Assembly: GCF_022818495.1 (NCBI RefSeq) | Contig: NZ_CP089291.1 | Span: 1,272,501-1,336,500, forward strand | From: Fodinisporobacter ferrooxydans | GTDB taxonomy: Bacteria > Bacillota > Bacilli > Tumebacillales > MYW30-H2 | DNA: 64,000 nucleotides | Direction: 5' to 3' | Shown here: piece after piece, positions 1 through 64,000 of the stretch | Numbering within the stretch: position 1 is the stretch's first letter | How the letters are laid out: every line of letters starts with the position of its first letter | The notes under the pieces: generated by a model | Told to the model about the DNA's origin: nothing | Seen by the model: only the letters and a program-made list of their open reading frames with translations | The model's database searches: none | Made by a program: the position numbers and the translations under genes

Positions 1-1
1 T

Positions 2-362
2 ATGATTCGCTAGAAGCGAGAAGTGCAAGGAATGACCGGAGCAAGTGAAGGAGCGTACGGTATTGGTACGTGACTGAAGCGAGTGATGGGAATGACACAG
101 CAATTCGAAGCTTATAGTAAATAGAGTCGAATCAGAAGCGAGAAATACAAGGAAGCGCTTGAGTGACGGAAGGAGCGTACGTATTTGGTACGTGACTTAC
201 GGAACGAAAGATGCTGACGCAGTAGTTCGAAGCGATTCAATAAATGATTCGCTAGAAGCGAGAAGTGCAAGGAATGACCGGAGCGAGTGAAGGAGCGTAC
301 AGTATTGGTACGTGACTGAAGCGAGTGATGGGAAATGACACAGCAATTCGAAGCTTATAGTA
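2..362. repeat. Three tandem copies of a ~120-bp structured repeat upstream of 5S rRNA
   Basis: Copies lie at about 4-119, 127-242 and 246-362. The first and third are almost identical (I count two substitutions and a one-base insertion), while the middle one is clearly diverged. Each carries a small hairpin built on CGTAC and GTACG about midway, flanked by purine-rich segments containing GAAGCGAG and GGAGCG, and ends with TTCGAAGC-like sequence. No reading frame covers the unit. It fills the spacer between the 5S gene and whatever lies upstream (presumably 23S rRNA), so it is probably transcribed with the rRNA operon. Function is unknown. Confidence 0.85.
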
Positions 363-372
363 GAATCAGATG

Positions 373-489
373 TCTGGTGATGATGGCAGAGGGGATACAC
401 ACGTACCCATCCCGAACACGACCGTTAAGCCCTCTAGCGCCGATGGTACTTGGAGCGCAGGCTCCTGGGAGAGTAGGACGTTGCCAGGC
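373..489 (+). rRNA. 5S ribosomal RNA
   Basis: The segment has the standard 5S layout of about 117 nt. It opens with TCTGGTGATGATGGCAGAGG, contains the conserved CCCATCCCGAACACG block and the GCGCCGATGGTA segment, and closes with GAGAGTAGGACGTTGCCAGG. The ends CTGG and CCAG can pair as helix I. It is the last gene of an rRNA operon whose 16S and 23S genes would lie before the window. A U-rich hairpin terminator follows about 25 nt downstream. Position next to yaaO-tmk matches the rrnA context of B. subtilis. Confidence 0.95.
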
Positions 490-514
490 GAAAAAACAAT
501 AGTTGGAAATATCG

Positions 515-546
515 AAGTCGCTCGGAAAGTTGAAGCGGCTTTTTTA
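515..546 (+). terminator. rRNA operon terminator
   Basis: AAGTCGCT (515-522) pairs with AGCGGCTT (534-541) including one G-T pair, and is followed at once by a run of T. It sits 25 nt after 5S rRNA. Confidence 0.75.
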
Positions 547-629
547 TTTGTTACAGTAAATCGCAAAAATCAGCATTCAAGTTTTACTTGAGCTATTTTG
601 TGTATCATATAAAGTTAAAAAGATGTTTA

Positions 630-674
630 AAAAGCCTCTGGTACATGGAAATCCCATTTGTGCCAGAGGCTTTT
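630..674 (-). terminator. Terminator of the malic enzyme gene
   Basis: A near-perfect stem, AAAGCCTCTGG with CCAGAGGCTTT, lies 13 bp past the malic enzyme stop. On the minus strand the stem runs into a T tract. On the plus strand it could serve as a back-up terminator for the rRNA operon. Confidence 0.8.
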
Positions 675-686
675 GATTCATTCGTA

Positions 687-2108
687 TTAGAAAATATTTC
701 GTATTTCTTTGCGTGCCACGCCTGTGCGATTCGCCGCTTTGACGACTGCATCACGTACTGCTTTGACGACCTTTTTGTTGAAAACACTCGGGATAATATA
801 CTGTTCATGCAGTTCTTCATCAGAAACAACAGATGCAATTGCTTGCGCAGCTGCTAACTTCATTTCCTCATTAATACATGTGGCTCTGGAATCTAATGCA
901 CCACGGAAAATTCCCGGGAAGCATAAAACGTTATTAATTTGATTCGGATAATCCGACCGGCCAGTCGCTAATACACGAACATATGGCTCAGCGTCTTCAG
1001 GATCGATTTCCGGATTAGGGTTTGCCATCGCAAATACAATTGGATCTTTGGCCATTGATTTTACGTGTTCAATTTTAAGTACACCAGGACCAGATAATCC
1101 AATAAATACATCCGCTCCTTGAATCGCTTCTGCAAGGCTTCCGGTCAAATTGTCAGGGTTTGTAAATTGTGCGTAATGTGTCCACATACTGTTCGTGTAT
1201 TCTTCATTTCGATTGATAATACCGGCACGGTCAACTCCAATCACCTGTTTAACGCCTGCTGATAAGATCATTCGAGTACATGCAATGCCAGCGGCTCCGA
1301 TTCCGCAGACAACTACTTTTAAGTCTTCTAATCTCTTTCCAACAAGTTTTACTGCGTTTAACAATCCTGCTAATAAAACAACGGCTGTTCCGTGTTGATC
1401 GTCATGGAAAACAGGAATATCCAATTCTTTCTTTAAACGCTCTTCAATTTCAAAACATCTAGGCGAAGAAATATCTTCCAGATTAATTCCGCCAAAGGCA
1501 GGAGCTATTGCTTTTACAATCGCTACGATCTCATCTGGATCTTTTGAATTAAGACAAATCGGGAATGCGTCAACTTGGGCCAATTGTTTAAACAACATGG
1601 CCTTACCTTCCATAACGGGCATTGCTGCTTCCGGACCGATATCACCCAAACCTAACACAGCAGTTCCATCCGATACAACAGCTACTGTATTTCGTTTAAT
1701 TGTGAGTTGGTATGCTTTGCTTGGATCTTCATGAATCGCTTGGCATACACGTGCAACTCCTGGTGTATAGACTCTTGATAGATCATCTCGATTTTTTACA
1801 GGAACTTTAGAGTTAACTTCGATTTTTCCTCCGATATGAACTAGGAAGGTACGGTCAGATACGTTGACAACTTTAATACCGGGCTTGGAATCAAGAGCTT
1901 TTACGACTTTTTGCCCATGTGCACGATCAAAGACGTTAACGGTTACATCTCGAGTAACATGAGATTTACCCACATGAATAACGTCCACCGCAATAATATC
2001 GCCACCAGTTTCGCCAATTGCCGAAGCAACTTGTCCAAATGTTGTAATGGAATTCTCTAGTTCAAGCCGTAAAATCAGACTTAAACCCGCGCTATTTTGA
2101 ATTGCCAA
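687..2108 (-). CDS. NAD(P)-dependent malic enzyme with N-terminal ACT domain
   Basis: Catalyses oxidative decarboxylation of malate to pyruvate, linking the TCA cycle to pyruvate in the cytoplasm. The 473-residue protein begins with an ACT-like regulatory domain (about residues 5-80), followed by the malic enzyme catalytic domain with YTPGVA (114), GLGDIG (153) and HDDQHGTA (235), and an NAD-binding GIGAAG (269). I chose a TTG start at 2108 because TAGGAGGA lies 7 bp upstream; the ATG at 2129 precedes this ribosome site. Monocistronic on the minus strand, between its own promoter (2194-2222) and terminator (630-674). An ACT domain suggests ligand control, possibly by an amino acid, which is inference. 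Cofactor preference cannot be read from the sequence. Confidence 0.9.
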   Translation of the reverse strand: MAIQNSAGLSLILRLELENSITTFGQVASAIGETGGDIIAVDVIHVGKSHVTRDVTVNVFDRAHGQKVVKALDSKPGIKVVNVSDRTFLVHIGGKIEVNSKVPVKNRDDLSRVYTPGVARVCQAIHEDPSKAYQLTIKRNTVAVVSDGTAVLGLGDIGPEAAMPVMEGKAMLFKQLAQVDAFPICLNSKDPDEIVAIVKAIAPAFGGINLEDISSPRCFEIEERLKKELDIPVFHDDQHGTAVVLLAGLLNAVKLVGKRLEDLKVVVCGIGAAGIACTRMILSAGVKQVIGVDRAGIINRNEEYTNSMWTHYAQFTNPDNLTGSLAEAIQGADVFIGLSGPGVLKIEHVKSMAKDPIVFAMANPNPEIDPEDAEPYVRVLATGRSDYPNQINNVLCFPGIFRGALDSRATCINEEMKLAAAQAIASVVSDEELHEQYIIPSVFNKKVVKAVRDAVVKAANRTGVARKEIRNIF

Positions 2109-2193
2109 GGGAAATCCTCCTAATCCCATTGAATCTTTAAAGATGGTAGTTTATTTTGCAAGAATGCAAAAATACAGTACGTTACTTTTATAC

Positions 2194-2222
2194 ATTCTAA
2201 CAGAATGTACGATAAGCAACAA
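2194..2222 (-). promoter_or_regulatory. Sigma-A promoter of the malic enzyme gene with overlapping palindrome
   Basis: Minus strand TTGTTG (2217-2222), 17-bp spacer, TAGAAT (2194-2199). A perfect palindrome ACATTCT-AAC-AGAATGT (2192-2208) covers the -10 box, a likely repressor operator for an unidentified regulator. Confidence 0.6.
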
Positions 2223-2353
2223 ATACAGAAATAATAGGTATGTGTACGAGTATGTAGAATGATTTAGCGTAATCATATATTGAAGTAGTTTTTTAATGGA
2301 AAAAGGAGTTTTTTATAGGGGTATCGAACTTGTTTCAGAATGGAGGAAATGGA

Positions 2354-3826
2354 ATGCTGAACGAGAATCAAAACCGTATCCCCCTATTGGAAGCGATCAT
2401 TCGCCATGTTCAAAAGCGCCCGGTTCCGTTTCATGTCCCAGGACACAAAATGGGACGGGGGGTTGTCAGTGAATTTGGAAATTGGTTGGATGCAGCATTA
2501 AAACTAGATATAACGGAATTACCCGGTCTGGATGATTTGCATGCTCCTAGTGATTCCATTTTAACGGCCCAAGAGTTGGCGGCAGCAGCATTTGGCGCCG
2601 AACAAACATTCTTTTTGGTGAACGGAAGCACTTCTGGAAACTATGCGATGATTTTAAGCACTTGCAAGCCGGGAGATCGCTTAATCGTTGCACGTAATTT
2701 CCATAAATCAGTGATACAAGCATGTACATTGGGAAACATTCACCCCGTGTATATGGATTTGCCGATAGATAAAGATATACAGTCTGCAGGTCCAGTGCCT
2801 GTAGAATCTGTGGAAATGGCCATACAAAAATATCCTGATGCAAAGGCCGTGCTCATCACAAGCCCGACCTATCAGGGAATTTATTCACCCATTCGGGAAA
2901 TAGCAGAAATCGTTCATCGTGCAGGCATGATTTTACTAGTAGATGAGGCACATGGTGCACATTTACATTTTCACCCGCAATTGCACAAATATGCTGCTTT
3001 GGTGCAAGGAGCTGATCTTGTTGTTCAAAGTACGCATAAAATGCTGGGATCCTTGACACAAACAGCGATGTTGCATGTAAATGGAAAAGGAGTAGATCTT
3101 CAGCGTTTGGCGAAGTATGTGTCCTTTAGTCAAACGAGCAGCCCTTCTTATCTGCTGCTGGCTTCTCTGGATGCTGCTCGCTATGTTATGGCGATGGAAG
3201 GCGAGCGATTGTTGAGCAGGGGGATGGCTCAACTACAGGATTTTCATGCAGCCGCAAAACGTTGGAAATGGATTCAGCTCGTTCCGCGAAAGGAAGACAG
3301 GGATCCATTCAAGCTCATTTTCCGATTGAAACGAGGTACTCCTGCATTTGCGGAGGAATGGCTGCGTACGAATCATGGGATATTTTTCGAAATGGCTACA
3401 CCTGATCATTTACTTGCAGTTGCAAGCTATGCAGATACGAAAGGGATGATGGAAAAGCTGCTTCGAGCACTCGATGCACTGGATCAATGGTTAGACAGAT
3501 TTGACGTTGCCACAGCGGATATGTCCCATTCATCCGATGATGCTTTTCTATTGCCCTTTCAACCATCGGTCAAGGAGCCGGTATTAGGGCTGCGAGAAGT
3601 CGAGGATTCAAACTGGGAATGGGTAAATATTGAGCGTTCTTGCGGTCGTATTGCCTATCACTTTGTAGCGCCTTATCCACCGGGTATTCCGATCATATGC
3701 CCAGGGGAACGCATTGAGTCTCACATGATCAAAAAAATTCTTTCGTGTATTCAACAGCGTGGGAATGTTCAGGGGCTTGGCGGGAGTAATAAAACGCAAA
3801 TTGCGGTTTGTATAGAGGAGAAGTAA
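2354..3826 (+). CDS. Orn/Lys/Arg decarboxylase family PLP enzyme (YaaO type)
   Basis: A 490-residue member of the fold-type I basic amino acid decarboxylases, which make polyamines or their precursors (cadaverine, agmatine or putrescine). Visible are HVPGHK near residue 29, DEAHGAH (197), the PLP-lysine motif STHKML with the lysine at about residue 229, and the C-terminal family motif PYPPGIPI. The start at 2354 is chosen because GGAGG lies 7 bp before it; an upstream in-frame TTG (2330) lacks a suitable ribosome site. Its place directly before tmk matches yaaO in B. subtilis. Substrate cannot be decided from sequence alone; several relatives are arginine or lysine decarboxylases. Confidence 0.88.
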   Translation: MLNENQNRIPLLEAIIRHVQKRPVPFHVPGHKMGRGVVSEFGNWLDAALKLDITELPGLDDLHAPSDSILTAQELAAAAFGAEQTFFLVNGSTSGNYAMILSTCKPGDRLIVARNFHKSVIQACTLGNIHPVYMDLPIDKDIQSAGPVPVESVEMAIQKYPDAKAVLITSPTYQGIYSPIREIAEIVHRAGMILLVDEAHGAHLHFHPQLHKYAALVQGADLVVQSTHKMLGSLTQTAMLHVNGKGVDLQRLAKYVSFSQTSSPSYLLLASLDAARYVMAMEGERLLSRGMAQLQDFHAAAKRWKWIQLVPRKEDRDPFKLIFRLKRGTPAFAEEWLRTNHGIFFEMATPDHLLAVASYADTKGMMEKLLRALDALDQWLDRFDVATADMSHSSDDAFLLPFQPSVKEPVLGLREVEDSNWEWVNIERSCGRIAYHFVAPYPPGIPIICPGERIESHMIKKILSCIQQRGNVQGLGGSNKTQIAVCIEEK

Positions 3827-3862
3827 AGCAGGTACGAGACAGCGGCAAGAGGAGGGCTTGCA

Positions 3863-4498
3863 TTGCCAGGTATTTTCCTAACGATAGAAGGGCCGGATGG
3901 CGGAGGAAAAACATCGCAAGTGCAGCTATTGGCTGCACAACTTGAAAAAAGAGGCATACATTACATCAAAACGAGAGAGCCGGGGGGAACGGCCATTAGT
4001 GATAAAATCCGTGAATTGCTGTTAAACCCTGACTCAAAAGATATGGATTCGAAAACGGAAGCTTTGTTGTATGCAGCGTCCCGAGCCCAACTCGTAGCGG
4101 AAGTGATTCGGCCAGCACTCCAAAAAGGATATGTCGTGATTTGCGACCGTTATATGGATGCGAGTATTGCATATCAGGGAGCACTTGGTTTGCATCATGA
4201 CGATGTACGCATGATCAATGAATTTGCGACAGACTGTTTGCGCCCGGATCGTACGTATCTGCTGGATATTCGCCCGGAAGAAGGATTAAAGCGGATACAA
4301 CGGGCAAAACGGGCAGAGTTTTGCGGGGATTTGGATCGAATCGAGCAGCGTGCGCTTGCCTATCACAATCGCGTACGGGAACAATTTTTACGGATTGCCA
4401 AGGAACGCGGAAGTCAGTATGTCGTGTTGGACGGTGAACAGCCGAAAGACATAGTGGCTGAGAGTATATGGAGTGATTTTTCAACGTTTCTCAATTAA
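3863..4498 (+). CDS. tmk: Thymidylate kinase
   Basis: Phosphorylates dTMP to dTDP with ATP, an essential step of dTTP synthesis. The 211-residue product has the P-loop GPDGGGKT (residues 10-17), the DR-containing motif CDRYMDASIAYQG, and a downstream lid segment rich in Arg. The start is TTG at 3863 with GAGGAGGG a few bases upstream. It heads the tmk-darA-yaaR-holB-ricT-yabA cluster, the same order as in B. subtilis. Length is typical of the family. Confidence 0.96.
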   Translation: MPGIFLTIEGPDGGGKTSQVQLLAAQLEKRGIHYIKTREPGGTAISDKIRELLLNPDSKDMDSKTEALLYAASRAQLVAEVIRPALQKGYVVICDRYMDASIAYQGALGLHHDDVRMINEFATDCLRPDRTYLLDIRPEEGLKRIQRAKRAEFCGDLDRIEQRALAYHNRVREQFLRIAKERGSQYVVLDGEQPKDIVAESIWSDFSTFLN

Positions 4499-4547
4499 TG
4501 CACAAGGTATTGCTTTGTAATCTTTTTATAGAAAGGATTTGAGTAGA

Positions 4548-4877
4548 GTGAAACTTGTGATTGCTGTTGTTCAGGACAAAGATAGTACGCGTTTACAGAA
4601 TCGATTGGTAAAGACGGGCATTCGTGCGACGAAACTGGCAAGTACCGGAGGATTTTTAAAGTCTGGCAATACCACGTTTTTAATTGGGGTGGCGGAAGAA
4701 CGATTGGATGAAGTATTGGACATGATTAAAGAGAGTGGCCGTTCCAGAGAACAAATGGTTACACCCATGTCACCGATGGGCAATCAAATTGAATCCTATG
4801 TGCCCTTTCCTGTGAGCGTACAGGTAGGTGGAGCGACTGTCTTCGTATTAGATGTTGAACAATTCGAACAATATTAG
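4548..4877 (+). CDS. darA: Cyclic di-AMP receptor, PII-like (DarA/YaaQ)
   Basis: A 109-residue PII-like protein that binds c-di-AMP in Bacillota; its downstream output is poorly understood. Family hallmarks are the start KLVIAVVQDKDS, the loop TGGFLKSGNTTF, and the end GGATVFVLDVEQF. GTG at 4548 is preferred because it gives the family length and places AAAGGA 10 bp upstream; an in-frame TTG at 4539 would overlap the ribosome site. It lies between tmk and yaaR as in B. subtilis. Confidence 0.93.
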   Translation: MKLVIAVVQDKDSTRLQNRLVKTGIRATKLASTGGFLKSGNTTFLIGVAEERLDEVLDMIKESGRSREQMVTPMSPMGNQIESYVPFPVSVQVGGATVFVLDVEQFEQY

Positions 4878-4910
4878 TCGGCGTACAGAGAACACATAAA
4901 GAGGGCAGAT

Positions 4911-5357
4911 ATGAAGATTGGTGAAAGTCTACGCACAGTTGTTGAGCGGATCGGTACGCGGGAAGATCAGCGCTTGCAGGAAGGAACGCATTCGTCTTTC
5001 CGCGAACTGTATTCCAAGGCCAGCTCAAAATTACAAAAGGAAGAATTGGATCGTCTCCTGGTTTCGATTGATGAAATGGGGCAGCGATTAAAGAAACGGT
5101 TTGCTTGGAATGATTTAAAACAGTATAAAGAACGGATTCAAAAATTTTTGGAACAGGTTGTGAAAAATGGATATTCGACAAAAGAAGAGCGAGGATTTGA
5201 CCGGCGTGGTAGAATGAAAATATATCATGTTGTCAGTCAAATCGACGATCTTTTGTCAGAACTGGCTTCTGAGTTAATTAAGGGAGAGCAAGATCAATTG
5301 GAGATCCTTAAAAAAATTGGCGAAATTCGAGGATTATTGATCAATTTATATATGTGA
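4911..5357 (+). CDS. yaaR: YaaR family protein (DUF327)
   Basis: A 148-residue, highly charged and largely helical protein of unknown function that is conserved next to holB across Bacillota. The family is recognised from the context and from the LLxSIDEMGQRLKK and GRMKIYHVVSQIDDLL segments. No signal peptide, membrane segment or catalytic motif is visible. ATG at 4911 has GAGGGCAG immediately upstream. It ends 12 bp before holB, so translation is probably coupled within the operon. Confidence 0.85.
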   Translation: MKIGESLRTVVERIGTREDQRLQEGTHSSFRELYSKASSKLQKEELDRLLVSIDEMGQRLKKRFAWNDLKQYKERIQKFLEQVVKNGYSTKEERGFDRRGRMKIYHVVSQIDDLLSELASELIKGEQDQLEILKKIGEIRGLLINLYM

Positions 5358-5369
5358 GGTTTAGGGCGC

Positions 5370-6371
5370 ATGGACTGGTCAAAAGTAGGACGAGCCGGGT
5401 TTCTCTTGCAACATGCGATTCAAAGCAACCGTTTAGCGCATGCCTATTTATTCACTGGACCAGAAGGCATGTATAAATTGGAAATGGCCCGCATGTTCGC
5501 AAGAGCAATTTTATGTAAAAATTCTGTAGACAAACCGTGCAATGAATGTCTTTCGTGTCGAAAATGCTTAAATGGAAATCATCCTGATATTATTGAAATT
5601 CATCCGGAAGGTGCCAGTATTAAAATCGATCAGATTCGGAGCCATCAAAAATTGCTGTCTCTGAAATCTGTGGATGTATCCTATAAAATCTACATTGTGG
5701 ATCGGGCCGATTCGATGACGACCGAAGCTGCGAACAGCCTTTTAAAAGTACTTGAGGAACCCGTTTCTCCAGTCGTTGCCATTTTGATTGCAAAAAGTCC
5801 ATCTTCCGTATTGCCCACGATTCTTTCCAGGTGCCAGCGAATTTCTTTTGAGCGGATTTCTTCAGAGGCAATCCGAGCGGATTTGGAGCGGAATCAAATT
5901 TCGAAAGATCAGGTTGATCTTTTGGCTGAAATAGCGGAAAGTACTGATGAAGCCAGGAAATGGGCCGGATCTGATGTGTTTGCCGAATGGATAGCTGTAG
6001 TGTTACAATTAACAGAAGATCTGACTTATAACAGGGGAAATCCACTGTTTACAATACAGGAAAAAGTTATAAAATCTCATTCAGATCCAGCGGAACTGTC
6101 GTTGTTTCTGCAGTGTCTGGCGTGGTGGTTCCGTGATCTTTTGCATGTGAAACTGGGCGTTTTCGATGATCTTGCATTTCAACAACAATTGCAGCGTTTA
6201 CAAATGCAAGAATCTCTCTATTCGATTGATGCCATAACGAACATGCTCGTTACTGTCATTACGACAAAAGACCGATTGCAATACAACGTGAATGTACAGT
6301 TGGCGTTTGAACATATGATTTTGCGGTTACAGGAGGTGAAACATGTATACAGTAGTAGGGGTGCGATTTAA
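5370..6371 (+). CDS. holB: DNA polymerase III delta-prime subunit
   Basis: Clamp-loader subunit of the replisome. The 333-residue protein has an AAA+ fold with a degenerate P-loop (GPEGMYKL, no GKT), which is usual for non-hydrolysing delta-prime. Zinc-binding cysteines sit at residues 49, 57, 60 and 63. The segment ANSLLKVLEEP and the sensor-like SRCQRISF follow. The 3' end overlaps ricT by 29 bp, and the ricT ribosome site lies inside holB. Start ATG at 5370 is preceded by GAGGTTTAGGG. Confidence 0.93.
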   Translation: MDWSKVGRAGFLLQHAIQSNRLAHAYLFTGPEGMYKLEMARMFARAILCKNSVDKPCNECLSCRKCLNGNHPDIIEIHPEGASIKIDQIRSHQKLLSLKSVDVSYKIYIVDRADSMTTEAANSLLKVLEEPVSPVVAILIAKSPSSVLPTILSRCQRISFERISSEAIRADLERNQISKDQVDLLAEIAESTDEARKWAGSDVFAEWIAVVLQLTEDLTYNRGNPLFTIQEKVIKSHSDPAELSLFLQCLAWWFRDLLHVKLGVFDDLAFQQQLQRLQMQESLYSIDAITNMLVTVITTKDRLQYNVNVQLAFEHMILRLQEVKHVYSSRGAI

Positions 6372-7026
6372 GAAGGCAGGTAAAATCTATTATTTTGATC
6401 CGGGAGAGCTTGAAGTTCAGCAAGGGGATTCCGTTATTGTAGAAACCGCACGGGGTGTGGAGTTCGGTAATGTTGTTGTTGGAAAACGAAGTGTAACGGA
6501 AAAGGATGTTGTATTGCCGTTAAAGAGCGTATTGCGAATTGCTGAAGAGCAGGATCGGATACAAGTGGAAATCAATAAATCGGATGCAAAAGAGGCATTC
6601 GGCATATGCCAGGAAAAGATTCGGGAACACAGCTTGATCATGAAATTGGTTGATGTGGAATATACGTTTGATCGGAACAAAATTATTTTTTATTTTACTG
6701 CAGAAGGTAGAGTTGATTTTCGTGAACTCGTAAAAGATTTGGCTGCAGTATTCCGTACAAGAATTGAGTTAAGACAGATTGGTGTGCGAGACGAAGCCAA
6801 GCTATTGGGCGGTATTGGTCCGTGTGGCAGAGTGTTGTGTTGTTCCTCTTGGTTGGGTGATTTTGATCCTGTTTCTATTCGAATGGCGAAAGATCAAAAT
6901 TTGTCTTTAAATCCGGCGAAGATTTCCGGATTATGTGGCCGTTTGATGTGCTGTCTGAAATTTGAATCAGATGCGTATGATGAAGAGAATATAAAAGAGT
7001 CGCTCTTTTTATATAAAGGATATTAA
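6343..7026 (+). CDS. ricT: RicT (YaaT), PSP1-domain subunit of the Y-complex, C-terminally short
   Basis: In B. subtilis RicT acts with RicA (YmcA) and RicF (YlbF) in an Fe-S-containing complex that aids RNase Y-dependent mRNA maturation and promotes sporulation, competence and biofilm. The first 210 residues match strongly: FTFDRNKI-like and RIELRQIGVRDEAK segments, and the cysteine clusters GPCGRVLCC (161-167) and LCGRLMCC (198-204). It ends at residue 227, about 45-50 residues before the usual terminus. A +1 frame after the T5 run at about 6999-7003 stays open for some 30 codons, so a frameshift is possible. ATG 6343 follows AGGAGGTG. Confidence 0.9.
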   Translation: MYTVVGVRFKKAGKIYYFDPGELEVQQGDSVIVETARGVEFGNVVVGKRSVTEKDVVLPLKSVLRIAEEQDRIQVEINKSDAKEAFGICQEKIREHSLIMKLVDVEYTFDRNKIIFYFTAEGRVDFRELVKDLAAVFRTRIELRQIGVRDEAKLLGGIGPCGRVLCCSSWLGDFDPVSIRMAKDQNLSLNPAKISGLCGRLMCCLKFESDAYDEENIKESLFLYKGY

Positions 7027-7103
7027 TGAAAGTAATCGAATAGTTACAATTGCAAGATGTACAGCAGAAGGCATGAGGATTGTGGATAGATGGGGGAGGT
7101 TCC

Positions 7104-7442
7104 ATGGATAAGCAGTCAGTCTTTGAACAAGTTGCCCAACTGGAAGAGCGCTTGGGGGAGTTTTACCAGGAGTTGGGCAGTCTCAAAAAGAAGATTGTTG
7201 AATTGCTGGAAGAAAATCAAACATTAACCATGGAAAACGAACATCTTCGGCAACGCTTGGAAACGAGTGAACCGGCAAAATCCTCAGGTGATGAACTGGA
7301 ACAGCGTGGAATGATTCACGGAGAAGGTTATGATAATCTTGCAAGGCTGTACCATGAAGGTTTTCATGTTTGCAATGTCCAATATGGGAGCTTGCGAACA
7401 GAAGGAGATTGCCTGTTTTGCCTCTCCTTTTTAAATAAGTAA
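7104..7442 (+). CDS. yabA: Replication initiation control protein YabA
   Basis: Negative regulator of initiation that bridges DnaA and the DnaN clamp in Bacillota. The 112-residue protein has an N-terminal leucine-zipper-like coiled coil (about residues 1-60) and a C-terminal zinc module with CNVQYG and the final CLFCLSF, fitting the family ligands HxC...CxxC. The start at 7104 is chosen because GGGGGAGG lies 4 bp before ATG; an in-frame TTG at 7080 precedes that site. A strong terminator follows at 7464-7491. Confidence 0.93.
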
Positions 7443-7463
7443 TATGTCAATTTTGCAAAATAC

Positions 7464-7491
7464 CGCCTGACCCAAAAGGGTCAGGCGTTTC
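7464..7491 (+). terminator. Terminator after yabA
   Basis: A perfect 10-bp stem, CGCCTGACCC with GGGTCAGGCG, AAAA loop, then TTTCTT. Confidence 0.9.
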
Positions 7492-7550
7492 TTGTGGGGA
7501 TGCTAAAATAGAGTCATAAATTGAATCAACAAGGTTAGGTGCAAAGGCGA

Positions 7551-8324
7551 ATGAAAATCATGTTATATGAAGGAGAACGCATTGATGATTTAATGACCGC
7601 AGGCAGAAGAATCATCCAAAGCAAGGAAGTATTCTCGTTCTCCATGGATGCAGTTTTATTGGCGAGATTCGTTACTGTCAGAAGGCGGGATACCGTTATC
7701 GATTTGGGAACAGGCAATGGAGTTATCCCTTTGCTATTGACTACTCGTTTTGAATGTTTAAAAATTACCGCTGTGGAAATTCAACATCGATTAGCAGATA
7801 TGGCAATGCGCAGTGTGCAGTTGAATGATTTAACTGACAAAATTCAGGTGATTGAGGGAGATCTGCGAACGATGCCGGATCAATTGGGACATGGGATTTT
7901 TGATGTTGTTACTTGTAATCCTCCATATCGGCCAGTAGGTGAAGGGGACCAGAACCCGAATCATTATGTAGCAGCGGCAAAACACGAAATCCATTGTAAC
8001 CTTTTGGAGATCCTCCAATCAGCAGCTAAACTTGTACGATTTGGAGGAAAAGTAGCCATTGTGCATAGACCGGATCGTTTGACAGATATACTTTCACATA
8101 TGCGAGGAGTCGGCGTGGAACCCAAACGCATGCGTATGGTACATCCTAAGCTGCATGCAAGACCGAATATGCTGTTGGTGGAAGGAATTCGGGGTGGTAA
8201 ACCGGATCTTGTTATCGATCCGCCGTTACTTGTACATAAAGAAAATGGAGAGTATCATCCGGAAATTGAAAGAATTTATTCAGGGGGGGTTGCTGCATGG
8301 CAAAATCAGATGGAGAAGATATAG
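7551..8324 (+). CDS. yabB: tRNA1(Val) adenine N6-methyltransferase-like protein (YabB)
   Basis: Class I SAM-dependent methyltransferase; relatives (TrmN6/YfiC) methylate A37 of tRNA1(Val). The SAM-binding motif DLGTGNGV and the catalytic NPPY motif for adenine-N6 methylation are present. The start is uncertain: GTG 7539, ATG 7551 and ATG 7560 are all in frame, and none has an ideal ribosome site; I use 7551. The 3' end overlaps rsmI by 28 bp. The GIY-YIG gene yazA found between these two genes in B. subtilis is missing here. Confidence 0.85.
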   Translation: MKIMLYEGERIDDLMTAGRRIIQSKEVFSFSMDAVLLARFVTVRRRDTVIDLGTGNGVIPLLLTTRFECLKITAVEIQHRLADMAMRSVQLNDLTDKIQVIEGDLRTMPDQLGHGIFDVVTCNPPYRPVGEGDQNPNHYVAAAKHEIHCNLLEILQSAAKLVRFGGKVAIVHRPDRLTDILSHMRGVGVEPKRMRMVHPKLHARPNMLLVEGIRGGKPDLVIDPPLLVHKENGEYHPEIERIYSGGVAAWQNQMEKI

Positions 8325-9223
8325 AGATTGTATCGATCGAAGAAGTATATAGCTATGCTGGCGAGGATGGTGTGGGCATATTGTATCTTGTCGCCACACC
8401 GATAGGGAATTTATCAGATATTACATATCGTGCGGTGGAAACGTTGCGAAGTGTTGACATCCTTGCGGCGGAGGATACTCGGCAAACACAAAAACTGCTG
8501 AATCATTTTTCGATCGAAGGACCTAAACTGATTAGCTATCATGAACATAACAAGCGGCAACAAGGTGTACAATTGGTCCGTGCATTATTGGACGGACAGT
8601 CTGTTGCAGTGGTGACAGATGCAGGAACCCCCGGTATTTCCGATCCCGGAAGTGATCTTGTGCAGCTTGCCATTGAGGAGAAGATTCCGGTTGTCGCCAT
8701 ACCAGGCGCATGTGCTGCGATCACAAGTCTGATTGCATCCGGTTTGAATACTGAATCTTTTACGTTTATTGGATTTTTACCGCGGGAGAAGAAACAGCGA
8801 TTCGACCGCTTGGAACAGTTGCGAACACATCAAGAAACACTGATCTTTTATGAATCTCCTCATCGAATTAAACAGGTGCTGCAAGACATGGAGTCTGTTT
8901 TTACGAATCGGGATGCGGTGCTGGCAAGAGAATTGACCAAACGCTACGAGGCGTTTACACGTGGAAAACTTAGTGACTTGCTAGATTTTTTGAATAGGAA
9001 TGAACCGCGAGGAGAATATGTGATTTTGGTGCGGGGGATTACACAGCAAGAGTTGGAAACAGAATTGGAAGATCTCGCATGGTGGAAAGATCTGAATTTG
9101 TCGGATCATGTCGAATTATTAATAAGAAATGGACGAGATCAAAAAGAAGCAATAAAAGAAGTAGCGAAACTGCGGGGCCTTTCGAAACGAGATGTGTATC
9201 AGGCGGTACACAAAAATACGTAG
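8297..9223 (+). CDS. rsmI: 16S rRNA 2'-O-ribose C1402 methyltransferase
   Basis: SAM-dependent tetrapyrrole-methylase-fold enzyme that methylates C1402 in the 16S decoding centre. Typical motifs are LVATPIGNLSDIT, AAEDTRQT, VTDAGTPGISDPG and FYESPHRI. The 308-residue product carries about 26 residues before the conserved LYLVATP, longer than usual, but ATG 8297 directly follows a G7 tract, which could act as the ribosome site. Translation is probably coupled to yabB. A terminator follows at 9239. Confidence 0.95.
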   Translation: MAKSDGEDIEIVSIEEVYSYAGEDGVGILYLVATPIGNLSDITYRAVETLRSVDILAAEDTRQTQKLLNHFSIEGPKLISYHEHNKRQQGVQLVRALLDGQSVAVVTDAGTPGISDPGSDLVQLAIEEKIPVVAIPGACAAITSLIASGLNTESFTFIGFLPREKKQRFDRLEQLRTHQETLIFYESPHRIKQVLQDMESVFTNRDAVLARELTKRYEAFTRGKLSDLLDFLNRNEPRGEYVILVRGITQQELETELEDLAWWKDLNLSDHVELLIRNGRDQKEAIKEVAKLRGLSKRDVYQAVHKNT

Positions 9224-9238
9224 CAAGCAATACGACAA

Positions 9239-9275
9239 CGGGCATCCCCCTAAAAAATGGAGGGTGCCCGAATTC
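9239..9275 (+). terminator. Terminator after rsmI
   Basis: CGGGCATCCCCC pairs with GGAGGGTGCCCG, then AATTCTTT. It separates rsmI from convergent abrB. Confidence 0.75.
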
Positions 9276-9279
9276 TTTA

Positions 9280-9305
9280 AGAGGATGTCCAAAAAGTAGT
9301 CAAAA
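9280..9305. repeat. 26-bp dispersed repeat, copy 1
   Basis: The sequence starts AGAGGATGTCC and ends AGTAGTCAAAA. It recurs with one mismatch at 43604-43629. The pattern resembles leftover ends of an insertion element, but no transposase is near. Confidence 0.6.
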
Positions 9306-9335
9306 TTCGTTCTGCAATCAATAAATTGAAAAAAA

Positions 9336-9602
9336 TTACTCAGCAATCACTGGATTGTTCAGTAAATCTGTCAATTCTTTAATCGCTTCTTTACTCACCA
9401 TTTTTCCTTTATAGAAAACAAGATTTTCAGCATTGCCGGTAAAGATACAAGCAGGTTCGTATTTTTTCAAGATAATACGATCACCATCGACAAAAATCTC
9501 CAATGCATCTTTTTCAGCAATTCCTAACGTGCGGCGTAATTCGATCGGAATTACAACACGACCTAATTCATCGACTTTACGTACAATACCCGTTGATTTC
9601 AT
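9336..9602 (-). CDS. abrB: Transition-state regulator AbrB
   Basis: Global DNA-binding repressor of stationary-phase and sporulation genes. The 88-residue protein has the swapped-hairpin AbrB N-terminal domain with STGIVRKVDELGRVVIP and LRRTLGI, followed by LEIFVDGDRIILKKY and a C-terminal multimerisation region. It has the same length class as B. subtilis AbrB (about 94-96). ATG 9602 follows AAGGGAGAG. It is transcribed opposite to rsmI and metG. Its promoter region holds tandem 0A-box-like sites, as expected if Spo0A~P represses it. Confidence 0.93.
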   Translation of the reverse strand: MKSTGIVRKVDELGRVVIPIELRRTLGIAEKDALEIFVDGDRIILKKYEPACIFTGNAENLVFYKGKMVSKEAIKELTDLLNNPVIAE

Positions 9603-9620
9603 TTATTTTCTCTCCCTTAT

Positions 9621-9637
9621 TTCTACAAATTTCGACA
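9621..9637 (-). promoter_or_regulatory. Tandem Spo0A boxes in the abrB leader
   Basis: TTCGACA (9631-9637) is the exact complement of the 0A box TGTCGAA, and TTCTACA (9621-9627) matches at 6 of 7. They are exactly 10 bp apart and lie just downstream of the inferred abrB start point, the arrangement used for repression in B. subtilis. Confidence 0.65.
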
Positions 9638-9652
9638 AAATCCGCTGAAATC

Positions 9653-9681
9653 ATTGTACCAATCATTCCCATAATAGTCAA
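9653..9681 (-). promoter_or_regulatory. Sigma-A promoter of abrB
   Basis: Minus strand TTGACT (9676-9681), 17-bp spacer, TACAAT (9653-9658). Confidence 0.75.
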
Positions 9682-9717
9682 CACTTTTTACAGTGTTGTA
9701 AATAGGAATTTACTGGT

Positions 9718-9746
9718 TTGAATTTTTTTGAACCTTTAAGTATAAT
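9718..9746 (+). promoter_or_regulatory. Likely promoter of the metG leader
   Basis: TTGAAT (9718-9723), 17-bp spacer, TATAAT (9741-9746). Transcription from here would give a leader of about 380 nt before metG. Confidence 0.55.
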
Positions 9747-9752
9747 TAGACA

Positions 9753-12163
<2,411 letters not shown>

Positions 12164-12182
12164 AAGTCAAGGAGTTCGAACA

Positions 12183-12962
12183 ATGATACGGTTATTTGAT
12201 ACCCATTGCCATCTGAATGATCCCAAATTTCAAGACGATCTTGCGGCGGTATTGGAACATGCCGCCTCCCAAGGCGTCTCTTTCGTCGTTGTTCCGGGAT
12301 ATGATTATGACTCCTGTTTGCGGGCGATGGAGCTTGCGCAAACCCATTCCATGCTCTATGCGGCCGTCGGATTCCATCCTCACGATGCGAAAGATGTGAC
12401 GGAACGCTATTTTTCGGAATTGGAACAGTGGGTGAAGGATCCCAAAGTTGTGGCGATTGGAGAAATCGGTCTGGATTATTATTACGACAATTCTCCGCGG
12501 GAAGTGCAGCAGCAAGTGTTTCGCAGGCAAATCCAGTTTGCCAAAGCATGCCGTTTGCCGATCATTATCCATGACAGAGATGCACATGGGGATATTGTCA
12601 CAGTTTTGAAAGAAGAAAAAGCAGAAGACATCGGCGGCATTATGCATTGTTTTTCCGGAAGTTTGGAAATGGCAAAAGAATGTATTCATATGAATTTTTA
12701 TATATCCTTTGGCGGACCCGTCACGTTTAAAAATGCGAAACGTCCGCGGGAAGTGGCGGCACACATTCCAATCGAACGCTTGCTGATCGAAACAGACGCG
12801 CCTTGGCTGACACCGGAACCGTATCGGGGGAAGCGGAATGAACCTGCGCATGTAAGATTTGTAGCCGAAAAAATTTCGGAAATCCGCGGCATGACGCTTG
12901 AACAAATCGCAGAAATTACAACGGCAAATGCCGGAAGGTTGTTTGCGAAGATCGTTGAATAA
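12183..12962 (+). CDS. tatD: TatD family metal-dependent hydrolase (YabD)
   Basis: A TIM-barrel metallohydrolase; characterised TatD enzymes are 3'-5' DNA/RNA exonucleases. The 259-residue protein shows DTHCHL near the N-terminus, GEIGLDYYYD, IIHDRDAHG, HCFSGS and TDAPWLTP, which supply the metal ligands. ATG 12183 follows AAGGAG. The gene sits between metG and rnmV as in B. subtilis, but yabE (a resuscitation-promoting-like gene) that normally follows is missing. Confidence 0.93.
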   Translation: MIRLFDTHCHLNDPKFQDDLAAVLEHAASQGVSFVVVPGYDYDSCLRAMELAQTHSMLYAAVGFHPHDAKDVTERYFSELEQWVKDPKVVAIGEIGLDYYYDNSPREVQQQVFRRQIQFAKACRLPIIIHDRDAHGDIVTVLKEEKAEDIGGIMHCFSGSLEMAKECIHMNFYISFGGPVTFKNAKRPREVAAHIPIERLLIETDAPWLTPEPYRGKRNEPAHVRFVAEKISEIRGMTLEQIAEITTANAGRLFAKIVE

Positions 12963-12995
12963 GGATTGGATCGATGCAGAGATGGGTGAGATATT

Positions 12996-13541
12996 TTGAT
13001 TCGTGAAGTCATTGTTGTCGAAGGCCTGCATGACAAACAAGCGATTGATCGGGCCGTACATGCAGATGTACTGATCAGCAATGGTTCGGCTGTTTCAGAA
13101 TCGTTTCTGAAGCTGGTAGAACGGGCACAGCAGCAACGGGGCGTGATTATCCTGACAGACCCGGATTATGCCGGGGAGCGGATTCGCAGAATTGTAAGCA
13201 GGCGTGTACCCGGTTGCAAGCATGCGTTTCTGCCAAGGGAGCAGGCGATAAAAAACGGTGATCTCGGTGTTGAGAACGCCTCTCCGGCTGCCATACAACG
13301 GGCTTTGCAAGAAGTTCGCAGCGAATGGGAAGGCGGGCGCGAAGAGTTTACATGGGATGAAATGGTTGAATACGGCTTAAATGGGCAATCCTACTCCGGC
13401 CAGTTGCGCAAGATGTTAGGAGAACGATTGGGAATCGGATACGGGAATGCCAAAAGTTTTTGGAAAAAGCTGAACATGCTCGGTGTCGGTCGGGAAGAGT
13501 TTGAAACGGCACTGGCAGATTGTCTGAAGCAACTTGCTTGA
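12996..13541 (+). CDS. rnmV: Ribonuclease M5
   Basis: Matures the 5S rRNA precursor in Bacillota. The 181-residue protein has an N-terminal TOPRIM domain with VVEGLHDK (catalytic Glu) and LTDPDYAGERIRR (DxD), and the C-terminal RNase M5 extension. The start is TTG at 12996 with a weak GGTGAG ribosome site. It is immediately followed by rsmA (27 bp to the chosen start), the same pair as in B. subtilis. Confidence 0.93.
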   Translation: MIREVIVVEGLHDKQAIDRAVHADVLISNGSAVSESFLKLVERAQQQRGVIILTDPDYAGERIRRIVSRRVPGCKHAFLPREQAIKNGDLGVENASPAAIQRALQEVRSEWEGGREEFTWDEMVEYGLNGQSYSGQLRKMLGERLGIGYGNAKSFWKKLNMLGVGREEFETALADCLKQLA

Positions 13542-13568
13542 ATCATGACCGGAAAGGTTACGAAAACG

Positions 13569-14450
13569 ATGTCAAAACAACGGTTGGTCCATCCGGCGTT
13601 TGCACAACAAGTGATCGAACGGCATGGATTTTCATTGAAGAAACAATTGGGGCAAAATTTTTTGATTGATGCCAACATATTGGGGAAAATTATTGATGCA
13701 GCAGCAGTTTCCAGCGAAGAAGGGGTTCTGGAAATTGGCCCTGGAATCGGCACGTTGACACAAGAATTAGCGGAACATGCCGGTCAAGTGGTAGCAATCG
13801 AAAAAGATGACCGCTTGATTTCTGTTTTATTTGATACACTTCAAACGTACTCCAATGTTCATGTGGAACATGGGGATGTGTTAGATGTCGATTTAAAACA
13901 GATTTTTGCAACATGGTTTCAAGGGCGGAAGGTAAGCGTTGTTGCAAATTTACCGTATTATATCACGACACCGATTGTCATGCGTTTGTTGGAAGAGCGT
14001 TTGCCATTGCATTCCATTGTCGTAATGGTACAAAAAGAAGTTGCCGAACGCATGGCCGCAAAACCGGGAGGAAAAGATTATGGAGCTCTTTCCATAGCTG
14101 TCCAATACTATACAAGACCTGCCATTGTATGCAAAGTGCCGCCTTCTGCGTTTATGCCGCCGCCGAATGTTGAATCGACCGTTATTCAATTGCAGGTGTT
14201 GTCAAAGCCTAGCGTACATCTAAAGGATGAGGCTTTATTTTTTCAAGTGGTGAAAGCAAGTTTTGCGCAACGCAGAAAGACATTGGTGAATAATTTGTTA
14301 CATACTCCGTTCCTCACTCTTACGAAGGAGCAGATACAGGATATACTTGCTGCAGTGCATATCGATCTGAGACAACGAGGAGAGACGCTTTCTTTACAGG
14401 ATTTTGCAAACCTCTCGAATACCATTTATAACTATAAGCAGCATTTGTAA
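13569..14450 (+). CDS. rsmA: 16S rRNA dimethyladenosine transferase (KsgA)
   Basis: Dimethylates A1518 and A1519 in 16S rRNA during 30S assembly. The 293-residue product has KKQLGQNFLID, the SAM motif EIGPGIGTLT, the catalytic NLPYYITTP and a C-terminal helical domain. ATG 13569 is chosen over ATG 13545 because it gives the usual length and has AAAGG 11 bp upstream. Two hairpins follow the stop. Confidence 0.95.
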   Translation: MSKQRLVHPAFAQQVIERHGFSLKKQLGQNFLIDANILGKIIDAAAVSSEEGVLEIGPGIGTLTQELAEHAGQVVAIEKDDRLISVLFDTLQTYSNVHVEHGDVLDVDLKQIFATWFQGRKVSVVANLPYYITTPIVMRLLEERLPLHSIVVMVQKEVAERMAAKPGGKDYGALSIAVQYYTRPAIVCKVPPSAFMPPPNVESTVIQLQVLSKPSVHLKDEALFFQVVKASFAQRRKTLVNNLLHTPFLTLTKEQIQDILAAVHIDLRQRGETLSLQDFANLSNTIYNYKQHL

Positions 14451-14487
14451 GAGCGGATCTGCAGTCTATTTGAGGAAAGTACTGAGA

Positions 14488-14566
14488 CATCTTTGCCCAA
14501 TAAAATATGTGGCAAAGATGAAAGAAACCAGCTATTCTTGTTACATAGCCTGTTGGTTTCTATTTT
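14488..14566 (+). terminator. Two hairpins after rsmA
   Basis: First: CATCTTTGCC with GGCAAAGATG (14488-14520), a perfect 10-bp stem with no T tract. Second: AGAAACCA with TGGTTTCT (14523-14561), then ATTTTG. The second looks like a weak terminator; the first may be a processing or stability element. Confidence 0.55.
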
Positions 14567-14609
14567 GTAGGGGTTACGGCATCCGCCAAAGGATGGTGTC
14601 ATAAAAAGA

Positions 14610-15557
14610 ATGGATTTGTTTTTGCAACGATTGGTTACAATTCAAGGAGCAAATGCATTGATCCTGTGTCATGATCATGCGGATAGCGATGCTGTTGGTG
14701 CAGCGTATGCACTTGCAAAATATTTGGATGGAACGATTGGCGTCCCCAAACGCGTAGCCGCACATGCAAAAGGATTATTGGATACATTGCGGACAACCAT
14801 TGTTATACAGCCGGATCTTTCGAATTTTCAGCATGTCATCGTGGTAGATACGGCAAATGCTGCTCAGTTAACGGATTGTATGCCTGCAAAATTTTTATTA
14901 ATCGATCATCACCCTACCAATACATTATTGCATGCAGCAGAAAGTGCCTTATATGACGGCACCGCATCATCGACAAGTCAACTTGTATATCGCATGTTTA
15001 AAAAAGCAGGCATCCCGATTGATCGAGATGTTGCTCTTGCATTATGTGCAGGTATTATGACAGATACGATCAATTTTCATAAAGGTGATGCAGAGGCTTT
15101 TCAAACCTTTGGAGAATTGCTGGAAGCGGCAAAATTGACCTATGAGGATGTACAGTCGTTGTATGTAGTCGATGAACGGAAAGACCGCAAAGCAATCATC
15201 CAAGCTGCACTACAGGCCCGGCATGTAGAAATTGAGGGTTATGAGATCTTGGTCACACAAATTCATACGAATATTCCAACATTTGCAGCACGAGCTTTAT
15301 TTGATTTAGGTGCTGATGTGAGCGTAGTCGGATATACCAATCAGTCGGATATCGAAATTCGAATGTATCTTCGGCATGATTTAATCGAACAATGCGGATT
15401 GCATGCGGCAGATATTCTAAAGCGTGTCAAAGATATTGATACGAAATTGGTGTGGGGATATTCTTTGTTTGCGGGATATCGTTCCCAAGGAAATTTGGAT
15501 GGAATTTTACAATCTGTCCTCGATACGTTTCAAGAAGTTCTCGCCGAACGGTCATAA
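14610..15557 (+). CDS. DHH family phosphoesterase
   Basis: A 315-residue protein with DHH-superfamily metal motifs: HDHADSDAVG near residue 25, VVDTA, IDHHPT, and GIMTDTINF. Relatives include NrnA nanoRNases, PAP phosphatases, GdpP-type c-di-AMP hydrolases and RecJ. The C-terminal part reads YSLFAGYRSQGNLDGI and lacks the GGGH motif normal in NrnA, so substrate cannot be assigned. No membrane or PAS/GGDEF segment. B. subtilis has no DHH gene between rsmA and yabG. The start ATG 14610 has only a weak upstream AAAGGATGG. Confidence 0.8.
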   Translation: MDLFLQRLVTIQGANALILCHDHADSDAVGAAYALAKYLDGTIGVPKRVAAHAKGLLDTLRTTIVIQPDLSNFQHVIVVDTANAAQLTDCMPAKFLLIDHHPTNTLLHAAESALYDGTASSTSQLVYRMFKKAGIPIDRDVALALCAGIMTDTINFHKGDAEAFQTFGELLEAAKLTYEDVQSLYVVDERKDRKAIIQAALQARHVEIEGYEILVTQIHTNIPTFAARALFDLGADVSVVGYTNQSDIEIRMYLRHDLIEQCGLHAADILKRVKDIDTKLVWGYSLFAGYRSQGNLDGILQSVLDTFQEVLAERS

Positions 15558-15588
15558 GCAGCGGTTCGTACAAAGTGGCGGCGGCCTC

Positions 15589-15618
15589 GCCGAAAGAATG
15601 CAGGCATTTAGGCGAGAC
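15589..15618. terminator. Hairpin between convergent DHH and glycosyltransferase genes
   Basis: CTCGCC pairs with GGCGAG around an inner AATG-CATT stem. There is no long T run on either side, so termination is a guess from position. Confidence 0.35.
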
Positions 15619-15651
15619 GACCGTCGATCATCAAACAACCCTTTGCAGTTT

Positions 15652-16446
15652 TTATGAATCGTGTTGAATTTGTATCTGTTTAATTATGTCGAATCTTCTC
15701 TCTTGATGATATCCATCAAATGCATGATCTCCAAATACTCGACTTCGAGGTTTTCCCCGCAGAATATGCAATGCTTCCAGGCAATCTCCAATGATCGTAT
15801 CGCGAATCTTCTTTGTGTGTTCCGGATCTTTAAAAGCGGAACCCAATCGTATATGCGGAACATGTACAGGTGCGTCAATATGCATGCGCAACAAGCCCGC
15901 TTTTGCCAATACGATCGGCGGCTGGGCAAGATCACATAAGGGAATGCGACGAATCAAACGGGCGGAAACAACGGAAGGGCCATGTGCGGGATTTGCGTAG
16001 CCGATTTGCCGAAACATGTGCAATTCTTCTGCAATTTCCCGGCGTTTTTTTAATAGCAGATCATTTTCCGTATTTTGAAAATGAACTCCGTAGCAATCAC
16101 AAAGAGCCAAGTCCAAATGAAAAGCAACTGCTGTATGCAAAAGCGTCGCTAACGTATCGTCCATGTGTCCGACCAGGTCTCCATCGTAAAACAATATATA
16201 ATTGGCCCCTTTTCGCAGAGCATACTGACTGCCGATTGCCCGCGGCACATCAACACCTAAGCGAAAGGGGAACGAGAGGAGATCAATCGTTGCGTCTTTC
16301 TGCTGCAGTTCGCTAACAATCGTTTCGGTATCATCCGTACAGCCATTGGCAACAACAAGAATATGCTTACAGCCGGCACGTTTTACCGTCGCAATCGCGC
16401 GATCAATACGTGCAGCTTCGTTCCAGGCGGGAATGACAGCATACAA
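15652..16446 (-). CDS. Glycosyltransferase family 2-like protein
   Basis: A 264-residue soluble GT-A-fold protein. The N-terminus reads YAVIPAWNEAARID, followed by VVANGCTDDTE and FYDGDLVGHMD, where the DGD supplies the metal-binding acidic pair. The sugar donor and acceptor cannot be inferred. The TTG at 16446 is chosen because GGAGGGGG ends 8 bp before it; longer in-frame ATG starts lie on the wrong side of this site. The gene is convergent with the DHH gene and divergent from yabG, separated from yabG by only 168 bp. It is absent from this place in B. subtilis, so it is either an insertion or lineage-specific. Confidence 0.75.
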   Translation of the reverse strand: MYAVIPAWNEAARIDRAIATVKRAGCKHILVVANGCTDDTETIVSELQQKDATIDLLSFPFRLGVDVPRAIGSQYALRKGANYILFYDGDLVGHMDDTLATLLHTAVAFHLDLALCDCYGVHFQNTENDLLLKKRREIAEELHMFRQIGYANPAHGPSVVSARLIRRIPLCDLAQPPIVLAKAGLLRMHIDAPVHVPHIRLGSAFKDPEHTKKIRDTIIGDCLEALHILRGKPRSRVFGDHAFDGYHQERRFDIIKQIQIQHDS

Positions 16447-16614
16447 ACATAACACCCCCTCCATGCATCTTATGGATACACGCACCATTTTGCACCGTGA
16501 TACATACACTGCCTGTAAATCTGCCTACAGCCTATCTTTGCGATGGTTCAATCACAGAAGCCCTTTTGAACATCGTATCGATATGGTTGAAGTGGAAAGA
16601 TTGGGGGAACAGAC

Positions 16615-17475
16615 ATGTGGCAGACAGGGGACGTAGTAGTGCGGAAGTCATACGGCAGGGACTTATGTTTTCGCATTGTCGAAATCGATGAGACTTCTGA
16701 GTCTGCTACGCTCAAAGGCATTGATGTTCGGCTAATGGCGGATGCACCATTAGAAGATCTTGAGATCGTTACGCAAGCGGATCGGGCTTTATACCAGGCC
16801 CCGTACAGAAAAGAGGAGAGCGATACATTACGGGTCATTCGTCAGGAACGGTTGTTGGAGCATGAAAAACGTGCATTAAAAATTGAAAGCAAATACCGAG
16901 GAGTAGAAGATTTTTTCGAGCGGCCCGGTCAAGTTCTCCATTTAGACGGTGATGGAGAATATTTGAATAAATGTTTGAAAGTATATGGGGAATTGGGAAT
17001 CCGGGCAGTCGGGCATCATGTTCAAGAGTCAGAGATGGCCATACATTTATTGGAGTTGCTGGAAGTCTATAGCCCTGATATTTTAATTTTGACGGGGCAC
17101 GATGGTGTTTTACGAAAAGGGCAGGATTTAAGCAATGTATATAATTACCGAAATTCAGAACATTTTATAAAAGCAGTAAAAATCGCCAGAAAATTCGAAC
17201 GAAGTTTTGATGATCTTGTCATTTTTGCAGGCGCCTGCCAGTCTCATTATGAAGCGCTGCTAGGTGCCGGTGCCAATTTTGCAAGCTCCCCGCATCGAAT
17301 TTTGATTCATGCTCTTGATCCGGTATTGATTGCGCAAAAAATTGCGTTTACACCCATTAACCAAACGGTAAATATTTTCGATGTCGTTAAATCGACGATT
17401 ACAGGTACAGACGGTTTGGGTGGAATCGAATCGAGAGGCAAGTATCGAATCGGCTTGCCGCGCTCACCGTATTAA
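16615..17475 (+). CDS. yabG: Sporulation-specific protease YabG
   Basis: Peptidase family U57 protease made in the mother cell late in sporulation; in B. subtilis it processes coat proteins such as SpoIVA, SafA and YeeK to permit cross-linking. The 286-residue protein opens with GDVVVRKSYGRD and contains LHLDGDGEYLNKCL, ILTGHDG and VIFAGACQSHYEALL, the region carrying the proposed catalytic His and Cys. ATG 16615 follows GGGGGAAC. Late mother-cell expression would require a sigma-K promoter; I could not identify a convincing one. Confidence 0.93.
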   Translation: MWQTGDVVVRKSYGRDLCFRIVEIDETSESATLKGIDVRLMADAPLEDLEIVTQADRALYQAPYRKEESDTLRVIRQERLLEHEKRALKIESKYRGVEDFFERPGQVLHLDGDGEYLNKCLKVYGELGIRAVGHHVQESEMAIHLLELLEVYSPDILILTGHDGVLRKGQDLSNVYNYRNSEHFIKAVKIARKFERSFDDLVIFAGACQSHYEALLGAGANFASSPHRILIHALDPVLIAQKIAFTPINQTVNIFDVVKSTITGTDGLGGIESRGKYRIGLPRSPY

Positions 17476-17495
17476 ATTTTGGGCATAAAGGACCA

Positions 17496-17525
17496 TTGAC
17501 AAAAAAATCATTCAGTTGTTATAAT
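17496..17525 (+). promoter_or_regulatory. Upstream veg promoter
   Basis: Consensus TTGACA (17496-17501), 18-bp AT-rich spacer, consensus TATAAT (17520-17525). Confidence 0.85.
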
Positions 17526-17537
17526 ATTTTGTTTCGT

Positions 17538-17566
17538 TTGACACATACTATCTCACATGCTATAAT
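17538..17566 (+). promoter_or_regulatory. Downstream veg promoter
   Basis: Consensus TTGACA (17538-17543), 17-bp spacer, consensus TATAAT (17561-17566). With the upstream promoter it forms a tandem pair like the strong veg promoters of B. subtilis. Confidence 0.9.
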
Positions 17567-17590
17567 TTTACGTGGAAAGAGGTGGTGTGT

Positions 17591-17869
17591 GTGTCAAAAA
17601 ACGCACTAAGCGAAATCAAACGTAATCTTGAGGGCTTTGTTGGTGAGAAGATTATGTTACGCGCCAACGGTGGCCGCCGAAAGACGATCGAACGCACTGG
17701 AGTACTTGAAGAGACATATCCCTCAGTCTTTGTAGTGAAGCTTGACCAATCGGACAGTTCCTTTAAACGAGTTTCCTACAGTTACGCCGATATCCTTACG
17801 GAAACTGTGGAATTAACGGTTTGCAAGGATAATGGTGGACATATTCGCATCACCTATGTAGAGCATTAA
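17591..17869 (+). CDS. veg: Veg protein
   Basis: Small highly expressed protein conserved in Bacillota; in B. subtilis it stimulates biofilm matrix genes by countering SinR and has been linked to spore outgrowth. The 92-residue product holds the family core [22 protein letters not shown] and [16 protein letters not shown]. Of several in-frame GTG codons, 17591 is chosen because AGAGG lies 8 bp upstream and length fits. Two consensus promoters precede it and a terminator follows. Confidence 0.95.
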
Positions 17870-17935
17870 ACGTACGTTTTCACAACTTTGTGTATACTGA
17901 ATATGGATCGGCACTCCTGTGTCGAGTTTTAAAAC

Positions 17936-17967
17936 AAGACGTCTTGGAAAAGGCGTCTTTTTATTTT
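17936..17967 (+). terminator. Terminator after veg
   Basis: AAGACG with CGTCTT, inner CTT with AAG, then TTTTTATTTT. Confidence 0.8.
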
Positions 17968-18025
17968 GACTGCAAATGGACATGCTATTCCCATACGCCA
18001 ATTTCTAAAGGAGATGATAATCGGA

Positions 18026-18214
18026 ATGGCACGACGTCGAGGAATCATGTCAGAACAATTTAAAGTTGAACTGGCCAAGGATTTGGGATTCTATGATACC
18101 GTGCAGCAAGAAGGTTGGGGTGGCATTCGAGCAAGGGAAGCCGGTAACATGGTGAAACGCGCCATTGAATTGGCGGAACGCGCGCTTGCGGAGCAATCCC
18201 AATCGAACACATAG
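18026..18214 (+). CDS. sspF: Small acid-soluble spore protein, SspF type
   Basis: Alpha/beta-type SASP relative; such proteins bind and protect spore DNA. The 62-residue product starts MARRRGIMS and has [26 protein letters not shown] and KRAIELAE, matching SspF closely. The start at 18026 follows AAAGGAG with a long (12 bp) gap; a start at 18014 would touch the ribosome site. Expected to be forespore-specific; no confident sigma-G box was seen. It lies after veg as in B. subtilis. Confidence 0.93.
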
Positions 18215-18234
18215 ATGGATTCTCCTAAAGGCGT

Positions 18235-18269
18235 AAGGGGCTTATCAAAAAGGGTAAGCCCCTTTTTTA
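18235..18269 (+). terminator. Terminator after sspF
   Basis: AAGGGGCTTA pairs with TAAGCCCCTT, then a T6 run. Confidence 0.92.
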
Positions 18270-18396
18270 GCGTATATCGGATGCATATTTTGAGGCAAGA
18301 TGGCAACGCTTTATAGTAGCTTTTTATTTTTTGTTTTACCTTTTATTCATGTCGTATTGACAAAGAGAATTTAGCTTATTCCCTAAGGGGGCACGT

Positions 18397-19245
18397 TTGG
18401 ATTTGAGCCAAGTAGAGGGAACATTAGTGATCATTGGAGGAGCTGAAGACAAAAAAGGAAATTGTGATATTCTGCGAGAATTCGTCAAGCTCTCAGGGAG
18501 CAAACATGCTCGAATTTTAGTGATAACCGTTGCGACTGAATTGCCGATCGAAGTAGGGAATCAGTATATTGAAGTGTTTCAGAGAATTGGGGTTGAAGAT
18601 GTTCGGGTGCTCGATGTTTCCAATCGGGATGCTGCCAATTCTCCAAGTGCTGTCCAGCAAATTGAAAATGCAACAGGTGTGTTTTTTACAGGAGGCGATC
18701 AAATCCGCATCACGACATTGCTTGGAGGAACGCAAATTGATGCGGCATTACACAAAGGCTTGGAAAAAGGCATGGTATTGGCTGGAACAAGTGCCGGTGC
18801 ATCCATGATGAGCAGTACGATGATTGTAGAAGGAACCGGGGAAACCAATCCGAAAATCGGTATTGTCGACATGGCGCCAGGAATGGAGTTTATTCGTGGT
18901 GTTGTAATTGATCAGCATTTCGCACAAAGAGGTCGTCTAGGCAGATTATTATCGGCAGTTGCCCAATATCCCCATCATCTCGGGTTAGGTATTGACGAAA
19001 ATACAGCGGTTGTGGTAGAGGGTCTATCCTTCCGGGTGATTGGTGATGGAGCGGTCAGTGTAGTAGACGCTGGAAGCTTGGTGTATTCGAATCTGCCCCA
19101 TTTAAGAAAAGATGACGATCTGGCTTTGTGTGGAATAAAACTGCATATTTTGCCTGCCGGATACCGATTTCATTTACGAGATCGAATGCCCATTTTAGAT
19201 GGGGATGAGGATTCTAAAAGAGAAGGTAACAGGGAGTTGAAGTGA
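18397..19245 (+). CDS. cphB: Cyanophycinase
   Basis: Serine exopeptidase (family S51) that releases beta-Asp-Arg dipeptides from cyanophycin. The 282-residue protein has GTLVIIGGAEDK at the N-terminus, FFTGGDQIR, the nucleophile motif GTSAGASMMS (Ser at about residue 132), and the downstream DQHFAQRGRLGRL typical of the family. TTG 18397 follows AAGGGGG. The stop overlaps the cphA start by 1 nt (TGATG), so the pair is translationally coupled. Having both genes indicates an Arg/Asp storage polymer that can be made and mobilised. Confidence 0.92.
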   Translation: MDLSQVEGTLVIIGGAEDKKGNCDILREFVKLSGSKHARILVITVATELPIEVGNQYIEVFQRIGVEDVRVLDVSNRDAANSPSAVQQIENATGVFFTGGDQIRITTLLGGTQIDAALHKGLEKGMVLAGTSAGASMMSSTMIVEGTGETNPKIGIVDMAPGMEFIRGVVIDQHFAQRGRLGRLLSAVAQYPHHLGLGIDENTAVVVEGLSFRVIGDGAVSVVDAGSLVYSNLPHLRKDDDLALCGIKLHILPAGYRFHLRDRMPILDGDEDSKREGNRELK

Positions 19246-21893
19246 TGAGAATCGCTGAGATTCGGTCGATTCCAGGCCCGAATATTTATATATATAAACC
19301 TGTAATCGTCATGCGATTACATTTGGAGGAATTAACAGAGAAAGAAAGTATCGAATTTCCAGGATTTATCGAGCGTTTATTAGAGGCTCTCCCAGGTGTG
19401 CATAATCATCATTGTGCGAAGGGAAAACCCGGAGGATTTATCGAACGTCTATATGGAGGTACATATTTTGGACATATTGTTGAACACGTCTGTTTGGAAT
19501 TAACGGAATATGCCGGTTTCCCTGCGCACTTTGGCAAAACTCTTTATGCAGGGGGACCTGGCATTTATGATGTAATCGTAGAGAATAAAGCGGAAGAAGC
19601 GACCAAATTTCTTTTGCAAGTGGCTGTAAAATTTGTCGAAGCATTACTCCATGGATATGAATATCCGCTTTATGAAGCAATTGAGAAAGCGAAACGCATT
19701 GCTTGTGAATCTGAGCTGGGACCCAGTACAAGGGCGATTGTGGAGGCGGCCGGGCAGCGCGGAATCCCGGTGTATCGATTGAATCATGATTCCCTTGTCC
19801 AACTCGGAACGGGTTGTTATGCAAAACGAATTCAGGCGACAATTACTGAACAATCCAGTTGTATTGCTGTTGATATCGCATCAAATAAAGAACTTACCAA
19901 GACGTTGCTGGAACGGGCAGCCATACCTGTACCCGCTGGTGGAATTGCCCGCTCGGAAGAGGAGGCAATGCGAATATTCGCATCTTTGCAGGCAGCGGTT
20001 GTCGTTAAGCCACTTTCTGGCAGCCAGGGTAAAGGTGTTTCGACGCAATTAGAGACAACGTCAGATGTGAGACGGGCGTTTCAGATTGCACAGCAATATG
20101 GAAATGAAACTGTAGTCGAGCAATTTTATCCGGGGCGAAACTATCGTCTCCTGCTCGTAAACAGCAAACTGATTGCCGGATCGGAGCGGATACCCGCGCA
20201 TGTCATTGGCGATGGCATTCATTCCATTGGCCAATTGGTTGAAATCGTAAACGAACAGCCGGAGCGCGGCGTCGATCATGAAAAGCCATTGACGAAAATT
20301 ATGATTGATCCTGTAGTCGTCAGTTATTTGACAAAACATGGACGGCGATTACAAGATATCCCGAAGGCAGGGGAAATTGTATATTTGCGTGAAAGTGCAA
20401 ATTTAAGTACAGGCGGAATTGCCATTGATGTTACAGATGAGATCCATCCGGAAATTCGCAAAATGGCAGAACGTGCCGCACGGGTGATCGGATTGGATGT
20501 ATGCGGCATCGACCTGGTTGCGGAGGATATCACAAAGTCAATTGACTGTCAATCTATAGCGATTATTGAAGTCAATGCGGCACCGGGAATCCGCATGCAT
20601 CATTTCCCGAGTATTGGTGAAAAACGAGATGTAGCGGGAGCGGTGGTGGATGCTTTATTCCCCAAAGGAACTCCCGCACGAATTCCGACTGTTTCGATTA
20701 CAGGAACAAACGGAAAAACGACAACGACACGCATGATTGGACATGTCATGCAGAATGTGACTGGCAAAACAGTTGGAATGACAACAACCGATGGGATTTA
20801 TATCAACGGAGAAAGAATTGCCAAAGGCGATACGACCGGACCGCGCAGTGCCCGTATTGTCCTTGAAGATCCAAGTGTCGAGATCGCTGTTTTGGAAACG
20901 GCGCGTGGCGGAATTGTTCGATCCGGTCTGGGATATGATTGGGCAGACGTTGCCGTTCTTACAAATATTTCACCTGATCATATCGGTCAAGACGGCATCG
21001 AGGAAATTGAAGATTTGGTGCATATTAAATCCTTGGTGGCAGAACGGGTGAGATCTGGCGGTACGGTTATTTTAAATGCGGAGGATCCCAATTTAACGGC
21101 TTTGGCCAAACGATTGAAACAGCAAACCATCGTTTATTTTAGCTTGGATAAGGATCATCCGGTTGTAAAGAGGCACCTATCCATCGGCGGCACATGCTTT
21201 TATAAAGATGGAGATTGGCTGGTAGAAGCATCAGGCAGTGTTCAATGGAAAATCATGCATGCGGGAGAAATTCCCGTCACCATGTATGGTTTGGCACAAT
21301 TCCATATCGCCAACGGATTGGCGGCGGCGGCAGCTTGCCGGGCTCAAGGGATCACTCGGGAAAAGATTGCGCAAGCTCTTGGCACGTTTTCCAACAACCC
21401 GGGACGGGCCAATTTCTATAAGGTCAACAAAGGGTATGTATTGGTGGATTATGGACACAATCCGGATAGTTTTAAAGCCATTTGCAAAATGGCAGGTCAG
21501 CTGCAGGGACGCCGAATTACAGGTGTTGTCGGTGTTCCTGGCGATCGAAGTAACGCAATTGTGGAAGCATCCGCTCGTGTGGCTGCCGAAGGATTTCATA
21601 AATTGCTGATTAAAGAAGATATAGATACACGGGGACGGGAACGCGGGGAAATTGCCTCGATCCTATTTGAAGTTGTCCAACAATTCGTACCGTACCGGGA
21701 ATGCAAAGTCATTTATAATGAATGTGAGGCTTTGGATACAGCGATTCGTGAAATGATTCCGGGGGAACTTGTCGTAATCTTTTACGAAAAATTGCAGCCA
21801 GTCAAACAGGTTCTGGAAAATTGGAAAGCTGTACAGGTGGAAAGTTTGGAGGATGTTTCACCGATTGAGACTGTATCAGCGAGTCAAGTATAA
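19245..21893 (+). CDS. cphA: Cyanophycin synthetase
   Basis: Polymerises aspartate and arginine into cyanophycin with ATP. The 882-residue product is full length for CphA. In order: an N-terminal domain with GPNIYIYKP and KPGGFIERLYGGTYFGHIVEH, an ATP-grasp domain (about 180-440) with VVKPLSGSQGKGV and IEVNAAPGIRMHHFP, and a Mur-ligase-like domain with the P-loop GTNGKTTTTR at about residue 487. An ATG at 19245, AGGGAG 8 bp upstream, is the start. Terminator at 21903. B. subtilis has no cyanophycin genes; here they replace its interval between sspF and ispE. Confidence 0.95.
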   Translation: MRIAEIRSIPGPNIYIYKPVIVMRLHLEELTEKESIEFPGFIERLLEALPGVHNHHCAKGKPGGFIERLYGGTYFGHIVEHVCLELTEYAGFPAHFGKTLYAGGPGIYDVIVENKAEEATKFLLQVAVKFVEALLHGYEYPLYEAIEKAKRIACESELGPSTRAIVEAAGQRGIPVYRLNHDSLVQLGTGCYAKRIQATITEQSSCIAVDIASNKELTKTLLERAAIPVPAGGIARSEEEAMRIFASLQAAVVVKPLSGSQGKGVSTQLETTSDVRRAFQIAQQYGNETVVEQFYPGRNYRLLLVNSKLIAGSERIPAHVIGDGIHSIGQLVEIVNEQPERGVDHEKPLTKIMIDPVVVSYLTKHGRRLQDIPKAGEIVYLRESANLSTGGIAIDVTDEIHPEIRKMAERAARVIGLDVCGIDLVAEDITKSIDCQSIAIIEVNAAPGIRMHHFPSIGEKRDVAGAVVDALFPKGTPARIPTVSITGTNGKTTTTRMIGHVMQNVTGKTVGMTTTDGIYINGERIAKGDTTGPRSARIVLEDPSVEIAVLETARGGIVRSGLGYDWADVAVLTNISPDHIGQDGIEEIEDLVHIKSLVAERVRSGGTVILNAEDPNLTALAKRLKQQTIVYFSLDKDHPVVKRHLSIGGTCFYKDGDWLVEASGSVQWKIMHAGEIPVTMYGLAQFHIANGLAAAAACRAQGITREKIAQALGTFSNNPGRANFYKVNKGYVLVDYGHNPDSFKAICKMAGQLQGRRITGVVGVPGDRSNAIVEASARVAAEGFHKLLIKEDIDTRGRERGEIASILFEVVQQFVPYRECKVIYNECEALDTAIREMIPGELVVIFYEKLQPVKQVLENWKAVQVESLEDVSPIETVSASQV

Positions 21894-21902
21894 CTTATAA
21901 AA

Positions 21903-21930
21903 AGGGGCGCCCTACATGGCGCCTCTTTTT
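21903..21930 (+). terminator. Terminator after cphA
   Basis: AGGGGCGCC pairs with GGCGCCTCT (one G-T pair), then TTTTT. Confidence 0.9.
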
Positions 21931-22215
21931 GCGTTGCTTTGCAAATGTTTTATGAATACATTGTACGGCAACTTTCCGCTCCATAGTGTACGAAACAAAT
22001 TCAATATTCGTTTGTTGTATGAATCTGTCAATGAATGCATAAAAAGGATTAGACAGAAACAAATCAAACCATGTAGAATCATAAGGAAACAGATGTAGAA
22101 TTTGCTATCCTTTGTTGAAAATATGCTAATCTATAGTGGATGTATGAAAATGATACATAGTGTTGGAGTTGCAGACGTATTTAATAATCTTGAGTAAGGA
22201 GGCATCGATGGATTT
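21931..22215. other. AT-rich intergenic region with a possible promoter
   Basis: No gene seen. The only signal is a plausible sigma-A promoter, TAGACA (22050-22055), 18-bp spacer, TAGAAT (22074-22079), that could serve the downstream membrane protein gene. Confidence 0.4.
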
Positions 22216-23049
22216 ATGGACCAGTCCTTTACCAGAAATCCTTTATTGCAATCCGTTCTTTATCATTCATTTACAAAGGCATGTAAAGAGTTGGGATATG
22301 AGCAAATACAGGACAGTGCGATTTCCAAAGATCTTTGTATATATTTGCGGCAAGAAATAGAGTCATTTCCCGAGCAAAATGAAGAAGCAAGGAAATTGCT
22401 TATACTTGCGATTCGTTCCGGGGAAGTGATTGCTACCGAAATGACTCGAAATGGGACAAGCAGCCTGCTGATTCGCTGTGAAGTTGCAAAAGTCCTTGTG
22501 GATGTGCGGCTATATTACGAGCGTGGAATTTGGCAAGTAGCGGGTATTCTATCGATTCATTCAAGGCCTTTTCTAAAATACAAGAGAAGCAGGAAAGCGA
22601 TTGGAGTGGTCGCTGCCGTTTTTGTATTGGGATTGGGCATTCTGGTTGGTAGATTTCTGCCCACAAATCTGAATATTCAGCAGTATGCAAAAGATCATGG
22701 ATATGTCCTGTTGACGGTAGCGCAAGAGCAGAATTTGATGAAAGATCTGGGAGGAGCCAATTCTGCTGTCGCTGCCGCATCTGGCGCAGCAACACAGCCT
22801 GGGAGCTCTCATGATGTTGCAGCAAGCGGGGCTATTACTTTCACCATGCAACAAGGCATGGGTACACAAGATCTCACCGATTTTTTATTGAAAAATCATC
22901 TAATAAAAAACGGGGCCGAATTTAATCAAAAAATGGAGACTCAGCAATTGGATCGTACAATACAACTGGGCACGTATACGTTTGCGAATACGATGACGGA
23001 AGACCAGATCCTGCAGACGATTAAACAGGGGCCGCATTCGCATGCATAA
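22216..23049 (+). CDS. Membrane protein with C-terminal MltG N-lobe-like (YceG-like) domain
   Basis: Not a recognised named gene. The 277-residue protein has a cytoplasmic N-terminal region of about 115 residues, one membrane segment (IGVVAAVFVLGLGILVG, about 128-144), an Ala/Gly/Ser-rich linker and a C-terminal domain resembling the N-terminal part of endolytic transglycosylase MltG: QGMGTQDLTDFLLKNHLI, LGTYTF, DQILQTIKQG. No MltG catalytic domain is present. The ATG at 22216 lies 13 bp from AAGGAGG; another ATG at 22208, better spaced, is out of frame and yields a short peptide. The in-frame stop at 22195 excludes a longer start. It may be an exported peptidoglycan-related protein, by inference. 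Confidence 0.7.
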   Translation: MDQSFTRNPLLQSVLYHSFTKACKELGYEQIQDSAISKDLCIYLRQEIESFPEQNEEARKLLILAIRSGEVIATEMTRNGTSSLLIRCEVAKVLVDVRLYYERGIWQVAGILSIHSRPFLKYKRSRKAIGVVAAVFVLGLGILVGRFLPTNLNIQQYAKDHGYVLLTVAQEQNLMKDLGGANSAVAAASGAATQPGSSHDVAASGAITFTMQQGMGTQDLTDFLLKNHLIKNGAEFNQKMETQQLDRTIQLGTYTFANTMTEDQILQTIKQGPHSHA

Positions 23050-23092
23050 ATGCACTGAACACGCACTAGAAAAATGATGGGAAAGTAGGTAG

Positions 23093-23947
23093 ATGAGGTT
23101 GCTGATCGAAAAAGCGAAAGCAAAAATCAACCTCACCCTCGATGTGAAATATAAACGTTCCGATGGATATCATGAAGTGGAAATGATCATGCAGACGGTG
23201 GATTTGTATGATCGCCTGGTATTTCAAGAACGGGAACGAGATGAAATCGTGTTGACCTGCAATATGCCATATATCCCTTTAGACGATCGGAATCTGGTCT
23301 ATCGAGCAGCAGAATTGATCAAACGGGAATTTGCTATCCATAAGGGCATTCACGTGCATATTGAGAAGAAGATCCCTGTTGCGGCCGGATTAGCAGGGGG
23401 ATCGAGCGATGCCGCAGCAACATTGAGAGGGTTAAATCAATTGTGGCAATTGGGCGCAACATATGAAGAACTTGAGAATGTGGGAGCTTCGATCGGATCG
23501 GATGTTCCGTTTTGCATTCGAGGCGGTACGGCTGTTGCGCGAGGTCGAGGAGAAATACTGGAACATCTGCCGATACAACCGAATTTTTGGGTGATTCTGG
23601 CCAAATTGCCGATTTCCGTATCTACAGCTGAAGTATATCGAAAGTTGAATATCCAATCAATTGCCGATCACCCATCGGCAATTGGGATGATTCATGCTTT
23701 AAAATCGGGGGATATTCAACAAATCTCCGGTTGTCTCGGAAACGTATTGGAATCGGTGACGTTCGAAATGCATCCGGAAGTTGCAGTTTTGAAAAACCAG
23801 TTCTTGAAATTTGGAGCACCAGGTGTATTGATGTCGGGAAGCGGGCCAACGGTTTTCGCCATCACAGATCGCGAGGCGAAGGCTGTTCGAATCTATCATG
23901 CAATACGAGGATATTCAAGAGATGTATTTTTAACCCGCTGTTGGTAA
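23093..23947 (+). CDS. ispE: 4-diphosphocytidyl-2-C-methyl-D-erythritol kinase
   Basis: GHMP kinase of the MEP isoprenoid pathway. The 284-residue protein has AKAKINLTLDV at the N-terminus, the ATP-binding PVAAGLAGGSSDAAA (about 95-109) and a C-terminal MSGSGPTVFAI. ATG 23093 has a weak GTAGGT site. It lies upstream of purR as in B. subtilis. The short direct repeat TTGGTAAAAAT occurs just after its stop and again 40 bp later. Confidence 0.95.
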   Translation: MRLLIEKAKAKINLTLDVKYKRSDGYHEVEMIMQTVDLYDRLVFQERERDEIVLTCNMPYIPLDDRNLVYRAAELIKREFAIHKGIHVHIEKKIPVAAGLAGGSSDAAATLRGLNQLWQLGATYEELENVGASIGSDVPFCIRGGTAVARGRGEILEHLPIQPNFWVILAKLPISVSTAEVYRKLNIQSIADHPSAIGMIHALKSGDIQQISGCLGNVLESVTFEMHPEVAVLKNQFLKFGAPGVLMSGSGPTVFAITDREAKAVRIYHAIRGYSRDVFLTRCW

Positions 23948-24053
23948 AAATCAACGAATCCAAGGATATTTTTATTCATTGTTGGTAAAAATACGAAGGA
24001 AATGATACAATTGGACTATTATGTTCGGATTTCTATTGAGGTGAGTCTTGTTA

Positions 24054-24902
24054 ATGAGAAGAAGCGAAAGGATTGTACGGATTACGGAAGAGTTATTGAC
24101 TCATCCGTATCAAATCATTTCTCTGACAGACTTGGCGAAGCGGTTTGAAGCGGCAAAATCATCACTAAGTGAAGATCTTGGCATCATTCGAGAGGTTCTT
24201 GAAATGGAAGGCAAAGGAACGCTGGAAACACAAGCAGGGGCGTTTGGTGGTGTGCGCTTCATTCCCGGTATCAGCAATGAAGAGGCAGTCTCGTTTGTAA
24301 AGGGATTAGGTCGGGAATTGGCGACTGGTGATCGGGTTTTGCCAGGTGGTTATCTATACATGACGGATGTTTTGGGCAGACCGGATATCTTGGATCGAGC
24401 AGGCAGAATGTTTGCCGAACGATTTGGCAAACATCAAGTGGATGTCGTTATGACAGTGGAAACAAAAGGGATTCCTCTCGCCATTGCAACGAGTCGATAT
24501 TTACATGTATCGACGGTTGTCGTTCGAAGAGATCAACGTGTGACAGAAGGGTCTGCCGTCAGTATTAACTACGTTTCCGGCTCCGGTCGGCGCATCCAGA
24601 CAATGTCCCTATCGAGACGTTCTATGCCTGAACATTCCCGTGTTTTAATTGTCGATGATTTCATGAAAGCGGGTGGCACCGCAAAGGGAATGATTGAGCT
24701 TCTACAGGAGTTTCGTTCGGAAGTTGTTGGTGTAGGGGTTTTTATGGAAACAGCAGAACCGGAAACAAAACTTGTGAGCAACTATGTATCGGTTGCCCGA
24801 TTATCGAAAGTGGATGAATTCGCGCGGAATGTCGAGATAGAATTGGGCAATTATTTTTCGAAGAATTATGAAAATAATGTTTTAGGAAATATTCAGCAAT
24901 AA
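24054..24902 (+). CDS. purR: Purine operon repressor PurR
   Basis: Bacillota-type PurR: an N-terminal winged helix (about residues 1-75) fused to a phosphoribosyltransferase-like domain that senses PRPP and, in recent work on B. subtilis, (p)ppGpp. The 282-residue protein contains [14 protein letters not shown] and the PRPP loop [16 protein letters not shown]. The ATG 24054 is preferred to TTG 24048 because GAGGTGAG then has normal spacing. It represses purine synthesis genes elsewhere in the genome. ridA follows 46 bp downstream. Confidence 0.95.
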
Positions 24903-24948
24903 ATATAGAATACGTACAAATGTTTTCATACGGAAAGGATGTCGGCAT

Positions 24949-25341
24949 ATGGACATGCAAATGAAAAAAATTCACTCGGATCAGGCGCCTGCAGCCATCG
25001 GTCCTTATTCACAAGCTATTCAGGCAGGGCCCTTTTTGTTTACATCCGGGCAGATTCCTTTGAATGTTGAAGGTGAGTTGGTTTCAGGGGATATCCGTCA
25101 GCAGACACACCAAGTATTTCGAAATTTACAGGCTGTTCTGGAAGCGGCCGGGTTATCATTGAACGATGCCGTGAAGGCTACTGTATTTCTTTCCAATATG
25201 GATGAGTTTCCTATTGTGAATGAGATTTACGCGGAATATTTTGGCGAGCATAAGCCTGCGCGATCAACAGTGGAGGTTTCCCGTTTACCCAAAAATGTGG
25301 GAATTGAAATTGAATTAGTAGCCGTACATAGCAATAAATAG
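24949..25341 (+). CDS. ridA: RidA family enamine/imine deaminase (YabJ)
   Basis: Hydrolyses reactive 2-aminoacrylate and related enamines from PLP enzymes. The 130-residue product has [18 protein letters not shown], and the arginine motif [13 protein letters not shown] with the catalytic Arg. Located directly after purR as yabJ in B. subtilis, and probably co-transcribed. GGAAAGG lies 12 bp upstream of ATG 24949. A bidirectional terminator follows. Confidence 0.95.
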
Positions 25342-25385
25342 CAATAAATAGAAACCAATAACTGAAACAACAAACGTAATAATTT

Positions 25386-25431
25386 TAAAAATCCGGGTAT
25401 TCTTCCGTAACGAAAGAACACCCGGATTTTA
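25386..25431. terminator. Bidirectional terminator between ridA and the YlbF-family gene
   Basis: AAAATCCGGGT pairs with ACCCGGATTTT, and an inner TTCTT pairs with AAGAA. T runs lie on both strands, serving the convergent genes. Confidence 0.92.
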
Positions 25432-25452
25432 TGTTTTAACCTCCGAAAGCGA

Positions 25453-25956
25453 TCAATGGGTTTTACAGCTGCCGCATCCGCCGCCACTTCCGCAGCTTCC
25501 GCCAGAAGATGTCTTCCCAATATCTTCTCCGCGTTCAACGGGAATCGTCGCAGAAAGACTGGACATGACGGTTGCAAGAATTCCCTGAACGAGTTCATTC
25601 AATTCTTCCTGGTATGCCTGGTATTCCTCAATCAGGGGGATATTTGCCATTCGTTCCAGAATATCATCGTATTCCTGCTTTGCCTGAATCGATTTTGGAT
25701 GTTCGTAACCATGCCGCAAAGATACTTGGGAGTATTGATTGCGTTTGGCACGTACGACAAATAGCAATGCTTGCGCGTCTCCGTGATGCTCGATCTTATA
25801 TTCTGCCTGTTTAAACCTTTTCCACTCTTCCGTCTCTTGAATCAAGCCGGAGATTTTGTTGATTTGATTTATAATGATGGATCTGAAAGCAGTCGGATCC
25901 GTAATGGAACGGATCTCTGGCAAATCGATCCCTATGTTTTTAATTTCAGATATCAT
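25453..25956 (-). CDS. YlbF/YmcA family regulator (RicF/RicA-like)
   Basis: Helical YlbF-family protein, 167 residues, ending in a Gly/Ser/Cys-rich tail (SCGSGGGCGSCKTH) with three cysteines. In B. subtilis, RicA and RicF of this family join RicT and hold Fe-S clusters through such cysteines; RicT is encoded in this window too. Which paralogue this is cannot be settled. The start is uncertain: GGAGG lies 13 bp before ATG 25956; a GTG at 25968 touches it. The open frame runs up to 26109 but without a ribosome site. Not found at this position in B. subtilis. Confidence 0.75.
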   Translation of the reverse strand: MISEIKNIGIDLPEIRSITDPTAFRSIIINQINKISGLIQETEEWKRFKQAEYKIEHHGDAQALLFVVRAKRNQYSQVSLRHGYEHPKSIQAKQEYDDILERMANIPLIEEYQAYQEELNELVQGILATVMSSLSATIPVERGEDIGKTSSGGSCGSGGGCGSCKTH

Positions 25957-26156
25957 TTGTACACTCACACCTCCTGGTACAAACCAATGAAATTCCTGTT
26001 GTTCAAGAATATTGATGATTTGTCTTTCTAGTATACCATGAGTCGTTATGCCTTGCTCATACAATGAAAAATAAGGATTTTGCACACTTGAATAATCGCT
26101 ATATTTCAATTTAATTACGTTTTTAAAATATTTTGTGAAAAGTTTCGACAGGGAGG

Positions 26157-26181
26157 AGGAGTTTTGTCGAAGCTGTGGAAT
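26157..26181 (+). promoter_or_regulatory. Sigma-H promoter of spoVG
   Basis: AGGA (26157-26160), 17 bp, then GAAT (26178-26181), with GTGGAAT as the -10. This matches the spacing and the -10 of the well-studied B. subtilis spoVG promoter. TTCGACA (26144-26150), a perfect 0A-box complement, sits just upstream. Confidence 0.75.
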
Positions 26182-26229
26182 ATAATGGCTAGTTATCTAA
26201 TACGTTCTACACAATGAGGGGTGAATAGG

Positions 26230-26517
26230 GTGCAAATCACAGATGTACGGCTGCGTAGAGTGAACACCGAAGGGCGTATGAAGGCGATTGCATCGATAAC
26301 AATCGATCATGAATTCGTTGTGCACGATATTCGCGTCATCGAAGGTAACAATGGAATGTTTGTGGCGATGCCAAGCAAAAGAACCCCGGATGGGGAATTT
26401 CGTGATATCGCGCATCCGATATCTTCCGCAACGCGCCAGAAAATCCAAGAGGCGGTATTGGAACAGTATTATCAAGCGGAAGATCCTTTAGCAGAATTAG
26501 AACAGACAGGCTCGTAA
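26230..26517 (+). CDS. spoVG: SpoVG, RNA/DNA-binding regulator
   Basis: Small global regulator that affects septation and cortex formation in sporulation and binds nucleic acid in several Bacillota. The 95-residue protein begins [14 protein letters not shown] and contains [13 protein letters not shown] and [17 protein letters not shown], near identical to the family. GTG 26230 has GAGGGG 8 bp upstream; an in-frame GTG at 26221 overlaps that site. Driven by the sigma-H promoter at 26157. Confidence 0.96.
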
Positions 26518-26549
26518 TTTGAATTAAACGTCCATCTATTTTACACTTG

Positions 26550-26597
26550 ACGTATCCCGACATTGCACAGGTAAATGGGGTACGTTTTATTTTTTTA
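26550..26597 (+). terminator. Terminator after spoVG
   Basis: ACGTATCCC pairs with GGGGTACGT, then TTTATTTTTTT. Confidence 0.85.
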
Positions 26598-26607
26598 TGC
26601 GACCCAA

Positions 26608-26652
26608 AAAACTTTCTTTGAAATGCAAAAAACTTTCATTGAAATACGAAAG
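26608..26652. repeat. Two tandem ~22-bp AT-rich repeats before glmU
   Basis: AAAACTTTC-TTTGAAATGC is followed at once by AAAACTTTC-ATTGAAATAC. Unknown meaning; it may be a regulator site pair in the glmU leader. Confidence 0.5.
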
Positions 26653-26777
26653 TCTTTTCGATATAGTTTGTAATGGATAAAAAAAAGACAAGATTCGACA
26701 AGGTGTAGGATTGATAAAAATTGCATATGGTAATTTGATGATAACGTTTGCAGACAGAATAGGAGGAGTTACCTCAA

Positions 26778-28181
26778 ATGCCTAAGCAAAAACGATATGC
26801 GATTGTATTGGCAGCCGGTCAAGGGACACGTATGAAATCGATGCGACACAAAGTACTGCATTCGATCGGCGGAAAGCCTATGATTGAACATGTGATCGAT
26901 CATTTGAATACCGTTGGCATCGACCGAATTATCGTAGTTGTGGGAAGTTTGTCCGAACAAGTGATGGAGCAGTTGGGAGATCGCGTGGAATATGTATTTC
27001 AGCATGAACAGTTGGGCACGGCGCATGCGGTTATGCAAGCGAAGTACCTCCTCGCTGATGAACAGGGAACGACATTTGTCGTTGCAGGGGATGCTCCGCT
27101 GATTCAACCGGAGACTTTGCAGATGATGGTCACACAACATGAAAGGGAAAAAGCGTCTGTCACTGTTTTGACAGCTACTTTAGAAAATCCTTTTGGATAT
27201 GGCCGGATGATTCGAAATGCAGCAGGAGATGTCGATCGGATTGTTGAGCAAAAAGACGGTACTGCAGAAGAACTGGCAATTTCCGAAGTGAATTCAGGCA
27301 CGTATTGTTTTGATAATCAGTTGCTGTTCCATGTGCTCTCACAAATTGATAACAAAAATGCACAAGGGGAATACTATTTGCCTGATTGTGTATCTGTTTT
27401 AAAAAATCAAGGTCATAAGGTCATTGCGTTTGAAACAAAAGATCCGGAAGAGATTTACGGTGTGAATGATCGGCTGCAATTGACTACTGCACAGAAAATT
27501 ATGCAAAGATGGATCTTGCAGTACCATATGCGCAATGGCGTAACCATCATGGATCCGGAGAATACATACATTGATGCAGATGTGGTAATCGGACCCGATA
27601 CGATGATTTATCCGGGAACGCACTTGCATGGTAAAACCATCATTGGCGAGTCCTGTATTCTTGGACCCAATATACAATTGACAGATATGATCATCGGCTA
27701 CGAATGTCATGTATTTCAAACAGTGGCAACATCCAGCAAGATTGGTCCGGAAACTTCTGTCGGTCCTTTCGCGTATATCCGCCCGAATTCCGATGTGGGA
27801 TCACATGTGAAGATCGGCAACTTTGTAGAGATCAAAAATTCCCAAATTGGTGATTACACAAAGGTATCTCATCTTGGGTATGTAGGAGATGCCACTGTCG
27901 GTCAACATACGAATATCGGCTGTGGAGCGATTACGGTCAACTACGATGGCATCAACAAACATCGAACGATTATAGGTGATCGGGCATTTGTCGGTTCGAA
28001 TGTAAACTTGATCGCACCTGTAAAAGTGGAAGATGGGGCGTATGTGGTTGCAGGATCGACGATTACTGACGATGTTCCGCAAAATGCGTTGGCAATAGCC
28101 CGTGAACGACAAATCATTAAACCGGAATATGCAGAAAAACTACGCAAAAAATTTCAAAGCGAGAAAGAGTCGAAAAAGTAA
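26778..28181 (+). CDS. glmU: Bifunctional N-acetylglucosamine-1-phosphate uridyltransferase / glucosamine-1-phosphate acetyltransferase
   Basis: Makes UDP-GlcNAc for peptidoglycan and teichoic acids. The 467-residue protein has an N-terminal nucleotidyltransferase domain with [12 protein letters not shown] and a C-terminal left-handed beta helix made of hexapeptide repeats (about 255-440), including [10 protein letters not shown] and [14 protein letters not shown] 26778 follows AGGAGGAG. prs follows after 14 bp, the conserved glmU-prs pair. Confidence 0.97.
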
Positions 28182-28195
28182 AAGGAGTTACGGCA

Positions 28196-29137
28196 ATGGG
28201 ACAGTGTAAGGGACTTAAGATATTTACATGTAATGCAAATCCACAATTGGCGCGTGATATTGCGCATCATGCCGGTTTGGAAGTCGGAGTATCACAAGTC
28301 TTTCGATTTAGTGATGGTGAAGTGCGAATTAATTTGGGAGAAAGTGTTCGTGGCTGTGACGTATATATCGTTCAGCCGACTTCCTCGCCTGTGAATGAAC
28401 ATTTGATGGAATTATTGATCATGGTGGATGCGATTAAGCGTGCGTCTGCTCGCACTGTGAATGTGATTATTCCATATTACGGATATGCAAGACAAGATCG
28501 CAAAGCCCGTGCACGTGACCCGATTACGGCTAAATTAACGGCCAATCTGATTCAAACAGCCGGAGCCAATCGCGTAGTTTGTATGGATTTGCATGCGGGA
28601 CAAATTCAAGGGTTTTTTGATATTCCCTTTGATCATTTGATGGCAGAACCCATTTTAGCCGATTATTTCAGAAGCAAAAATCTTTCCGATGTGGTTGTCG
28701 TCTCTCCGGATATGGGTGGAGTGACAAGAGCTCGCGGTATGGCGCAACGTTTGGAAGCGCCGATGGCGATTATCGATAAACGGCGTCCTGCCCCCAATAT
28801 TGCTGAGGTGATGAACATTATCGGCGATATCAAAGGCAAGACCTGTATTATGATCGATGATATTATCGATACGGCAGGTACGATCACATTAGGAGCAAAG
28901 GCTTTGATGGAGTTAGGGGCAAAGGAAGTGTATGCATGTTGTACACATGCTGTTCTCTCCGGGCCAGCCATTGAACGATTGCAAAACTCAGTGATCAAAG
29001 AAGTGGTTGTGACGGATTCCATTTCCTTAGGCGAGAAACATTTTGAAAAGCTAAAAGTTTTAACTGTTTCAAAATTAATTGCGGAAGCTGTTATTCGCAT
29101 TCATAATAATCAATCCATCAGTGAACTTTTTGACTGA
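28196..29137 (+). CDS. prs: Ribose-phosphate pyrophosphokinase
   Basis: Makes PRPP from ribose 5-phosphate and ATP for nucleotide, histidine, tryptophan and NAD synthesis. The 313-residue protein shows [49 protein letters not shown] and the PRPP loop [17 protein letters not shown] 28196 follows AAAGGAG. It is co-transcribed with glmU. Confidence 0.97.
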
Positions 29138-29242
29138 GAAAGTTGGTTGAATGAAATGGCGGCTGCTTTTTGGGTTTGATAAATCCCTATCTTGGAAATA
29201 CTGAATTCGTAGGATTTCAGTGTCCATTGGAGGGAAAAGTAT

Positions 29243-29896
29243 ATGGAAGCAATGGTATTGCAAGTGCAGCCACGGGCTGGCCTTAAGCGGGGAGATACTC
29301 GTCGAATTCGCCGTTTGGGAGACATTCCGGCAGTGATTTACGGAAAACAACAGCAACCGAAAATGATCGTAGTGAATGGTGTGCAAGTACGTCAACTGCA
29401 TATGGGCAATCATGGTTTTGTGGAGCTTCAGATGGCTGACGGCGGAGAATTGCATGCTTTGATCAAAGAAGTGCAAAGAGATCCGATTACATACCAGATT
29501 CTACATATCGATTTCCACGCAGTTTCACTTACTGAACCGGTGGAGGCAGAAGTGCAGTTGTTTTTGAACGGGTTGGAAAAGGTAGAGAAACGCGGGGGTA
29601 TTATTCAACAGCAACTAAGAGAAGTGCGCATTCGTTGTTTACCTGCTGATGTTCCCGAATATCTCATGCTGGATATATCTGATCTGGATATTGGAGATCA
29701 TCTCACTTGTATGGATATTCCATTGCCGACAAATGTGAAGTTGCGTTCCGAACCTGATGAAGTTGTTGTGAATGTAGTGACAACAAGAGCAGGTGAGACA
29801 GGACAAGTGCCTGAAGATGAAACGCCTGGTGTTCTGAAAGATCGGGATAATAAGGGTGTGTCGAGCGACGGATTGGAAACACCGGTAAAAGCGTAA
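29243..29896 (+). CDS. ctc: Ribosomal protein bL25/Ctc family
   Basis: A 5S rRNA-binding ribosomal protein of the CTC type: an N-terminal bL25 beta-barrel (about residues 1-95) plus the TL5 C-terminal domain. Motifs GDTRRIRRLGDIPAVIYGK and VQRDPITYQILHIDF are present. The 217-residue length fits the long form. ATG 29243 follows GGAGGG. A stress-induced ribosome component in B. subtilis (sigma-B controlled there); no sigma-B box was identified here. Strong terminator downstream. Confidence 0.95.
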   Translation: MEAMVLQVQPRAGLKRGDTRRIRRLGDIPAVIYGKQQQPKMIVVNGVQVRQLHMGNHGFVELQMADGGELHALIKEVQRDPITYQILHIDFHAVSLTEPVEAEVQLFLNGLEKVEKRGGIIQQQLREVRIRCLPADVPEYLMLDISDLDIGDHLTCMDIPLPTNVKLRSEPDEVVVNVVTTRAGETGQVPEDETPGVLKDRDNKGVSSDGLETPVKA

Positions 29897-29910
29897 AAAT
29901 ACCGTCAATC

Positions 29911-29954
29911 AAAGTGGCATGTTCAAGAAAACTTCTTGGCATGCCACTTTTTTT
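29911..29954 (+). terminator. Terminator after ctc
   Basis: AAGTGGCATG pairs with CATGCCACTT, inner CAAGAA with TTCTTG, then a T7 run. Confidence 0.95.
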
Positions 29955-30023
29955 CTATACTTTGCTATACTAGATAAGGACGTTTCGAGCAGATGGTCCA
30001 AATGAGCAAACGGGGTGTACAGG

Positions 30024-30638
30024 TTGAAAGTATTTGTTGGGTTAGGGAATCCTGGTAGTGAATATACTAAAACCAGGCACAACATGGGTTTTATGGGAAT
30101 TGATCGACTCGCCGAATCATTATCGATGCGCGTTGACAAAGAGAAGTTTCAAGCAATCATTGGGGAAACAGTCGAGCGAGGAGAAAAAATCATTTTGGCA
30201 AAACCGCTTACTTTTATGAATCTTAGCGGTCAATCTGTCCGTGCCATGTTTGATTGGTACAAACCGGATATTTCTGACTTGGTTGTATTATTTGATGACA
30301 TGGATATCCCTGTTGGGCAAATTCGGCTGCGGATGAAAGGAAGCGCCGGCGGCCATAATGGGATCAAATCTCTGATCCAGCATCTTGGAACGCAAGAATT
30401 CCACAGGATTAAAATGGGCATTGGCCGACCTCCGACAGGTATTGATGTGATTCACCATGTATTGAGTCCGTTTCGCAAAGAAGAGCAGCCGAATGTTGAA
30501 AAAACAATTGCAGCTACTGTGAATGCTTGCGCGTGCATTATCGAAAACAGTTTTGAATTGGCTATGAATCGGTTTAATGAGGCCAGATCGAAAGCAAAAC
30601 CGGATGATTTCAATCGTAAACAATCGACAAACGATTAA
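30024..30638 (+). CDS. pth: Peptidyl-tRNA hydrolase
   Basis: Recycles tRNA from stalled peptidyl-tRNA (spoVC in B. subtilis). The 204-residue protein has GLGNPGSEYTKTRHNMGF, with the catalytic His, PLTFMNLSG and FDDMDIPVGQIRL plus GSAGGHNGIKSL. TTG 30024 gives the family N-terminus with GGGGTG upstream; GTG 30015 overlaps that site. It stands between ctc and fin as in B. subtilis. Confidence 0.95.
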   Translation: MKVFVGLGNPGSEYTKTRHNMGFMGIDRLAESLSMRVDKEKFQAIIGETVERGEKIILAKPLTFMNLSGQSVRAMFDWYKPDISDLVVLFDDMDIPVGQIRLRMKGSAGGHNGIKSLIQHLGTQEFHRIKMGIGRPPTGIDVIHHVLSPFRKEEQPNVEKTIAATVNACACIIENSFELAMNRFNEARSKAKPDDFNRKQSTND

Positions 30639-30718
30639 CCGCTGCTCTTAATTTCCACTCGCATAATTTTCCTGGTTTCCGGCGATACTACCCATAAGGT
30701 AGCAGAGGGAGGTTCATT

Positions 30719-30949
30719 ATGCGAATTATATATTATTGCAAGTATTGCAAATCCAATATTGGTCAAATTGACGGACAGGTAGATCCAAGCCGCTTAGGCT
30801 TTCAATCATTGACGCTTGATGAACGGGCCGATATAATTACCTATAATCAGGATGAAGATAGTACGTATGTTAAAACAATATGTGATTACTGTCAGTCGGC
30901 ACTTGAGACACATCCTGAATTGTCACTCGTGAGCAACCCGTTGCAATAA
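30719..30949 (+). CDS. fin: Anti-sigma-F factor Fin
   Basis: Forespore protein (formerly YabK) that inhibits sigma-F to hand over to sigma-G. The 76-residue product has two CxxC zinc knuckles, YYCKYCKSNIG and ICDYCQSAL, and a central GFQSLTLDERADII. ATG 30719 follows GAGGGAGG. The 80-bp gap after pth suggests its own promoter, which I could not define. A terminator follows before mfd. Confidence 0.93.
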   Translation: MRIIYYCKYCKSNIGQIDGQVDPSRLGFQSLTLDERADIITYNQDEDSTYVKTICDYCQSALETHPELSLVSNPLQ

Positions 30950-30960
30950 AAGGAATTGAC

Positions 30961-30988
30961 TAGCCTTGGCGTCGGCTGAGGCTTTTTT
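30961..30988 (+). terminator. Terminator between fin and mfd
   Basis: AGCCT pairs with AGGCT around a G-C-rich loop, then TTTTT. Confidence 0.7.
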
Positions 30989-31013
30989 GCACTATCTTTA
31001 AGGAGGATCCACT

Positions 31014-34000
31014 TTGCATTCCTTACTGCACTTTATACAGAATGATAGGGATTTTCAGGCAATTCTTCAAGCTGTGGATCAAAAGTTGCCAGAACAATTG
31101 ATAACAGGTTTAGCCGGTTCTGCCAGACATGTCTATATCGCCGGGCTGTTTGCAAAATTGCAGCGGCCTCTTCTTGTTGTTACACATTCCATGCAGCAAG
31201 CACAGCAGATTTACGAAGATTTAATAGAACTTTTGCCAGATTCTACAGTTTCCTTATTCCCGGAGAGAGAGATTGGTTTTGTAGATTTAATCGCATATAG
31301 CCCGGATTTGGCTGGGCAGCGGATTCAGGTGATGGATCTTTTGACACGATCCACTTCGGCGATTACGATTGCACCGTTAGCGGCTGTTCATCAACCGTTG
31401 GTTCCAAAAGAGGCATTTCGTCAATTTAGTATCCGGCTTGCAGTCGGACAATCCATTGATTTGAATCATGTTTTGGAACAACTCGTTTCGATGGGGTATG
31501 AACGTGTCGATATGGTAGAAACACGGGGGGAATTTAGTGTTCGCGGCGGTATTCTGGATATTTATCCACTGAATATGGAGCATGCGATACGGATCGAACT
31601 TTTCGATATAGAAGTCGATTCCATACGATATGTGGATACAGTGACACAGCGTTCGTTAGAAAAAGTAGAAGTAGTTGATATATTGCCTGCCGGAGAAATT
31701 CTTGCAGAAAGTAAAAGGATCAAAGCGCTTGCGAATGTCGTTTCAGGCAAGTGGCAATCCTATCGGGAACGCATTCATGATTTGGAATTGCAAGAACGGA
31801 TGAATGAATATATACAAGCAGATATCGAGAAAATGCAACAAGGCATGCCATTTCCGGCGCTGTTGAAGTATATTCATCTATTATTTCCCGAACATGCTAC
31901 AATTCTCGACTATTTTGGCAAGGATGCAATTATGATTTTGGATGAACCCACTCGTCTCCGGGAAGTAGGCCGTCAGTTGGAACGAGAGGAAACGAACTGG
32001 CAAATGGCCGCATTAGAACGTGGCGAGCTGCTGCCTGGTCTCTTGCCCGATCCCAATTATATACAGATATTTGAATGGAAGCAGATGCAAAAAATCTTTA
32101 TGGCGCTTTTTCTTCGACAAGTTCCAGGTATGGCCCCTCGTAATATTGTGAACATTTCGGCGAAGACAACACAAAATTTCCATGGACAAATGAATCTATT
32201 GAAAACGGAAGTGGATCGCTGGAAGAAGACGAAGTTTCAAGTTGTTTTTTTGGCTGGGACACGAGAGCGGGCAGAACGATTGCAGCGAGTACTCGAAGAT
32301 TATCATATGGAGACTGACTTCGTTTCCAGGTGGGATGAAACTTTACTTGGGTCAAGCCGGCCTATTTTGTTTGTGGGCAATTTGCAGGGTGGATTCGAGT
32401 TAACGATGCAGCATTTGGTCGTTATTACAGAGACTGAAGTGTTTTCAAATAAGAAAAAAGCTCGTAAGACTCGTAATATTTCCGACGCACAGAGAATTAA
32501 AAATTATCAGGATCTCAAAGTTGGCGATTACGTTGTACACATCAATCATGGAATCGGTCAGTATCTTGGTGTCGAAACTCTCGAAATCGATGGAATTCAT
32601 AAAGACTATTTGCATCTAAAATATGCCGGCAACGATAAATTGTATGTACCGGTTGAACAGATCGATCAGGTACAAAAATATGTAGGCAGTGAAGAAAAGG
32701 ATCCCAAACTTTATCATCTTGGCGGTACGGAGTGGGCTCGCGTAAAAAGCAAGGTAACCAAGTCAGTCCGTGATATCGCACAAGATTTGATTCAATTATA
32801 TGCCGAAAGACAAGCAACTCCCGGTCATGCATTTAGCAAGGACGGCCCATGGCAAAGTGAGTTTGAAGCCATGTTTCCATACGAGGAAACAACCGATCAA
32901 TTAAAGTGCATTCGGGAAATCAAAAAAGACATGGAGCAGCCTCGTCCGATGGATCGCTTATTGTGCGGTGATGTAGGATACGGCAAGACAGAAGTCGCGG
33001 TACGGGCTGCATTTAAAGCGGTCATGGATGGGTATCAAGTAGCTGTATTGGTACCTACTACAATCTTGGCGCAACAGCATTTTGAAACATTTCGCGAACG
33101 GTTTTCAGGATTTCCTGTTCAAGTGGAAGTTGTCAGCCGTTTTAAATCCCGCAAACAAATGACGGAATCCATCAAAAAATTAAAGGCCGGAACGATCGAT
33201 ATTATTATTGGGACACATCGAATCTTAAACAAAGATGTGGCATTCAAAAATCTTGGGCTGCTAATCATTGATGAAGAGCAGAGATTTGGAGTTTCGCACA
33301 AAGAAAAATTAAAAGCGCTAAAGACAAATGTGGATTGTTTGACATTAACAGCGACACCGATTCCTCGTACTCTGCACATGTCGATGCTTGGAATCCGTGA
33401 TTTATCTGTCATAGAAACTCCACCGGAAAATCGTTTTCCTGTTCAAACGTATGTGGTAGAATACAGTGAAGTGATCGTCCGGGAAGCCATTGAAAGGGAA
33501 CTTGGACGTGGCGGACAAGTGTACTTTTTGTTTAACAGAGTCAATGGCATCGAACAAATGGCAGATCGGATTCGCCAGTTGGTTCCTGAGGCACGTGTAT
33601 CTGTCGGACATGGACGAATGGGAGAAGAAGATCTTGAACGAGTCATGCTCGATTTTTTGCAAGGTGACAGCGATGTGCTTGTTTCCACTACGATCATTGA
33701 AACGGGAATTGATATTCCGAATGTCAATACGTTGATCGTTTATGATGCAGATCATATGGGATTGTCACAACTCTATCAATTGCGCGGCCGTGTCGGCAGA
33801 TCGAACCGCATTGCCTATTCGTATTTTACTTACCAAAAAGATAAAGTGCTGACAGAAGTGGCGGAAAAACGGTTGCAAGCAATTAAGGAATTTACGGAGC
33901 TGGGAAGCGGTTTTAAGATCGCTATGCGGGATCTCTCGATTCGCGGTGCGGGAAGCCTTCTGGGAGCAGAGCAGCATGGTCATATTGCGTCTGTCGGGTT

Positions 34001-34556
34001 TGACATGTATAGTGAGATGCTGTCACAAGCCGTAAAAGAATTAAAAGGTGAAATGGTCCAAAGAGTGGAAAATCCGCAGATTGAAATAGCTGTCGATGCA
34101 TATATTCCATCTACCTATATTACAGACCCCATGCAAAAAATTGAGATTTATAAGAAATTTGTGGCGGCAAGAAGCATTGAGGATGTCGTCGATCTGGAAG
34201 AGGAAATCGAAGACCGTTTTGGTGATATACCGGAAGAAGTACGAAATCTGCTCATGATCACGAAGCTAAGGGCATATGCCATCGAGTACGATTTTGTATC
34301 CATTGTGCAACAGGGCCACGATGTACAGATGAAGTTGCATGAACGGCAAAATCGTCAAATTGATGGGGAAAAGCTTTTTATTTTGACGAATACGTTTTCC
34401 AATCGAATGAAGCTTGTAGCCGGTCAAAATATTCTTGTGACTTTACGAGTCAAAGGGTTAAATTCAAAAGAAACATTGAAACTGCTGGAACAGTTTATGG
34501 AAGTTTACAAATCGGTCAGAAAAGATCAGAAGGAGTTTCAAAATGTTGCTCAATAA
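31014..34556 (+). CDS. mfd: Transcription-repair coupling factor Mfd
   Basis: Removes RNA polymerase stalled at DNA lesions and recruits UvrA. The 1180-residue protein has an N-terminal UvrB-homology module, an RNAP-interaction domain (about 490-570, with LKVGDYVVHINHGIGQY), and RecG-like SF2 motor domains with GDVGYGKTEV at about 652, DEEQRFG at about 753 and TATPIPRTLHMS, then the C-terminal TRCF domain. TTG 31014 has AAGGAGG 7 bp upstream. It overlaps the PrsA-like gene by 14 bp. Confidence 0.97.
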   Translation: MHSLLHFIQNDRDFQAILQAVDQKLPEQLITGLAGSARHVYIAGLFAKLQRPLLVVTHSMQQAQQIYEDLIELLPDSTVSLFPEREIGFVDLIAYSPDLAGQRIQVMDLLTRSTSAITIAPLAAVHQPLVPKEAFRQFSIRLAVGQSIDLNHVLEQLVSMGYERVDMVETRGEFSVRGGILDIYPLNMEHAIRIELFDIEVDSIRYVDTVTQRSLEKVEVVDILPAGEILAESKRIKALANVVSGKWQSYRERIHDLELQERMNEYIQADIEKMQQGMPFPALLKYIHLLFPEHATILDYFGKDAIMILDEPTRLREVGRQLEREETNWQMAALERGELLPGLLPDPNYIQIFEWKQMQKIFMALFLRQVPGMAPRNIVNISAKTTQNFHGQMNLLKTEVDRWKKTKFQVVFLAGTRERAERLQRVLEDYHMETDFVSRWDETLLGSSRPILFVGNLQGGFELTMQHLVVITETEVFSNKKKARKTRNISDAQRIKNYQDLKVGDYVVHINHGIGQYLGVETLEIDGIHKDYLHLKYAGNDKLYVPVEQIDQVQKYVGSEEKDPKLYHLGGTEWARVKSKVTKSVRDIAQDLIQLYAERQATPGHAFSKDGPWQSEFEAMFPYEETTDQLKCIREIKKDMEQPRPMDRLLCGDVGYGKTEVAVRAAFKAVMDGYQVAVLVPTTILAQQHFETFRERFSGFPVQVEVVSRFKSRKQMTESIKKLKAGTIDIIIGTHRILNKDVAFKNLGLLIIDEEQRFGVSHKEKLKALKTNVDCLTLTATPIPRTLHMSMLGIRDLSVIETPPENRFPVQTYVVEYSEVIVREAIERELGRGGQVYFLFNRVNGIEQMADRIRQLVPEARVSVGHGRMGEEDLERVMLDFLQGDSDVLVSTTIIETGIDIPNVNTLIVYDADHMGLSQLYQLRGRVGRSNRIAYSYFTYQKDKVLTEVAEKRLQAIKEFTELGSGFKIAMRDLSIRGAGSLLGAEQHGHIASVGFDMYSEMLSQAVKELKGEMVQRVENPQIEIAVDAYIPSTYITDPMQKIEIYKKFVAARSIEDVVDLEEEIEDRFGDIPEEVRNLLMITKLRAYAIEYDFVSIVQQGHDVQMKLHERQNRQIDGEKLFILTNTFSNRMKLVAGQNILVTLRVKGLNSKETLKLLEQFMEVYKSVRKDQKEFQNVAQ

Positions 34557-35571
34557 ATATAAGTCGCGGATCCGATTGCTATCCGTGATGGTTGGGATTT
34601 CTTTGATGGTACCATTAACCGGGTGTGGTGCGACAGGGACGCAGCCAACCACAAACAGCCCTGTCGTAGCAACATATAAGGGTGGGCAAATTACACAAAC
34701 AGAGTTGGATAAGGAATATGATATTCAGCGACTGCTCGTGAATCCGTCCTATCCTACCACCAATCAATTTAAGGAAAACTTTTTAAAAGAATATATCACG
34801 TTATATAAAGTCATTGAGCCGGAAGCAAAAAAGGCAAATGTGCAAGTTGATAAAACACAAGTGGACAGCATGGTTCAAAACTTTAAACAACGTTTGCTTG
34901 AAATGGTTTATCAAAACAATCAGAAAGCCCTTGATGATCAGATGACAAAACTGCATGTAACGGATACGGATATTCGCAATTGGGCGCTTGATACGATGTA
35001 CATCGATAGTTATCGAATGAATAAAACGAAAGATGCAAAGATATCAGATGCGGATCTGAAAAAATATTATGAGGAACATAAAGCGGATTTTACAACAGTA
35101 ACGGTTGAGCAGATTTTGCTGAAAACGGAAGCAGAGGCAAAGCAAGTGGAAGCGCAGCTAAAAGCGGGTGCAAACTTTGCAGACTTGGCCAAAAAAGTAT
35201 CCATAGATCCTTCTGCAAAACAAAATGGCGGACAGTTTAAAGATGTTTCACCGAGTCAATTTGTCGATTCCTTTAAGAATGCATGTTTGACTTTGCCGAT
35301 CGGACAAATCAGTGATCCTGTACACTCCCAATATGGGTATCACATCATAAAAGTGGATGCACGGACAATACAGCCGCTGGATCAAGTGAAGCAACAGGTT
35401 TTGGCAGACATACAAAAGAATAATTGGAATTCGTTTGTACAAACATCTGAAGCAAATGCAGGTATAAAAATCACATTGCCCAAAGAGCAAAGTACTTCCG
35501 GTCAAACTCCGAATACGAAACAGCCTTCGCCATCCGGTTCGTCTACCAATTCAAACAGCACTAAAAAATAA
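34543..35571 (+). CDS. PrsA-like peptidyl-prolyl isomerase lipoprotein
   Basis: Extracytoplasmic foldase for secreted proteins. The 342-residue protein has a lipoprotein signal peptide ending at the lipobox LTGC (Cys at about 28), a SurA-like N-terminal chaperone region and a parvulin PpiC domain (about 185-275, with VEQILLKTEAEA, GGQFKDVS and HSQYGYHIIKV). The C-terminal 35 residues are a Ser/Thr/Pro/Gln-rich tail. AAGGAG lies inside mfd, so translation is coupled. B. subtilis lacks a prsA paralogue here, although it has one (yacD) near cysK that is absent from this window. Confidence 0.88.
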   Translation: MLLNKYKSRIRLLSVMVGISLMVPLTGCGATGTQPTTNSPVVATYKGGQITQTELDKEYDIQRLLVNPSYPTTNQFKENFLKEYITLYKVIEPEAKKANVQVDKTQVDSMVQNFKQRLLEMVYQNNQKALDDQMTKLHVTDTDIRNWALDTMYIDSYRMNKTKDAKISDADLKKYYEEHKADFTTVTVEQILLKTEAEAKQVEAQLKAGANFADLAKKVSIDPSAKQNGGQFKDVSPSQFVDSFKNACLTLPIGQISDPVHSQYGYHIIKVDARTIQPLDQVKQQVLADIQKNNWNSFVQTSEANAGIKITLPKEQSTSGQTPNTKQPSPSGSSTNSNSTKK

Positions 35572-35574
35572 TGC

Positions 35575-35609
35575 AGGAGTGGGCGAATCCCCTCCTTTTT
35601 CTTTTTTTG
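35575..35609 (+). terminator. Terminator after the PrsA-like gene
   Basis: AGGAG-T-GGG pairs with CCC-C-TCCT, followed by a long T-rich tract. Confidence 0.8.
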
Positions 35610-35857
35610 TACTTTTTTTGTGCATGAAATACGTATACTTCTGCCAATGGATGAAATACTAACAGCACTTTCATAAAAATGCCGGGGAAAAGGAGGGATG
35701 GATCAAAGAAAAAATTGGAAACGGGAACGTTGGTAATTTAAAAAATAATTGGACAACATAACAACGAGCAGGCAAATGGCACCCATTTTTCATCTACACA
35801 TACAAACATATGGCAACAAGATATAACACAATTTTAGAAAGTGGGGATATCAGAAAT

Positions 35858-36400
35858 ATGAAAGCTACAGGAATCGTACGTCGTATTGATGATTTGGGTC
35901 GAGTAGTCATACCAAAGGAAATTCGTCGCACGTTACGCATTCGTGAAGGAGATCCCTTAGAAATTTTTGTAGACCGTGACGGTGAAGTAATTTTGAAAAA
36001 ATACTCACCCATTGGTGAACTTGGCGAATTTGCTAAAGAATATGCGGATTCATTAAGTGAAACATTAGGTCACACGACATTAATTACGGATCGTGATACA
36101 GTCATCGCCGTCTCCGGCTCATCGAAAAAAGACTATATGCAGAAATCCATCGGTTCCGATGTGGAAAAATCCATGGATGAGCGTAAAACGATGATGAATT
36201 CGGTAAATGGAGAGTTTTCCATCACTCGTGACCGGACAGAGCCGTTCAGTTCATGTGTAATTGCTCCAATCATCGCAGGCGGTGACCCGATCGGAACGGT
36301 TGTTATTTTATCCCGCGACGAAGGTGTCAAGATGGGTGATCTTGAGAAAAAGCTCGCTGAAACAGCTGCTGGATTTCTTGCCAAGCAAATGGAACAATAG
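35858..36400 (+). CDS. spoVT: Stage V sporulation protein T
   Basis: Forespore transcription factor that tunes sigma-G genes. The 180-residue protein has an AbrB-like DNA-binding domain (ATGIVRRIDDLGRVVIPKE, LRIREGDPLEIFVDRDG) and a C-terminal GAF-like domain (about 55-180). ATG 35858 gives the family length and has AAAGTGGGGA upstream; the longer frame from 35810 is unlikely. The preceding ~285 bp hold only the upstream terminator and no gene that I could see. Terminator at 36433. Confidence 0.95.
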   Translation: MKATGIVRRIDDLGRVVIPKEIRRTLRIREGDPLEIFVDRDGEVILKKYSPIGELGEFAKEYADSLSETLGHTTLITDRDTVIAVSGSSKKDYMQKSIGSDVEKSMDERKTMMNSVNGEFSITRDRTEPFSSCVIAPIIAGGDPIGTVVILSRDEGVKMGDLEKKLAETAAGFLAKQMEQ

Positions 36401-36432
36401 AGAATTTATCCCATATATCTTCCCGCGAAAAT

Positions 36433-36475
36433 AAGGCAGGTGTCGTTTCGATGAAACACCTGTCTTATTATTTTT
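36433..36475 (+). terminator. Terminator after spoVT
   Basis: AAGGCAGGTGT pairs with ACACCTGTCTT with inner GTTTC-GAAAC, then ATTATTTTT. Confidence 0.88.
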
Positions 36476-36553
36476 GGACGACTATTCTCCCAACTTAACC
36501 ATATAATACGTGATATAATGCTTTATATTGGCAAAAGGGGGAACCAGCGCCAA

Positions 36554-38173
36554 ATGTCAAGTCGAAATGTATTTATTCGTGGCGCATTCGTGCTTGGAAT
36601 TGCTGCCATGCTATCCAAATTGCTTGGTTCTGTTTACACGATCTTTCTGCAAAATATTATTGGCGATCGGGGAATCGGATTATACCAAATGGCGTATCCG
36701 ATTTATGCAACCTTGCTTAATTTTTCCACGGCAGGATTTCCAATTGCTATTTCCAAGTTTGTGGCGGAGCGGCTTGCAATTGGTGATGACCAAGGTGCAA
36801 AAAAGGTATTCCGAATCAGTTTGTTTGTATTGGCCATTAGCGGTTTGTTCTTTTTTGTGCTGTTATTTGGGTCGGCATCCTTTTATGCCAAGCTTTCCGG
36901 TGATCCTGCCGCCAAATATGCAATACAAGCCATTGCTCCTGCTTTATTGGTCGTTCCCATAATGAGCGCATTGCGGGGATATTTTCAGGGATGGCAAACG
37001 ATGGAGCCGACTGCAACTTCACAAGTCATCGAGCAATTGATCCGTGTTGCCACCATCCTGATTGGATCCGTTTGGTTGTTGCAATTAGGTTTTGGCACGG
37101 AAATTGCTGCAGCCGGGGCCGCCTTTGGCGCTGTTACGGGTGCGATTGCGGGCCTTATCACGTTGCTGATCGTTGCCTGGAGAAAACGCAACGTTTTTTT
37201 ATATCGCAGTTCTATGCGAGTGGTTGCTTCTGAGTCAACAGGAAGGATTATTCAACAATTGGTCTATTATGCGTTGCCCATCAGCCTCGGAGCACTTGTT
37301 GTGCCTTTGATGAATAATGTAGATGTTTTGACGGTTGTCAATGAACTCAAGCAGAGCGGTGCTAGTCAGATGCAAGCGACCGAAATGTTTGGGTTGCTGA
37401 CTGGCAGGGCGTTTAAACTCATGATGTTGCCGGCAACATTTGCTACAGCGATTGGAGCTGCACTGATGCCTGCCATCGCATCAGCCAAGGCGGTCAACAA
37501 TACGTTTTTAATAAAAAACCGCATTGATATGGCAATGCGCATGACCATGTTGATGGGAATGCCTGCGGCAGTAGGATTATGTCTATTGGCAAGGCCGGTA
37601 GATACGATGCTGTTTAAAACAAGCGATGGGTGGGATACGATCGCCATTATGTCGCTTGGGATCCTTTTTAGCACCGTTCAAGTGACTTCTTCTGCAGTTT
37701 TACAAGGATTAGGGAATGTATATATACCAGTCGCTAATATGATGTTCGGTGCAGTCGTGAAATATGTATTGAATGTGATTCTTGTACCCCTGTATGGCAT
37801 AAACGGTGCTGCATGGGCAACTGTTCTTAGTTATTTTGTCGCGTGTATGTTAAATTTATGGAGTGTGTATCATAGAACACATATAAGCTTTGATCTCAAG
37901 GCTTGGCTGATACGTCCATCCCTATCCGTATTTTTTATGGGTGTGGCTGTTTTTGCGGCGCTTCGGCAGTTTGGACCATTCGTTTGGACGCTGGAACTAT
38001 CGAATCGAATGGCCAGCAGTGTACTAACAGTCACGACAATATTGATTGGCATTGCCGTTTATGGAATTGGCTTGTTTGCGACAGGAAGCGTCAGCAGACG
38101 AGAGGTGGAATCTGTGCCTAGACTGGGGCCTGGACTTGCCAGATTCTGCAGTCGGATCGGTTTGTTGCGTTAA
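36554..38173 (+). CDS. MOP-superfamily flippase, SpoVB/YabM-like
   Basis: Polytopic membrane protein, 539 residues, with about 14 predicted hydrophobic segments. The family includes lipid II flippases MurJ and SpoVB and O-antigen flippases. N-terminal SRNVFIRGAFVLGIAAMLSK and GLYQMAYPIY are typical of the SpoVB group. Position between spoVT and mazG matches yabM of B. subtilis, a gene implicated in cell wall lipid transport. The start at 36554 is chosen by family fit; AAAAGGGGG is 12 bp upstream. Substrate is inferred, not shown. Confidence 0.88.
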   Translation: MSSRNVFIRGAFVLGIAAMLSKLLGSVYTIFLQNIIGDRGIGLYQMAYPIYATLLNFSTAGFPIAISKFVAERLAIGDDQGAKKVFRISLFVLAISGLFFFVLLFGSASFYAKLSGDPAAKYAIQAIAPALLVVPIMSALRGYFQGWQTMEPTATSQVIEQLIRVATILIGSVWLLQLGFGTEIAAAGAAFGAVTGAIAGLITLLIVAWRKRNVFLYRSSMRVVASESTGRIIQQLVYYALPISLGALVVPLMNNVDVLTVVNELKQSGASQMQATEMFGLLTGRAFKLMMLPATFATAIGAALMPAIASAKAVNNTFLIKNRIDMAMRMTMLMGMPAAVGLCLLARPVDTMLFKTSDGWDTIAIMSLGILFSTVQVTSSAVLQGLGNVYIPVANMMFGAVVKYVLNVILVPLYGINGAAWATVLSYFVACMLNLWSVYHRTHISFDLKAWLIRPSLSVFFMGVAVFAALRQFGPFVWTLELSNRMASSVLTVTTILIGIAVYGIGLFATGSVSRREVESVPRLGPGLARFCSRIGLLR

Positions 38174-38293
38174 ACAGCAGAAATGGTTTTGATTTTGGTT
38201 TCAAGTGTATAGCCAATTATTACATAAGTGAAGCGGGATTTTCGTAAAGTGGAATTTTCGGTTTGCATTCAAGATGAGAGAGGAAGCGGATTG

Positions 38294-39775
38294 GTGAAAA
38301 TAATACAGGTAGTCGGTTTAGGACCGGGATCGATCGACACGATTCCGGTTGGAAGTTTGGAGATTTTGCGGCAGGCTTCTCACATCATTTTACGCACGGA
38401 ACGCCATCCGATCGTAGAGCAATTGCGTAAACAGGGGATACGATTTTCCACTTGTGATGATTTATATGATTCCAAGCCAACCTTTTCAGAAGTTTACCAA
38501 TCGATTGTTGACAGACTGTTTTTTCAGGTAGAACAATTTCACCAAATCGTATATGCAGTACCTGGACATCCGGGTATTGCTGAAACAACGGTCAAACGAT
38601 TAAAGGAACAAGCCAAACAAAGAAACATTTGTATAGAAATCGGACCCGGGAAAAGCTTTTTAGATGATCTGCTTGAGAAAGTGGGAGTGGATCCCGCGGA
38701 TGGGTTATTGCTGCTGGATGGAACGGATTTGCAAGCACATATGTTGGATCCAGGTATTGCTACTCTGATTATGCAAGTATACAATCGTGATGTAGCGTCA
38801 GACGTAAAATTGACTCTTATGGAACAGTATCCGGATGAATATCAAGTCGTCATGGCACACTCCGTCGGCATAAATGATAAAGAACAATTTGTAAAATGTC
38901 CGCTGTACGAGATCGATCGTCTCGCCGATATCGATCATTTGACAACATTGTTTGTGCCTGCTACAACAGATGCAAGCATAATAAACCGGCAATTTTCTAC
39001 GTTGATCGATATTGTAAGACAATTGCGGAGCCCGGAAGGATGTCCTTGGGATCGCAAACAAACACACCAAACGTTGCGGAAATATATGTTGGAGGAGGCA
39101 TATGAAGTTGCAGATGCGATTGATCGCGATGTACCTGCAGATTTATGTGAAGAGTTAGGAGATGTGCTGCTGCAGGTTGCGTTACATAGTCAGATTGGAA
39201 CGGAAGAAGGCACATTTACGATACATGATACGATTGCATCGATCAATGAGAAGATGATTCGCCGCCATCCCCACGTTTTTTCTGATATGCACGTCCAATC
39301 GGCCGTTCAAGTCATACAAAATTGGGAACAAATAAAACAACAGGAGAAAGCGGAAAAGGGACAAGTCGCAGATTCATCTTTTTTGCATTCCATTCCGTCC
39401 ATATTGCCGGCGATGCAAATGGCGTATCAACTACAAAAAAAGGCCGCGATGGTAGGGTTCGAATGGGAAGCAATCGAAGATGTGAAGAAAAAAGTGAAAG
39501 AAGAATGGGCTGAATTGTGGGAAGCTGTTGAAAGGAACGATGAAACTTCGATTCAGCATGAATTCGGCGATTTGCTTTTCGCAGCCATCAATTTGGCTCG
39601 ATATCTGAAACTGGACCCAGAATCGGCATTAGCCTCGACAAATCAAAAATTTCGCAATCGTTTTTCTTATATTGAAAAGCAACTTGCCAACGCAGGAATC
39701 AAATTGGGAGAATCATCCTTGGAAAAAATGGACAAGCTTTGGAATGAAGCAAAAAAATTCGAACAAACTGAGTAA
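38294..39775 (+). CDS. mazG: Nucleoside triphosphate pyrophosphohydrolase MazG fused to a methylase-like domain (YabN)
   Basis: House-cleaning NTP pyrophosphatase. The 493-residue protein has an N-terminal tetrapyrrole-methylase-like domain (about 1-225, with VVGLGPGSIDTIP and VYAVPGHPGI) and two MazG repeats: LRSPEGCPWDRKQTHQTL with EELGDVLLQ near 240-330, and KEEWAELWEAV with EFGDLLFA nearer the C-terminus. GTG 38294 follows AGGAAG; the upstream frame to 38228 lacks a good site. Same fusion as B. subtilis YabN. Confidence 0.93.
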   Translation: MKIIQVVGLGPGSIDTIPVGSLEILRQASHIILRTERHPIVEQLRKQGIRFSTCDDLYDSKPTFSEVYQSIVDRLFFQVEQFHQIVYAVPGHPGIAETTVKRLKEQAKQRNICIEIGPGKSFLDDLLEKVGVDPADGLLLLDGTDLQAHMLDPGIATLIMQVYNRDVASDVKLTLMEQYPDEYQVVMAHSVGINDKEQFVKCPLYEIDRLADIDHLTTLFVPATTDASIINRQFSTLIDIVRQLRSPEGCPWDRKQTHQTLRKYMLEEAYEVADAIDRDVPADLCEELGDVLLQVALHSQIGTEEGTFTIHDTIASINEKMIRRHPHVFSDMHVQSAVQVIQNWEQIKQQEKAEKGQVADSSFLHSIPSILPAMQMAYQLQKKAAMVGFEWEAIEDVKKKVKEEWAELWEAVERNDETSIQHEFGDLLFAAINLARYLKLDPESALASTNQKFRNRFSYIEKQLANAGIKLGESSLEKMDKLWNEAKKFEQTE

Positions 39776-39894
39776 AGATTAGCAGGATTTTCCCTTTAGA
39801 CAGGCGAATAAACTGTGATGAACTTTACAAAGAGGATGTTTCCTACAAACTCTTTGATTATTATTTTTGTATTTGAAAGGAGCTTTTATTGTTC

Positions 39895-40167
39895 ATGAAC
39901 AAAATAGAACTGATTGCTAAAGTTGCTGAAAAAAGTGGTTTAACGAAAAAGGATGCGGAAGTTGCGGTCAACAGTTTGTTAGATACAATTTCGGAAGCTT
40001 TAGCGAGTGGGGATAAAGTACAATTGATCGGGTTTGGTACTTTTGAAACCCGTAAACGCTCTGCACGCAGCGGCCGTAATCCGCAAACGGGCGAAGTGAT
40101 AGAAATTCCGGAGTCTGTAGTTCCAGCTTTCAAGCCTGGCAACAAATTGAAAGAAGCCACAAAATAA
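39895..40167 (+). CDS. hup: DNA-binding protein HU
   Basis: Histone-like nucleoid protein. The 90-residue product starts [16 protein letters not shown], and contains the arm region [21 protein letters not shown] and [10 protein letters not shown]. An in-frame TTG at 39889 is better spaced from AAAGGAG (6 bp) but would add MFM before the standard MNK; the ATG gives the exact family length. The stop overlaps the rqcP start (TAATG). In B. subtilis hup lies elsewhere; an HU gene between mazG and rqcP occurs in other Bacillota. Confidence 0.95.
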
Positions 40168-40478
40168 TGCGCCTTGACAAGTTTTTAAAAGTGTCCCGTT
40201 TGATTAAAAGACGGACACTTGCCAAGGAAGTTTGTGAAAATGGGCGTTGTATGCTGAATGGCCGAGTGGCAAAGGCTGGTTCGGAAGTTCATGAAGGAGA
40301 TTTGTTGGCGATTCGCTTTGGCCAAAGGATCATCGAAGTGAAGATTGAACAGTTGCAAGAAACTGCCCGCAAAGATTTGGCAGCTCAAATGTATAACGTT
40401 GTGTCGGAGACCAAATCGCCGTCCGGAACAGATCGTTCGGACGAAGAGGATGGCGAAGACGAAGAGGATGACCTGTAA
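40167..40478 (+). CDS. rqcP: S4-domain ribosome quality control protein RqcP (YabO)
   Basis: Binds stalled 50S subunits with RqcH and supports C-terminal poly-Ala tailing. The 103-residue protein has the S4 fold [21 protein letters not shown] and NGRVAKAGSEVHEGD, then an acidic tail ending in EDEEDDL. Coupled to hup by TAATG. The terminator stem starts within the last codons. Confidence 0.93.
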   Translation: MRLDKFLKVSRLIKRRTLAKEVCENGRCMLNGRVAKAGSEVHEGDLLAIRFGQRIIEVKIEQLQETARKDLAAQMYNVVSETKSPSGTDRSDEEDGEDEEDDL

Positions 40479-40496
40479 AGAGGTCATCTTTTTTTG
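40467..40496 (+). terminator. Terminator overlapping the rqcP stop
   Basis: GATGACCT pairs with AGGTCATC, then a T7 run. The stop codon lies in the loop. Confidence 0.9.
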
Positions 40497-40576
40497 TGTT
40501 CTGACTTGTCCAGTGTATGCATACATTGAAAACAGAGATGAAATTGGATTCGAATTATATGGGAGGCGTGAAACCA

Positions 40577-40876
40577 ATGGCCGATGATAAATTTCGCAAT
40601 AAACAATACGAGCGGCACGAAATCGTCGTCCTGAATCGACAAGCAATTGAGGTATCAGGCGTTATGAATGTGGAAAGTTTCGATAGTCATGAGTTTGTTT
40701 TGCAGACGAACTATGGATTACTCGCCATTCATGGGGAAAATCTCCATATTAAAACACTGAGTTTGGAGACAGGCGTAGTTGCAATCGAAGGAATGGTTTA
40801 TGATTTTGGCTATTTTGATGATGGGATGAGCCCGGCAGCAAAAGCAAAAGGGTTTTTAGGAAAATTATTTAAGTAA
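40577..40876 (+). CDS. yabP: Sporulation protein YabP
   Basis: Sigma-E-dependent mother-cell protein of the YabP/YqfC family, required for normal sporulation in some strains. The 99-residue product contains RHEIVVLNRQAIEVSGV, NYGLLAIHGENLHIK, and VAIEGMVYDFGYFDDG. ATG 40577 follows GGAGGCG; the frame upstream to 40517 lacks a ribosome site. Forms an operon with yabQ and divIC, as in B. subtilis. Confidence 0.93.
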   Translation: MADDKFRNKQYERHEIVVLNRQAIEVSGVMNVESFDSHEFVLQTNYGLLAIHGENLHIKTLSLETGVVAIEGMVYDFGYFDDGMSPAAKAKGFLGKLFK

Positions 40877-40890
40877 CGGGGGTTCCCGCG

Positions 40891-41475
40891 GTGACTCTTG
40901 AAGCTCAGTATATGACGATGGTTGCCATGACTTTGAGCGGTGCCTTTATGGGAGCGCTCTACGATATATATCGAATTTTGTTGCGGGAATGGAAAATACT
41001 TAAATTTTTTGGCCCGTTGGCAGATTTCCTTTTTTGGTTAGCGGGCTTTCTATTCGTATTCACCGCATTGCTTTGGGCAAATCACGGAGACTTGCGCATA
41101 TATGTATTTGTGATCTTATTGATCGGGTATGGTTTGTACCGATTGCTATTACAGACATTCGTAGTGAAAAGTACAATGACAATTGTACACTTTATACAAT
41201 TTTTGATTCGTACGATCTATCAGTTAATTATTGTTTTGCTCGTAAAACCACTCCTTGCATTGTATCGAGTCTTGCTTGTTTTGCTGCGCGTGCTTTCGAG
41301 AGTTGGTTATGTATTGGAAGGAGGTATATTATGGCCTTTCGGGTTAGCCTGGCGTATTCTTCGATGGCTGTTTACCCCACTGTTCAAATCAACTCAAAAA
41401 ATATTAAAAAAACCTTATAAGAAAATAGAAGGGTTTTACCAATACTTGTCGAAATGGTTTCAAAGCAAAGAATAA
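40891..41475 (+). CDS. yabQ: Spore cortex protein YabQ
   Basis: Mother-cell membrane protein needed for cortex formation in B. subtilis. The 194-residue protein has about five hydrophobic segments in the first 150 residues and a basic C-terminal tail. The N-terminal segment SGAFMGALYDIYRILLRE is typical. GTG 40891 is preceded by GGGGG; it starts 14 bp after yabP. Confidence 0.9.
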   Translation: MTLEAQYMTMVAMTLSGAFMGALYDIYRILLREWKILKFFGPLADFLFWLAGFLFVFTALLWANHGDLRIYVFVILLIGYGLYRLLLQTFVVKSTMTIVHFIQFLIRTIYQLIIVLLVKPLLALYRVLLVLLRVLSRVGYVLEGGILWPFGLAWRILRWLFTPLFKSTQKILKKPYKKIEGFYQYLSKWFQSKE

Positions 41476-41520
41476 ACATTTGCAGTATTGAAATCATGGA
41501 TGATAAGGGAGTATCGTATC

Positions 41521-41853
41521 ATGTACAGCCGTTCTGATGATTCAAGGGTAATTCCTTTAACCACGAAACAGCAAACGACCCCTTTTTTTAGGAGATTGCC
41601 TAAAATTCAAGTGATTATCATTTTAGCTTTCTTTATTTGGGCTTGCTATACGTATTTTTTTATCCAGTTGCCGAATATGCATAAACTAGGACTGGAAAGA
41701 CAACAATTAAGTCAGAAACTAGCGGATATCGAACTTAAAAATACCCAATTGCAAGAAACCATCAAGAAATTGAATGATGATGCATATATTAGTGAATTGG
41801 CAAGAGTCAAGTACAATATGAAAAAACCGGGAGACGTTATTCTGAATCCATAA
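41521..41853 (+). CDS. divIC: Septum formation initiator DivIC
   Basis: Bitopic divisome protein that works with FtsL and DivIB. The 110-residue protein has a cytoplasmic N-terminus, one membrane helix (VIIILAFFIWACYTYFF, about 33-50), and an extracellular coiled coil (about 55-85) ending in SELARVKYNMKKPGD. ATG 41521 follows AAGGGAG with 9-bp spacing; the frame upstream to 41488 lacks such a site. Confidence 0.92.
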   Translation: MYSRSDDSRVIPLTTKQQTTPFFRRLPKIQVIIILAFFIWACYTYFFIQLPNMHKLGLERQQLSQKLADIELKNTQLQETIKKLNDDAYISELARVKYNMKKPGDVILNP

Positions 41854-41889
41854 TGGATGAAAATGGGCCTTGTATGAGAACTTCACCTC

Positions 41890-41919
41890 TTGACACCTTT
41901 TCTTGAAGTCCGTTATAAT
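41890..41919 (+). promoter_or_regulatory. Sigma-A promoter of the S1 protein gene
   Basis: Consensus TTGACA (41890-41895), 18-bp spacer, consensus TATAAT (41914-41919). Confidence 0.85.
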
Positions 41920-41964
41920 TTTTTTGAGTAACTTTTTTTATCCTTAAGGAGGAACCTCTTTTAC

Positions 41965-42402
41965 ATGTCAATTGAATTAGGCAGCAAGTTGGAAGGTAAA
42001 GTAACGGGTATTACCAATTTTGGAGCATTTGTACTGTTGCCGAGTGGAGTTACCGGGTTGGTTCATATTTCTGAGATTGCAGATACGTATGTGAAGAATA
42101 TTCATGAACATCTGAAAGTCAATGATCCGGTAACTGTAAAAGTAATTAATGTGGATAAAGATGGAAAAATTGGTTTGTCAATACGACAAGCACTGCCACA
42201 ATTTGAAAATGCAGCAACCAACCGTGAACATCATCGTCCTCATCGTGAACCTCGTGAACGTTCAAATCGCTCATCGAAATCAGCTTCTAAGGTGACCTTC
42301 GATGACAAATTGTCTCGATTTTTAAAGGATAGTGAAGAACGTTTGCAGGCGTTGAAACGCAGCGAAGCAAAGCGTGGAGGACGGGGAGGTAGAAGAGGTT
42401 AA
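41965..42402 (+). CDS. yabR: S1 domain RNA-binding protein (YabR)
   Basis: A 145-residue protein with one S1 OB fold (residues about 5-75: KLEGKVTGITNFGAFV, GLVHISEIAD, GKIGLSIRQ) and a basic, His/Arg/Ser-rich tail ending KRGGRGGRRG. Homologous to general stress protein 13 and polynucleotide phosphorylase S1 domains. ATG 41965 follows AAGGAGG. Its own consensus promoter and a terminator make it monocistronic. Precise role unknown. Confidence 0.9.
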   Translation: MSIELGSKLEGKVTGITNFGAFVLLPSGVTGLVHISEIADTYVKNIHEHLKVNDPVTVKVINVDKDGKIGLSIRQALPQFENAATNREHHRPHREPRERSNRSSKSASKVTFDDKLSRFLKDSEERLQALKRSEAKRGGRGGRRG

Positions 42403-42474
42403 GTATCAGCAATCATTAATCTGATTCATATTTTGCTTAGATCACGGTGTTTACATTATATAGATCGATCCTAC

Positions 42475-42499
42475 AATCCCGTCATGCGACGGGATTTTT
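42475..42499 (+). terminator. Terminator after yabR
   Basis: AATCCCGTC pairs perfectly with GACGGGATT, followed by TTT. Confidence 0.9.
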
Positions 42500-42522
42500 C
42501 AATTTTGTCAAAAACAATTATT

Positions 42523-42552
42523 TTGACATGGTTCTTCTCGACTCCTTATAAT
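42523..42552 (+). promoter_or_regulatory. Sigma-A promoter of the DUF2759-like gene
   Basis: Consensus TTGACA (42523-42528), 18-bp spacer, consensus TATAAT (42547-42552). Confidence 0.8.
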
Positions 42553-42639
42553 AAAAATAGGCATAGGTAAATGATAGGTTTTACTTGGTTTTATTTAGTT
42601 TTACTTTGAACAATCAGGTATAAAGAGGTGATGAAAGGT

Positions 42640-42813
42640 ATGTATTTGCATCCGGTGCTCATTGGTGTTTTTTTAGTTGTTTTTGCTGTTTTAGCTATCA
42701 TTGGAGGTATCCGTTTATTTAAACAGAAGCATTATGCCATGGCGGTATTTCTGCTTATCACGATGGTCGTTTTTGGTTTTTCCGGATTTACAGCATTGAC
42801 ATTGCACGTATAA
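42640..42813 (+). CDS. Small two-helix membrane protein, DUF2759-like
   Basis: A 57-residue protein with two hydrophobic segments (about 6-24 and 35-52) separated by a short basic loop FKQKHY. Layout and residues such as GIRLFKQK and VFGF resemble the DUF2759 (YqgW) family, whose function is unknown. In-frame alternatives at 42628 and 42631 sit on the AGAGGTG ribosome site, so 42640 is preferred. A strong promoter just upstream supports expression. Confidence 0.65.
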   Translation: MYLHPVLIGVFLVVFAVLAIIGGIRLFKQKHYAMAVFLLITMVVFGFSGFTALTLHV

Positions 42814-42877
42814 CAGCTATTTAGAATCGTACAGGAATTGCAAGCAGGAATAAGTGTCTGAGAATCGTATGGAACGC

Positions 42878-42911
42878 AATGGTCCCCCTTGCCGAAGCAA
42901 GAGGGGCCATT
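42878..42911. terminator. Hairpin between convergent DUF2759-like gene and cmpA
   Basis: AATGG-CCCCTTGC pairs with GCAAG-GGGCCATT, a long G-C-rich stem with GAA-type loop; T runs are weak on both strands. Confidence 0.6.
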
Positions 42912-42924
42912 CGTTAGGATGGAT

Positions 42925-43065
42925 TCACTGATTGGTACTTGTTGTTTTGGCTTGGCTGATTGTAAACGCTCTATATTTGTAAAATACCCGATTCAACATA
43001 ATAACCGATCGCTTGTCATGTTCACTAAATGCCCGCGCTAATTGATTACGTAGCCAACTCGGCAT
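42925..43065 (-). CDS. cmpA: Cortex morphogenetic protein CmpA
   Basis: Very small sporulation protein that, in B. subtilis, delays cortex assembly until coat assembly proceeds, acting with ClpXP on SpoIVA. The 46-residue product starts MPSWLRNQLARAFSEHDK and continues with LNRVFYKYR, matching the family pattern MPxWLxxQxxRAFxExD...LNxxxYxYR. The ATG at 43065 follows GGGGGATGG; an upstream frame to 43128 lacks a site. Family members are about 37 residues, so the tail here is slightly longer. comEB lies upstream on the same strand. Confidence 0.8.
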   Translation of the reverse strand: MPSWLRNQLARAFSEHDKRSVIMLNRVFYKYRAFTISQAKTTSTNQ

Positions 43066-43140
43066 AACCATCCCCCATTTATTCATGGTGATAGTGTTAG
43101 TATACGTAGTACCATCCGAAATGGGCACAAATTTCTGCTT

Positions 43141-43566
43141 TTATATTTTGGTTAAGTGAACCACTTCAATCCCTTTCAAAAAATACTGATTCCATTTGTT
43201 TGGATAGGCGTTTCGAAAAACAATCCGTTCAATTCCCACTTGCGCAAGAATCTTAGAGCAATTCTCACATGGTTCATGAGTCACATAAGCTGTAGCGCCT
43301 TTTAATGAATCCCGATTTGCATGCAGGCATGCATTTGCTTCGGCATGTATCGTGCGAAAACATCGCCCGGAATGTTCGTCGATCAGACATCCAACCGCAT
43401 CGCAGTGATCATGTCCGTGAATCGATCCGTTATAGCCTGTTGAAATGATATGTTTATCCTTGACGATGACACAGCCGACATGTAACCGTGGGCAAGTCGA
43501 ACGAGTGGAAACTTGATCTGCAATATCTAAAAAATAATCATCCCAGGATTTCCTTTCCACTTCCAT
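43141..43566 (-). CDS. comEB: dCMP deaminase (ComEB-like)
   Basis: Zinc-dependent deaminase converting dCMP to dUMP; the gene is named from the comE locus of B. subtilis but is not needed there for DNA uptake. The 141-residue protein has the zinc motifs HAEANA and PCENCSK plus CPRLHVGCVIVKDKHI and GYNGSIHGHDHCD. ATG 43566 follows TAGGAG. In B. subtilis it lies in the comE operon, so its place next to cmpA and spoIIE differs. Confidence 0.93.
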   Translation of the reverse strand: MEVERKSWDDYFLDIADQVSTRSTCPRLHVGCVIVKDKHIISTGYNGSIHGHDHCDAVGCLIDEHSGRCFRTIHAEANACLHANRDSLKGATAYVTHEPCENCSKILAQVGIERIVFRNAYPNKWNQYFLKGIEVVHLTKI

Positions 43567-43940
43567 ACACTCCTATCCATAATTGCATCCGTACTTGTAT
43601 ATTAGAGGATGTTCAAAAAGTAGTCAAAACTCCACGTTTGAACACGCACTATTACCTTATAATTGTCTACATTTGCAGATTCAAAGTATATCGTCGTATT
43701 TCATAACAACTTTTGTCGGACATCTAGTATTTCTCGACATTCTCTCGCGAATCGTACAATATTTGACAAGAATCGTTATCCCTTTTTTATCAGTGAAACA
43801 TGTAGATACTGGTTGTGTCTATGCCGCTTTTATAATTTCAGGCAATCGGACCGAGAGGTAAAGGGCATTGAAAATATGTTCGGACACTGACTAAAAAGGA
43901 AATAAATTGTCGGAATATTCTTCAAAGCAGAAGCCTTCGT
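43567..43940. other. Intergenic region between comEB and spoIIE
   Basis: No gene seen. It holds the dispersed repeat at 43604-43629 and several 0A-box-like heptamers upstream of the spoIIE promoter: TGTCGGAA (43908-43915) and CTCGACA (43734-43740), each one mismatch from the box. Short frames across it have no ribosome sites or family similarity. Confidence 0.5.
43604..43629. repeat. 26-bp dispersed repeat, copy 2
   Basis: Matches 9280-9305 with one substitution (GATGTTC for GATGTCC). No adjacent transposase or second inverted end was seen. Confidence 0.6.
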
Positions 43941-43973
43941 TTGACAAATTTTACATTTCGCCTACGTTATAAT
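43941..43973 (+). promoter_or_regulatory. Spo0A-type sigma-A promoter of spoIIE, 21-bp spacer
   Basis: Consensus TTGACA (43941-43946) and TATAAT (43968-43973) are 21 bp apart instead of 17. The same unusual spacing marks the Spo0A~P-activated spoIIE promoter of B. subtilis. Confidence 0.85.
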
Positions 43974-44011
43974 GAGCACACGTAAAAATAGGAACGGGTG
44001 GTGCTCATTAT
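43969..44011. repeat. Perfect 11-bp inverted repeat across the spoIIE -10 and start codon
   Basis: ATAATGAGCAC (43969-43979) and GTGCTCATTAT (44001-44011) are exact complements, 21 bp apart. The left arm covers most of the -10 box and the right arm covers the ATG. Confidence 0.85.
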
Positions 44012-46544
44012 GCAAGAACAATGGATGGAAGTAAAGACAAAAGGAAAATTTAAACAATGGTATGAGGGTGAAGTGGAGAAATGGAATGAGAAGAAAAGCA
44101 ACTTGCAAGATCAGATGGTGAAATATATGGGGAAATACATGTTCCGCATCTTGATTATGGGATTTTTGTTAGGACGAGCTTCTATACTTGGAGATTTAAC
44201 TCCGTTTGCTTTAAGTTATTATGCAGTGGTATTGAAACTTCGAAAAAAACACTCCTGGTTGCTGTTGATGGCGATCGGCGCTGGAGCCATTACCGCACAT
44301 TCCGCATTTGCTGTGTGGCCGATGCTGTTTGCAACAATGTTCTTATACCAGATTCTATATACACTTCTAAATCGGCAAAAAATACTTGAATTGAATGTGA
44401 TCCCGGTTGTAGTTTTTCTCGTCGATGCAGGTGTACGAATCGGGTATTCGTCCGGGTTCGGCGATCTCAGCCAATATGCGCTTATTATGAGTGTTGTCGA
44501 TGGGTTCCTTGCCATGGTACTCTCATATATCTTTATTCAGCTGCTCCCGATTCTTACGTTTCAGCGAAGTGTGAGACAACTGCGAATTGAAGAAATTATT
44601 TGTTTGGTGATTTTATTAGCTTCTGTCTTAACCGGTTTTCAAGGTCTGTCATTCTATCAGCTATCTATTGAAAATATATTCAGCCGCTATCTAATTATGC
44701 TATTTGCTTTAATTGGCGGTGCGGGTATTGGCGCAGGTGTCGGAGTGGTTGTCGGAATTATCCTGACAATGGGCAACCTTGGGGCTACCACACAGATTGG
44801 ATTACTTGCATTCTCTGGAGTGTTGGCTGGTTTATTGAGGGATACGAGAAAGTGGGGAGTCGGTTTAGGTTTTACAATGGGAACTGCTATTCTTACCGTC
44901 TACGTTGCAAATTTGCATGATGTATGGATGGGGGTAAGTGAAACAGCACTTGCCTTTGCAGGAATTTTATTTACTCCAAAATCATTTATTGAAAAAGTTT
45001 CTCGCTATGTTCCTGGGACGCATCAATTTCGATTGTCGCAACAGGATTATGCGCGGAGAGTTCGCGATGTAATGGCAAATCGGATTGGTGAAGTATCGAA
45101 TGTATTTGCTGAATTATCAAGAACATTTTTGCAAACGTCCTCAACCATGTTGCAGCCGCAAGATGAACAAATGAACAAGACCATTCAAAGGGCTGCACAA
45201 CGGGGGTGTACAGGCTGCTCCAAACAAAATCAGTGTTGGGATAAAGAGTTTTATCAGACATACCGCACGATGTTTGATGTCATAACAATCATGGAGGAAA
45301 AAGGAGAAAACGTATTGCGGGATTCTCCCTCCATCTTGCGTGACAAGTGTATAAAAACAGAACAATTTATACAGCACTTGTACGAATCGATGGAGGAATC
45401 CAAGCGGGAATTATTGTGGCAAACACATATACAAGATAGCCGCAATCTGGTAGCGAGCCAATTAGCAGGAGTTTCCCGCATCATGGGCGACTTGGCAGTT
45501 GAAATGCAAAAGGAAAATCACATATCTGCAGATCATGAAGAACATATCATAGCTGCGTTGGAACAATTGGGGATGACCGTGCAAAGTGTGGACATTATTT
45601 GTTTGGATGAAGGGAAAGTTGAAATCGAAGTGACGCAAGTAGGTTGCGAAGATGCCCGGTCCCAATGTGAAAAGATGGTAGCCCCGCTATTAAGTGAGAT
45701 CATCGGAGAAACGATTACAGTTTCTGATCGGGATACGGAATTTCACGATGGATTTGCAACGTTTCGCCTGACTTCCGCTCGTGCCTTTCAAATTGTAACG
45801 GGTGTTGCCAGTGCGGCAAAGGATGGGCGTGTATTGTCTGGAGATTCGTTTACTTCATTAGATGTAGGGAATGGCAAATTTGCTGTTGCAGTCAGTGATG
45901 GCATGGGAAATGGCGAACGTGCCATGCAGGAATCAAGTGCAGCCATTCGATTATTGCAGCAATTATTAAAGGCCGGATTTGATGAGCAACTAGCAATAAA
46001 AACGGTGAATTCTACATTGCTGCTCCGTTCTCCTGATGAAATGTTTACGACGATGGATTTGGCGTTAATCGATTTGTTTACAGCACATACGGAATTGCTT
46101 AAGATTGGATCTGCGCCGAGTTTTATTAAACGGGGACGAAAAGTAAGGATGGTGCAAGGGGAAAACATACCCATCGGCATTTTGCAAGAAATTGATATTC
46201 AAACCGTTGAAGAGCAGTTGGAACAAGGAGACATTTTAATTTTGTTGTCAGATGGAATCTATGAAGCGCCCAAGCATGTGGTGGATAAGGAAGATTGGCT
46301 GCGCAGAAGAATCGAACAATTGGAAAGTGATGATCCACAGGAGATTGCAGATATGCTGGTTGAATTGGCGGCAAGAATCAATCAAGGAAAAATTACTGAT
46401 GATATGACGGTTGTCGCTGCACGCGTGGATGTGTTTAAACCCGAATGGTCTACGATACGTTTGCCTGGAGTTGGGAGAATCAAACGAAATTCGGGAGGTG
46501 TGCCATATTCGAATCGTTCTTTCGAAGAACCTGTGAAAGCTTGA
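44010..46544 (+). CDS. spoIIE: Stage II sporulation protein E, PP2C phosphatase
   Basis: Dephosphorylates SpoIIAA to activate sigma-F in the forespore, and interacts with FtsZ at the polar septum. The 844-residue protein has a short cytoplasmic start, about ten membrane segments (about 45-330), a central FtsZ-binding and regulatory region containing a cysteine cluster (CTGCSKQNQCWD), and a C-terminal PP2C domain (about 590-820) with VSDGMGNGERAMQES, LLSDGIYEAP and ITDDMTVVAARV. ATG 44010 is preferred; GTG codons at 43998 and 44001 overlap the GGGTGG site. Transcribed from the Spo0A-type promoter. Confidence 0.96.
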   Translation: MQEQWMEVKTKGKFKQWYEGEVEKWNEKKSNLQDQMVKYMGKYMFRILIMGFLLGRASILGDLTPFALSYYAVVLKLRKKHSWLLLMAIGAGAITAHSAFAVWPMLFATMFLYQILYTLLNRQKILELNVIPVVVFLVDAGVRIGYSSGFGDLSQYALIMSVVDGFLAMVLSYIFIQLLPILTFQRSVRQLRIEEIICLVILLASVLTGFQGLSFYQLSIENIFSRYLIMLFALIGGAGIGAGVGVVVGIILTMGNLGATTQIGLLAFSGVLAGLLRDTRKWGVGLGFTMGTAILTVYVANLHDVWMGVSETALAFAGILFTPKSFIEKVSRYVPGTHQFRLSQQDYARRVRDVMANRIGEVSNVFAELSRTFLQTSSTMLQPQDEQMNKTIQRAAQRGCTGCSKQNQCWDKEFYQTYRTMFDVITIMEEKGENVLRDSPSILRDKCIKTEQFIQHLYESMEESKRELLWQTHIQDSRNLVASQLAGVSRIMGDLAVEMQKENHISADHEEHIIAALEQLGMTVQSVDIICLDEGKVEIEVTQVGCEDARSQCEKMVAPLLSEIIGETITVSDRDTEFHDGFATFRLTSARAFQIVTGVASAAKDGRVLSGDSFTSLDVGNGKFAVAVSDGMGNGERAMQESSAAIRLLQQLLKAGFDEQLAIKTVNSTLLLRSPDEMFTTMDLALIDLFTAHTELLKIGSAPSFIKRGRKVRMVQGENIPIGILQEIDIQTVEEQLEQGDILILLSDGIYEAPKHVVDKEDWLRRRIEQLESDDPQEIADMLVELAARINQGKITDDMTVVAARVDVFKPEWSTIRLPGVGRIKRNSGGVPYSNRSFEEPVKA

Positions 46545-46630
46545 GGGAATCATTGCGCTCTGTATGCCGTTTTCCTCTGCGTGCTCTTGTTTTGTTTTCA
46601 ATTGAATTTTGCTTTCAACTGCTGCCACAT

Positions 46631-46655
46631 TCCCCCCGGATCCTTTGGGGGCTTT
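46631..46655 (+). terminator. Possible terminator after spoIIE
   Basis: CCCCC pairs with GGGGG, then CTTTG. The T run is short. Confidence 0.5.
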
Positions 46656-46714
46656 GTTATGAGTAAAAGATTTTTAGGACATACTAATTTTATTCATAAT
46701 TGCGAGGTGGTAAT

Positions 46715-47452
46715 ATGTGGAATAAGGCGAAAGCAAGGCAGATTCTATTAATCACAGATGGTTGTTCCAATAGCGGCATGGATCCGGTTTATGTTGCACA
46801 AGCAGCCCATGAACAGGGAATCACAGTGAATGTGATTGGAATTTTGGACGGTGGCGCCTTAGGGAGCAAAGGCGAAAAGGAGGTGGAAAATATAGCGGCG
46901 GCAGGCGGCGGCATGTGTCGGATCGTCGATTCCGGCCAGTTAAAACAGACCATGCAAATGATGACACGGCATACCACACAATTAACATTGCAGCAAGTCG
47001 TCAACAAGGAATTGCGATCGCTGATCGGACAAGAACAAGAAGAGTTGCCGCCGGAAACCCGGATGAAGGTGGCCAGATTTGTCGATAATTTGACAGATGA
47101 AATCGATTTGCAATTGGTTGTCGTCATTGATGGAAGTGCAAGTATGCAGACAAAAATGGCACAAGTTCAAAATGCAATCCGCGAATTGGATATAAGTTTA
47201 GATGTTCGTAATGGTGAACATGACTTGGCATTGCTTTTGTATCCTGGATCAAATGGAGAAGATGTGCAAGTCATGAATCGTTTTGGAGAAAAAGCCCAAT
47301 TAACGAATCTCGCAAGCCGTTTAACCGCCCAGGGGTGTACGCCTACCGGACCAGCGCTTGCTGTGGCCGTTCAAATGTTTGATCTTGGTTCGCAGTGGAA
47401 CGAGCAACCGGATGCAGAAGGCAAGGGGCATTTTTCAAAATATGTACTCTGA
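46715..47452 (+). CDS. yabS: VWA-domain protein YabS
   Basis: A 245-residue protein with von Willebrand A features: an N-terminal segment ITDGCSNSGMDP resembling a late VWA strand, and a second region with the MIDAS-like VVVIDGSASMQTKM at about residue 136 and TPTGPAL. Same length as B. subtilis YabS and same position after spoIIE. It probably binds a protein partner through a metal ion. ATG 46715 follows GAGGTGG. It overlaps yabT by 11 bp, which suggests a joint function with the kinase. Confidence 0.88.
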   Translation: MWNKAKARQILLITDGCSNSGMDPVYVAQAAHEQGITVNVIGILDGGALGSKGEKEVENIAAAGGGMCRIVDSGQLKQTMQMMTRHTTQLTLQQVVNKELRSLIGQEQEELPPETRMKVARFVDNLTDEIDLQLVVVIDGSASMQTKMAQVQNAIRELDISLDVRNGEHDLALLLYPGSNGEDVQVMNRFGEKAQLTNLASRLTAQGCTPTGPALAVAVQMFDLGSQWNEQPDAEGKGHFSKYVL

Positions 47453-48419
47453 TCAAGCGCTTTTGGATATTCCAATAGGAACGGTACTCACTGGAAAATG
47501 GTACAGAGGGCGTTACAAAATACTCCGCAAATTGGGAAATGGCGCCAATGGGCAGGTATATCTCGCAGAATCGACAGGGCGCACATACGCATTAAAACTA
47601 TCGGAGAATGCCGGCGAGTTGGCATTGGAATATCAAATCTTAAAGGACATCCGGGGGAAGACAGTATCCAATACAGTCGGGCCTGCTGTTTTTGAATTGG
47701 ATGATTGGGAAAACAGCAGCCATACCCGTTTTTTTTTCGTAATGGAATATGTGGAAGGGTGTTCCCTGGCTCAATTTGTTGCAAAAAAGGGTCACAAGTG
47801 GGTGGCCGTTATGATCAGCCAAGTTTTAAAAAATGTTCATATTTTGCATACGCTAGGGTATGTATTTGGAGATTTAAAATTAGACAATTGCCTTGTTGTG
47901 GAACAGACGGCTACTGTGCGAATGATTGATTTTGGCGGTGTAACACCTTTTGGAAAAGGCATTCGACAATATACGGAATGGGTTGACAGAGCCTGGTGGG
48001 AGCAGGGGACACGGAGAGCAGATCAATGGTATGACGCATTTGCGGTTGCTATGATGATCGTCCGCTTGCTTATGCCTGAAATCTCCAAAAAGTTAGAAGC
48101 AGATAGCCGTAACTATACGGGCGAACAGCTCTGGAATTCCTTGCAGGAGCAAATGAAGGAGCAATGTCGTAGCAAAACGGAAATTCGGGTATGGTTGCCA
48201 ATATTAAAAAAGGCATGGGCAGGCGGCTACACTTCCTTGCTTTTGATGAGAGAGGATGTATTGGACTTAATGCAAATGCAGTTGCATGTATCGGCAATGC
48301 CGGCCGCAGATACAGGTTTTAAAAAAACAAAAAAGAGGGACTGGACAGATTATTGGCTTTGGGTCATGGTGGCAGGTTCACTATCGATGTTTTTGTTTTT
48401 TTACTTTTATAGTTTCTAA
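47442..48419 (+). CDS. yabT: Membrane-anchored Ser/Thr protein kinase YabT
   Basis: Hanks-type kinase; the B. subtilis enzyme is DNA-activated and phosphorylates RecA early in sporulation. The 325-residue protein has a glycine loop GNGANGQVY, the ATP-binding lysine in YALKL, a catalytic loop FGDLKLDN (HRD replaced by FGD), DFGG, and a C-terminal membrane helix (about 303-322). The absence of an extracellular domain also fits YabT. ATG 47442 lies inside yabS; AAGGGG is about 12 bp upstream. Confidence 0.9.
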   Translation: MYSDQALLDIPIGTVLTGKWYRGRYKILRKLGNGANGQVYLAESTGRTYALKLSENAGELALEYQILKDIRGKTVSNTVGPAVFELDDWENSSHTRFFFVMEYVEGCSLAQFVAKKGHKWVAVMISQVLKNVHILHTLGYVFGDLKLDNCLVVEQTATVRMIDFGGVTPFGKGIRQYTEWVDRAWWEQGTRRADQWYDAFAVAMMIVRLLMPEISKKLEADSRNYTGEQLWNSLQEQMKEQCRSKTEIRVWLPILKKAWAGGYTSLLLMREDVLDLMQMQLHVSAMPAADTGFKKTKKRDWTDYWLWVMVAGSLSMFLFFYFYSF

Positions 48420-48485
48420 CGCTTGTGTTTGGGGAAAGTAACAGGTAGAATCGTTGGTAAATTACTAGTAGGTGGCTGAACCGTT

Positions 48486-49259
48486 TTGCAATCGACAGAA
48501 CCAAGTATTGAGGCAATTCTTCAATTGTGTCTGGAAGCCAGTCGGGTGATGGTGTATTGTGGGGCGGAAACCTCAAGAGTGGAAGAAATCATTTATCGAC
48601 TGGCTACCGCTAGCCATGTAGAACAAGTAGAGAGCTTTGTTACACCGACTGGCATCTTTATCATGGTTAAAAAGTTTGGAAAAACATTGACGCAATTAGC
48701 GAGAGTGACGAGTGACGCTTCGATTGACTTGAATAAAGTGACAAAAGTAAATGACATTTCAAGGAAATACTGTCGTGGAGAGTATTCCGCGGATGAAGCA
48801 ATTGAGCAGATTCGTTGCATTGTTAAGGAGCGCCCCCCTTATCCCGGATGGTTGCGGCAAATTTGCGCAGGTGTATCCGGAGGTGCATTTGCTTTATTGT
48901 TTCATGGGAGTTGGAAGGATATTTTGCCTGGATTTTTGAGTGCATTGTTGGCAAATATGCTTGCGGAAATACCGGATTACCGAATTCCGCGGTTTTTAAA
49001 TGTATTCGTCGGAGCACTTGGCGGGTCGTTATTGGGACTTGCTTTTCTGAGACTTGGTTTCGGTGAACATACGGAGACGATTATCATCGGGGCGATTATT
49101 CCTTTATTGCCGGGATTGTCTATAACAAATGCAATCCGCGATTTGATGGCGGGGGATTTACTTGCTGGCGTTGCCCGTTGTGGTGAAGCAGTGCTTACCA
49201 CCTTGTCTATTGCTGTGGCGGTAGGAATCGGATTGTCTATGTTTGGAGTGCCTACATAA
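48486..49259 (+). CDS. Threonine/serine exporter family, large part (ThrE/YjjP type)
   Basis: A 257-residue protein with a soluble N-terminal part (about 1-115) and five hydrophobic segments afterwards. The GAETSRVEEIIYRL motif near the N-terminus and PGLSITNAIRDL are typical of the ThrE/DUF1212 family. It works with the next gene, the smaller half of the split transporter. TTG 48486 follows GTAGGTGG. Members export small amino or organic acids; the substrate here is not known. B. subtilis has no such pair between yabT and tilS. Confidence 0.85.
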   Translation: MQSTEPSIEAILQLCLEASRVMVYCGAETSRVEEIIYRLATASHVEQVESFVTPTGIFIMVKKFGKTLTQLARVTSDASIDLNKVTKVNDISRKYCRGEYSADEAIEQIRCIVKERPPYPGWLRQICAGVSGGAFALLFHGSWKDILPGFLSALLANMLAEIPDYRIPRFLNVFVGALGGSLLGLAFLRLGFGEHTETIIIGAIIPLLPGLSITNAIRDLMAGDLLAGVARCGEAVLTTLSIAVAVGIGLSMFGVPT

Positions 49260-49260
49260 T

Positions 49261-49725
49261 ATGCATATATTCTTTATGATGATTTTGAGTTTTGTGGCCA
49301 CTGTTTCGTTTGCCGTGTTGTTTTTTGTTCCCCCAAAAGCATTAATGCCAGTTGGACTGGTTGGTGTGATTGGGTGGCTGATTTTGGTGCTTTCTCTGAA
49401 TCACAACATTTCCAATGTTGCAGGAAGTTTTATGGCAGCATTAGTGATTGCGTTTTTGAGCGAATTGCTCGCACGTCAATTCAAGATGCCGGTAATCGTA
49501 TTTACAGTTGCCGGAATTGTGCCGTTGGTGCCTGGATCCTCTGCCTTTTCTACGATGATTGATTTTGTGAATGGCCGTTATATGAATGGGTTGGCAAAAG
49601 GTGCGGAAACGTTGTTAATTGCCGGAGCAATCGCAACAGGTCTTGTAATATCAGGTGCATTTATGCGCTTTGGATGGAGGAGGCAGCATGTTCCTACAAA
49701 AACTCCGCCAAACAATTCAAAATGA
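49261..49725 (+). CDS. Threonine/serine exporter family, small part (YjjB/DUF3815 type)
   Basis: A 154-residue protein with four to five hydrophobic segments; GIVPLVPGSSAFSTM is the family signature. Its ATG (49261) follows the stop of the large part by one base. The last 38 bp overlap tilS. Together the two would form a ThrE-like transporter. Confidence 0.83.
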   Translation: MHIFFMMILSFVATVSFAVLFFVPPKALMPVGLVGVIGWLILVLSLNHNISNVAGSFMAALVIAFLSELLARQFKMPVIVFTVAGIVPLVPGSSAFSTMIDFVNGRYMNGLAKGAETLLIAGAIATGLVISGAFMRFGWRRQHVPTKTPPNNSK

Positions 49726-51127
49726 ATTGAAAATTGAAACGGGCGCCCATATTCTGGTGGGTGTCTCAGGAGGAGTCGACTCGGTGTGTTTGCTCGTCGG
49801 GCTACATTCGTTAGCAGAGGAATTTTCCTGGCAATTGACGGTTTGCCATGTGGAACACGGGCTGCGCGGCGAAGAGTCGAAAGAAGACGCAGATTTTGTT
49901 GAACAGCTTGCAAAACGGTTGAACCTGCCTTTTGTTTTAGGCGAATTTGATGTGGCTGCATTTGCAAAAAAACAAGGGCTGTCTACACAAATTGCGGCCA
50001 GAATCGTACGTTATGATTTTTTTGAAAAGGTCATGCGCGAAAAAGGCGCCGACTATCTTGCGGTCGCACATCATGCGGATGATCAAGCCGAGACCATTTT
50101 GATGCGTATTCTTCGGGGTACGTCCACGAGTGGAATGGCTGGCATGCATCTCAAACGGAAATGGCGGGATTTTCTTATTATTCGCCCGCTGCTTTGGATG
50201 TGGCGACATGAAATCGAGGAATATTGTCAAATGCGGCAATTAAGTTATCGAACGGATTCTTCAAATGTATCGACAAAGTACTTGCGCAATAAAATTCGGC
50301 TGGAACTCATTCCTTACATCGAACATGCATATAATCCTAACATTAAGGAACGATTGCTACGATTGGGCAAAATCGTCCAAAACGAAGATGAGTATTTGGA
50401 AAGACACGCACGACAATGGATGCAACAGCATTGCCAAGTCGAACCGAGTCGTATTTTATTTTCCCGGACTTCCTTTCAAAAGCTTGACTTTGCTTTACAA
50501 CCTAGAGCAATTAAACTAATATTATATTATCTATCGGGACATACCACTTCGTGGGAATCTATACATATCGATACCATTTATCAGAGAATATTAGATGGAC
50601 AAAACGTATACGATTCAGTAGTCGCACATGGTATTTATCTTCGATGTGAATATGATTCTGTTCATTTCCATACATATGTAGAACCATCTGCAAGAACACC
50701 GATCACAATAGAATTGAATCAAACAAAATCACAAACGGTTCCGTTTGGTTCGTTTATTGTATACTCAGACATCATAAAAGACTCACCACAGCGATCCTAC
50801 AAGGATCTGATGGGTAAGTGGGAAACAGTTATTCCCATTGATGACGCGATCAACCATTCAAAGATCCGCATTCGAACCCGGATTGCCGGTGATAGCATGC
50901 AACCGTTTGGGTTTGACGGTACGACAAAAGTGAAAAAATTAATGATTGACAGGAAAATACCAGCATCGATGAGGGATCAATGGCCGATACTTGAGATCGA
51001 TCATACAATTGTGTGGATACCGGGAATTCGTCGTTCCAGACATTATTTGATCCATTCGGATACAAAGGATCTGATGCACATACGTGTTTCCTTTGCTGGA
51101 TCAACTGTACAATTGGAAGGATGCTAG
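49688..51127 (+). CDS. tilS: tRNA(Ile)-lysidine synthetase
   Basis: Converts C34 of tRNA-Ile(CAU) to lysidine so that AUA is read as Ile. The 479-residue protein has the N-type ATP pyrophosphatase motif GVSGGVDS (about residues 25-32), VCHVEHGLRG, AHHADDQAETILMRI and YRTDSSN, plus a C-terminal substrate-binding region. ATG 49688 follows GGAGGAGG; the upstream frame to 49655 has no site. hpt follows 16 bp later, the conserved tilS-hpt-ftsH order. Confidence 0.95.
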   Translation: MFLQKLRQTIQNELKIETGAHILVGVSGGVDSVCLLVGLHSLAEEFSWQLTVCHVEHGLRGEESKEDADFVEQLAKRLNLPFVLGEFDVAAFAKKQGLSTQIAARIVRYDFFEKVMREKGADYLAVAHHADDQAETILMRILRGTSTSGMAGMHLKRKWRDFLIIRPLLWMWRHEIEEYCQMRQLSYRTDSSNVSTKYLRNKIRLELIPYIEHAYNPNIKERLLRLGKIVQNEDEYLERHARQWMQQHCQVEPSRILFSRTSFQKLDFALQPRAIKLILYYLSGHTTSWESIHIDTIYQRILDGQNVYDSVVAHGIYLRCEYDSVHFHTYVEPSARTPITIELNQTKSQTVPFGSFIVYSDIIKDSPQRSYKDLMGKWETVIPIDDAINHSKIRIRTRIAGDSMQPFGFDGTTKVKKLMIDRKIPASMRDQWPILEIDHTIVWIPGIRRSRHYLIHSDTKDLMHIRVSFAGSTVQLEGC

Positions 51128-51143
51128 GAGGTTTTTAAAGGGC

Positions 51144-51683
51144 ATGCAGCAAGATATACTTGAGGTCTTATTTACAGAGGAAATGATTCAAGACAAAGTT
51201 CGAGAACTAGGTGCGGCGATCAGTCGTGACTACACCGGTAAGTCCCCTTTATTTATCTGTATTTTAAAAGGTGCCGTCATGTTTATGGCCGACTTGGCGA
51301 AACGCACCGATATTCCCCTGGAAATGGATTTTATGGCGATCTCAAGTTATGGAGATTCGACGAAGTCATCGGGTGTCGTACGAATACTAAAGGACTTGGA
51401 TAAGGAAGTGGAAGGCCGTGATCTTATCATTGTTGAAGACATTATCGACAGTGGACTGACACTTTCCTATCTGCGCAACTTATTGCTTCAACGCAATGCC
51501 AAATCGATACGAATTGTGACATTATTTGATAAACCGGAAGGACGGACAGTTAATATAAGTCCGAATTATTTTGGTTTTCAAGTGCCAAACCGATTTATTG
51601 TTGGATATGGATTGGACTACGCGGATAAATATCGCAATCTTCCATACGTTGGGATTTTACGTCCAGAAGTATATAGTCACTGA
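51144..51683 (+). CDS. hpt: Hypoxanthine phosphoribosyltransferase
   Basis: Salvages hypoxanthine and guanine with PRPP. The 179-residue protein shows ICILKGAVMFMADL, the PRPP loop IIVEDIIDSGLTLSYL and VGYGLDYADKYRNLPYVG. In B. subtilis the product also forms a complex with TilS that activates ftsH, and the same gene order is present here. ATG 51144 is 9-10 bp after AGGAGG; the longer frame inside tilS is unlikely. Confidence 0.96.
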   Translation: MQQDILEVLFTEEMIQDKVRELGAAISRDYTGKSPLFICILKGAVMFMADLAKRTDIPLEMDFMAISSYGDSTKSSGVVRILKDLDKEVEGRDLIIVEDIIDSGLTLSYLRNLLLQRNAKSIRIVTLFDKPEGRTVNISPNYFGFQVPNRFIVGYGLDYADKYRNLPYVGILRPEVYSH

Positions 51684-51778
51684 AGCGGCAATCATACTAC
51701 ATAAAGTAGTTCGAAGATTGTTTACATGACTGGAATTGTGATAAAATGGAATCCGCCGTGACTGTGAGGAGGTAAGGA

Positions 51779-53746
51779 ATGAATAAAATCCTGCGTAATA
51801 CCGTTTTTTATCTGATTTTATTCTTGGTTGTCATTGGAATTATCCAATTCTTTACCAGCAACCAAGAGCAAAGGCAAGAAATACCGGTAACACAGTTTTA
51901 TCAGCAGCTCCATAATGGGGATGTGCAGTCGGTAAGTGTTACTACAGAAGGAATTACGTTACAAATTCAAGCGACTCTGAAAAATGGTAATCAAGTTGTT
52001 ACTAGAGGACTAATGGGTGATAAATTCATTCAGGATCTGGTAACAGAGGCGAATACAACGGTCAAACCTCCACAAAAGGAATCGGTTTGGTTATCATTTT
52101 TTACATCCATCGTACCGTTTATTATCATGTTTGTGCTGTTTTTCTTCTTGCTCAATCAAGCGCAGGGCGGCGGAAGCAAGGTCATGAACTTTGGCAAAAG
52201 CCGTGCGAAGCTGTATACAGAAGAGAAAAAACGCGTCACGTTTAATGATGTAGCCGGAAATGATGAAGAGAAAAACGAATTGGTGGAAGTTGTCGAGTTT
52301 CTCAAGGATCCGCGCAAATTCTCGGCATTGGGTGCAAGAATTCCGAAAGGTGTCTTGCTGGTAGGACCTCCTGGTACAGGTAAAACCCTTTTGGCCCGGG
52401 CGGTTGCAGGTGAAGCTGGCGTTCCGTTTTTCAGCATAAGCGGATCTGACTTTGTTGAAATGTTTGTCGGTGTAGGTGCATCCCGTGTTCGGGATTTGTT
52501 CGAAAATGCCAAGAAAAATGCACCCTGTATCATATTTATTGATGAGATTGATGCAGTCGGCCGTCATCGCGGCGCAGGGCTCGGCGGCGGACACGATGAG
52601 CGTGAACAAACATTGAACCAATTGCTTGTCGAGATGGATGGGTTCGGCACCAATGAAGGCATTATTATTATTGCAGCGACGAACAGGCCCGATATTTTGG
52701 ATCCTGCGCTGTTGCGTCCCGGTCGATTTGATAGGCAGATTACGGTTGACCGTCCAGATGTAAAAGGTCGGGAAGAGATTTTGAAAATCCATGCTCGCAA
52801 CAAACCATTGGCAAATGACGTGCATTTGGATGTAATTGCGCGATTGACACCCGGCTTTACGGGAGCCGATTTGGAGAACCTTTTGAATGAAGCGGCATTG
52901 CTGGCTGCTCGCAGAAACAAACGGGTTGTTGACATGAATGAAGTGGAAGATGCGATTGATCGCGTGATTGCAGGACCGGAAAAACGGAGTCGACGAGTCA
53001 GCGAAGTGGAGAAAAAGATTGTAGCCTATCATGAAGCGGGGCACGCGATTGTCGGATACTTTTTGCAACATGCGGATACCGTTCATAAAGTAACGATTAT
53101 TCCGCGGGGAATGGCAGGCGGTTATAACATTTTCTTGCCGAAGGAAGATCGCTTTCTCATGCGCAAGCAGGAGTTGCTGGATCGGGTTTCCGGGTTGCTT
53201 GGCGGTCGTGTTGCGGAAGAAATTATCTTTGGCGATATCAGTACAGGCGCCAGCAATGACTTGGAACGGGCAACCCAGATCGTTCGCGGAATGGTTACAG
53301 ATTATGGAATGAGCGAAAAATTGGGGAATATGCAGTTCGGACACCGTCAAGGGCAAGTGTTTTTAGGCAGGGATTTCACGTCGGAGCAAAATTATAGCGA
53401 TGCGATTGCGCATGAAATCGACAAAGAAATGAGGCATTTTATCGATATTGCGTATGAACGTACACGTGAAGTTTTAACGAAGCATCGTGATAAGCTTGAG
53501 TTGCTTGCGCAAACATTATTAGAAAAAGAGACGCTGGATGCAGAGCAAATCAAACACTTGATGGAAACAGGGCAATTACCGGAACGGTCACGTGGAGACG
53601 TCAAAGTAAATATAGCGACTTCCAATACGAACGACCCGACAGCTTCAAAGCAATCTGGTGCAATAGAACCGCAAGCACCGCCGATTCGCAAGTTTGAGCG
53701 TCCGCTTCCGCCGGAGCCTCCTGAGAATACAAACAAAAATGAGTAA
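51779..53746 (+). CDS. ftsH: ATP-dependent zinc metalloprotease FtsH
   Basis: Membrane AAA+ protease that degrades misassembled membrane proteins and regulators such as Spo0E in B. subtilis. The 655-residue protein has a membrane helix at about 7-25, an extracellular segment, a second helix at about 105-127, Walker A GPPGTGKT at about 195, [13 protein letters not shown], the second region of homology, and the zinc motif HEAGH at about 418. The C-terminal 45 residues are Pro/Glu/Asn-rich. ATG 51779 follows GAGGAGG. Terminator at 53753. Confidence 0.97.
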
Positions 53747-53752
53747 TGTTTC

Positions 53753-53785
53753 AAGGTCGCAACTCCTGTAGTTCGCGACCTTTTT
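53753..53785 (+). terminator. Terminator after ftsH
   Basis: AAGGTCGC pairs with GCGACCTT with an inner AAC-GTT, then TTT. Confidence 0.9.
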
Positions 53786-53795
53786 ATATAGAGTA

Positions 53796-53824
53796 TTGTG
53801 AATTATGGGAAAGACATCTAAAAT
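53796..53824 (+). promoter_or_regulatory. Probable promoter of the HD-GYP gene
   Basis: TTGTGA (53796-53801), 17-bp spacer, TAAAAT (53819-53824). Confidence 0.6.
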
Positions 53825-53862
53825 ATAGATAGGTTTGGAAAAATGATTTGAGAAGGTGCTTT

Positions 53863-54996
53863 ATGAGGCTGATTCAGTTACAGACGTTAGGCAATCAATC
53901 CAATTTGAAAATGAGGTTGGCCAGGCCTATTCTTGACGAAAAAGGCACGATACTCGTTGGGAAAGGTGTTGAACTTACGTCGTTTATTGTGAATCGGCTG
54001 TTAAATTTAGGGATTTTATCTGCATACGTTGATGATGGATTGACAAATGATATCATTGTTCCTGAGATTGTTAGCCAAGAGACCACGATGAAGACGATTT
54101 CGTTTATACATAAAACGATGCAGGAAGCGGCGAACTCAAAAAATTTCTCAAAATACTTTCAAACACCAAAGTTTACTAAAAAAATCCAGGAGCTATTCCG
54201 AATTATTATTGATGAAATTCAACAGAACTCTTCTGTAATGGTAAGTTTAGCAAATATTTATTCGACAGACGAATTTCTTTATCATCATTCCTTTAATGTC
54301 ACAATGATGGCTTTAATGATTGGGTTGAAATTAAAATTATCGGAAAAGCAAATGATGGACTTGGGAATCGGGACGATCTTGCATGATATTGGAAAAATGA
54401 CAATTGATCCCGTTATTTTAAATAAGCCGGACAAATTAACACCGCAAGAGTTTGAGATTATGAAAACACACACAACGAACGGTTTTGAGATTCTTCGAAA
54501 TCAAGGGGACATTTCTGCAGCAGCTGCTCAGATTGCTCTGCTGCATCATGAGCGATTTGATGGAACTGGATATCCGCGAGGAATACCAGGGAAAGAGCAG
54601 CATATTTTCGGTCGAATCGTTGCATTGGCGGATGTTTATGAAGCATTGACCGCAAATCGTATATACCGACGTGGGTATTTGCCGCATCAGGCATTTGAAT
54701 ATATTTTGGGTGGTGGTGGGTCGCATTTTGATCCGGTAATCGTTGATGTTTTTGTCAAGACGATTGCGGTATATCCAATCGGGACGGAAGTTACCTTGAA
54801 TACTGGCGAAAAAGCAATTGTAACTGGGGTTGATTCGACTTGCCCCCATCGTCCCAATGTTCGCGTGTTATTTGATGCAAATGGGAATCTGTTGCATACA
54901 GCGTATGATATTCGTTTGGTGGAAAATCTTACATGCATGATTGTAGATACCAATGTAGAGGGAATGTCACAAACGTTCCAATCTGCCGTTCAGTGA
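53863..54996 (+). CDS. HD-GYP domain protein, putative cyclic dinucleotide phosphodiesterase
   Basis: The 377-residue protein has an N-terminal DUF3391-like region and a complete HD-GYP domain with HDIGK (174-178), a downstream THTTNGFEIL and HHERFDGTGYPRG (about 228). The final ~60 residues form a small C-terminal beta-rich segment. HD-GYP enzymes typically hydrolyse c-di-GMP; the metal ligands and the GYP motif look intact, so activity is plausible. No receiver or membrane segment is seen. ATG 53863 follows GAGAAGG. It stands alone with its own promoter and hairpin between ftsH and nadC. Confidence 0.88.
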   Translation: MRLIQLQTLGNQSNLKMRLARPILDEKGTILVGKGVELTSFIVNRLLNLGILSAYVDDGLTNDIIVPEIVSQETTMKTISFIHKTMQEAANSKNFSKYFQTPKFTKKIQELFRIIIDEIQQNSSVMVSLANIYSTDEFLYHHSFNVTMMALMIGLKLKLSEKQMMDLGIGTILHDIGKMTIDPVILNKPDKLTPQEFEIMKTHTTNGFEILRNQGDISAAAAQIALLHHERFDGTGYPRGIPGKEQHIFGRIVALADVYEALTANRIYRRGYLPHQAFEYILGGGGSHFDPVIVDVFVKTIAVYPIGTEVTLNTGEKAIVTGVDSTCPHRPNVRVLFDANGNLLHTAYDIRLVENLTCMIVDTNVEGMSQTFQSAVQ

Positions 54997-55016
54997 TGAA
55001 TCTTTACATTTTAGAA

Positions 55017-55042
55017 AAAGCGCATGGTAAAACATGCGCTTT
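55017..55042 (+). terminator. Terminator after the HD-GYP gene
   Basis: AAAGCGCATG pairs perfectly with CATGCGCTTT; the T run is short. Confidence 0.7.
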
Positions 55043-55138
55043 CCATATGAGGAATTGCTTGACTCTGGAAATTATCAAATGCAGTACTGAATATCGTCAG
55101 GTTTCTCGACAAAAACTTTTAAAAAGGAGATTTGAACC

Positions 55139-55987
55139 ATGATATTAGAAAAAAGACAAATTACACCGATTGTTCAAAATGCTTTGTCAGAAGATGTTGG
55201 ATACGGAGATATTACGACAAATTCGATTGTTCCGAAAGAATCCACTGCAAAAGCAGTCATTTTAACAAAGGAACCGGGTGTTATTGCCGGACTGGAAGTT
55301 GCAAAGACAGCCTTTGAACTGATTGACCCGCTTTTGCAAATGAAAACTCTAGTCCCGGAAGGCGAGAAATTGGCTAGTGGACAAGTTGTAATGGAAATCG
55401 AGGGCAGCGCTCGCTCCATTTTGACTGCTGAACGGGTCGCTTTAAATTTTTTGCAGCGGATGTCGGGGATTGCTACAAAGACTCTTCAATTTGTAGAAAT
55501 GATTCGATATTATAATGCAAAGATTGTAGATACCAGAAAAACAACCCCGGGTTTGCGTATCTTGGAAAAATATGCGGTTACCGTTGGCGGCGGTAGAAAT
55601 CACCGCTTTGGGTTATTTGATGCAGTATTGATAAAAGATAATCATATTGCCGTTGCTGGAGGTGTTCGTGAAGCGATTGTAGCAGTACGGCATAAGATAC
55701 CGCATACCACGCGGGTAGAAGTCGAGGTTGAAGCACTTGAACAAATCGATGAAGCACTGGAAGTAAAAGCGGATATTATCATGCTCGATAATATGTCGAC
55801 CGAGCAAATGCATCAGGCGGTTGAAAAAATTGCAGGCCGGGCAGTAGTTGAAGCATCTGGCGGAATTACGGAAGAAACGTTAGTTGAAATTGCCAAAACA
55901 GGCGTAGATTACATATCTGTTGGAGCATTAACGCATACGATTCGTTCCTTGGATATTAGTTTGGATATTCAATTGCCTGTTGAATAA
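55139..55987 (+). CDS. nadC: Nicotinate-nucleotide pyrophosphorylase (carboxylating)
   Basis: Converts quinolinate and PRPP to nicotinate mononucleotide in de novo NAD synthesis. The 282-residue protein has EDVGYGDIT near the N-terminus, AERVALNFLQRMSGIAT, DTRKTTPGLR, GGGRNHRFGLFDAVLIKDNH and ASGGI. ATG 55139 follows GGAGA. It is separated from nadA/nadB, which usually accompany it, and instead pairs with coaX (19 bp downstream), grouping NAD and CoA cofactor genes. Confidence 0.95.
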   Translation: MILEKRQITPIVQNALSEDVGYGDITTNSIVPKESTAKAVILTKEPGVIAGLEVAKTAFELIDPLLQMKTLVPEGEKLASGQVVMEIEGSARSILTAERVALNFLQRMSGIATKTLQFVEMIRYYNAKIVDTRKTTPGLRILEKYAVTVGGGRNHRFGLFDAVLIKDNHIAVAGGVREAIVAVRHKIPHTTRVEVEVEALEQIDEALEVKADIIMLDNMSTEQMHQAVEKIAGRAVVEASGGITEETLVEIAKTGVDYISVGALTHTIRSLDISLDIQLPVE

Positions 55988-56006
55988 ATATCTAAGGTGT
56001 GAAAAT

Positions 56007-56780
56007 ATGATTTTGGTAATGGATGTAGGAAACACCAATATTACGCTTGGCGTATATGATGGCGACGAGTTGCTGTATCACTGGCGGATTGCAACACAAA
56101 GAGAACGGACGGCAGATGAACACGCAGTTCTGCTGCAACAATTATTCGCCATGGGACAAATAACATTTCAACAAATTGAGGGTATTATTATTTCTTCCGT
56201 AGTACCTCCAATTATGACAGCTTTAGAACTCATGTGCCTAAGATACTTTGGGAAAAAACCATTTGTTGTGGGACCTGGAATCAAAACAGGGCTTGAATTA
56301 AAGAACGAAAACCCCAAAGAAGTTGGTGCAGACCGTATTGTAAATGCAGTAGCAGCCATTGAATTGTATGGACCTCCGTTAATTGTCGTAGATTTTGGCA
56401 CAGCAACTACATTTTGTATCATTGATGGAAACGGGCGTTACGTTGGCGGGATTATTGCGCCTGGGATTAAAATTGCAACAGAGGCATTGTTTCAGCGGGC
56501 GGCGAAACTTCCGCGTATCGATTTGGTAAAACCCCCGCATGTCATTGGCCGCAATACGATCACAAGTATGCAATCCGGAGTTATTTACGGATTTGCCGGT
56601 CAGGTGGATGGCCTTGTCAATCGTATACAGAATGAACTTTCTTTGCCGTTTACAGTGATTGCAACTGGCGGATTGGCGGGAGTTGTGGCGGATGAGTCCA
56701 GTGCGATCCATTTTATCGATCCGCTATTGACGTTAAAAGGTTTGCGATTGATATATCAAAAAAATTTTACGAAGCAGTGA
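56007..56780 (+). CDS. coaX: Type III pantothenate kinase
   Basis: First step of CoA synthesis, phosphorylating pantothenate. The 257-residue protein has the ASKHA motif VMDVGNTNITLGVYDG, GADRIVNAVAA, VDFGTATTFCIID and TGGLAGVV. ATG 56007 follows AAGGTG; the upstream frame overlapping nadC lacks a site. It precedes hslO as in B. subtilis. Confidence 0.95.
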   Translation: MILVMDVGNTNITLGVYDGDELLYHWRIATQRERTADEHAVLLQQLFAMGQITFQQIEGIIISSVVPPIMTALELMCLRYFGKKPFVVGPGIKTGLELKNENPKEVGADRIVNAVAAIELYGPPLIVVDFGTATTFCIIDGNGRYVGGIIAPGIKIATEALFQRAAKLPRIDLVKPPHVIGRNTITSMQSGVIYGFAGQVDGLVNRIQNELSLPFTVIATGGLAGVVADESSAIHFIDPLLTLKGLRLIYQKNFTKQ

Positions 56781-56823
56781 AAATGCAAGATAGCGCCATA
56801 ACTAGCCAGAAGGGAGATCCGTC

Positions 56824-57702
56824 ATGTCAGATTACTTGGTGCGGGCAATTGCCTTTGACGGAAAACTGCGAGCTTTTGCCGCGTTAACCAAAGATACAGT
56901 CGAAGAAATACGCAAACGCCATGATACCTGGCCGGTAGCGACAGCAGCAGTGGGCCGTACCGCTACTGCAACGGTCATGATGGGTGCGATGCTAAAGGGG
57001 GATGATCGTGTAACGATACAGATCAAAGGCGGCGGCCCGATCGGCCAAATCGTGGCAGATGCCAATGCCGGTGGTGATGTTCGCGCATATTGTACGAAAC
57101 CGCATGTTGATTTGCCCTTAAATGAAAATGGGAAATTGGATGTAGCAGGCGCTGTTGGAACAAATGGCTTTCTAAATGTCGTGAAGGATCTAGGTTTAAA
57201 AGAACCATATCGCGGCAATGTACCTTTGATCTCCGGAGAATTGGGAGAAGATTTTACATACTATTTTACCTCCTCTGAGCAAACACCCTCTGCAGTGGGT
57301 GTTGGTGTTTTGGTGAATCCTGATTTAACTGTCCGAACATCCGGCGGATTTATTATTCAATTACTTCCGGGTATAGAGGAAGATGAAATTCAACAATTGG
57401 AAAATCGCCTGCAAAGCCTTCCGCAGCTCACGACTTTGTTTGATCAAGGACTCAGCCCGGAGGATCTTTTACAAACCATTCTTCCCGATGCTTCCATGAG
57501 AATTTTGGATCGCTTTCCGATTCGCTTTGCATGCACATGTTCTCATGACCGATTGGAACGAGTCATGATAAGTTTAGGGAGAGAAGAATTAAAGAATATA
57601 TTGCAGGATCAGGGGCATGCGGAAATTATCTGTCAATTTTGCAAAGAAGCATATGTATTTGATCAAAATCAGTTGCAAAATATGATTGAATCATTAAAGT
57701 GA
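56824..57702 (+). CDS. hslO: Hsp33 redox-regulated chaperone
   Basis: Oxidation-activated holdase chaperone. The 292-residue protein has SDYLVRAIAFDG and a C-terminal zinc redox switch with CTCSHDR (about 239-245) and CQFCKEAY, the CxC...CxxC arrangement. ATG 56824 follows AAGGGAG. In B. subtilis yacD (a PPIase) lies between hslO and cysK; it is missing here. Confidence 0.96.
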   Translation: MSDYLVRAIAFDGKLRAFAALTKDTVEEIRKRHDTWPVATAAVGRTATATVMMGAMLKGDDRVTIQIKGGGPIGQIVADANAGGDVRAYCTKPHVDLPLNENGKLDVAGAVGTNGFLNVVKDLGLKEPYRGNVPLISGELGEDFTYYFTSSEQTPSAVGVGVLVNPDLTVRTSGGFIIQLLPGIEEDEIQQLENRLQSLPQLTTLFDQGLSPEDLLQTILPDASMRILDRFPIRFACTCSHDRLERVMISLGREELKNILQDQGHAEIICQFCKEAYVFDQNQLQNMIESLK

Positions 57703-57712
57703 CCTCAGTATA

Positions 57713-57737
57713 ATTTTCCAGCAATAATATGGAAAAT
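57713..57737 (+). terminator. Hairpin after hslO
   Basis: ATTTTCCA pairs perfectly with TGGAAAAT; no T tract follows, so terminator activity is uncertain. Confidence 0.4.
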
Positions 57738-57740
57738 GAG

Positions 57741-57769
57741 TTGACAGTTTGCTGAGATCGATGTATCTT
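57741..57769 (+). promoter_or_regulatory. Sigma-A promoter of cysK
   Basis: Consensus TTGACA (57741-57746), 17-bp spacer, TATCTT (57764-57769). Confidence 0.7.
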
Positions 57770-57779
57770 TGAATTGTGA

Positions 57780-57796
57780 TAATTCCTACAGGAATA
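57780..57796. promoter_or_regulatory. Operator-like palindrome in the cysK leader
   Basis: ATTCCT-AC-AGGAAT (57782-57795) lies just past the inferred transcription start. It would suit a repressor; CymR, the usual regulator of cysK in Bacillota, is a candidate by context and by the presence of AGGAAT. Confidence 0.5.
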
Positions 57797-57823
57797 ATAG
57801 GATTGTATGAGGAGGAACGGATG

Positions 57824-58747
57824 ATGAAATTGGCGAATCATATTCTTGAACTGATCGGAAATACTCCAGTTGTAAAATTAAGAAATGTAACGGAAGCAGA
57901 TTCCGCAGATGTATTCGTAAAATTGGAATGGTTTAACCCAGGCGGCAGTGTAAAAGACCGAATTGCGTATGCGATGATCGAAGCTGCGGAACGTGAAGGA
58001 CAATTGAAGCCAGGTGGTACGATTGTCGAACCGACGAGCGGAAATACGGGAATTGGCCTGGCACTGGTTGCTGCGGCAAAAGGGTATAAGGCAATTTTGG
58101 TCATGCCGGACACGATGAGTTTGGAACGGCGCAATCTGTTGCGCGCATATGGAGCTGAATTGGTTTTGACGCCCGGTGCGGAAGGAATGAGTGGCGCCAT
58201 TCGCAAAGCAAATGAGATTACAGCACAGAATGCCGGTTATTTTATGCCGCAACAGTTTAATAATCCGGCAAATCCTCAAATTCATCAAGAAACCACAGGC
58301 CGGGAAATTGTCCAACAAATGGAAGGTAAGTTGGATGCGTTCATCGCAGCGGTTGGCACGGGCGGAACGATTACGGGTGTTGCCAAGGTATTGCGCCAGG
58401 AAATACCGAATGCGAAGATTATTACAGTGGAGCCAACCAATTCTCCGGTTTTATCGGGGGGTAAACCAGGACCACATAAAATTCAAGGAATTGGTGCAGG
58501 TTTTATCCCAGAAGTCATGGAAAAAGATTTGTTGGATGAAATTATTCTCGTGGATAACGAGGATGCATTTGCAACAGCTCGTCGATTGGCGCGTGAAGAA
58601 GGCTTGCTTGTTGGGATTTCCACAGGCGCCAATGTATTCGCAGCATTACAGGTGGCCAAAAAATTAGGACCGGGAAAACGCGTCTTGGCAATTTCTCCAT
58701 CGAATGGCGAACGATACCTCAGTACTCCTTTGTTTCAATTTGAATAG
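57824..58747 (+). CDS. cysK: Cysteine synthase (O-acetylserine sulfhydrylase)
   Basis: Makes cysteine from O-acetylserine and sulfide with PLP. The 307-residue protein has the PLP lysine in [31 protein letters not shown] and [19 protein letters not shown] 57824 lies 8 bp after GGAGG; the adjacent ATG 57821 is possible. It is monocistronic between a promoter with a palindromic operator and a terminator. In B. subtilis pabB, pabA and pabC follow; they are absent here, so p-aminobenzoate synthesis must be encoded elsewhere or lacking. Confidence 0.96.
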
Positions 58748-58764
58748 TTTCCCAGACGCGAGAA

Positions 58765-58796
58765 AAGGGTCGCTGATGCAGCGGCTCTTTTTCTTT
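58765..58796 (+). terminator. Terminator after cysK
   Basis: AG-GGTCGCTG pairs with CAGCGGCTCT, ATG loop, then TTTTCTTTT. Confidence 0.85.
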
Positions 58797-58870
58797 TGCT
58801 GTATCTGGTTGCATCTCCTTTTTGTTTGGCTTATGGTATAGAAAGTGAATATGGAAGGGGTTTAGAAACA

Positions 58871-59740
58871 ATGGATCATTGGCAGACAAACAACTCCCCG
58901 GGTGTACATTGGATGGCAATAAAAGACTGGAAAATTCGGGACACTGTCCTCCCGACGACTCAAAAAACGCTTGTAATGGGAATATTAAACATGACTCCGG
59001 ATTCATTTTCAGATGGAGGTTCCTATTCCACTGTCGATATCGCTTTGCAACGTGTCCGGGAAATGATCGAGGACGGAGCCGATATCATCGATATTGGGGG
59101 GGAATCGACACGTCCCGGCTATCAACCTGTGTCTGAAGAGGAAGAATTGCGCAGAGTGATTCCCGTAATTGAGCGCATACGAAAAGAATTTACGATCCCG
59201 CTGTCCATAGATACATACAAGTCGAATGTTGCAAGGGCGGCTATTCTGGCAGGTGCCGATATAATCAACGATATCGGAGGACTGCAATATGACGGCAACA
59301 TGGCAAAGACGGCGGCAGAACTGAAAGTTCCCGTGATTGTCATGCACAATCGGTCCGAGCCGACTGACGAAGATTTTGTAGCCACCTGGATTCAGGATAT
59401 GCAAAAAGCGCTTGTGATCGCGATACGGGCAGGCATTGAGCCTGATCGCATTATTTTGGATCCGGGTATTGGATTTGCCAAAACACACGAACAAAATCTC
59501 CTTGCCATGAAATATTTGCATACATTCTGCAACTTAGGTTATCCGGTATTGCTAGGGACCTCGCGAAAGTCCATTATTGCAAAAACATTGAATTTGCCCG
59601 TGCAGGAGCGGGTTGAAGGAACAGCCGCTACAGTTGCCTGCGGGATTTTTCAGGGTGCTGCAATTGTCCGCGTGCATGATACAAAGGCGATGGTTCGAGT
59701 AGCTAAAATGACAGATGCCATGATGCGTGTTAGGGGTTAA
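58871..59740 (+). CDS. folP: Dihydropteroate synthase
   Basis: Joins p-aminobenzoate with dihydropterin pyrophosphate in folate synthesis. The 289-residue TIM-barrel protein has the motif VMGILNMTPDSFSDGG, IIDIGGESTRPG, INDIGGL, DPGIGFAK and LGTSRKS. ATG 58871 follows GGAAGGGG; the frame to 58796 passes through the terminator region. First gene of a folP-folB-folK-yazB unit. Confidence 0.96.
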   Translation: MDHWQTNNSPGVHWMAIKDWKIRDTVLPTTQKTLVMGILNMTPDSFSDGGSYSTVDIALQRVREMIEDGADIIDIGGESTRPGYQPVSEEEELRRVIPVIERIRKEFTIPLSIDTYKSNVARAAILAGADIINDIGGLQYDGNMAKTAAELKVPVIVMHNRSEPTDEDFVATWIQDMQKALVIAIRAGIEPDRIILDPGIGFAKTHEQNLLAMKYLHTFCNLGYPVLLGTSRKSIIAKTLNLPVQERVEGTAATVACGIFQGAAIVRVHDTKAMVRVAKMTDAMMRVRG

Positions 59741-59746
59741 TCGACC

Positions 59747-60118
59747 ATGGATAAAATTGAACTGCTTGGAATGGAGTTTTACGGGTATCATGGGGTTTTG
59801 CCGGAAGAGAATGCCTTAGGGCAACGGTTTACAGTAGATGTAGTATTGTGCCAGTCCCTTCAGAATGCCGGCAGAACTGACCAAATCAAGGAAACGGTTA
59901 ATTACGCGGAAGTTTATGAAATCGTAGAACGAATCGTTGCCGAAAAGAGGTTTCAATTAATTGAGACAGTGGCAGAAGTAATTGCATCGGAAATCTTGTC
60001 AACATATGCAGTAGTTTCTGTGGATGTGCGAGTTGCGAAAGAACATCCCCCGATTCCGGGGCATATCCGTCAAGTAGCCGTTTCGATCCATCGGATGCGG
60101 GAGGCTTTGGACGAGTGA
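59747..60118 (+). CDS. folB: Dihydroneopterin aldolase
   Basis: Cleaves dihydroneopterin to hydroxymethyl-dihydropterin and glycolaldehyde. The 123-residue protein has LLGMEFYGYHGVLPEEN, TVNYAEVYEIVE and the C-terminal KEHPPIPGH. ATG 59747 starts 6 bp after folP, and its end overlaps folK by 4 bp, so the three genes are probably co-translated. Confidence 0.95.
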   Translation: MDKIELLGMEFYGYHGVLPEENALGQRFTVDVVLCQSLQNAGRTDQIKETVNYAEVYEIVERIVAEKRFQLIETVAEVIASEILSTYAVVSVDVRVAKEHPPIPGHIRQVAVSIHRMREALDE

Positions 60119-60639
60119 GTGTACGATGTTATTTAGGACTCGGTTCAAACATGGGTGATCGACTTCTGCATTTGAAGACAGCAGTCAAGTTATTAGATGC
60201 AGTTTCAGGTATTCAATGTATCAGCCGATCCAGGATTTATGAGACAGACCCGGTTGGCTATCTGGAGCAAGATCAGTTTTTAAATGCTGTTGTTTGCGTT
60301 CGCACAACAAGGAAACCATTTGAACTATTGGAGCTCATTTTGCAAATAGAAAAACAGATGGGCCGGGAGCGCTTGATTCATTGGGGCCCGCGAACCATTG
60401 ACATCGATATATTAACATATGGAAATATGACCCTTTTATCAGAACAGCTTGTACTTCCGCATCCTCGTTTGCATGAACGTGCGTTTGTGCTGTTGCCATT
60501 TATGGATCTGGATAAGCAATGGGTGCATCCTAACATGAATCAAAGTATCCAAGAGTTATGGAATCAGTTAAAGCAGAAAGGAGGAGTAAGGGAATGGATG
60601 ATACAGTGGGAAAGCGAATACGAGCGTACCGAAAATTGA
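60115..60639 (+). CDS. folK: 2-amino-4-hydroxy-6-hydroxymethyldihydropteridine pyrophosphokinase
   Basis: Pyrophosphorylates hydroxymethyl-dihydropterin. The 174-residue protein has LGLGSNMGDR, YETDPVGYLEQDQFLNAV, and the signature WGPRTIDIDIL followed by LPHPRLHERAFVLLP. GTG 60115 overlaps the folB stop (GTGA). The 3' part overlaps yazB by 46 bp in another frame. Confidence 0.96.
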   Translation: MSVRCYLGLGSNMGDRLLHLKTAVKLLDAVSGIQCISRSRIYETDPVGYLEQDQFLNAVVCVRTTRKPFELLELILQIEKQMGRERLIHWGPRTIDIDILTYGNMTLLSEQLVLPHPRLHERAFVLLPFMDLDKQWVHPNMNQSIQELWNQLKQKGGVREWMIQWESEYERTEN

Positions 60640-60809
60640 AGCATTTAACTCAGCAAGAATTTGCGGATTTGCTTGGTGTTTCCGTAGGACTGTTAGGTGC
60701 GATCGAACGAGGAACAAAGACATGCCCCGCTGAACTGATCAAGCGAGTCGGGGATCTCTTGCAAGTATCTTTGGAAGATCTTACGTCGGAGGAAAATTCC
60801 CGGTTTTAA
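60594..60809 (+). CDS. yazB: Small helix-turn-helix protein YazB
   Basis: A 71-residue Xre/Cro-type DNA-binding protein: KRIRAYRKLKHLTQQEFADLLGVS-type HTH followed by LLGAIERGTK and VGDLLQVSLEDL. Its targets are unknown. ATG 60594 has GGAGG upstream, located inside folK. The same gene follows folK in B. subtilis, which suggests a conserved but undefined link with folate or dus genes. Confidence 0.88.
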   Translation: MDDTVGKRIRAYRKLKHLTQQEFADLLGVSVGLLGAIERGTKTCPAELIKRVGDLLQVSLEDLTSEENSRF

Positions 60810-60825
60810 TGGCAGCAGTCTACTC

Positions 60826-60855
60826 TTGAGTTTTTTTAAGCGAACATGCTATTAT
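60826..60855 (+). promoter_or_regulatory. Probable promoter of dusB
   Basis: TTGAGT (60826-60831), 18-bp spacer, TATTAT (60850-60855). Confidence 0.5.
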
Positions 60856-60920
60856 GAAAAAATGAATTTTGCTAAAATACACGTAAAATTTTAAATATAC
60901 ATTCTTGATTAGGTGGTACT

Positions 60921-61910
60921 ATGCTAAAAATCGGAAACGTGCAATTGGATAACAATGTCATTCTTGCACCCATGGCAGGAGTTTGCAATCCTCCGTTTCG
61001 CAAGTTGGTGAAAGAACATGGAGCAGGTATGGTATGTGCAGAGATGGTCAGTGATAAAGCGCTCGTTCATCATAATGAAAAAACCATGCATATGTTGGAG
61101 GTTCTGGAAGAAGAACATCCGATGAGTTTGCAATTGGTTGGCTGTGATGTGGAATCGATGAAGCGTGCAGCAGAGTTGGTGTCTGAAACAACAGCAGACA
61201 TTATTGATATAAATATGGGATGCCCCGTTCATAAAATATATAAAAATGGCGCCGGTGCCGCTTTGGCAAGAGATCCTGAAGTTGCCGGTCGAATTATCGA
61301 AACAGTGATTTCTATGGTGGATAAACCGGTAACTGTAAAGTTCCGCAAAGGATGGGACGATTCAAATATCAATGCAGTTGAAATTGCCCGAATTGCTGAG
61401 CAAGCAGGTGCACAGGCCGTAACTGTTCATGGTCGAACGGCCAAACAGCTTTATTCCGGAAAAGCGGATTGGGATATCATTCGGCAAGTTCGTGAAGCTG
61501 TGAATATTCCGGTTATCGGGAATGGCGATGTAACATCACCTGAGGATGCGTTACGGATGGTCGAGGCAACAGGATGTCATGGTGTGATGGTTGGCCGTGG
61601 TGCGTTGGGGAATCCGTGGATATTTGAGCAAATCAACCATTTTATGACACATGGCAGTCACTTGCCTGAGCCGAATGCACGGGAGAGAATTCATGTTGCA
61701 TTACGACATTTGGACTTATTGGTGGCAGATAAAGGGGAATATGTTGGCGTGCGCGAGATGCGAAAACATGCCGCATGGTATATAAAAGGTTTGCGTGGCT
61801 CTGCACAGTTGCGAGAATTGATCAATAAAGAAGAAACGAACGAAGGAATGCGAAGCTTGCTGCTTTCTTATTTAAATGACCTTGAAAAAAATTCGGCAAT
61901 TACTGCCTGA
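60921..61910 (+). CDS. dusB: tRNA-dihydrouridine synthase
   Basis: FMN enzyme that reduces uridines in tRNA. The 329-residue protein has ILAPMAGVCNPPFRKL, DINMGCPVHKIYKNGAGAAL with the catalytic Cys, TVKFRKGWDD, VHGRTAKQLYSG and VIGNGDV. ATG 60921 follows TAGGTGG. In B. subtilis this position is yacF (dus1), directly before lysS; here greA intervenes. Confidence 0.95.
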   Translation: MLKIGNVQLDNNVILAPMAGVCNPPFRKLVKEHGAGMVCAEMVSDKALVHHNEKTMHMLEVLEEEHPMSLQLVGCDVESMKRAAELVSETTADIIDINMGCPVHKIYKNGAGAALARDPEVAGRIIETVISMVDKPVTVKFRKGWDDSNINAVEIARIAEQAGAQAVTVHGRTAKQLYSGKADWDIIRQVREAVNIPVIGNGDVTSPEDALRMVEATGCHGVMVGRGALGNPWIFEQINHFMTHGSHLPEPNARERIHVALRHLDLLVADKGEYVGVREMRKHAAWYIKGLRGSAQLRELINKEETNEGMRSLLLSYLNDLEKNSAITA

Positions 61911-61925
61911 TCCAAGTGGTTTTTA

Positions 61926-61955
61926 TTGACAACTAAATTTTGGTATATATATAAT
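61926..61955 (+). promoter_or_regulatory. Strong sigma-A promoter upstream of greA
   Basis: Consensus TTGACA (61926-61931), 18-bp spacer, consensus TATAAT (61950-61955). Transcription would start at about 61962, inside the next hairpin. Confidence 0.8.
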
Positions 61956-61959
61956 GAAT

Positions 61960-61986
61960 CAGCGGTAATTGTCCGCTGTTTTTTTG
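61960..61986 (+). terminator. Hairpin terminator at the greA promoter start
   Basis: CAGCGG pairs with CCGCTG, then a T7 run. It may end dusB transcripts, or attenuate the promoter just upstream. Confidence 0.85.
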
Positions 61987-62082
61987 TACTTATCTTATAT
62001 GGGCAATGGCGGAGACAAGCCAGAATAAAATAATTCTAATTTACATATAATCGTATGGAAATTTCTTAAAGGAGAATTTTAC

Positions 62083-62562
62083 ATGTCGGATAAGGAAGTG
62101 CTCTTAACCTCTGATGGTCTTCATAAATTGGAGGAAGAATTGACAAATCTGAAAACGGTAAAACGTCGAGAAGTCGCAGAACGAATAAAAATTGCGATTA
62201 GCTATGGCGATATTAGTGAAAATTCAGAATATGAAGATGCAAAGAATGAGCAAGCGTTTATTGAAGGGCGAATTATTACATTAGAAAAAATGTTGCGCAA
62301 TGCCAGGATTATCAACACAAATGACATTGATACAAACATAGTTGGCATTGGATCAACGGTTCGTTTACGCGATACGGAGTTTTCGGAGGAATTGGAATAC
62401 ACGATTGTAGGATCTGCGGAAGCAGATCCTGTTGAAAATAAAATTTCTAACGAATCACCTGTAGGTAAAGCTTTAATTGGGAGATCTCCTGGAACCTGTA
62501 TCGATGTAAATGTTCCAGCAGGGACAATCCGTTATGAAATTCTAAGTATCATCAAAAAATAA
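62083..62562 (+). CDS. greA: Transcript cleavage factor GreA
   Basis: Rescues backtracked RNA polymerase by stimulating transcript cleavage. The 159-residue protein has an N-terminal coiled coil (about 1-75, [16 protein letters not shown], with the acidic tip [16 protein letters not shown]) and a C-terminal FKBP-like domain with GSAEADP and [17 protein letters not shown] 62083 follows AAAGGAG. Not at this place in B. subtilis, but greA-lysS adjacency is common in Bacillota. Confidence 0.96.

Positions 62563-64000
<1,438 letters not shown>

Follow-up and report, generated by a model that had tools for sequence, protein, structure and literature searches.

An ERIC-related RNA hairpin repeated before 5S rRNA and positioned at predicted 5′ ends of stable RNAs in Bacilli

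Introduction

What are three copies of a structured repeat doing directly before a 5S rRNA gene? The question is raised by the left end of a 64,000-nucleotide stretch of the Fodinisporobacter ferrooxydans genome (contig NZ_CP089291.1, positions 1,272,501 to 1,336,500, hereafter the window), which a sequence-only reading had described as holding either a mobile or amplified RNA-like element or an array of rRNA-processing or anti-termination signals. We searched the repeat in its host genome and in other bacteria, and compared it with the ERIC repeats of enterobacteria. ERIC was first described some 35 years ago and, to our knowledge, its origin and its mobiliser are still unsettled. The interpretation we favour, at a probability of roughly 55%, is that the repeats are elements of an ERIC superfamily, kept in stable-RNA operons as 5′-junction hairpins that act at the RNA level.

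Three tandem hairpins between 23S and 5S rRNA

The 23S–5S spacer at window positions 1–370 is filled by three tandem units of about 122 nt, which repeat finders placed at spacings of 122 and 120 nt. The bit scores given for the units come from R2, a covariance model built from Bacillota sequences only.

1..126, plus strand: unit 1, subtype A, the window starting at its edge (R2 match 95.3 bits; fold z −3.9)
123..244 (G000:1272623-1272744), plus strand: unit 2, subtype B, the diverged middle copy (R2 match 96 bits; fold z −3.9)
243..370, plus strand: unit 3, subtype A, its base adjoining 5S rRNA (R2 match 97.7 bits; 2-nt gap to 5S)
292..315, plus strand: tip of the unit 3 hairpin, GGAGCGTAC-loop-GTACGTGA, common to ERIC and to a MITE of the host genome (GA/GA loop in 60-61/61 aligned units)
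373..489, plus strand: 5S rRNA gene, the stable RNA 3′ of the array (Rfam RF00001, 95.2 bits)

The left border of unit 1 was read across from sister operons, and all units of the window lie outside mature 23S. By the borders of the covariance model, 5S begins 2 nt past the third copy, in agreement with the sequence-only reading. The same reading had called the outer copies nearly identical and the middle one diverged; pairwise comparison bears this out, with 95.9% identity between units 1 and 3 and 69.3% between unit 2 and either. Each unit folds by itself into one hairpin, with z between −3.8 and −3.9 relative to dinucleotide shuffles. The tip of that hairpin is the central CGTAC/GTACG stem noticed earlier.

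The outer copies are alike across a diverged middle one because the array is an A-B-A series of two subtypes, with B more similar to the ITS-2 subtype (78%) than to subtype A (69%). Type A units are 97–100% identical between operons of the host genome, and this likeness, together with a copy number of one to three per operon, is what recombination between rRNA operons would be expected to give. The earlier proposal of recent duplication or gene conversion thus survives in modified form.

Copies in the host genome and in other bacteria

A DNA search of the host genome returned 18 copies, all within rRNA operons. Seven 23S–5S spacers hold one, two or three units each, and every 16S–23S spacer that we read carried one or two diverged units directly 5′ of 23S. 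No match was found at any 16S start of this genome, or in the spacers upstream of two 5S genes, of which one stands alone and the other follows a tRNA cluster. R1, a covariance model built from the host-genome units, gave 33 strong matches (94–121 bits) and about 75 dispersed ones at 30–46 bits, on both strands.

Two further observations were made in this genome. Three near-identical units of a further subtype, counted among the strong R1 matches, stand in tandem, 117 nt apart, at positions 621-966 of locus L044 (G000:3040110-3040465), the last of them abutting tRNA-Val. In addition, one 23S gene (L012, G000:1516000-1524200) has a helix tip replaced by an extra hairpin of about 86 nt, CCCACGAAAGT...ACTTTCGTGGG; this insert resembles an intervening sequence and is missing from the five other 23S genes compared.

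Outside the host, R1 matched 47 of 399 members of the class. R2, the better model, matched 84 of the 398 genomes sampled from the class, representing 41 of 145 genera. The sequence-only account was therefore right about three copies at this spacer and understated the extent of the repeat, which occurs in seven 23S–5S spacers, before 23S and in many Bacilli. Among the matches listed in a pattern scan of named genomes were Sporosarcina, Lysinibacillus, Cytobacillus, Alteribacillus, Paenisporosarcina, Psychrobacillus, Solibacillus, Ureibacillus, Halalkalibacter, Salipaludibacillus, Siminovitchia and Listeria, with near-identical units in named Sporosarcina and Lysinibacillus. The matches listed also included dispersed copies in Clostridia, Desulfovibrio-type, Lysobacter, Vampirovibrio, Nitrospinota and Rickettsia-endosymbiont assemblies.

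No stable RNA is found close to the dispersed copies of Clostridia, Listeria and others, implying that the fold by itself does not entail a role at RNA junctions. Clostridiaceae bacterium M8S5 (L122) and Nitratidesulfovibrio oxamicus (L120) have 94 and 32 model matches per genome, respectively; these forms look dispersed and amplified, the loci that we read having no stable RNA nearby.

Selection on the RNA fold

The units are imperfect palindromes of about 120–125 nt. Their hairpin is a ladder of mostly 2–3 bp helices with internal loops in between, GA/GA in many cases, and it ends in GGAGCGTAC-loop-GTACGTGAC. We scored a 32-pair structure on an alignment (A4) of 61 diverse Bacillota units. 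Of its cells, 90.5% were paired, and 29 of the 32 pairs had changed on both sides. Double changes occupied 441 cells, against 144 ± 9.5 after shuffling and 44–106 when the partners were slid by 1–3 columns; these covariation counts are raw, uncorrected for phylogeny, and the loci are related by descent. Two GA/GA loops were almost invariant (58–61 of 61 units).

One G-U pair was kept in 59 of the 61 units, indicating that RNA rather than DNA is the selected form. Elements at the same kind of junction also differ between species by compensatory changes, as seen for the unit between tRNA-Asp and tRNA-Phe, for that between tRNA-Glu and tRNA-Val, and for pre-5S, pre-16S and pre-23S units. The structure has consequently been maintained in place over time, and not just when the element was copied. 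We conclude that the RNA-sense structure is under selection.

Two other structural readings were considered. A canonical kink-turn in the AAGGAA/TGACGC loop was rejected, as the bulge-adjacent pair would be C·C. A DNA cruciform as the functional form is not favoured, given the retained G-U pair and the location of the examined Bacilli stable-RNA copies on the transcribed strand.

A related MITE in the host genome

The roughly 75 dispersed R1 matches of the host genome proved to be a separate MITE family of about 155 bp, whose consensus ends are GTGCGTGTTCAAAAAGTGG and ACTACTTTTTGAACATCCTC. These elements have terminal inverted repeats and target-site duplications, as MITEs do: 34 of 36 scored full copies are flanked by a perfect duplication of 5 bp, in most cases T[AT]N[AT]A. 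Around the rRNA- and tRNA-operon units themselves, no such duplication was noticed. The MITE shares its basal segments and its tip with the rRNA units, and R2, though trained without any MITE, still finds the host MITEs at 34–55 bits, mostly 40–50; MITE-type loci in other genomes (L102 and L104) reach 70–71 bits with the same model. The window itself contains two MITE remnants:

9281..9303, minus strand: right-end fragment of the host MITE (pattern matches and sequence)
43605..43650, minus strand: internally deleted 46-bp MITE copy with TAATA at each side (sequence read; right end by pattern match)

MITE right ends occur 133 times genome-wide at up to two mismatches. Many internally deleted derivatives keep both ends, several of them with a target duplication (e.g., L256, L262, L263 and L265-L267). 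A search for an autonomous transposon behind the MITE covered 20 right-end loci, most of them lacking a full-length model match; these held full-size copies and internally deleted derivatives, and none was clearly autonomous.

IS200/IS605 elements are not known to produce target duplications, so the 5-bp duplications of the dispersed relative argue against derivation from that group. A mobile or amplified RNA-like element, the first of the two earlier suggestions, fits well with the 33 strong and about 75 weaker genomic copies, the sister MITE with its duplications, and the strong covariation. None of the three observations that would have counted against the sequence-only reading was made: the unit occurs in other places, shows covariation and lies outside mature 23S.

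Position at predicted mature 5′ ends

In all Bacilli stable-RNA loci examined, the units lay on the sense strand of the operon. With mature ends taken from Rfam, BLAST and ARAGORN predictions, the base of the unit typically stood 0–6 nt from the predicted mature start of the stable RNA that followed, be it 16S, 23S, 5S or tRNA. The downstream gap was −5 to 1 nt for 16S (n = 6), 0 to 5 nt for 23S (n = 18), 1 to 9 nt for adjacent copies before 5S and 1 to 6 nt for most tRNAs; the gap to the preceding RNA varied from 3 to 355 nt. Exceptions in gap size were a Siminovitchia locus (L127, 47 nt) and a truncated unit (L137). Of 37 single-unit spacers, 36 had at most 9 nt between the unit and the next RNA, an outcome that uniform placement would yield with a probability near 10^-32 if the loci, which share descent, are treated as independent.

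We also retrieved every match of whole genomes irrespective of context. In Cytobacillus oceanisediminis, 8 of 8 copies stood 3 nt before 23S, and all Cytobacillus copies found sit in rRNA operons, none being dispersed. S. globispora likewise had 8 of 8 strong copies 3 nt before 23S, plus two weaker matches without stable RNA nearby, while both copies of S. thermotolerans followed the same placement. The exceptions in this set comprised the inner members of tandem arrays and a small number of units 126–217 nt before 23S, that is, about one or two unit lengths away. In Alteribacillus iranensis, arrays of three and four units lie between tRNA-Val and tRNA-Asp (L111 2653-3147, L301/L303), with the last copy alone abutting tRNA-Asp.

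The 5′ ends of 16S, 23S, 5S and various tRNAs have no obvious common sequence, which makes a DNA target site a poor explanation for this placement. What these ends have in common is that RNA is cut there. As to the second of the earlier suggestions, the processing half would fit the position at predicted mature 5′ ends, and nothing points to anti-termination.

The units might instead be a selfish MITE-like element without host function, tolerated in spacers, spread by homogenisation between operons and keeping its structure for its own copying. Such an origin would suit the related MITE, with target duplications and more than 75 copies in the same genome, the copy number of one to three between operons, and a presence that is optional both between operons and between genomes. 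We consider it unlikely, because tolerance predicts random placement within the spacer, whereas the distance downstream is held to a few nt in front of four kinds of gene and that upstream varies freely; compensatory changes have, moreover, built up at fixed junctions between species.

Kinship with ERIC

E. coli ERIC copies were fetched for comparison. R1 matched them weakly, in register. In an unfiltered scan of 50 kb of E. coli, R2 scored ERIC at 37.9 bits over the full model length, the sole significant match (E = 1.1e-7, the next being 11.6 bits with E = 0.88; the model E-values come from a short calibration). For five of six units, the full-length pairwise alignment with ERIC scored higher than every one of 500 dinucleotide shuffles.

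Could this likeness be mere convergence of tandem G·A hairpins with a GTAC tip, the Bacilli element being unrelated? The ERIC score is indeed far below those of Bacilli members (70–130 bits), and ERIC needs gaps in its basal part. Nevertheless, the match is full length and in register, with its E-value well separated from the next, the alignments outscore the shuffles, and intermediate forms from Clostridia, Desulfovibrio, Lysobacter and a Rickettsia endosymbiont assembly bridge the two, so that we regard convergence as quite improbable. Sequence and fold are common to the units and a genuine ERIC over their full length, and these comparisons show a common ancestry of fold and sequence. In the strict sense, ERIC is dispersed between protein genes of Enterobacteriaceae and Vibrionaceae; the Bacilli units, being in rRNA and tRNA operons, are better called an ERIC variant.

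A possible role in RNA maturation

We infer from position and fold that the unit may function in maturation of the RNA that follows it. The hairpin would form co-transcriptionally in the primary rRNA or tRNA transcript, right beside the mature RNA that follows. There it could prevent pairing between leader and mature sequence, and could mark the junction for, or make it accessible to, a 5′-maturation enzyme; it would then be removed. A mobile form would have seeded the operons, probably by transposition or recombination, followed by vertical retention and homogenisation between operons. Extra tandem copies, as in the window, may be products of unequal recombination, the junction role being limited to the copy next to the gene.

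In Bacillus, the 5′ ends are made by RNase P (tRNA), RNase M5 (5S), Mini-III (23S) and RNase J1 (16S). A common element before four kinds of RNA with different enzymes suggests insulation, help in folding or a shared first cut, and not a site for one final enzyme. Counting against a junction role, the element is optional and absent from most sampled genomes; since the 16S starts and two 5S genes of the host lack it, as do most genomes, maturation can proceed without it. This optional presence is the main doubt on the junction role.

A broader version of the favoured interpretation, to which we give only tentative credence, is that the ERIC-superfamily hairpin is a general, transplantable 5′-end module that marks or insulates the junction before 16S, 23S, 5S or any tRNA. 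Conversely, the excised hairpin might be the active product, a small RNA that is released in step with rRNA and tRNA and whose rod of tandem G·A pairs sequesters an RNA-binding protein. The conserved tandem G·A loops do resemble a protein-binding surface, and a place between mature RNAs entails release in step with rRNA, but this regulatory by-product would leave the abutment on the downstream 5′ end unexplained; of the explanations considered, we find it the least probable.

Taken as 5′-junction hairpins, the units suggest that an RNA hairpin resembling a mobile element was drawn into the making of rRNAs and tRNAs in these Bacilli, which would be a case of a MITE-like element turned into part of ribosomal RNA production. 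The Bacillota branch, covarying and fixed in position in rRNA and tRNA operons, gives the ERIC superfamily a testable RNA-level function, and laboratory-tractable genera (Lysinibacillus, Sporosarcina and Cytobacillus) carry the element. If the transplantable-module reading were true, ERIC would fall within an older bacterial RNA family shifting between mobile and ribosome-biogenesis states.

Comparison with known families

On the window, Rfam reported 5S only, with no family at gathering score over the units; on 20 other loci it reported only rRNA and tRNA. At permissive thresholds, no weak match overlapped the units. A structured RNA family present in about a fifth of the sampled Bacilli genomes is thus missing from Rfam. 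We also considered Bacillaceae-1 RNA (RF01690), which we take to be associated with rRNA and tRNA operons. Its identity with the units was rejected, as it did not match them even at permissive thresholds; Bacillaceae-1 is itself a candidate RNA described in Bacillaceae (PMC2864571). The bcr repeats of the Bacillus cereus group are comparable by description only, being short, with RNA structure and MITE traits, and found in Bacilli.

We found no earlier description of the Bacilli element in the open-access literature. In one systematic survey, repeat clusters within rRNA precursors were flagged and then put aside; B. halodurans and B. subtilis each had one of them (PMC2267715). The Bacilli hairpins are apparently a widespread undescribed family.

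Vibrio RNA AS5 (RF02818) matched an E. coli ERIC locus, between cusC and cusF (L222 209-328), over its full length with 44.5 bits, short of the family's cut-off (96), and by this match AS5 looks like a relative of ERIC. Unlike E. coli ERIC, the Bacilli elements were not matched by AS5 in the same search.

Among the closest known systems is ERIC itself (also IRU or RU-1), which a recent review treats as an element of Enterobacteriaceae and Vibrionaceae (PMC10969869). In Yersinia, ERIC RNA changes transcript stability via RNase E in an orientation-dependent manner (PMC2229807). Like the Bacilli unit, ERIC is an imperfect palindrome of about 120 nt that forms one long hairpin, with matching basal segments and the common tip GGAGCKTAC-loop-GTAMGTGACT. 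The ERIC fold, however, has fewer GA/GA steps, and its target-site duplications are reported to have TA termini (PMC2229807), as compared with the 5-bp duplications of the host-genome MITE. Finally, ERIC is dispersed between protein genes, whereas the Bacilli form is fixed before rRNA and tRNA genes.

Follow-up and report, generated by a model that had tools for sequence, protein, structure and literature searches.

The cphB and cphA genes in the stretch of Fodinisporobacter ferrooxydans DNA analysed here (64,000 nucleotides, hereafter the window) probably form a self-contained operon for cyanophycin, a nitrogen-rich polymer. The operon is most likely inherited vertically and expressed chiefly in the forespore, under a promoter of the sigma-F/sigma-G type, with a spore store as its likeliest role. 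What the sequences show is that both genes are intact, with their catalytic residues, gene order, co-occurrence pattern and promoter motif; from these we infer forespore expression, polymer formation and use on germination. The initial annotation had proposed that the pair stores nitrogen for sporulation or germination; the genes are indeed intact, could make and degrade cyanophycin, and belong with sporulation as judged by gene order, SpoIVA, promoter and IadA (see below), while storage for germination can be put only as their likeliest use. The features of the locus are as follows.

16615..17475, + strand: yabG, sporulation peptidase, conserved upstream neighbour (TIGR02855, 371 bits, cut-off 270)
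17582..17869, + strand: veg, conserved upstream neighbour (NF046033, 146.5 bits, cut-off 135)
18027..18214, + strand: sspF-like alpha/beta SASP gene, upstream neighbour, syntenic in relatives (PF00269, 27.7 bits, cut-off 22)
about 18235..18264, + strand: intrinsic terminator of sspF, 12-pair stem followed by a U run (-22.5 kcal/mol for 18225-18275, z -4.13)
18272..18303, + strand: candidate sigma-F type promoter, GTATA-N17-GGCAAGATGG, 10/11 consensus positions
18283-18311, + strand: overlapping candidate promoter, GCATA-N14-GGCAACGCTT, 9/11
18290-18317, + strand: sigma-A-like match, TTGAGG-N16-TATAGT, overlapping the sigma-F candidate
18385..18391, + strand: cphB ribosome-binding site, AAGGGGG, read from the sequence
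18397..19245, + strand: cphB, cyanophycinase (peptidase family S51), 282 aa, TTG start (TIGR02069, 319 bits; PF03575, 84.8 bits; solved relatives 7uqv, 3en0, 7uqw)
19245..21893, + strand: cphA, cyanophycin synthetase (CphA1 type), 882 aa, ATG start (TIGR02068, 1174 bits; PF18921, PF08443, PF08245, PF02875; solved relative 7lg5)
21898..21931, + strand: intrinsic terminator closing cphBA, 14 pairs (-22.7 kcal/mol for 21890-21940, z -4.83)
22216-23049: additional ORF of 277 aa with weak YceG similarity, between cphA and ispE in the window
23093..23947, + strand: ispE, conserved downstream neighbour across Bacillota (TIGR00154, 304 bits)

As first described, the two genes overlap by one base, the ATG of cphA beginning at 19245 on the last base of the cphB stop codon (alternatively, cphA could start from a GTG at 19242), and a strong terminator follows cphA. 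Since the pair is flanked by two strong hairpins, it is bounded on both sides and appears to form its own transcription unit. Its position between sspF and ispE was confirmed for both neighbours, except that the 277-aa ORF precedes ispE; the ATG of the sspF-like gene was picked by eye, and a longer frame runs from a TTG at 17966. No Rfam element reached the gathering threshold near cphBA, and no folded structure was found in the cphB leader (z 0.21).

Both products carry the hallmarks of their families. CphB scores well above the NCBIfam cut-off for TIGR02069 (126.6 bits) and, in common with the solved S51 cyanophycinases 7uqv and 3en0/7uqw, matches over its full length and has the GTSAG serine (residue 132) and the DQHF motif (histidine 174). 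Ser132, at the nucleophile position, aligns with the solved enzymes, of which 7uqw has Ala there; CphB is nearer to 7uqv (264.5 bits) than to 3en0 (174.6 bits), and no functional differences were seen in this comparison. CphA reaches 1174.3 bits against the NCBIfam model TIGR02068 (curated cut-off 850; profile positions 1-860 of 862) and aligns with 7lg5 at an E-value of 5e-219, with 356 identities over 813 mapped positions. Its domain order is that of an N domain, an ATP-grasp domain and a Mur ligase (PF18921 23-135, RimK 212-316, Mur_ligase_M 485-698, Mur_ligase_C 720-845), the same three full-length domains as in SuCphA1 (7lg5) and Thermosynechococcus TeCphA1 (7wac), with which it shares the Cx19HxxEH motif (N domain), the residues that bind substrate and Mg (G domain) and D585/H586 (M domain). 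Specifically, K255, R301, S388 and E442 of the G domain match reference K261/R309/S396/E450, and K491, D578 and H579 of the M domain correspond to K499/D585/H586 and are invariant in all 101 sequences compared. The N-domain zinc site that marks a primer-independent CphA1 (C57, H77, E80, H81) is present, and among the 101 CphA sequences the cysteine and both histidines occur in 99, the other two having gaps. The part of PMC9262961 that defines the motif describes CphA2 as lacking it; the window enzyme, which has it, differs from CphA2 in this respect. In contrast to SuCphA1, in which Trp672 is required for the tetramer, the window CphA has Val at this position.

A second difference from CphA1 lies in the P-loop of the G domain, where the window enzyme reads GSQGKG instead of GNHGRG, so that reference His267 is Gln261. 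According to the passages concerned in PMC9262961 and PMC9427784 (section 8), Ala at this position inactivates or impairs characterised CphA enzymes. The initial annotation had held that active-site changes abolishing CphA activity would speak against its proposal; the catalytic residues checked are kept, but His267 is Gln, clade-wide in Bacillota. Gln occupies this position in 93 of the 101 sequences from Bacillota, and His in the four characterised enzymes compared and in 7/8 other-phylum plasmid copies; the replacement is a Bacillota rule, not decay of the window copy. This distribution could also mean that the Bacillota enzyme forms no standard cyanophycin, either having turned to a different Asp-based polymer or surviving as a remnant. 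We regard this as very improbable: every other catalytic position checked is unchanged, the intact gene has a cyanophycinase gene as its partner, and the Gln is conserved and not drifting. Going by a title cited in PMC5532821, polymer was also made by a recombinant synthetase from Desulfitobacterium hafniense, whichever residue its P-loop may carry.

The location of the operon is conserved, as the initial annotation had suggested checking. The order sspF-cphB-cphA-ispE was found in 17/20 fetched Bacilli loci, the others being one contig fragment with cphA-ispE and two loci located elsewhere. Linkage of cphA to ispE was present in 85/98 CphA rows, with three changes on the CphA tree (drawn without L056, L057 and L167, which are fragments or outliers); locus L047 was scored as unlinked in one count owing to an over-long ORF start, whereas the locus view shows the link. 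Because linkage changes so rarely on the tree, the location of cphBA appears to have been inherited. Within a phylum sample of 398 Bacillota genomes, comprising 123 CphA-positive and 275 CphA-negative genomes, SpoIVA was encoded in 119 of the former and 216 of the latter (Fisher test 5e-7, shared ancestry ignored), and a cphBA-type pair occurred in roughly 30% (119/398 above the cut-off). B. subtilis had been said to have no such genes, and in our control panel it indeed gave no match to TIGR02068 at 1e-150; a search of the window CphA against contigs of named genomes returned one match only, a Mur ligase at 23%. Judged from these sequences, the operon most likely has a long history in Bacillota and is missing from B. 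subtilis.

Upstream of cphB, the candidate promoters were scored against what we take to be the sigma-F/sigma-G consensus. A match above threshold was found in 42 of the 84 scorable loci (out of 101; the rest had no anchor motif or a short upstream region), compared to 3.3 in shuffled sequences, and 19 of the matches were perfect. Similarly, in a held-out set from 15 families (40 loci fetched and 31 scored, excluding four without cphB, four without the anchor and one with a short upstream region), 13/31 usable loci exceeded the threshold, compared to 0.74 expected. The upstream regions of ispE, glmU, prs, pth, purR, yabG and ksgA in the same loci were at or near shuffle level with no perfect match. 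In a consensus-free count, GTATA was the top 5-mer at its position other than ribosome-site 5-mers, occurring in 13 families compared to 1.2 expected. Several observations count against this picture: 18/34 families of the first set and 5/15 of the held-out set had no match at threshold, one family (f61) had none in 11 loci, and the window candidate, with its long spacer, is placed some 60 bases farther upstream than in most relatives, overlaps the sigma-A-like match, and reaches a score (10/11) that is also attained in about 4% of shuffled upstream regions (3.3/84). Another family (f98) keeps the motif although its ispE linkage is lost, and a sigF gene is present in the genome. At the level of the clade, the upstream regions thus appear to carry a promoter of the forespore regulon; the window alone contributes its 10/11 match, off position.

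These data also bear on whether cphBA is an ordinary vegetative nitrogen or energy reserve under sigma-A, with the sporulation neighbourhood being merely an old chromosomal address. The sigma-A-like match in the window is consistent with this, as is the housekeeping nature of the neighbours ispE, purR, glmU, prs and pth, and the portion of PMC13241827 considered here describes, for growing cells of C. ljungdahlii, changes in granules and in cphB expression as well as induction of arginine deiminase. However, CphA is nearly confined to SpoIVA genomes, and upstream of cphB the sigma-F consensus is enriched (z +2.12 in 17 Bacilli, +1.45 in 63 other loci) while the sigma-A consensus is not (z +0.22 and +0.03, respectively), which makes an ordinary vegetative reserve improbable. 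The sigma-E, sigma-K and sigma-H consensus sequences showed no enrichment in Bacilli or other loci; for sspF, yabG and veg, this comparison had 6, 1 and 2 anchored loci, respectively, too few for these controls to be relied on.

An isoaspartyl dipeptidase, which the initial annotation had suggested looking for, is encoded elsewhere in the genome (IadA, 519.9 bits), and the cyanophycin pathway is therefore predicted to be complete. IadA accompanies CphA in 61/123 CphA-positive genomes compared to 21/275 CphA-negative ones. No IaaA (PF01112) was found in the same genome, and its own iadA has no clear forespore promoter (9/11). A dipeptidase as conserved cph neighbour was considered and dropped as a general answer: when genes lying up to about 8 kb away were clustered over 101 oriented loci (100 fetched plus the window), the clusters that were read contained housekeeping and sporulation genes, and none was a peptidase conserved next to cphB. 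In family f49 only, iadA lies directly upstream of cphB in five of its genomes, judging by coordinates. The idea that a basic amino acid decarboxylase (2330/2354) uses the released arginine found no support: it is a true family member but scores far below the cut-off of any substrate-specific model (107.6 bits against 968), adjoins tmk and has no assignable substrate. For use of the arginine, two arginase-family genes elsewhere in the genome are no less plausible.

A link between cyanophycin and spores has already been reported for Clostridium perfringens, C. ljungdahlii and segmented filamentous bacteria, as far as the cited portions of these sources go. In C. perfringens, the synthetase possibly acts in spore assembly and gives spores normal morphology (PMC5532821, citing Liu et al. 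2016). Cyanophycin might accordingly give the forespore its shape, as a matrix or as membrane-associated material, and not be a food store, and a forespore promoter would fit this equally well; we nevertheless consider it rather unlikely, as a cyanophycinase on the same transcript and the co-occurrence of IadA point to amino-acid recovery. PMC13241827 also lists cphB of C. ljungdahlii among up-regulated sporulation genes. The tie between cyanophycin metabolism and sporulation is common to both species and to the present locus, but those studies concern single species (expression data for C. ljungdahlii and, by its title, a spore membrane proteome for C. perfringens), whereas gene order, co-occurrence and the forespore-type promoter were followed here across Bacillota from sequences. 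In segmented filamentous bacteria, cphAB-ispE lies beside a ger operon and a germination role was proposed (PMC9482736); the cph-ispE adjacency is shared, while the neighbours in the window are yabG, veg and sspF. That paper, in the part considered, treats one group, and a promoter is not among its reported points.

For the preferred reading of a forespore store, we propose that cphBA in spore-forming Bacillota would be transcribed mainly in the forespore from the sigma-F/sigma-G type promoter. CphA would join Asp (G domain) and Arg (M domain) to cyanophycin, with its zinc-peptidase-like N domain probably making its own primers; CphB, from the same transcript, would release beta-Asp-Arg dipeptides, which IadA, encoded elsewhere, would split. 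Its likeliest purpose would be an insoluble reserve of nitrogen, carbon and energy, laid down in the forespore beside and in parallel with SASPs and drawn on during outgrowth. Synthetase and hydrolase on one transcript count against this scheme, as the temporal separation of synthesis and breakdown is left unexplained.

In a wider form, to which we give even chances, cphBA would be an ancestral forespore part of the Bacillota endospore programme, with one address (sspF/ispE) and a sigma-F/G promoter that predate the split between Bacilli and other classes, a synthetase with a Gln P-loop, and losses in the B. subtilis lineage and others; it would represent a second protein-like spore nutrient store besides SASPs, hidden by the choice of model organism. 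The present counts also revise a published dipeptidase gap: in the portion of PMC10206079 considered, no more than 10.1% of 179 CphA1 genomes from Firmicutes had an isoaspartyl dipeptidase, compared to the 61/123 with IadA found here in a broader sample. A vague idea of storage is made testable and, if true, would give a use for the cphBA pair in about 30% of sampled Bacillota. The main sporulation model, B. subtilis, is without cphBA, and should cyanophycin turn out to be loaded into the forespore by many spore formers, the view of the supplies with which a spore restarts would change.

We confirmed that the window carries an intact cyanophycinase and cyanophycin synthetase pair with a downstream terminator, as the initial annotation had described, in which the two genes overlap by one base and both products score above their family cut-offs.

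Candidate promoter and cphBA genes in the window
18272-18303: candidate sigma-F type promoter, GTATA-N17-GGCAAGATGG, 10/11 consensus positions
18397-19245: cphB, TTG start with an AAGGGGG site just 5'; TIGR02069, 319 bits (cut-off 126.6)
19245-21893: cphA, ATG start; TIGR02068, 1174 bits (cut-off 850)

The pair is enclosed by two terminator-like hairpins, one 3' of sspF (folding z -4.13) and one 3' of cphA (z -4.83). A domain profile search gave the order N, ATP-grasp and Mur-ligase for CphA, which aligns with solved cyanophycin synthases across its length (356 identities over 813 mapped positions for 7lg5, the SuCphA1 structure), while CphB resembles solved cyanophycinases, with residue 132 as the nucleophile serine. 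The cphBA pattern is too specific for chance. Between cphA and ispE lies a 277-aa ORF (22216-23049) whose last 70 residues weakly resemble YceG/MltG; no counterpart of this ORF was found at the same place in the 17 syntenic Bacilli.

The sspF-cphB-cphA-ispE order, whose conservation had been put forward for checking, was recovered in 17/20 fetched Bacilli loci, preceded by veg in all 17 and by yabG in 16 (in G001, yabG would fall beyond the fetched stretch). An eighteenth locus, G010, is a contig fragment with cphA-ispE, and the remaining two, G030 and G023, are located elsewhere and are only 40-45% identical. The G023 CphA (L056), outside the ispE region, is broken across two frames, suggesting a frameshift or an assembly error. 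CphA was present in 14/14 genomes of the order examined, once split over two contigs. Among 80 loci from the phylum sample, cphB was directly upstream of cphA in 77 and ispE within 400 bp downstream in 64. On a CphA tree built with FastTree, in which long branches are present, ispE linkage (85/98 rows) required 3 changes, and a branch with support 100 joined the window CphA to 17 further rows from Bacilli. Given the linkage across loci and the few changes on the tree, the cphBA address is inherited and not a recent insertion; the absence of CphA from B. subtilis, stated in the initial annotation and seen in our control panel, is therefore best read as loss. Upstream of cphB, 28 loci outside Bacilli encode a roughly 540-aa protein (e.g. 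L146:4067-5677) with a LysM-like repeat at its end, by eye possibly a SPOCS-type spore protein.

Alignment of the sequences upstream of cphB revealed a conserved GNATA...GGG-ARACT-like block. When six B. subtilis promoter consensus types were compared, the sigma-F type alone was enriched in the 17 Bacilli (z about +2; others -0.01 to +0.22), and 63 further loci gave +1.45 for sigma-F, +0.91 for sigma-G and at most +0.33 for the remaining types, with ispE upstreams as a control at +0.15 for sigma-F. At a fixed threshold (sigma-F 10 or more of 11, or sigma-G 10 of 10), 42/84 loci and 16/34 families matched versus 3.3 in shuffles; 19 matches were perfect, and 38 of the 42 fell within a single narrow range of distances. 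For seven further genes from these loci, none of the matches was perfect and the counts equalled or came close to those of the shuffles. A held-out set of 40 further loci (31 usable), with many families already in the first set, yielded 13/31 matches in 10/15 families, where 50 shuffles averaged 0.74 and never exceeded 3. A consensus-free 5-mer count ranked GTATA at the position of the motif top after ribosome sites (13 families versus 1.2 expected), with GCATA in 8 families (1.3 expected).

The motif was missing in families f61, f125 and f49. By eye, f70 (L097, L101, L102, L106) and f122 (L104, L107, L108) apparently retain a matching -10 alone: a terminator-like hairpin precedes a sigma-F type -10 (GGNNANANTR) whose -35 is poor. 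In f125 (L148, L152, L154, L184), cphB directly follows yabG in three loci, and L184 is grouped with them because the sequence upstream of its cphB is similar. The family lacks a forespore motif but gives a mild sigma-E signal (z +1.3), and its cphBA expression may have shifted to the mother cell. The f98 loci (L092-L094, L096), where cphBA is not beside ispE, carry a perfect sigma-G type promoter (GTATA-N18-CATACTA); this predicted promoter survives the loss of ispE synteny. The candidate in the window sits farther upstream than usual among relatives. Given this weaker, displaced match and the families without the motif, we regard the case for a forespore promoter as strong in the clade at large and as moderate in this genome.

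Active-site changes that abolish CphA activity had been named at the outset as a refuting condition. The enzyme was mapped onto 7lg5 and onto 101 Bacillota CphA sequences (window included). The N-domain zinc site, G-domain K261/R309/S396/E450 and M-domain K499/D585/H586 (7lg5 numbering) are retained; only the P-loop of the G domain departs from this, with Gln in place of His267. Excerpts of PMC9262961 and PMC9427784 report that Ala at this position abolishes or reduces the activity of known enzymes. The residue is His in 4/4 characterised enzymes aligned and in 7/8 plasmid-borne copies from other phyla; among the 101 Bacillota sequences it is Gln in 93, His in 6, Glu in 1 and a gap in 1. Because the Gln is conserved phylum-wide in otherwise intact genes, we read it as a probable lineage variant rather than decay. 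The Cx19HxxEH site suggests, following the relevant passages of PMC9262961, that synthesis may be primer-independent. The eighth plasmid copy, from a Chryseobacterium (Bacteroidota; L215), has a P-loop GNQGRN with the Bacillota-like Gln and an altered N site; CphA on Deinococcus deserti plasmid 1 (L212) has no N-domain zinc site and is predicted to be primer-dependent.

In the phylum sample of 398 genomes, CphA was found in 123 (119 over the cut-off) and the sporulation marker SpoIVA in 335. SpoIVA was present in 119 and absent from 4 CphA-positive genomes, versus 216 and 59 of the CphA-negative ones (Fisher 5e-7, uncorrected for shared ancestry); the four exceptions have completeness of 75, 61, 90 and 72%. 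The isoaspartyl dipeptidase sought elsewhere in the genome was found as IadA (519.9 bits, above its cut-off), while IaaA was not found there; with IadA, the predicted cyanophycin pathway of this genome is complete. IadA occurred in 61/123 CphA-positive versus 21/275 CphA-negative genomes. By coordinates, iadA lies just upstream of cphB in five f49 genomes (L118, L119, L120, L122, L185), a cluster away from ispE that brings synthesis, depolymerisation and dipeptide hydrolysis together. The suggestion that the decarboxylase (annotated at 2354, here at 2330) uses released arginine was not borne out: the gene adjoins tmk, no substrate-specific model scored near its cut-off, and two arginase-family genes are present elsewhere in the genome.

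Among the open-licence papers listed as literature matches, neither a forespore cphBA promoter nor a phylum-wide address was reported. Excerpts of published work cite the C. perfringens study of Liu et al. 2016 (PMC5532821; PMC13241827), describe granules and a cphB among sporulation genes in C. ljungdahlii (PMC13241827), and analyse the clustering of cyanophycin genes (PMC10206079). Segmented filamentous bacteria, as far as the excerpt of PMC9482736 goes, share the cph-ispE adjacency with the window but have cphAB-ispE beside ger, with a use in germination proposed.

In the mechanism that we consider most likely, cphBA would be transcribed by forespore RNA polymerase, and CphA would use ATP to join Asp and Arg into cyanophycin on primers of its own making. 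Asp and Arg would later be returned by CphB and IadA, plausibly at germination. The SASP store, encoded by the neighbouring gene, is degraded at germination too.
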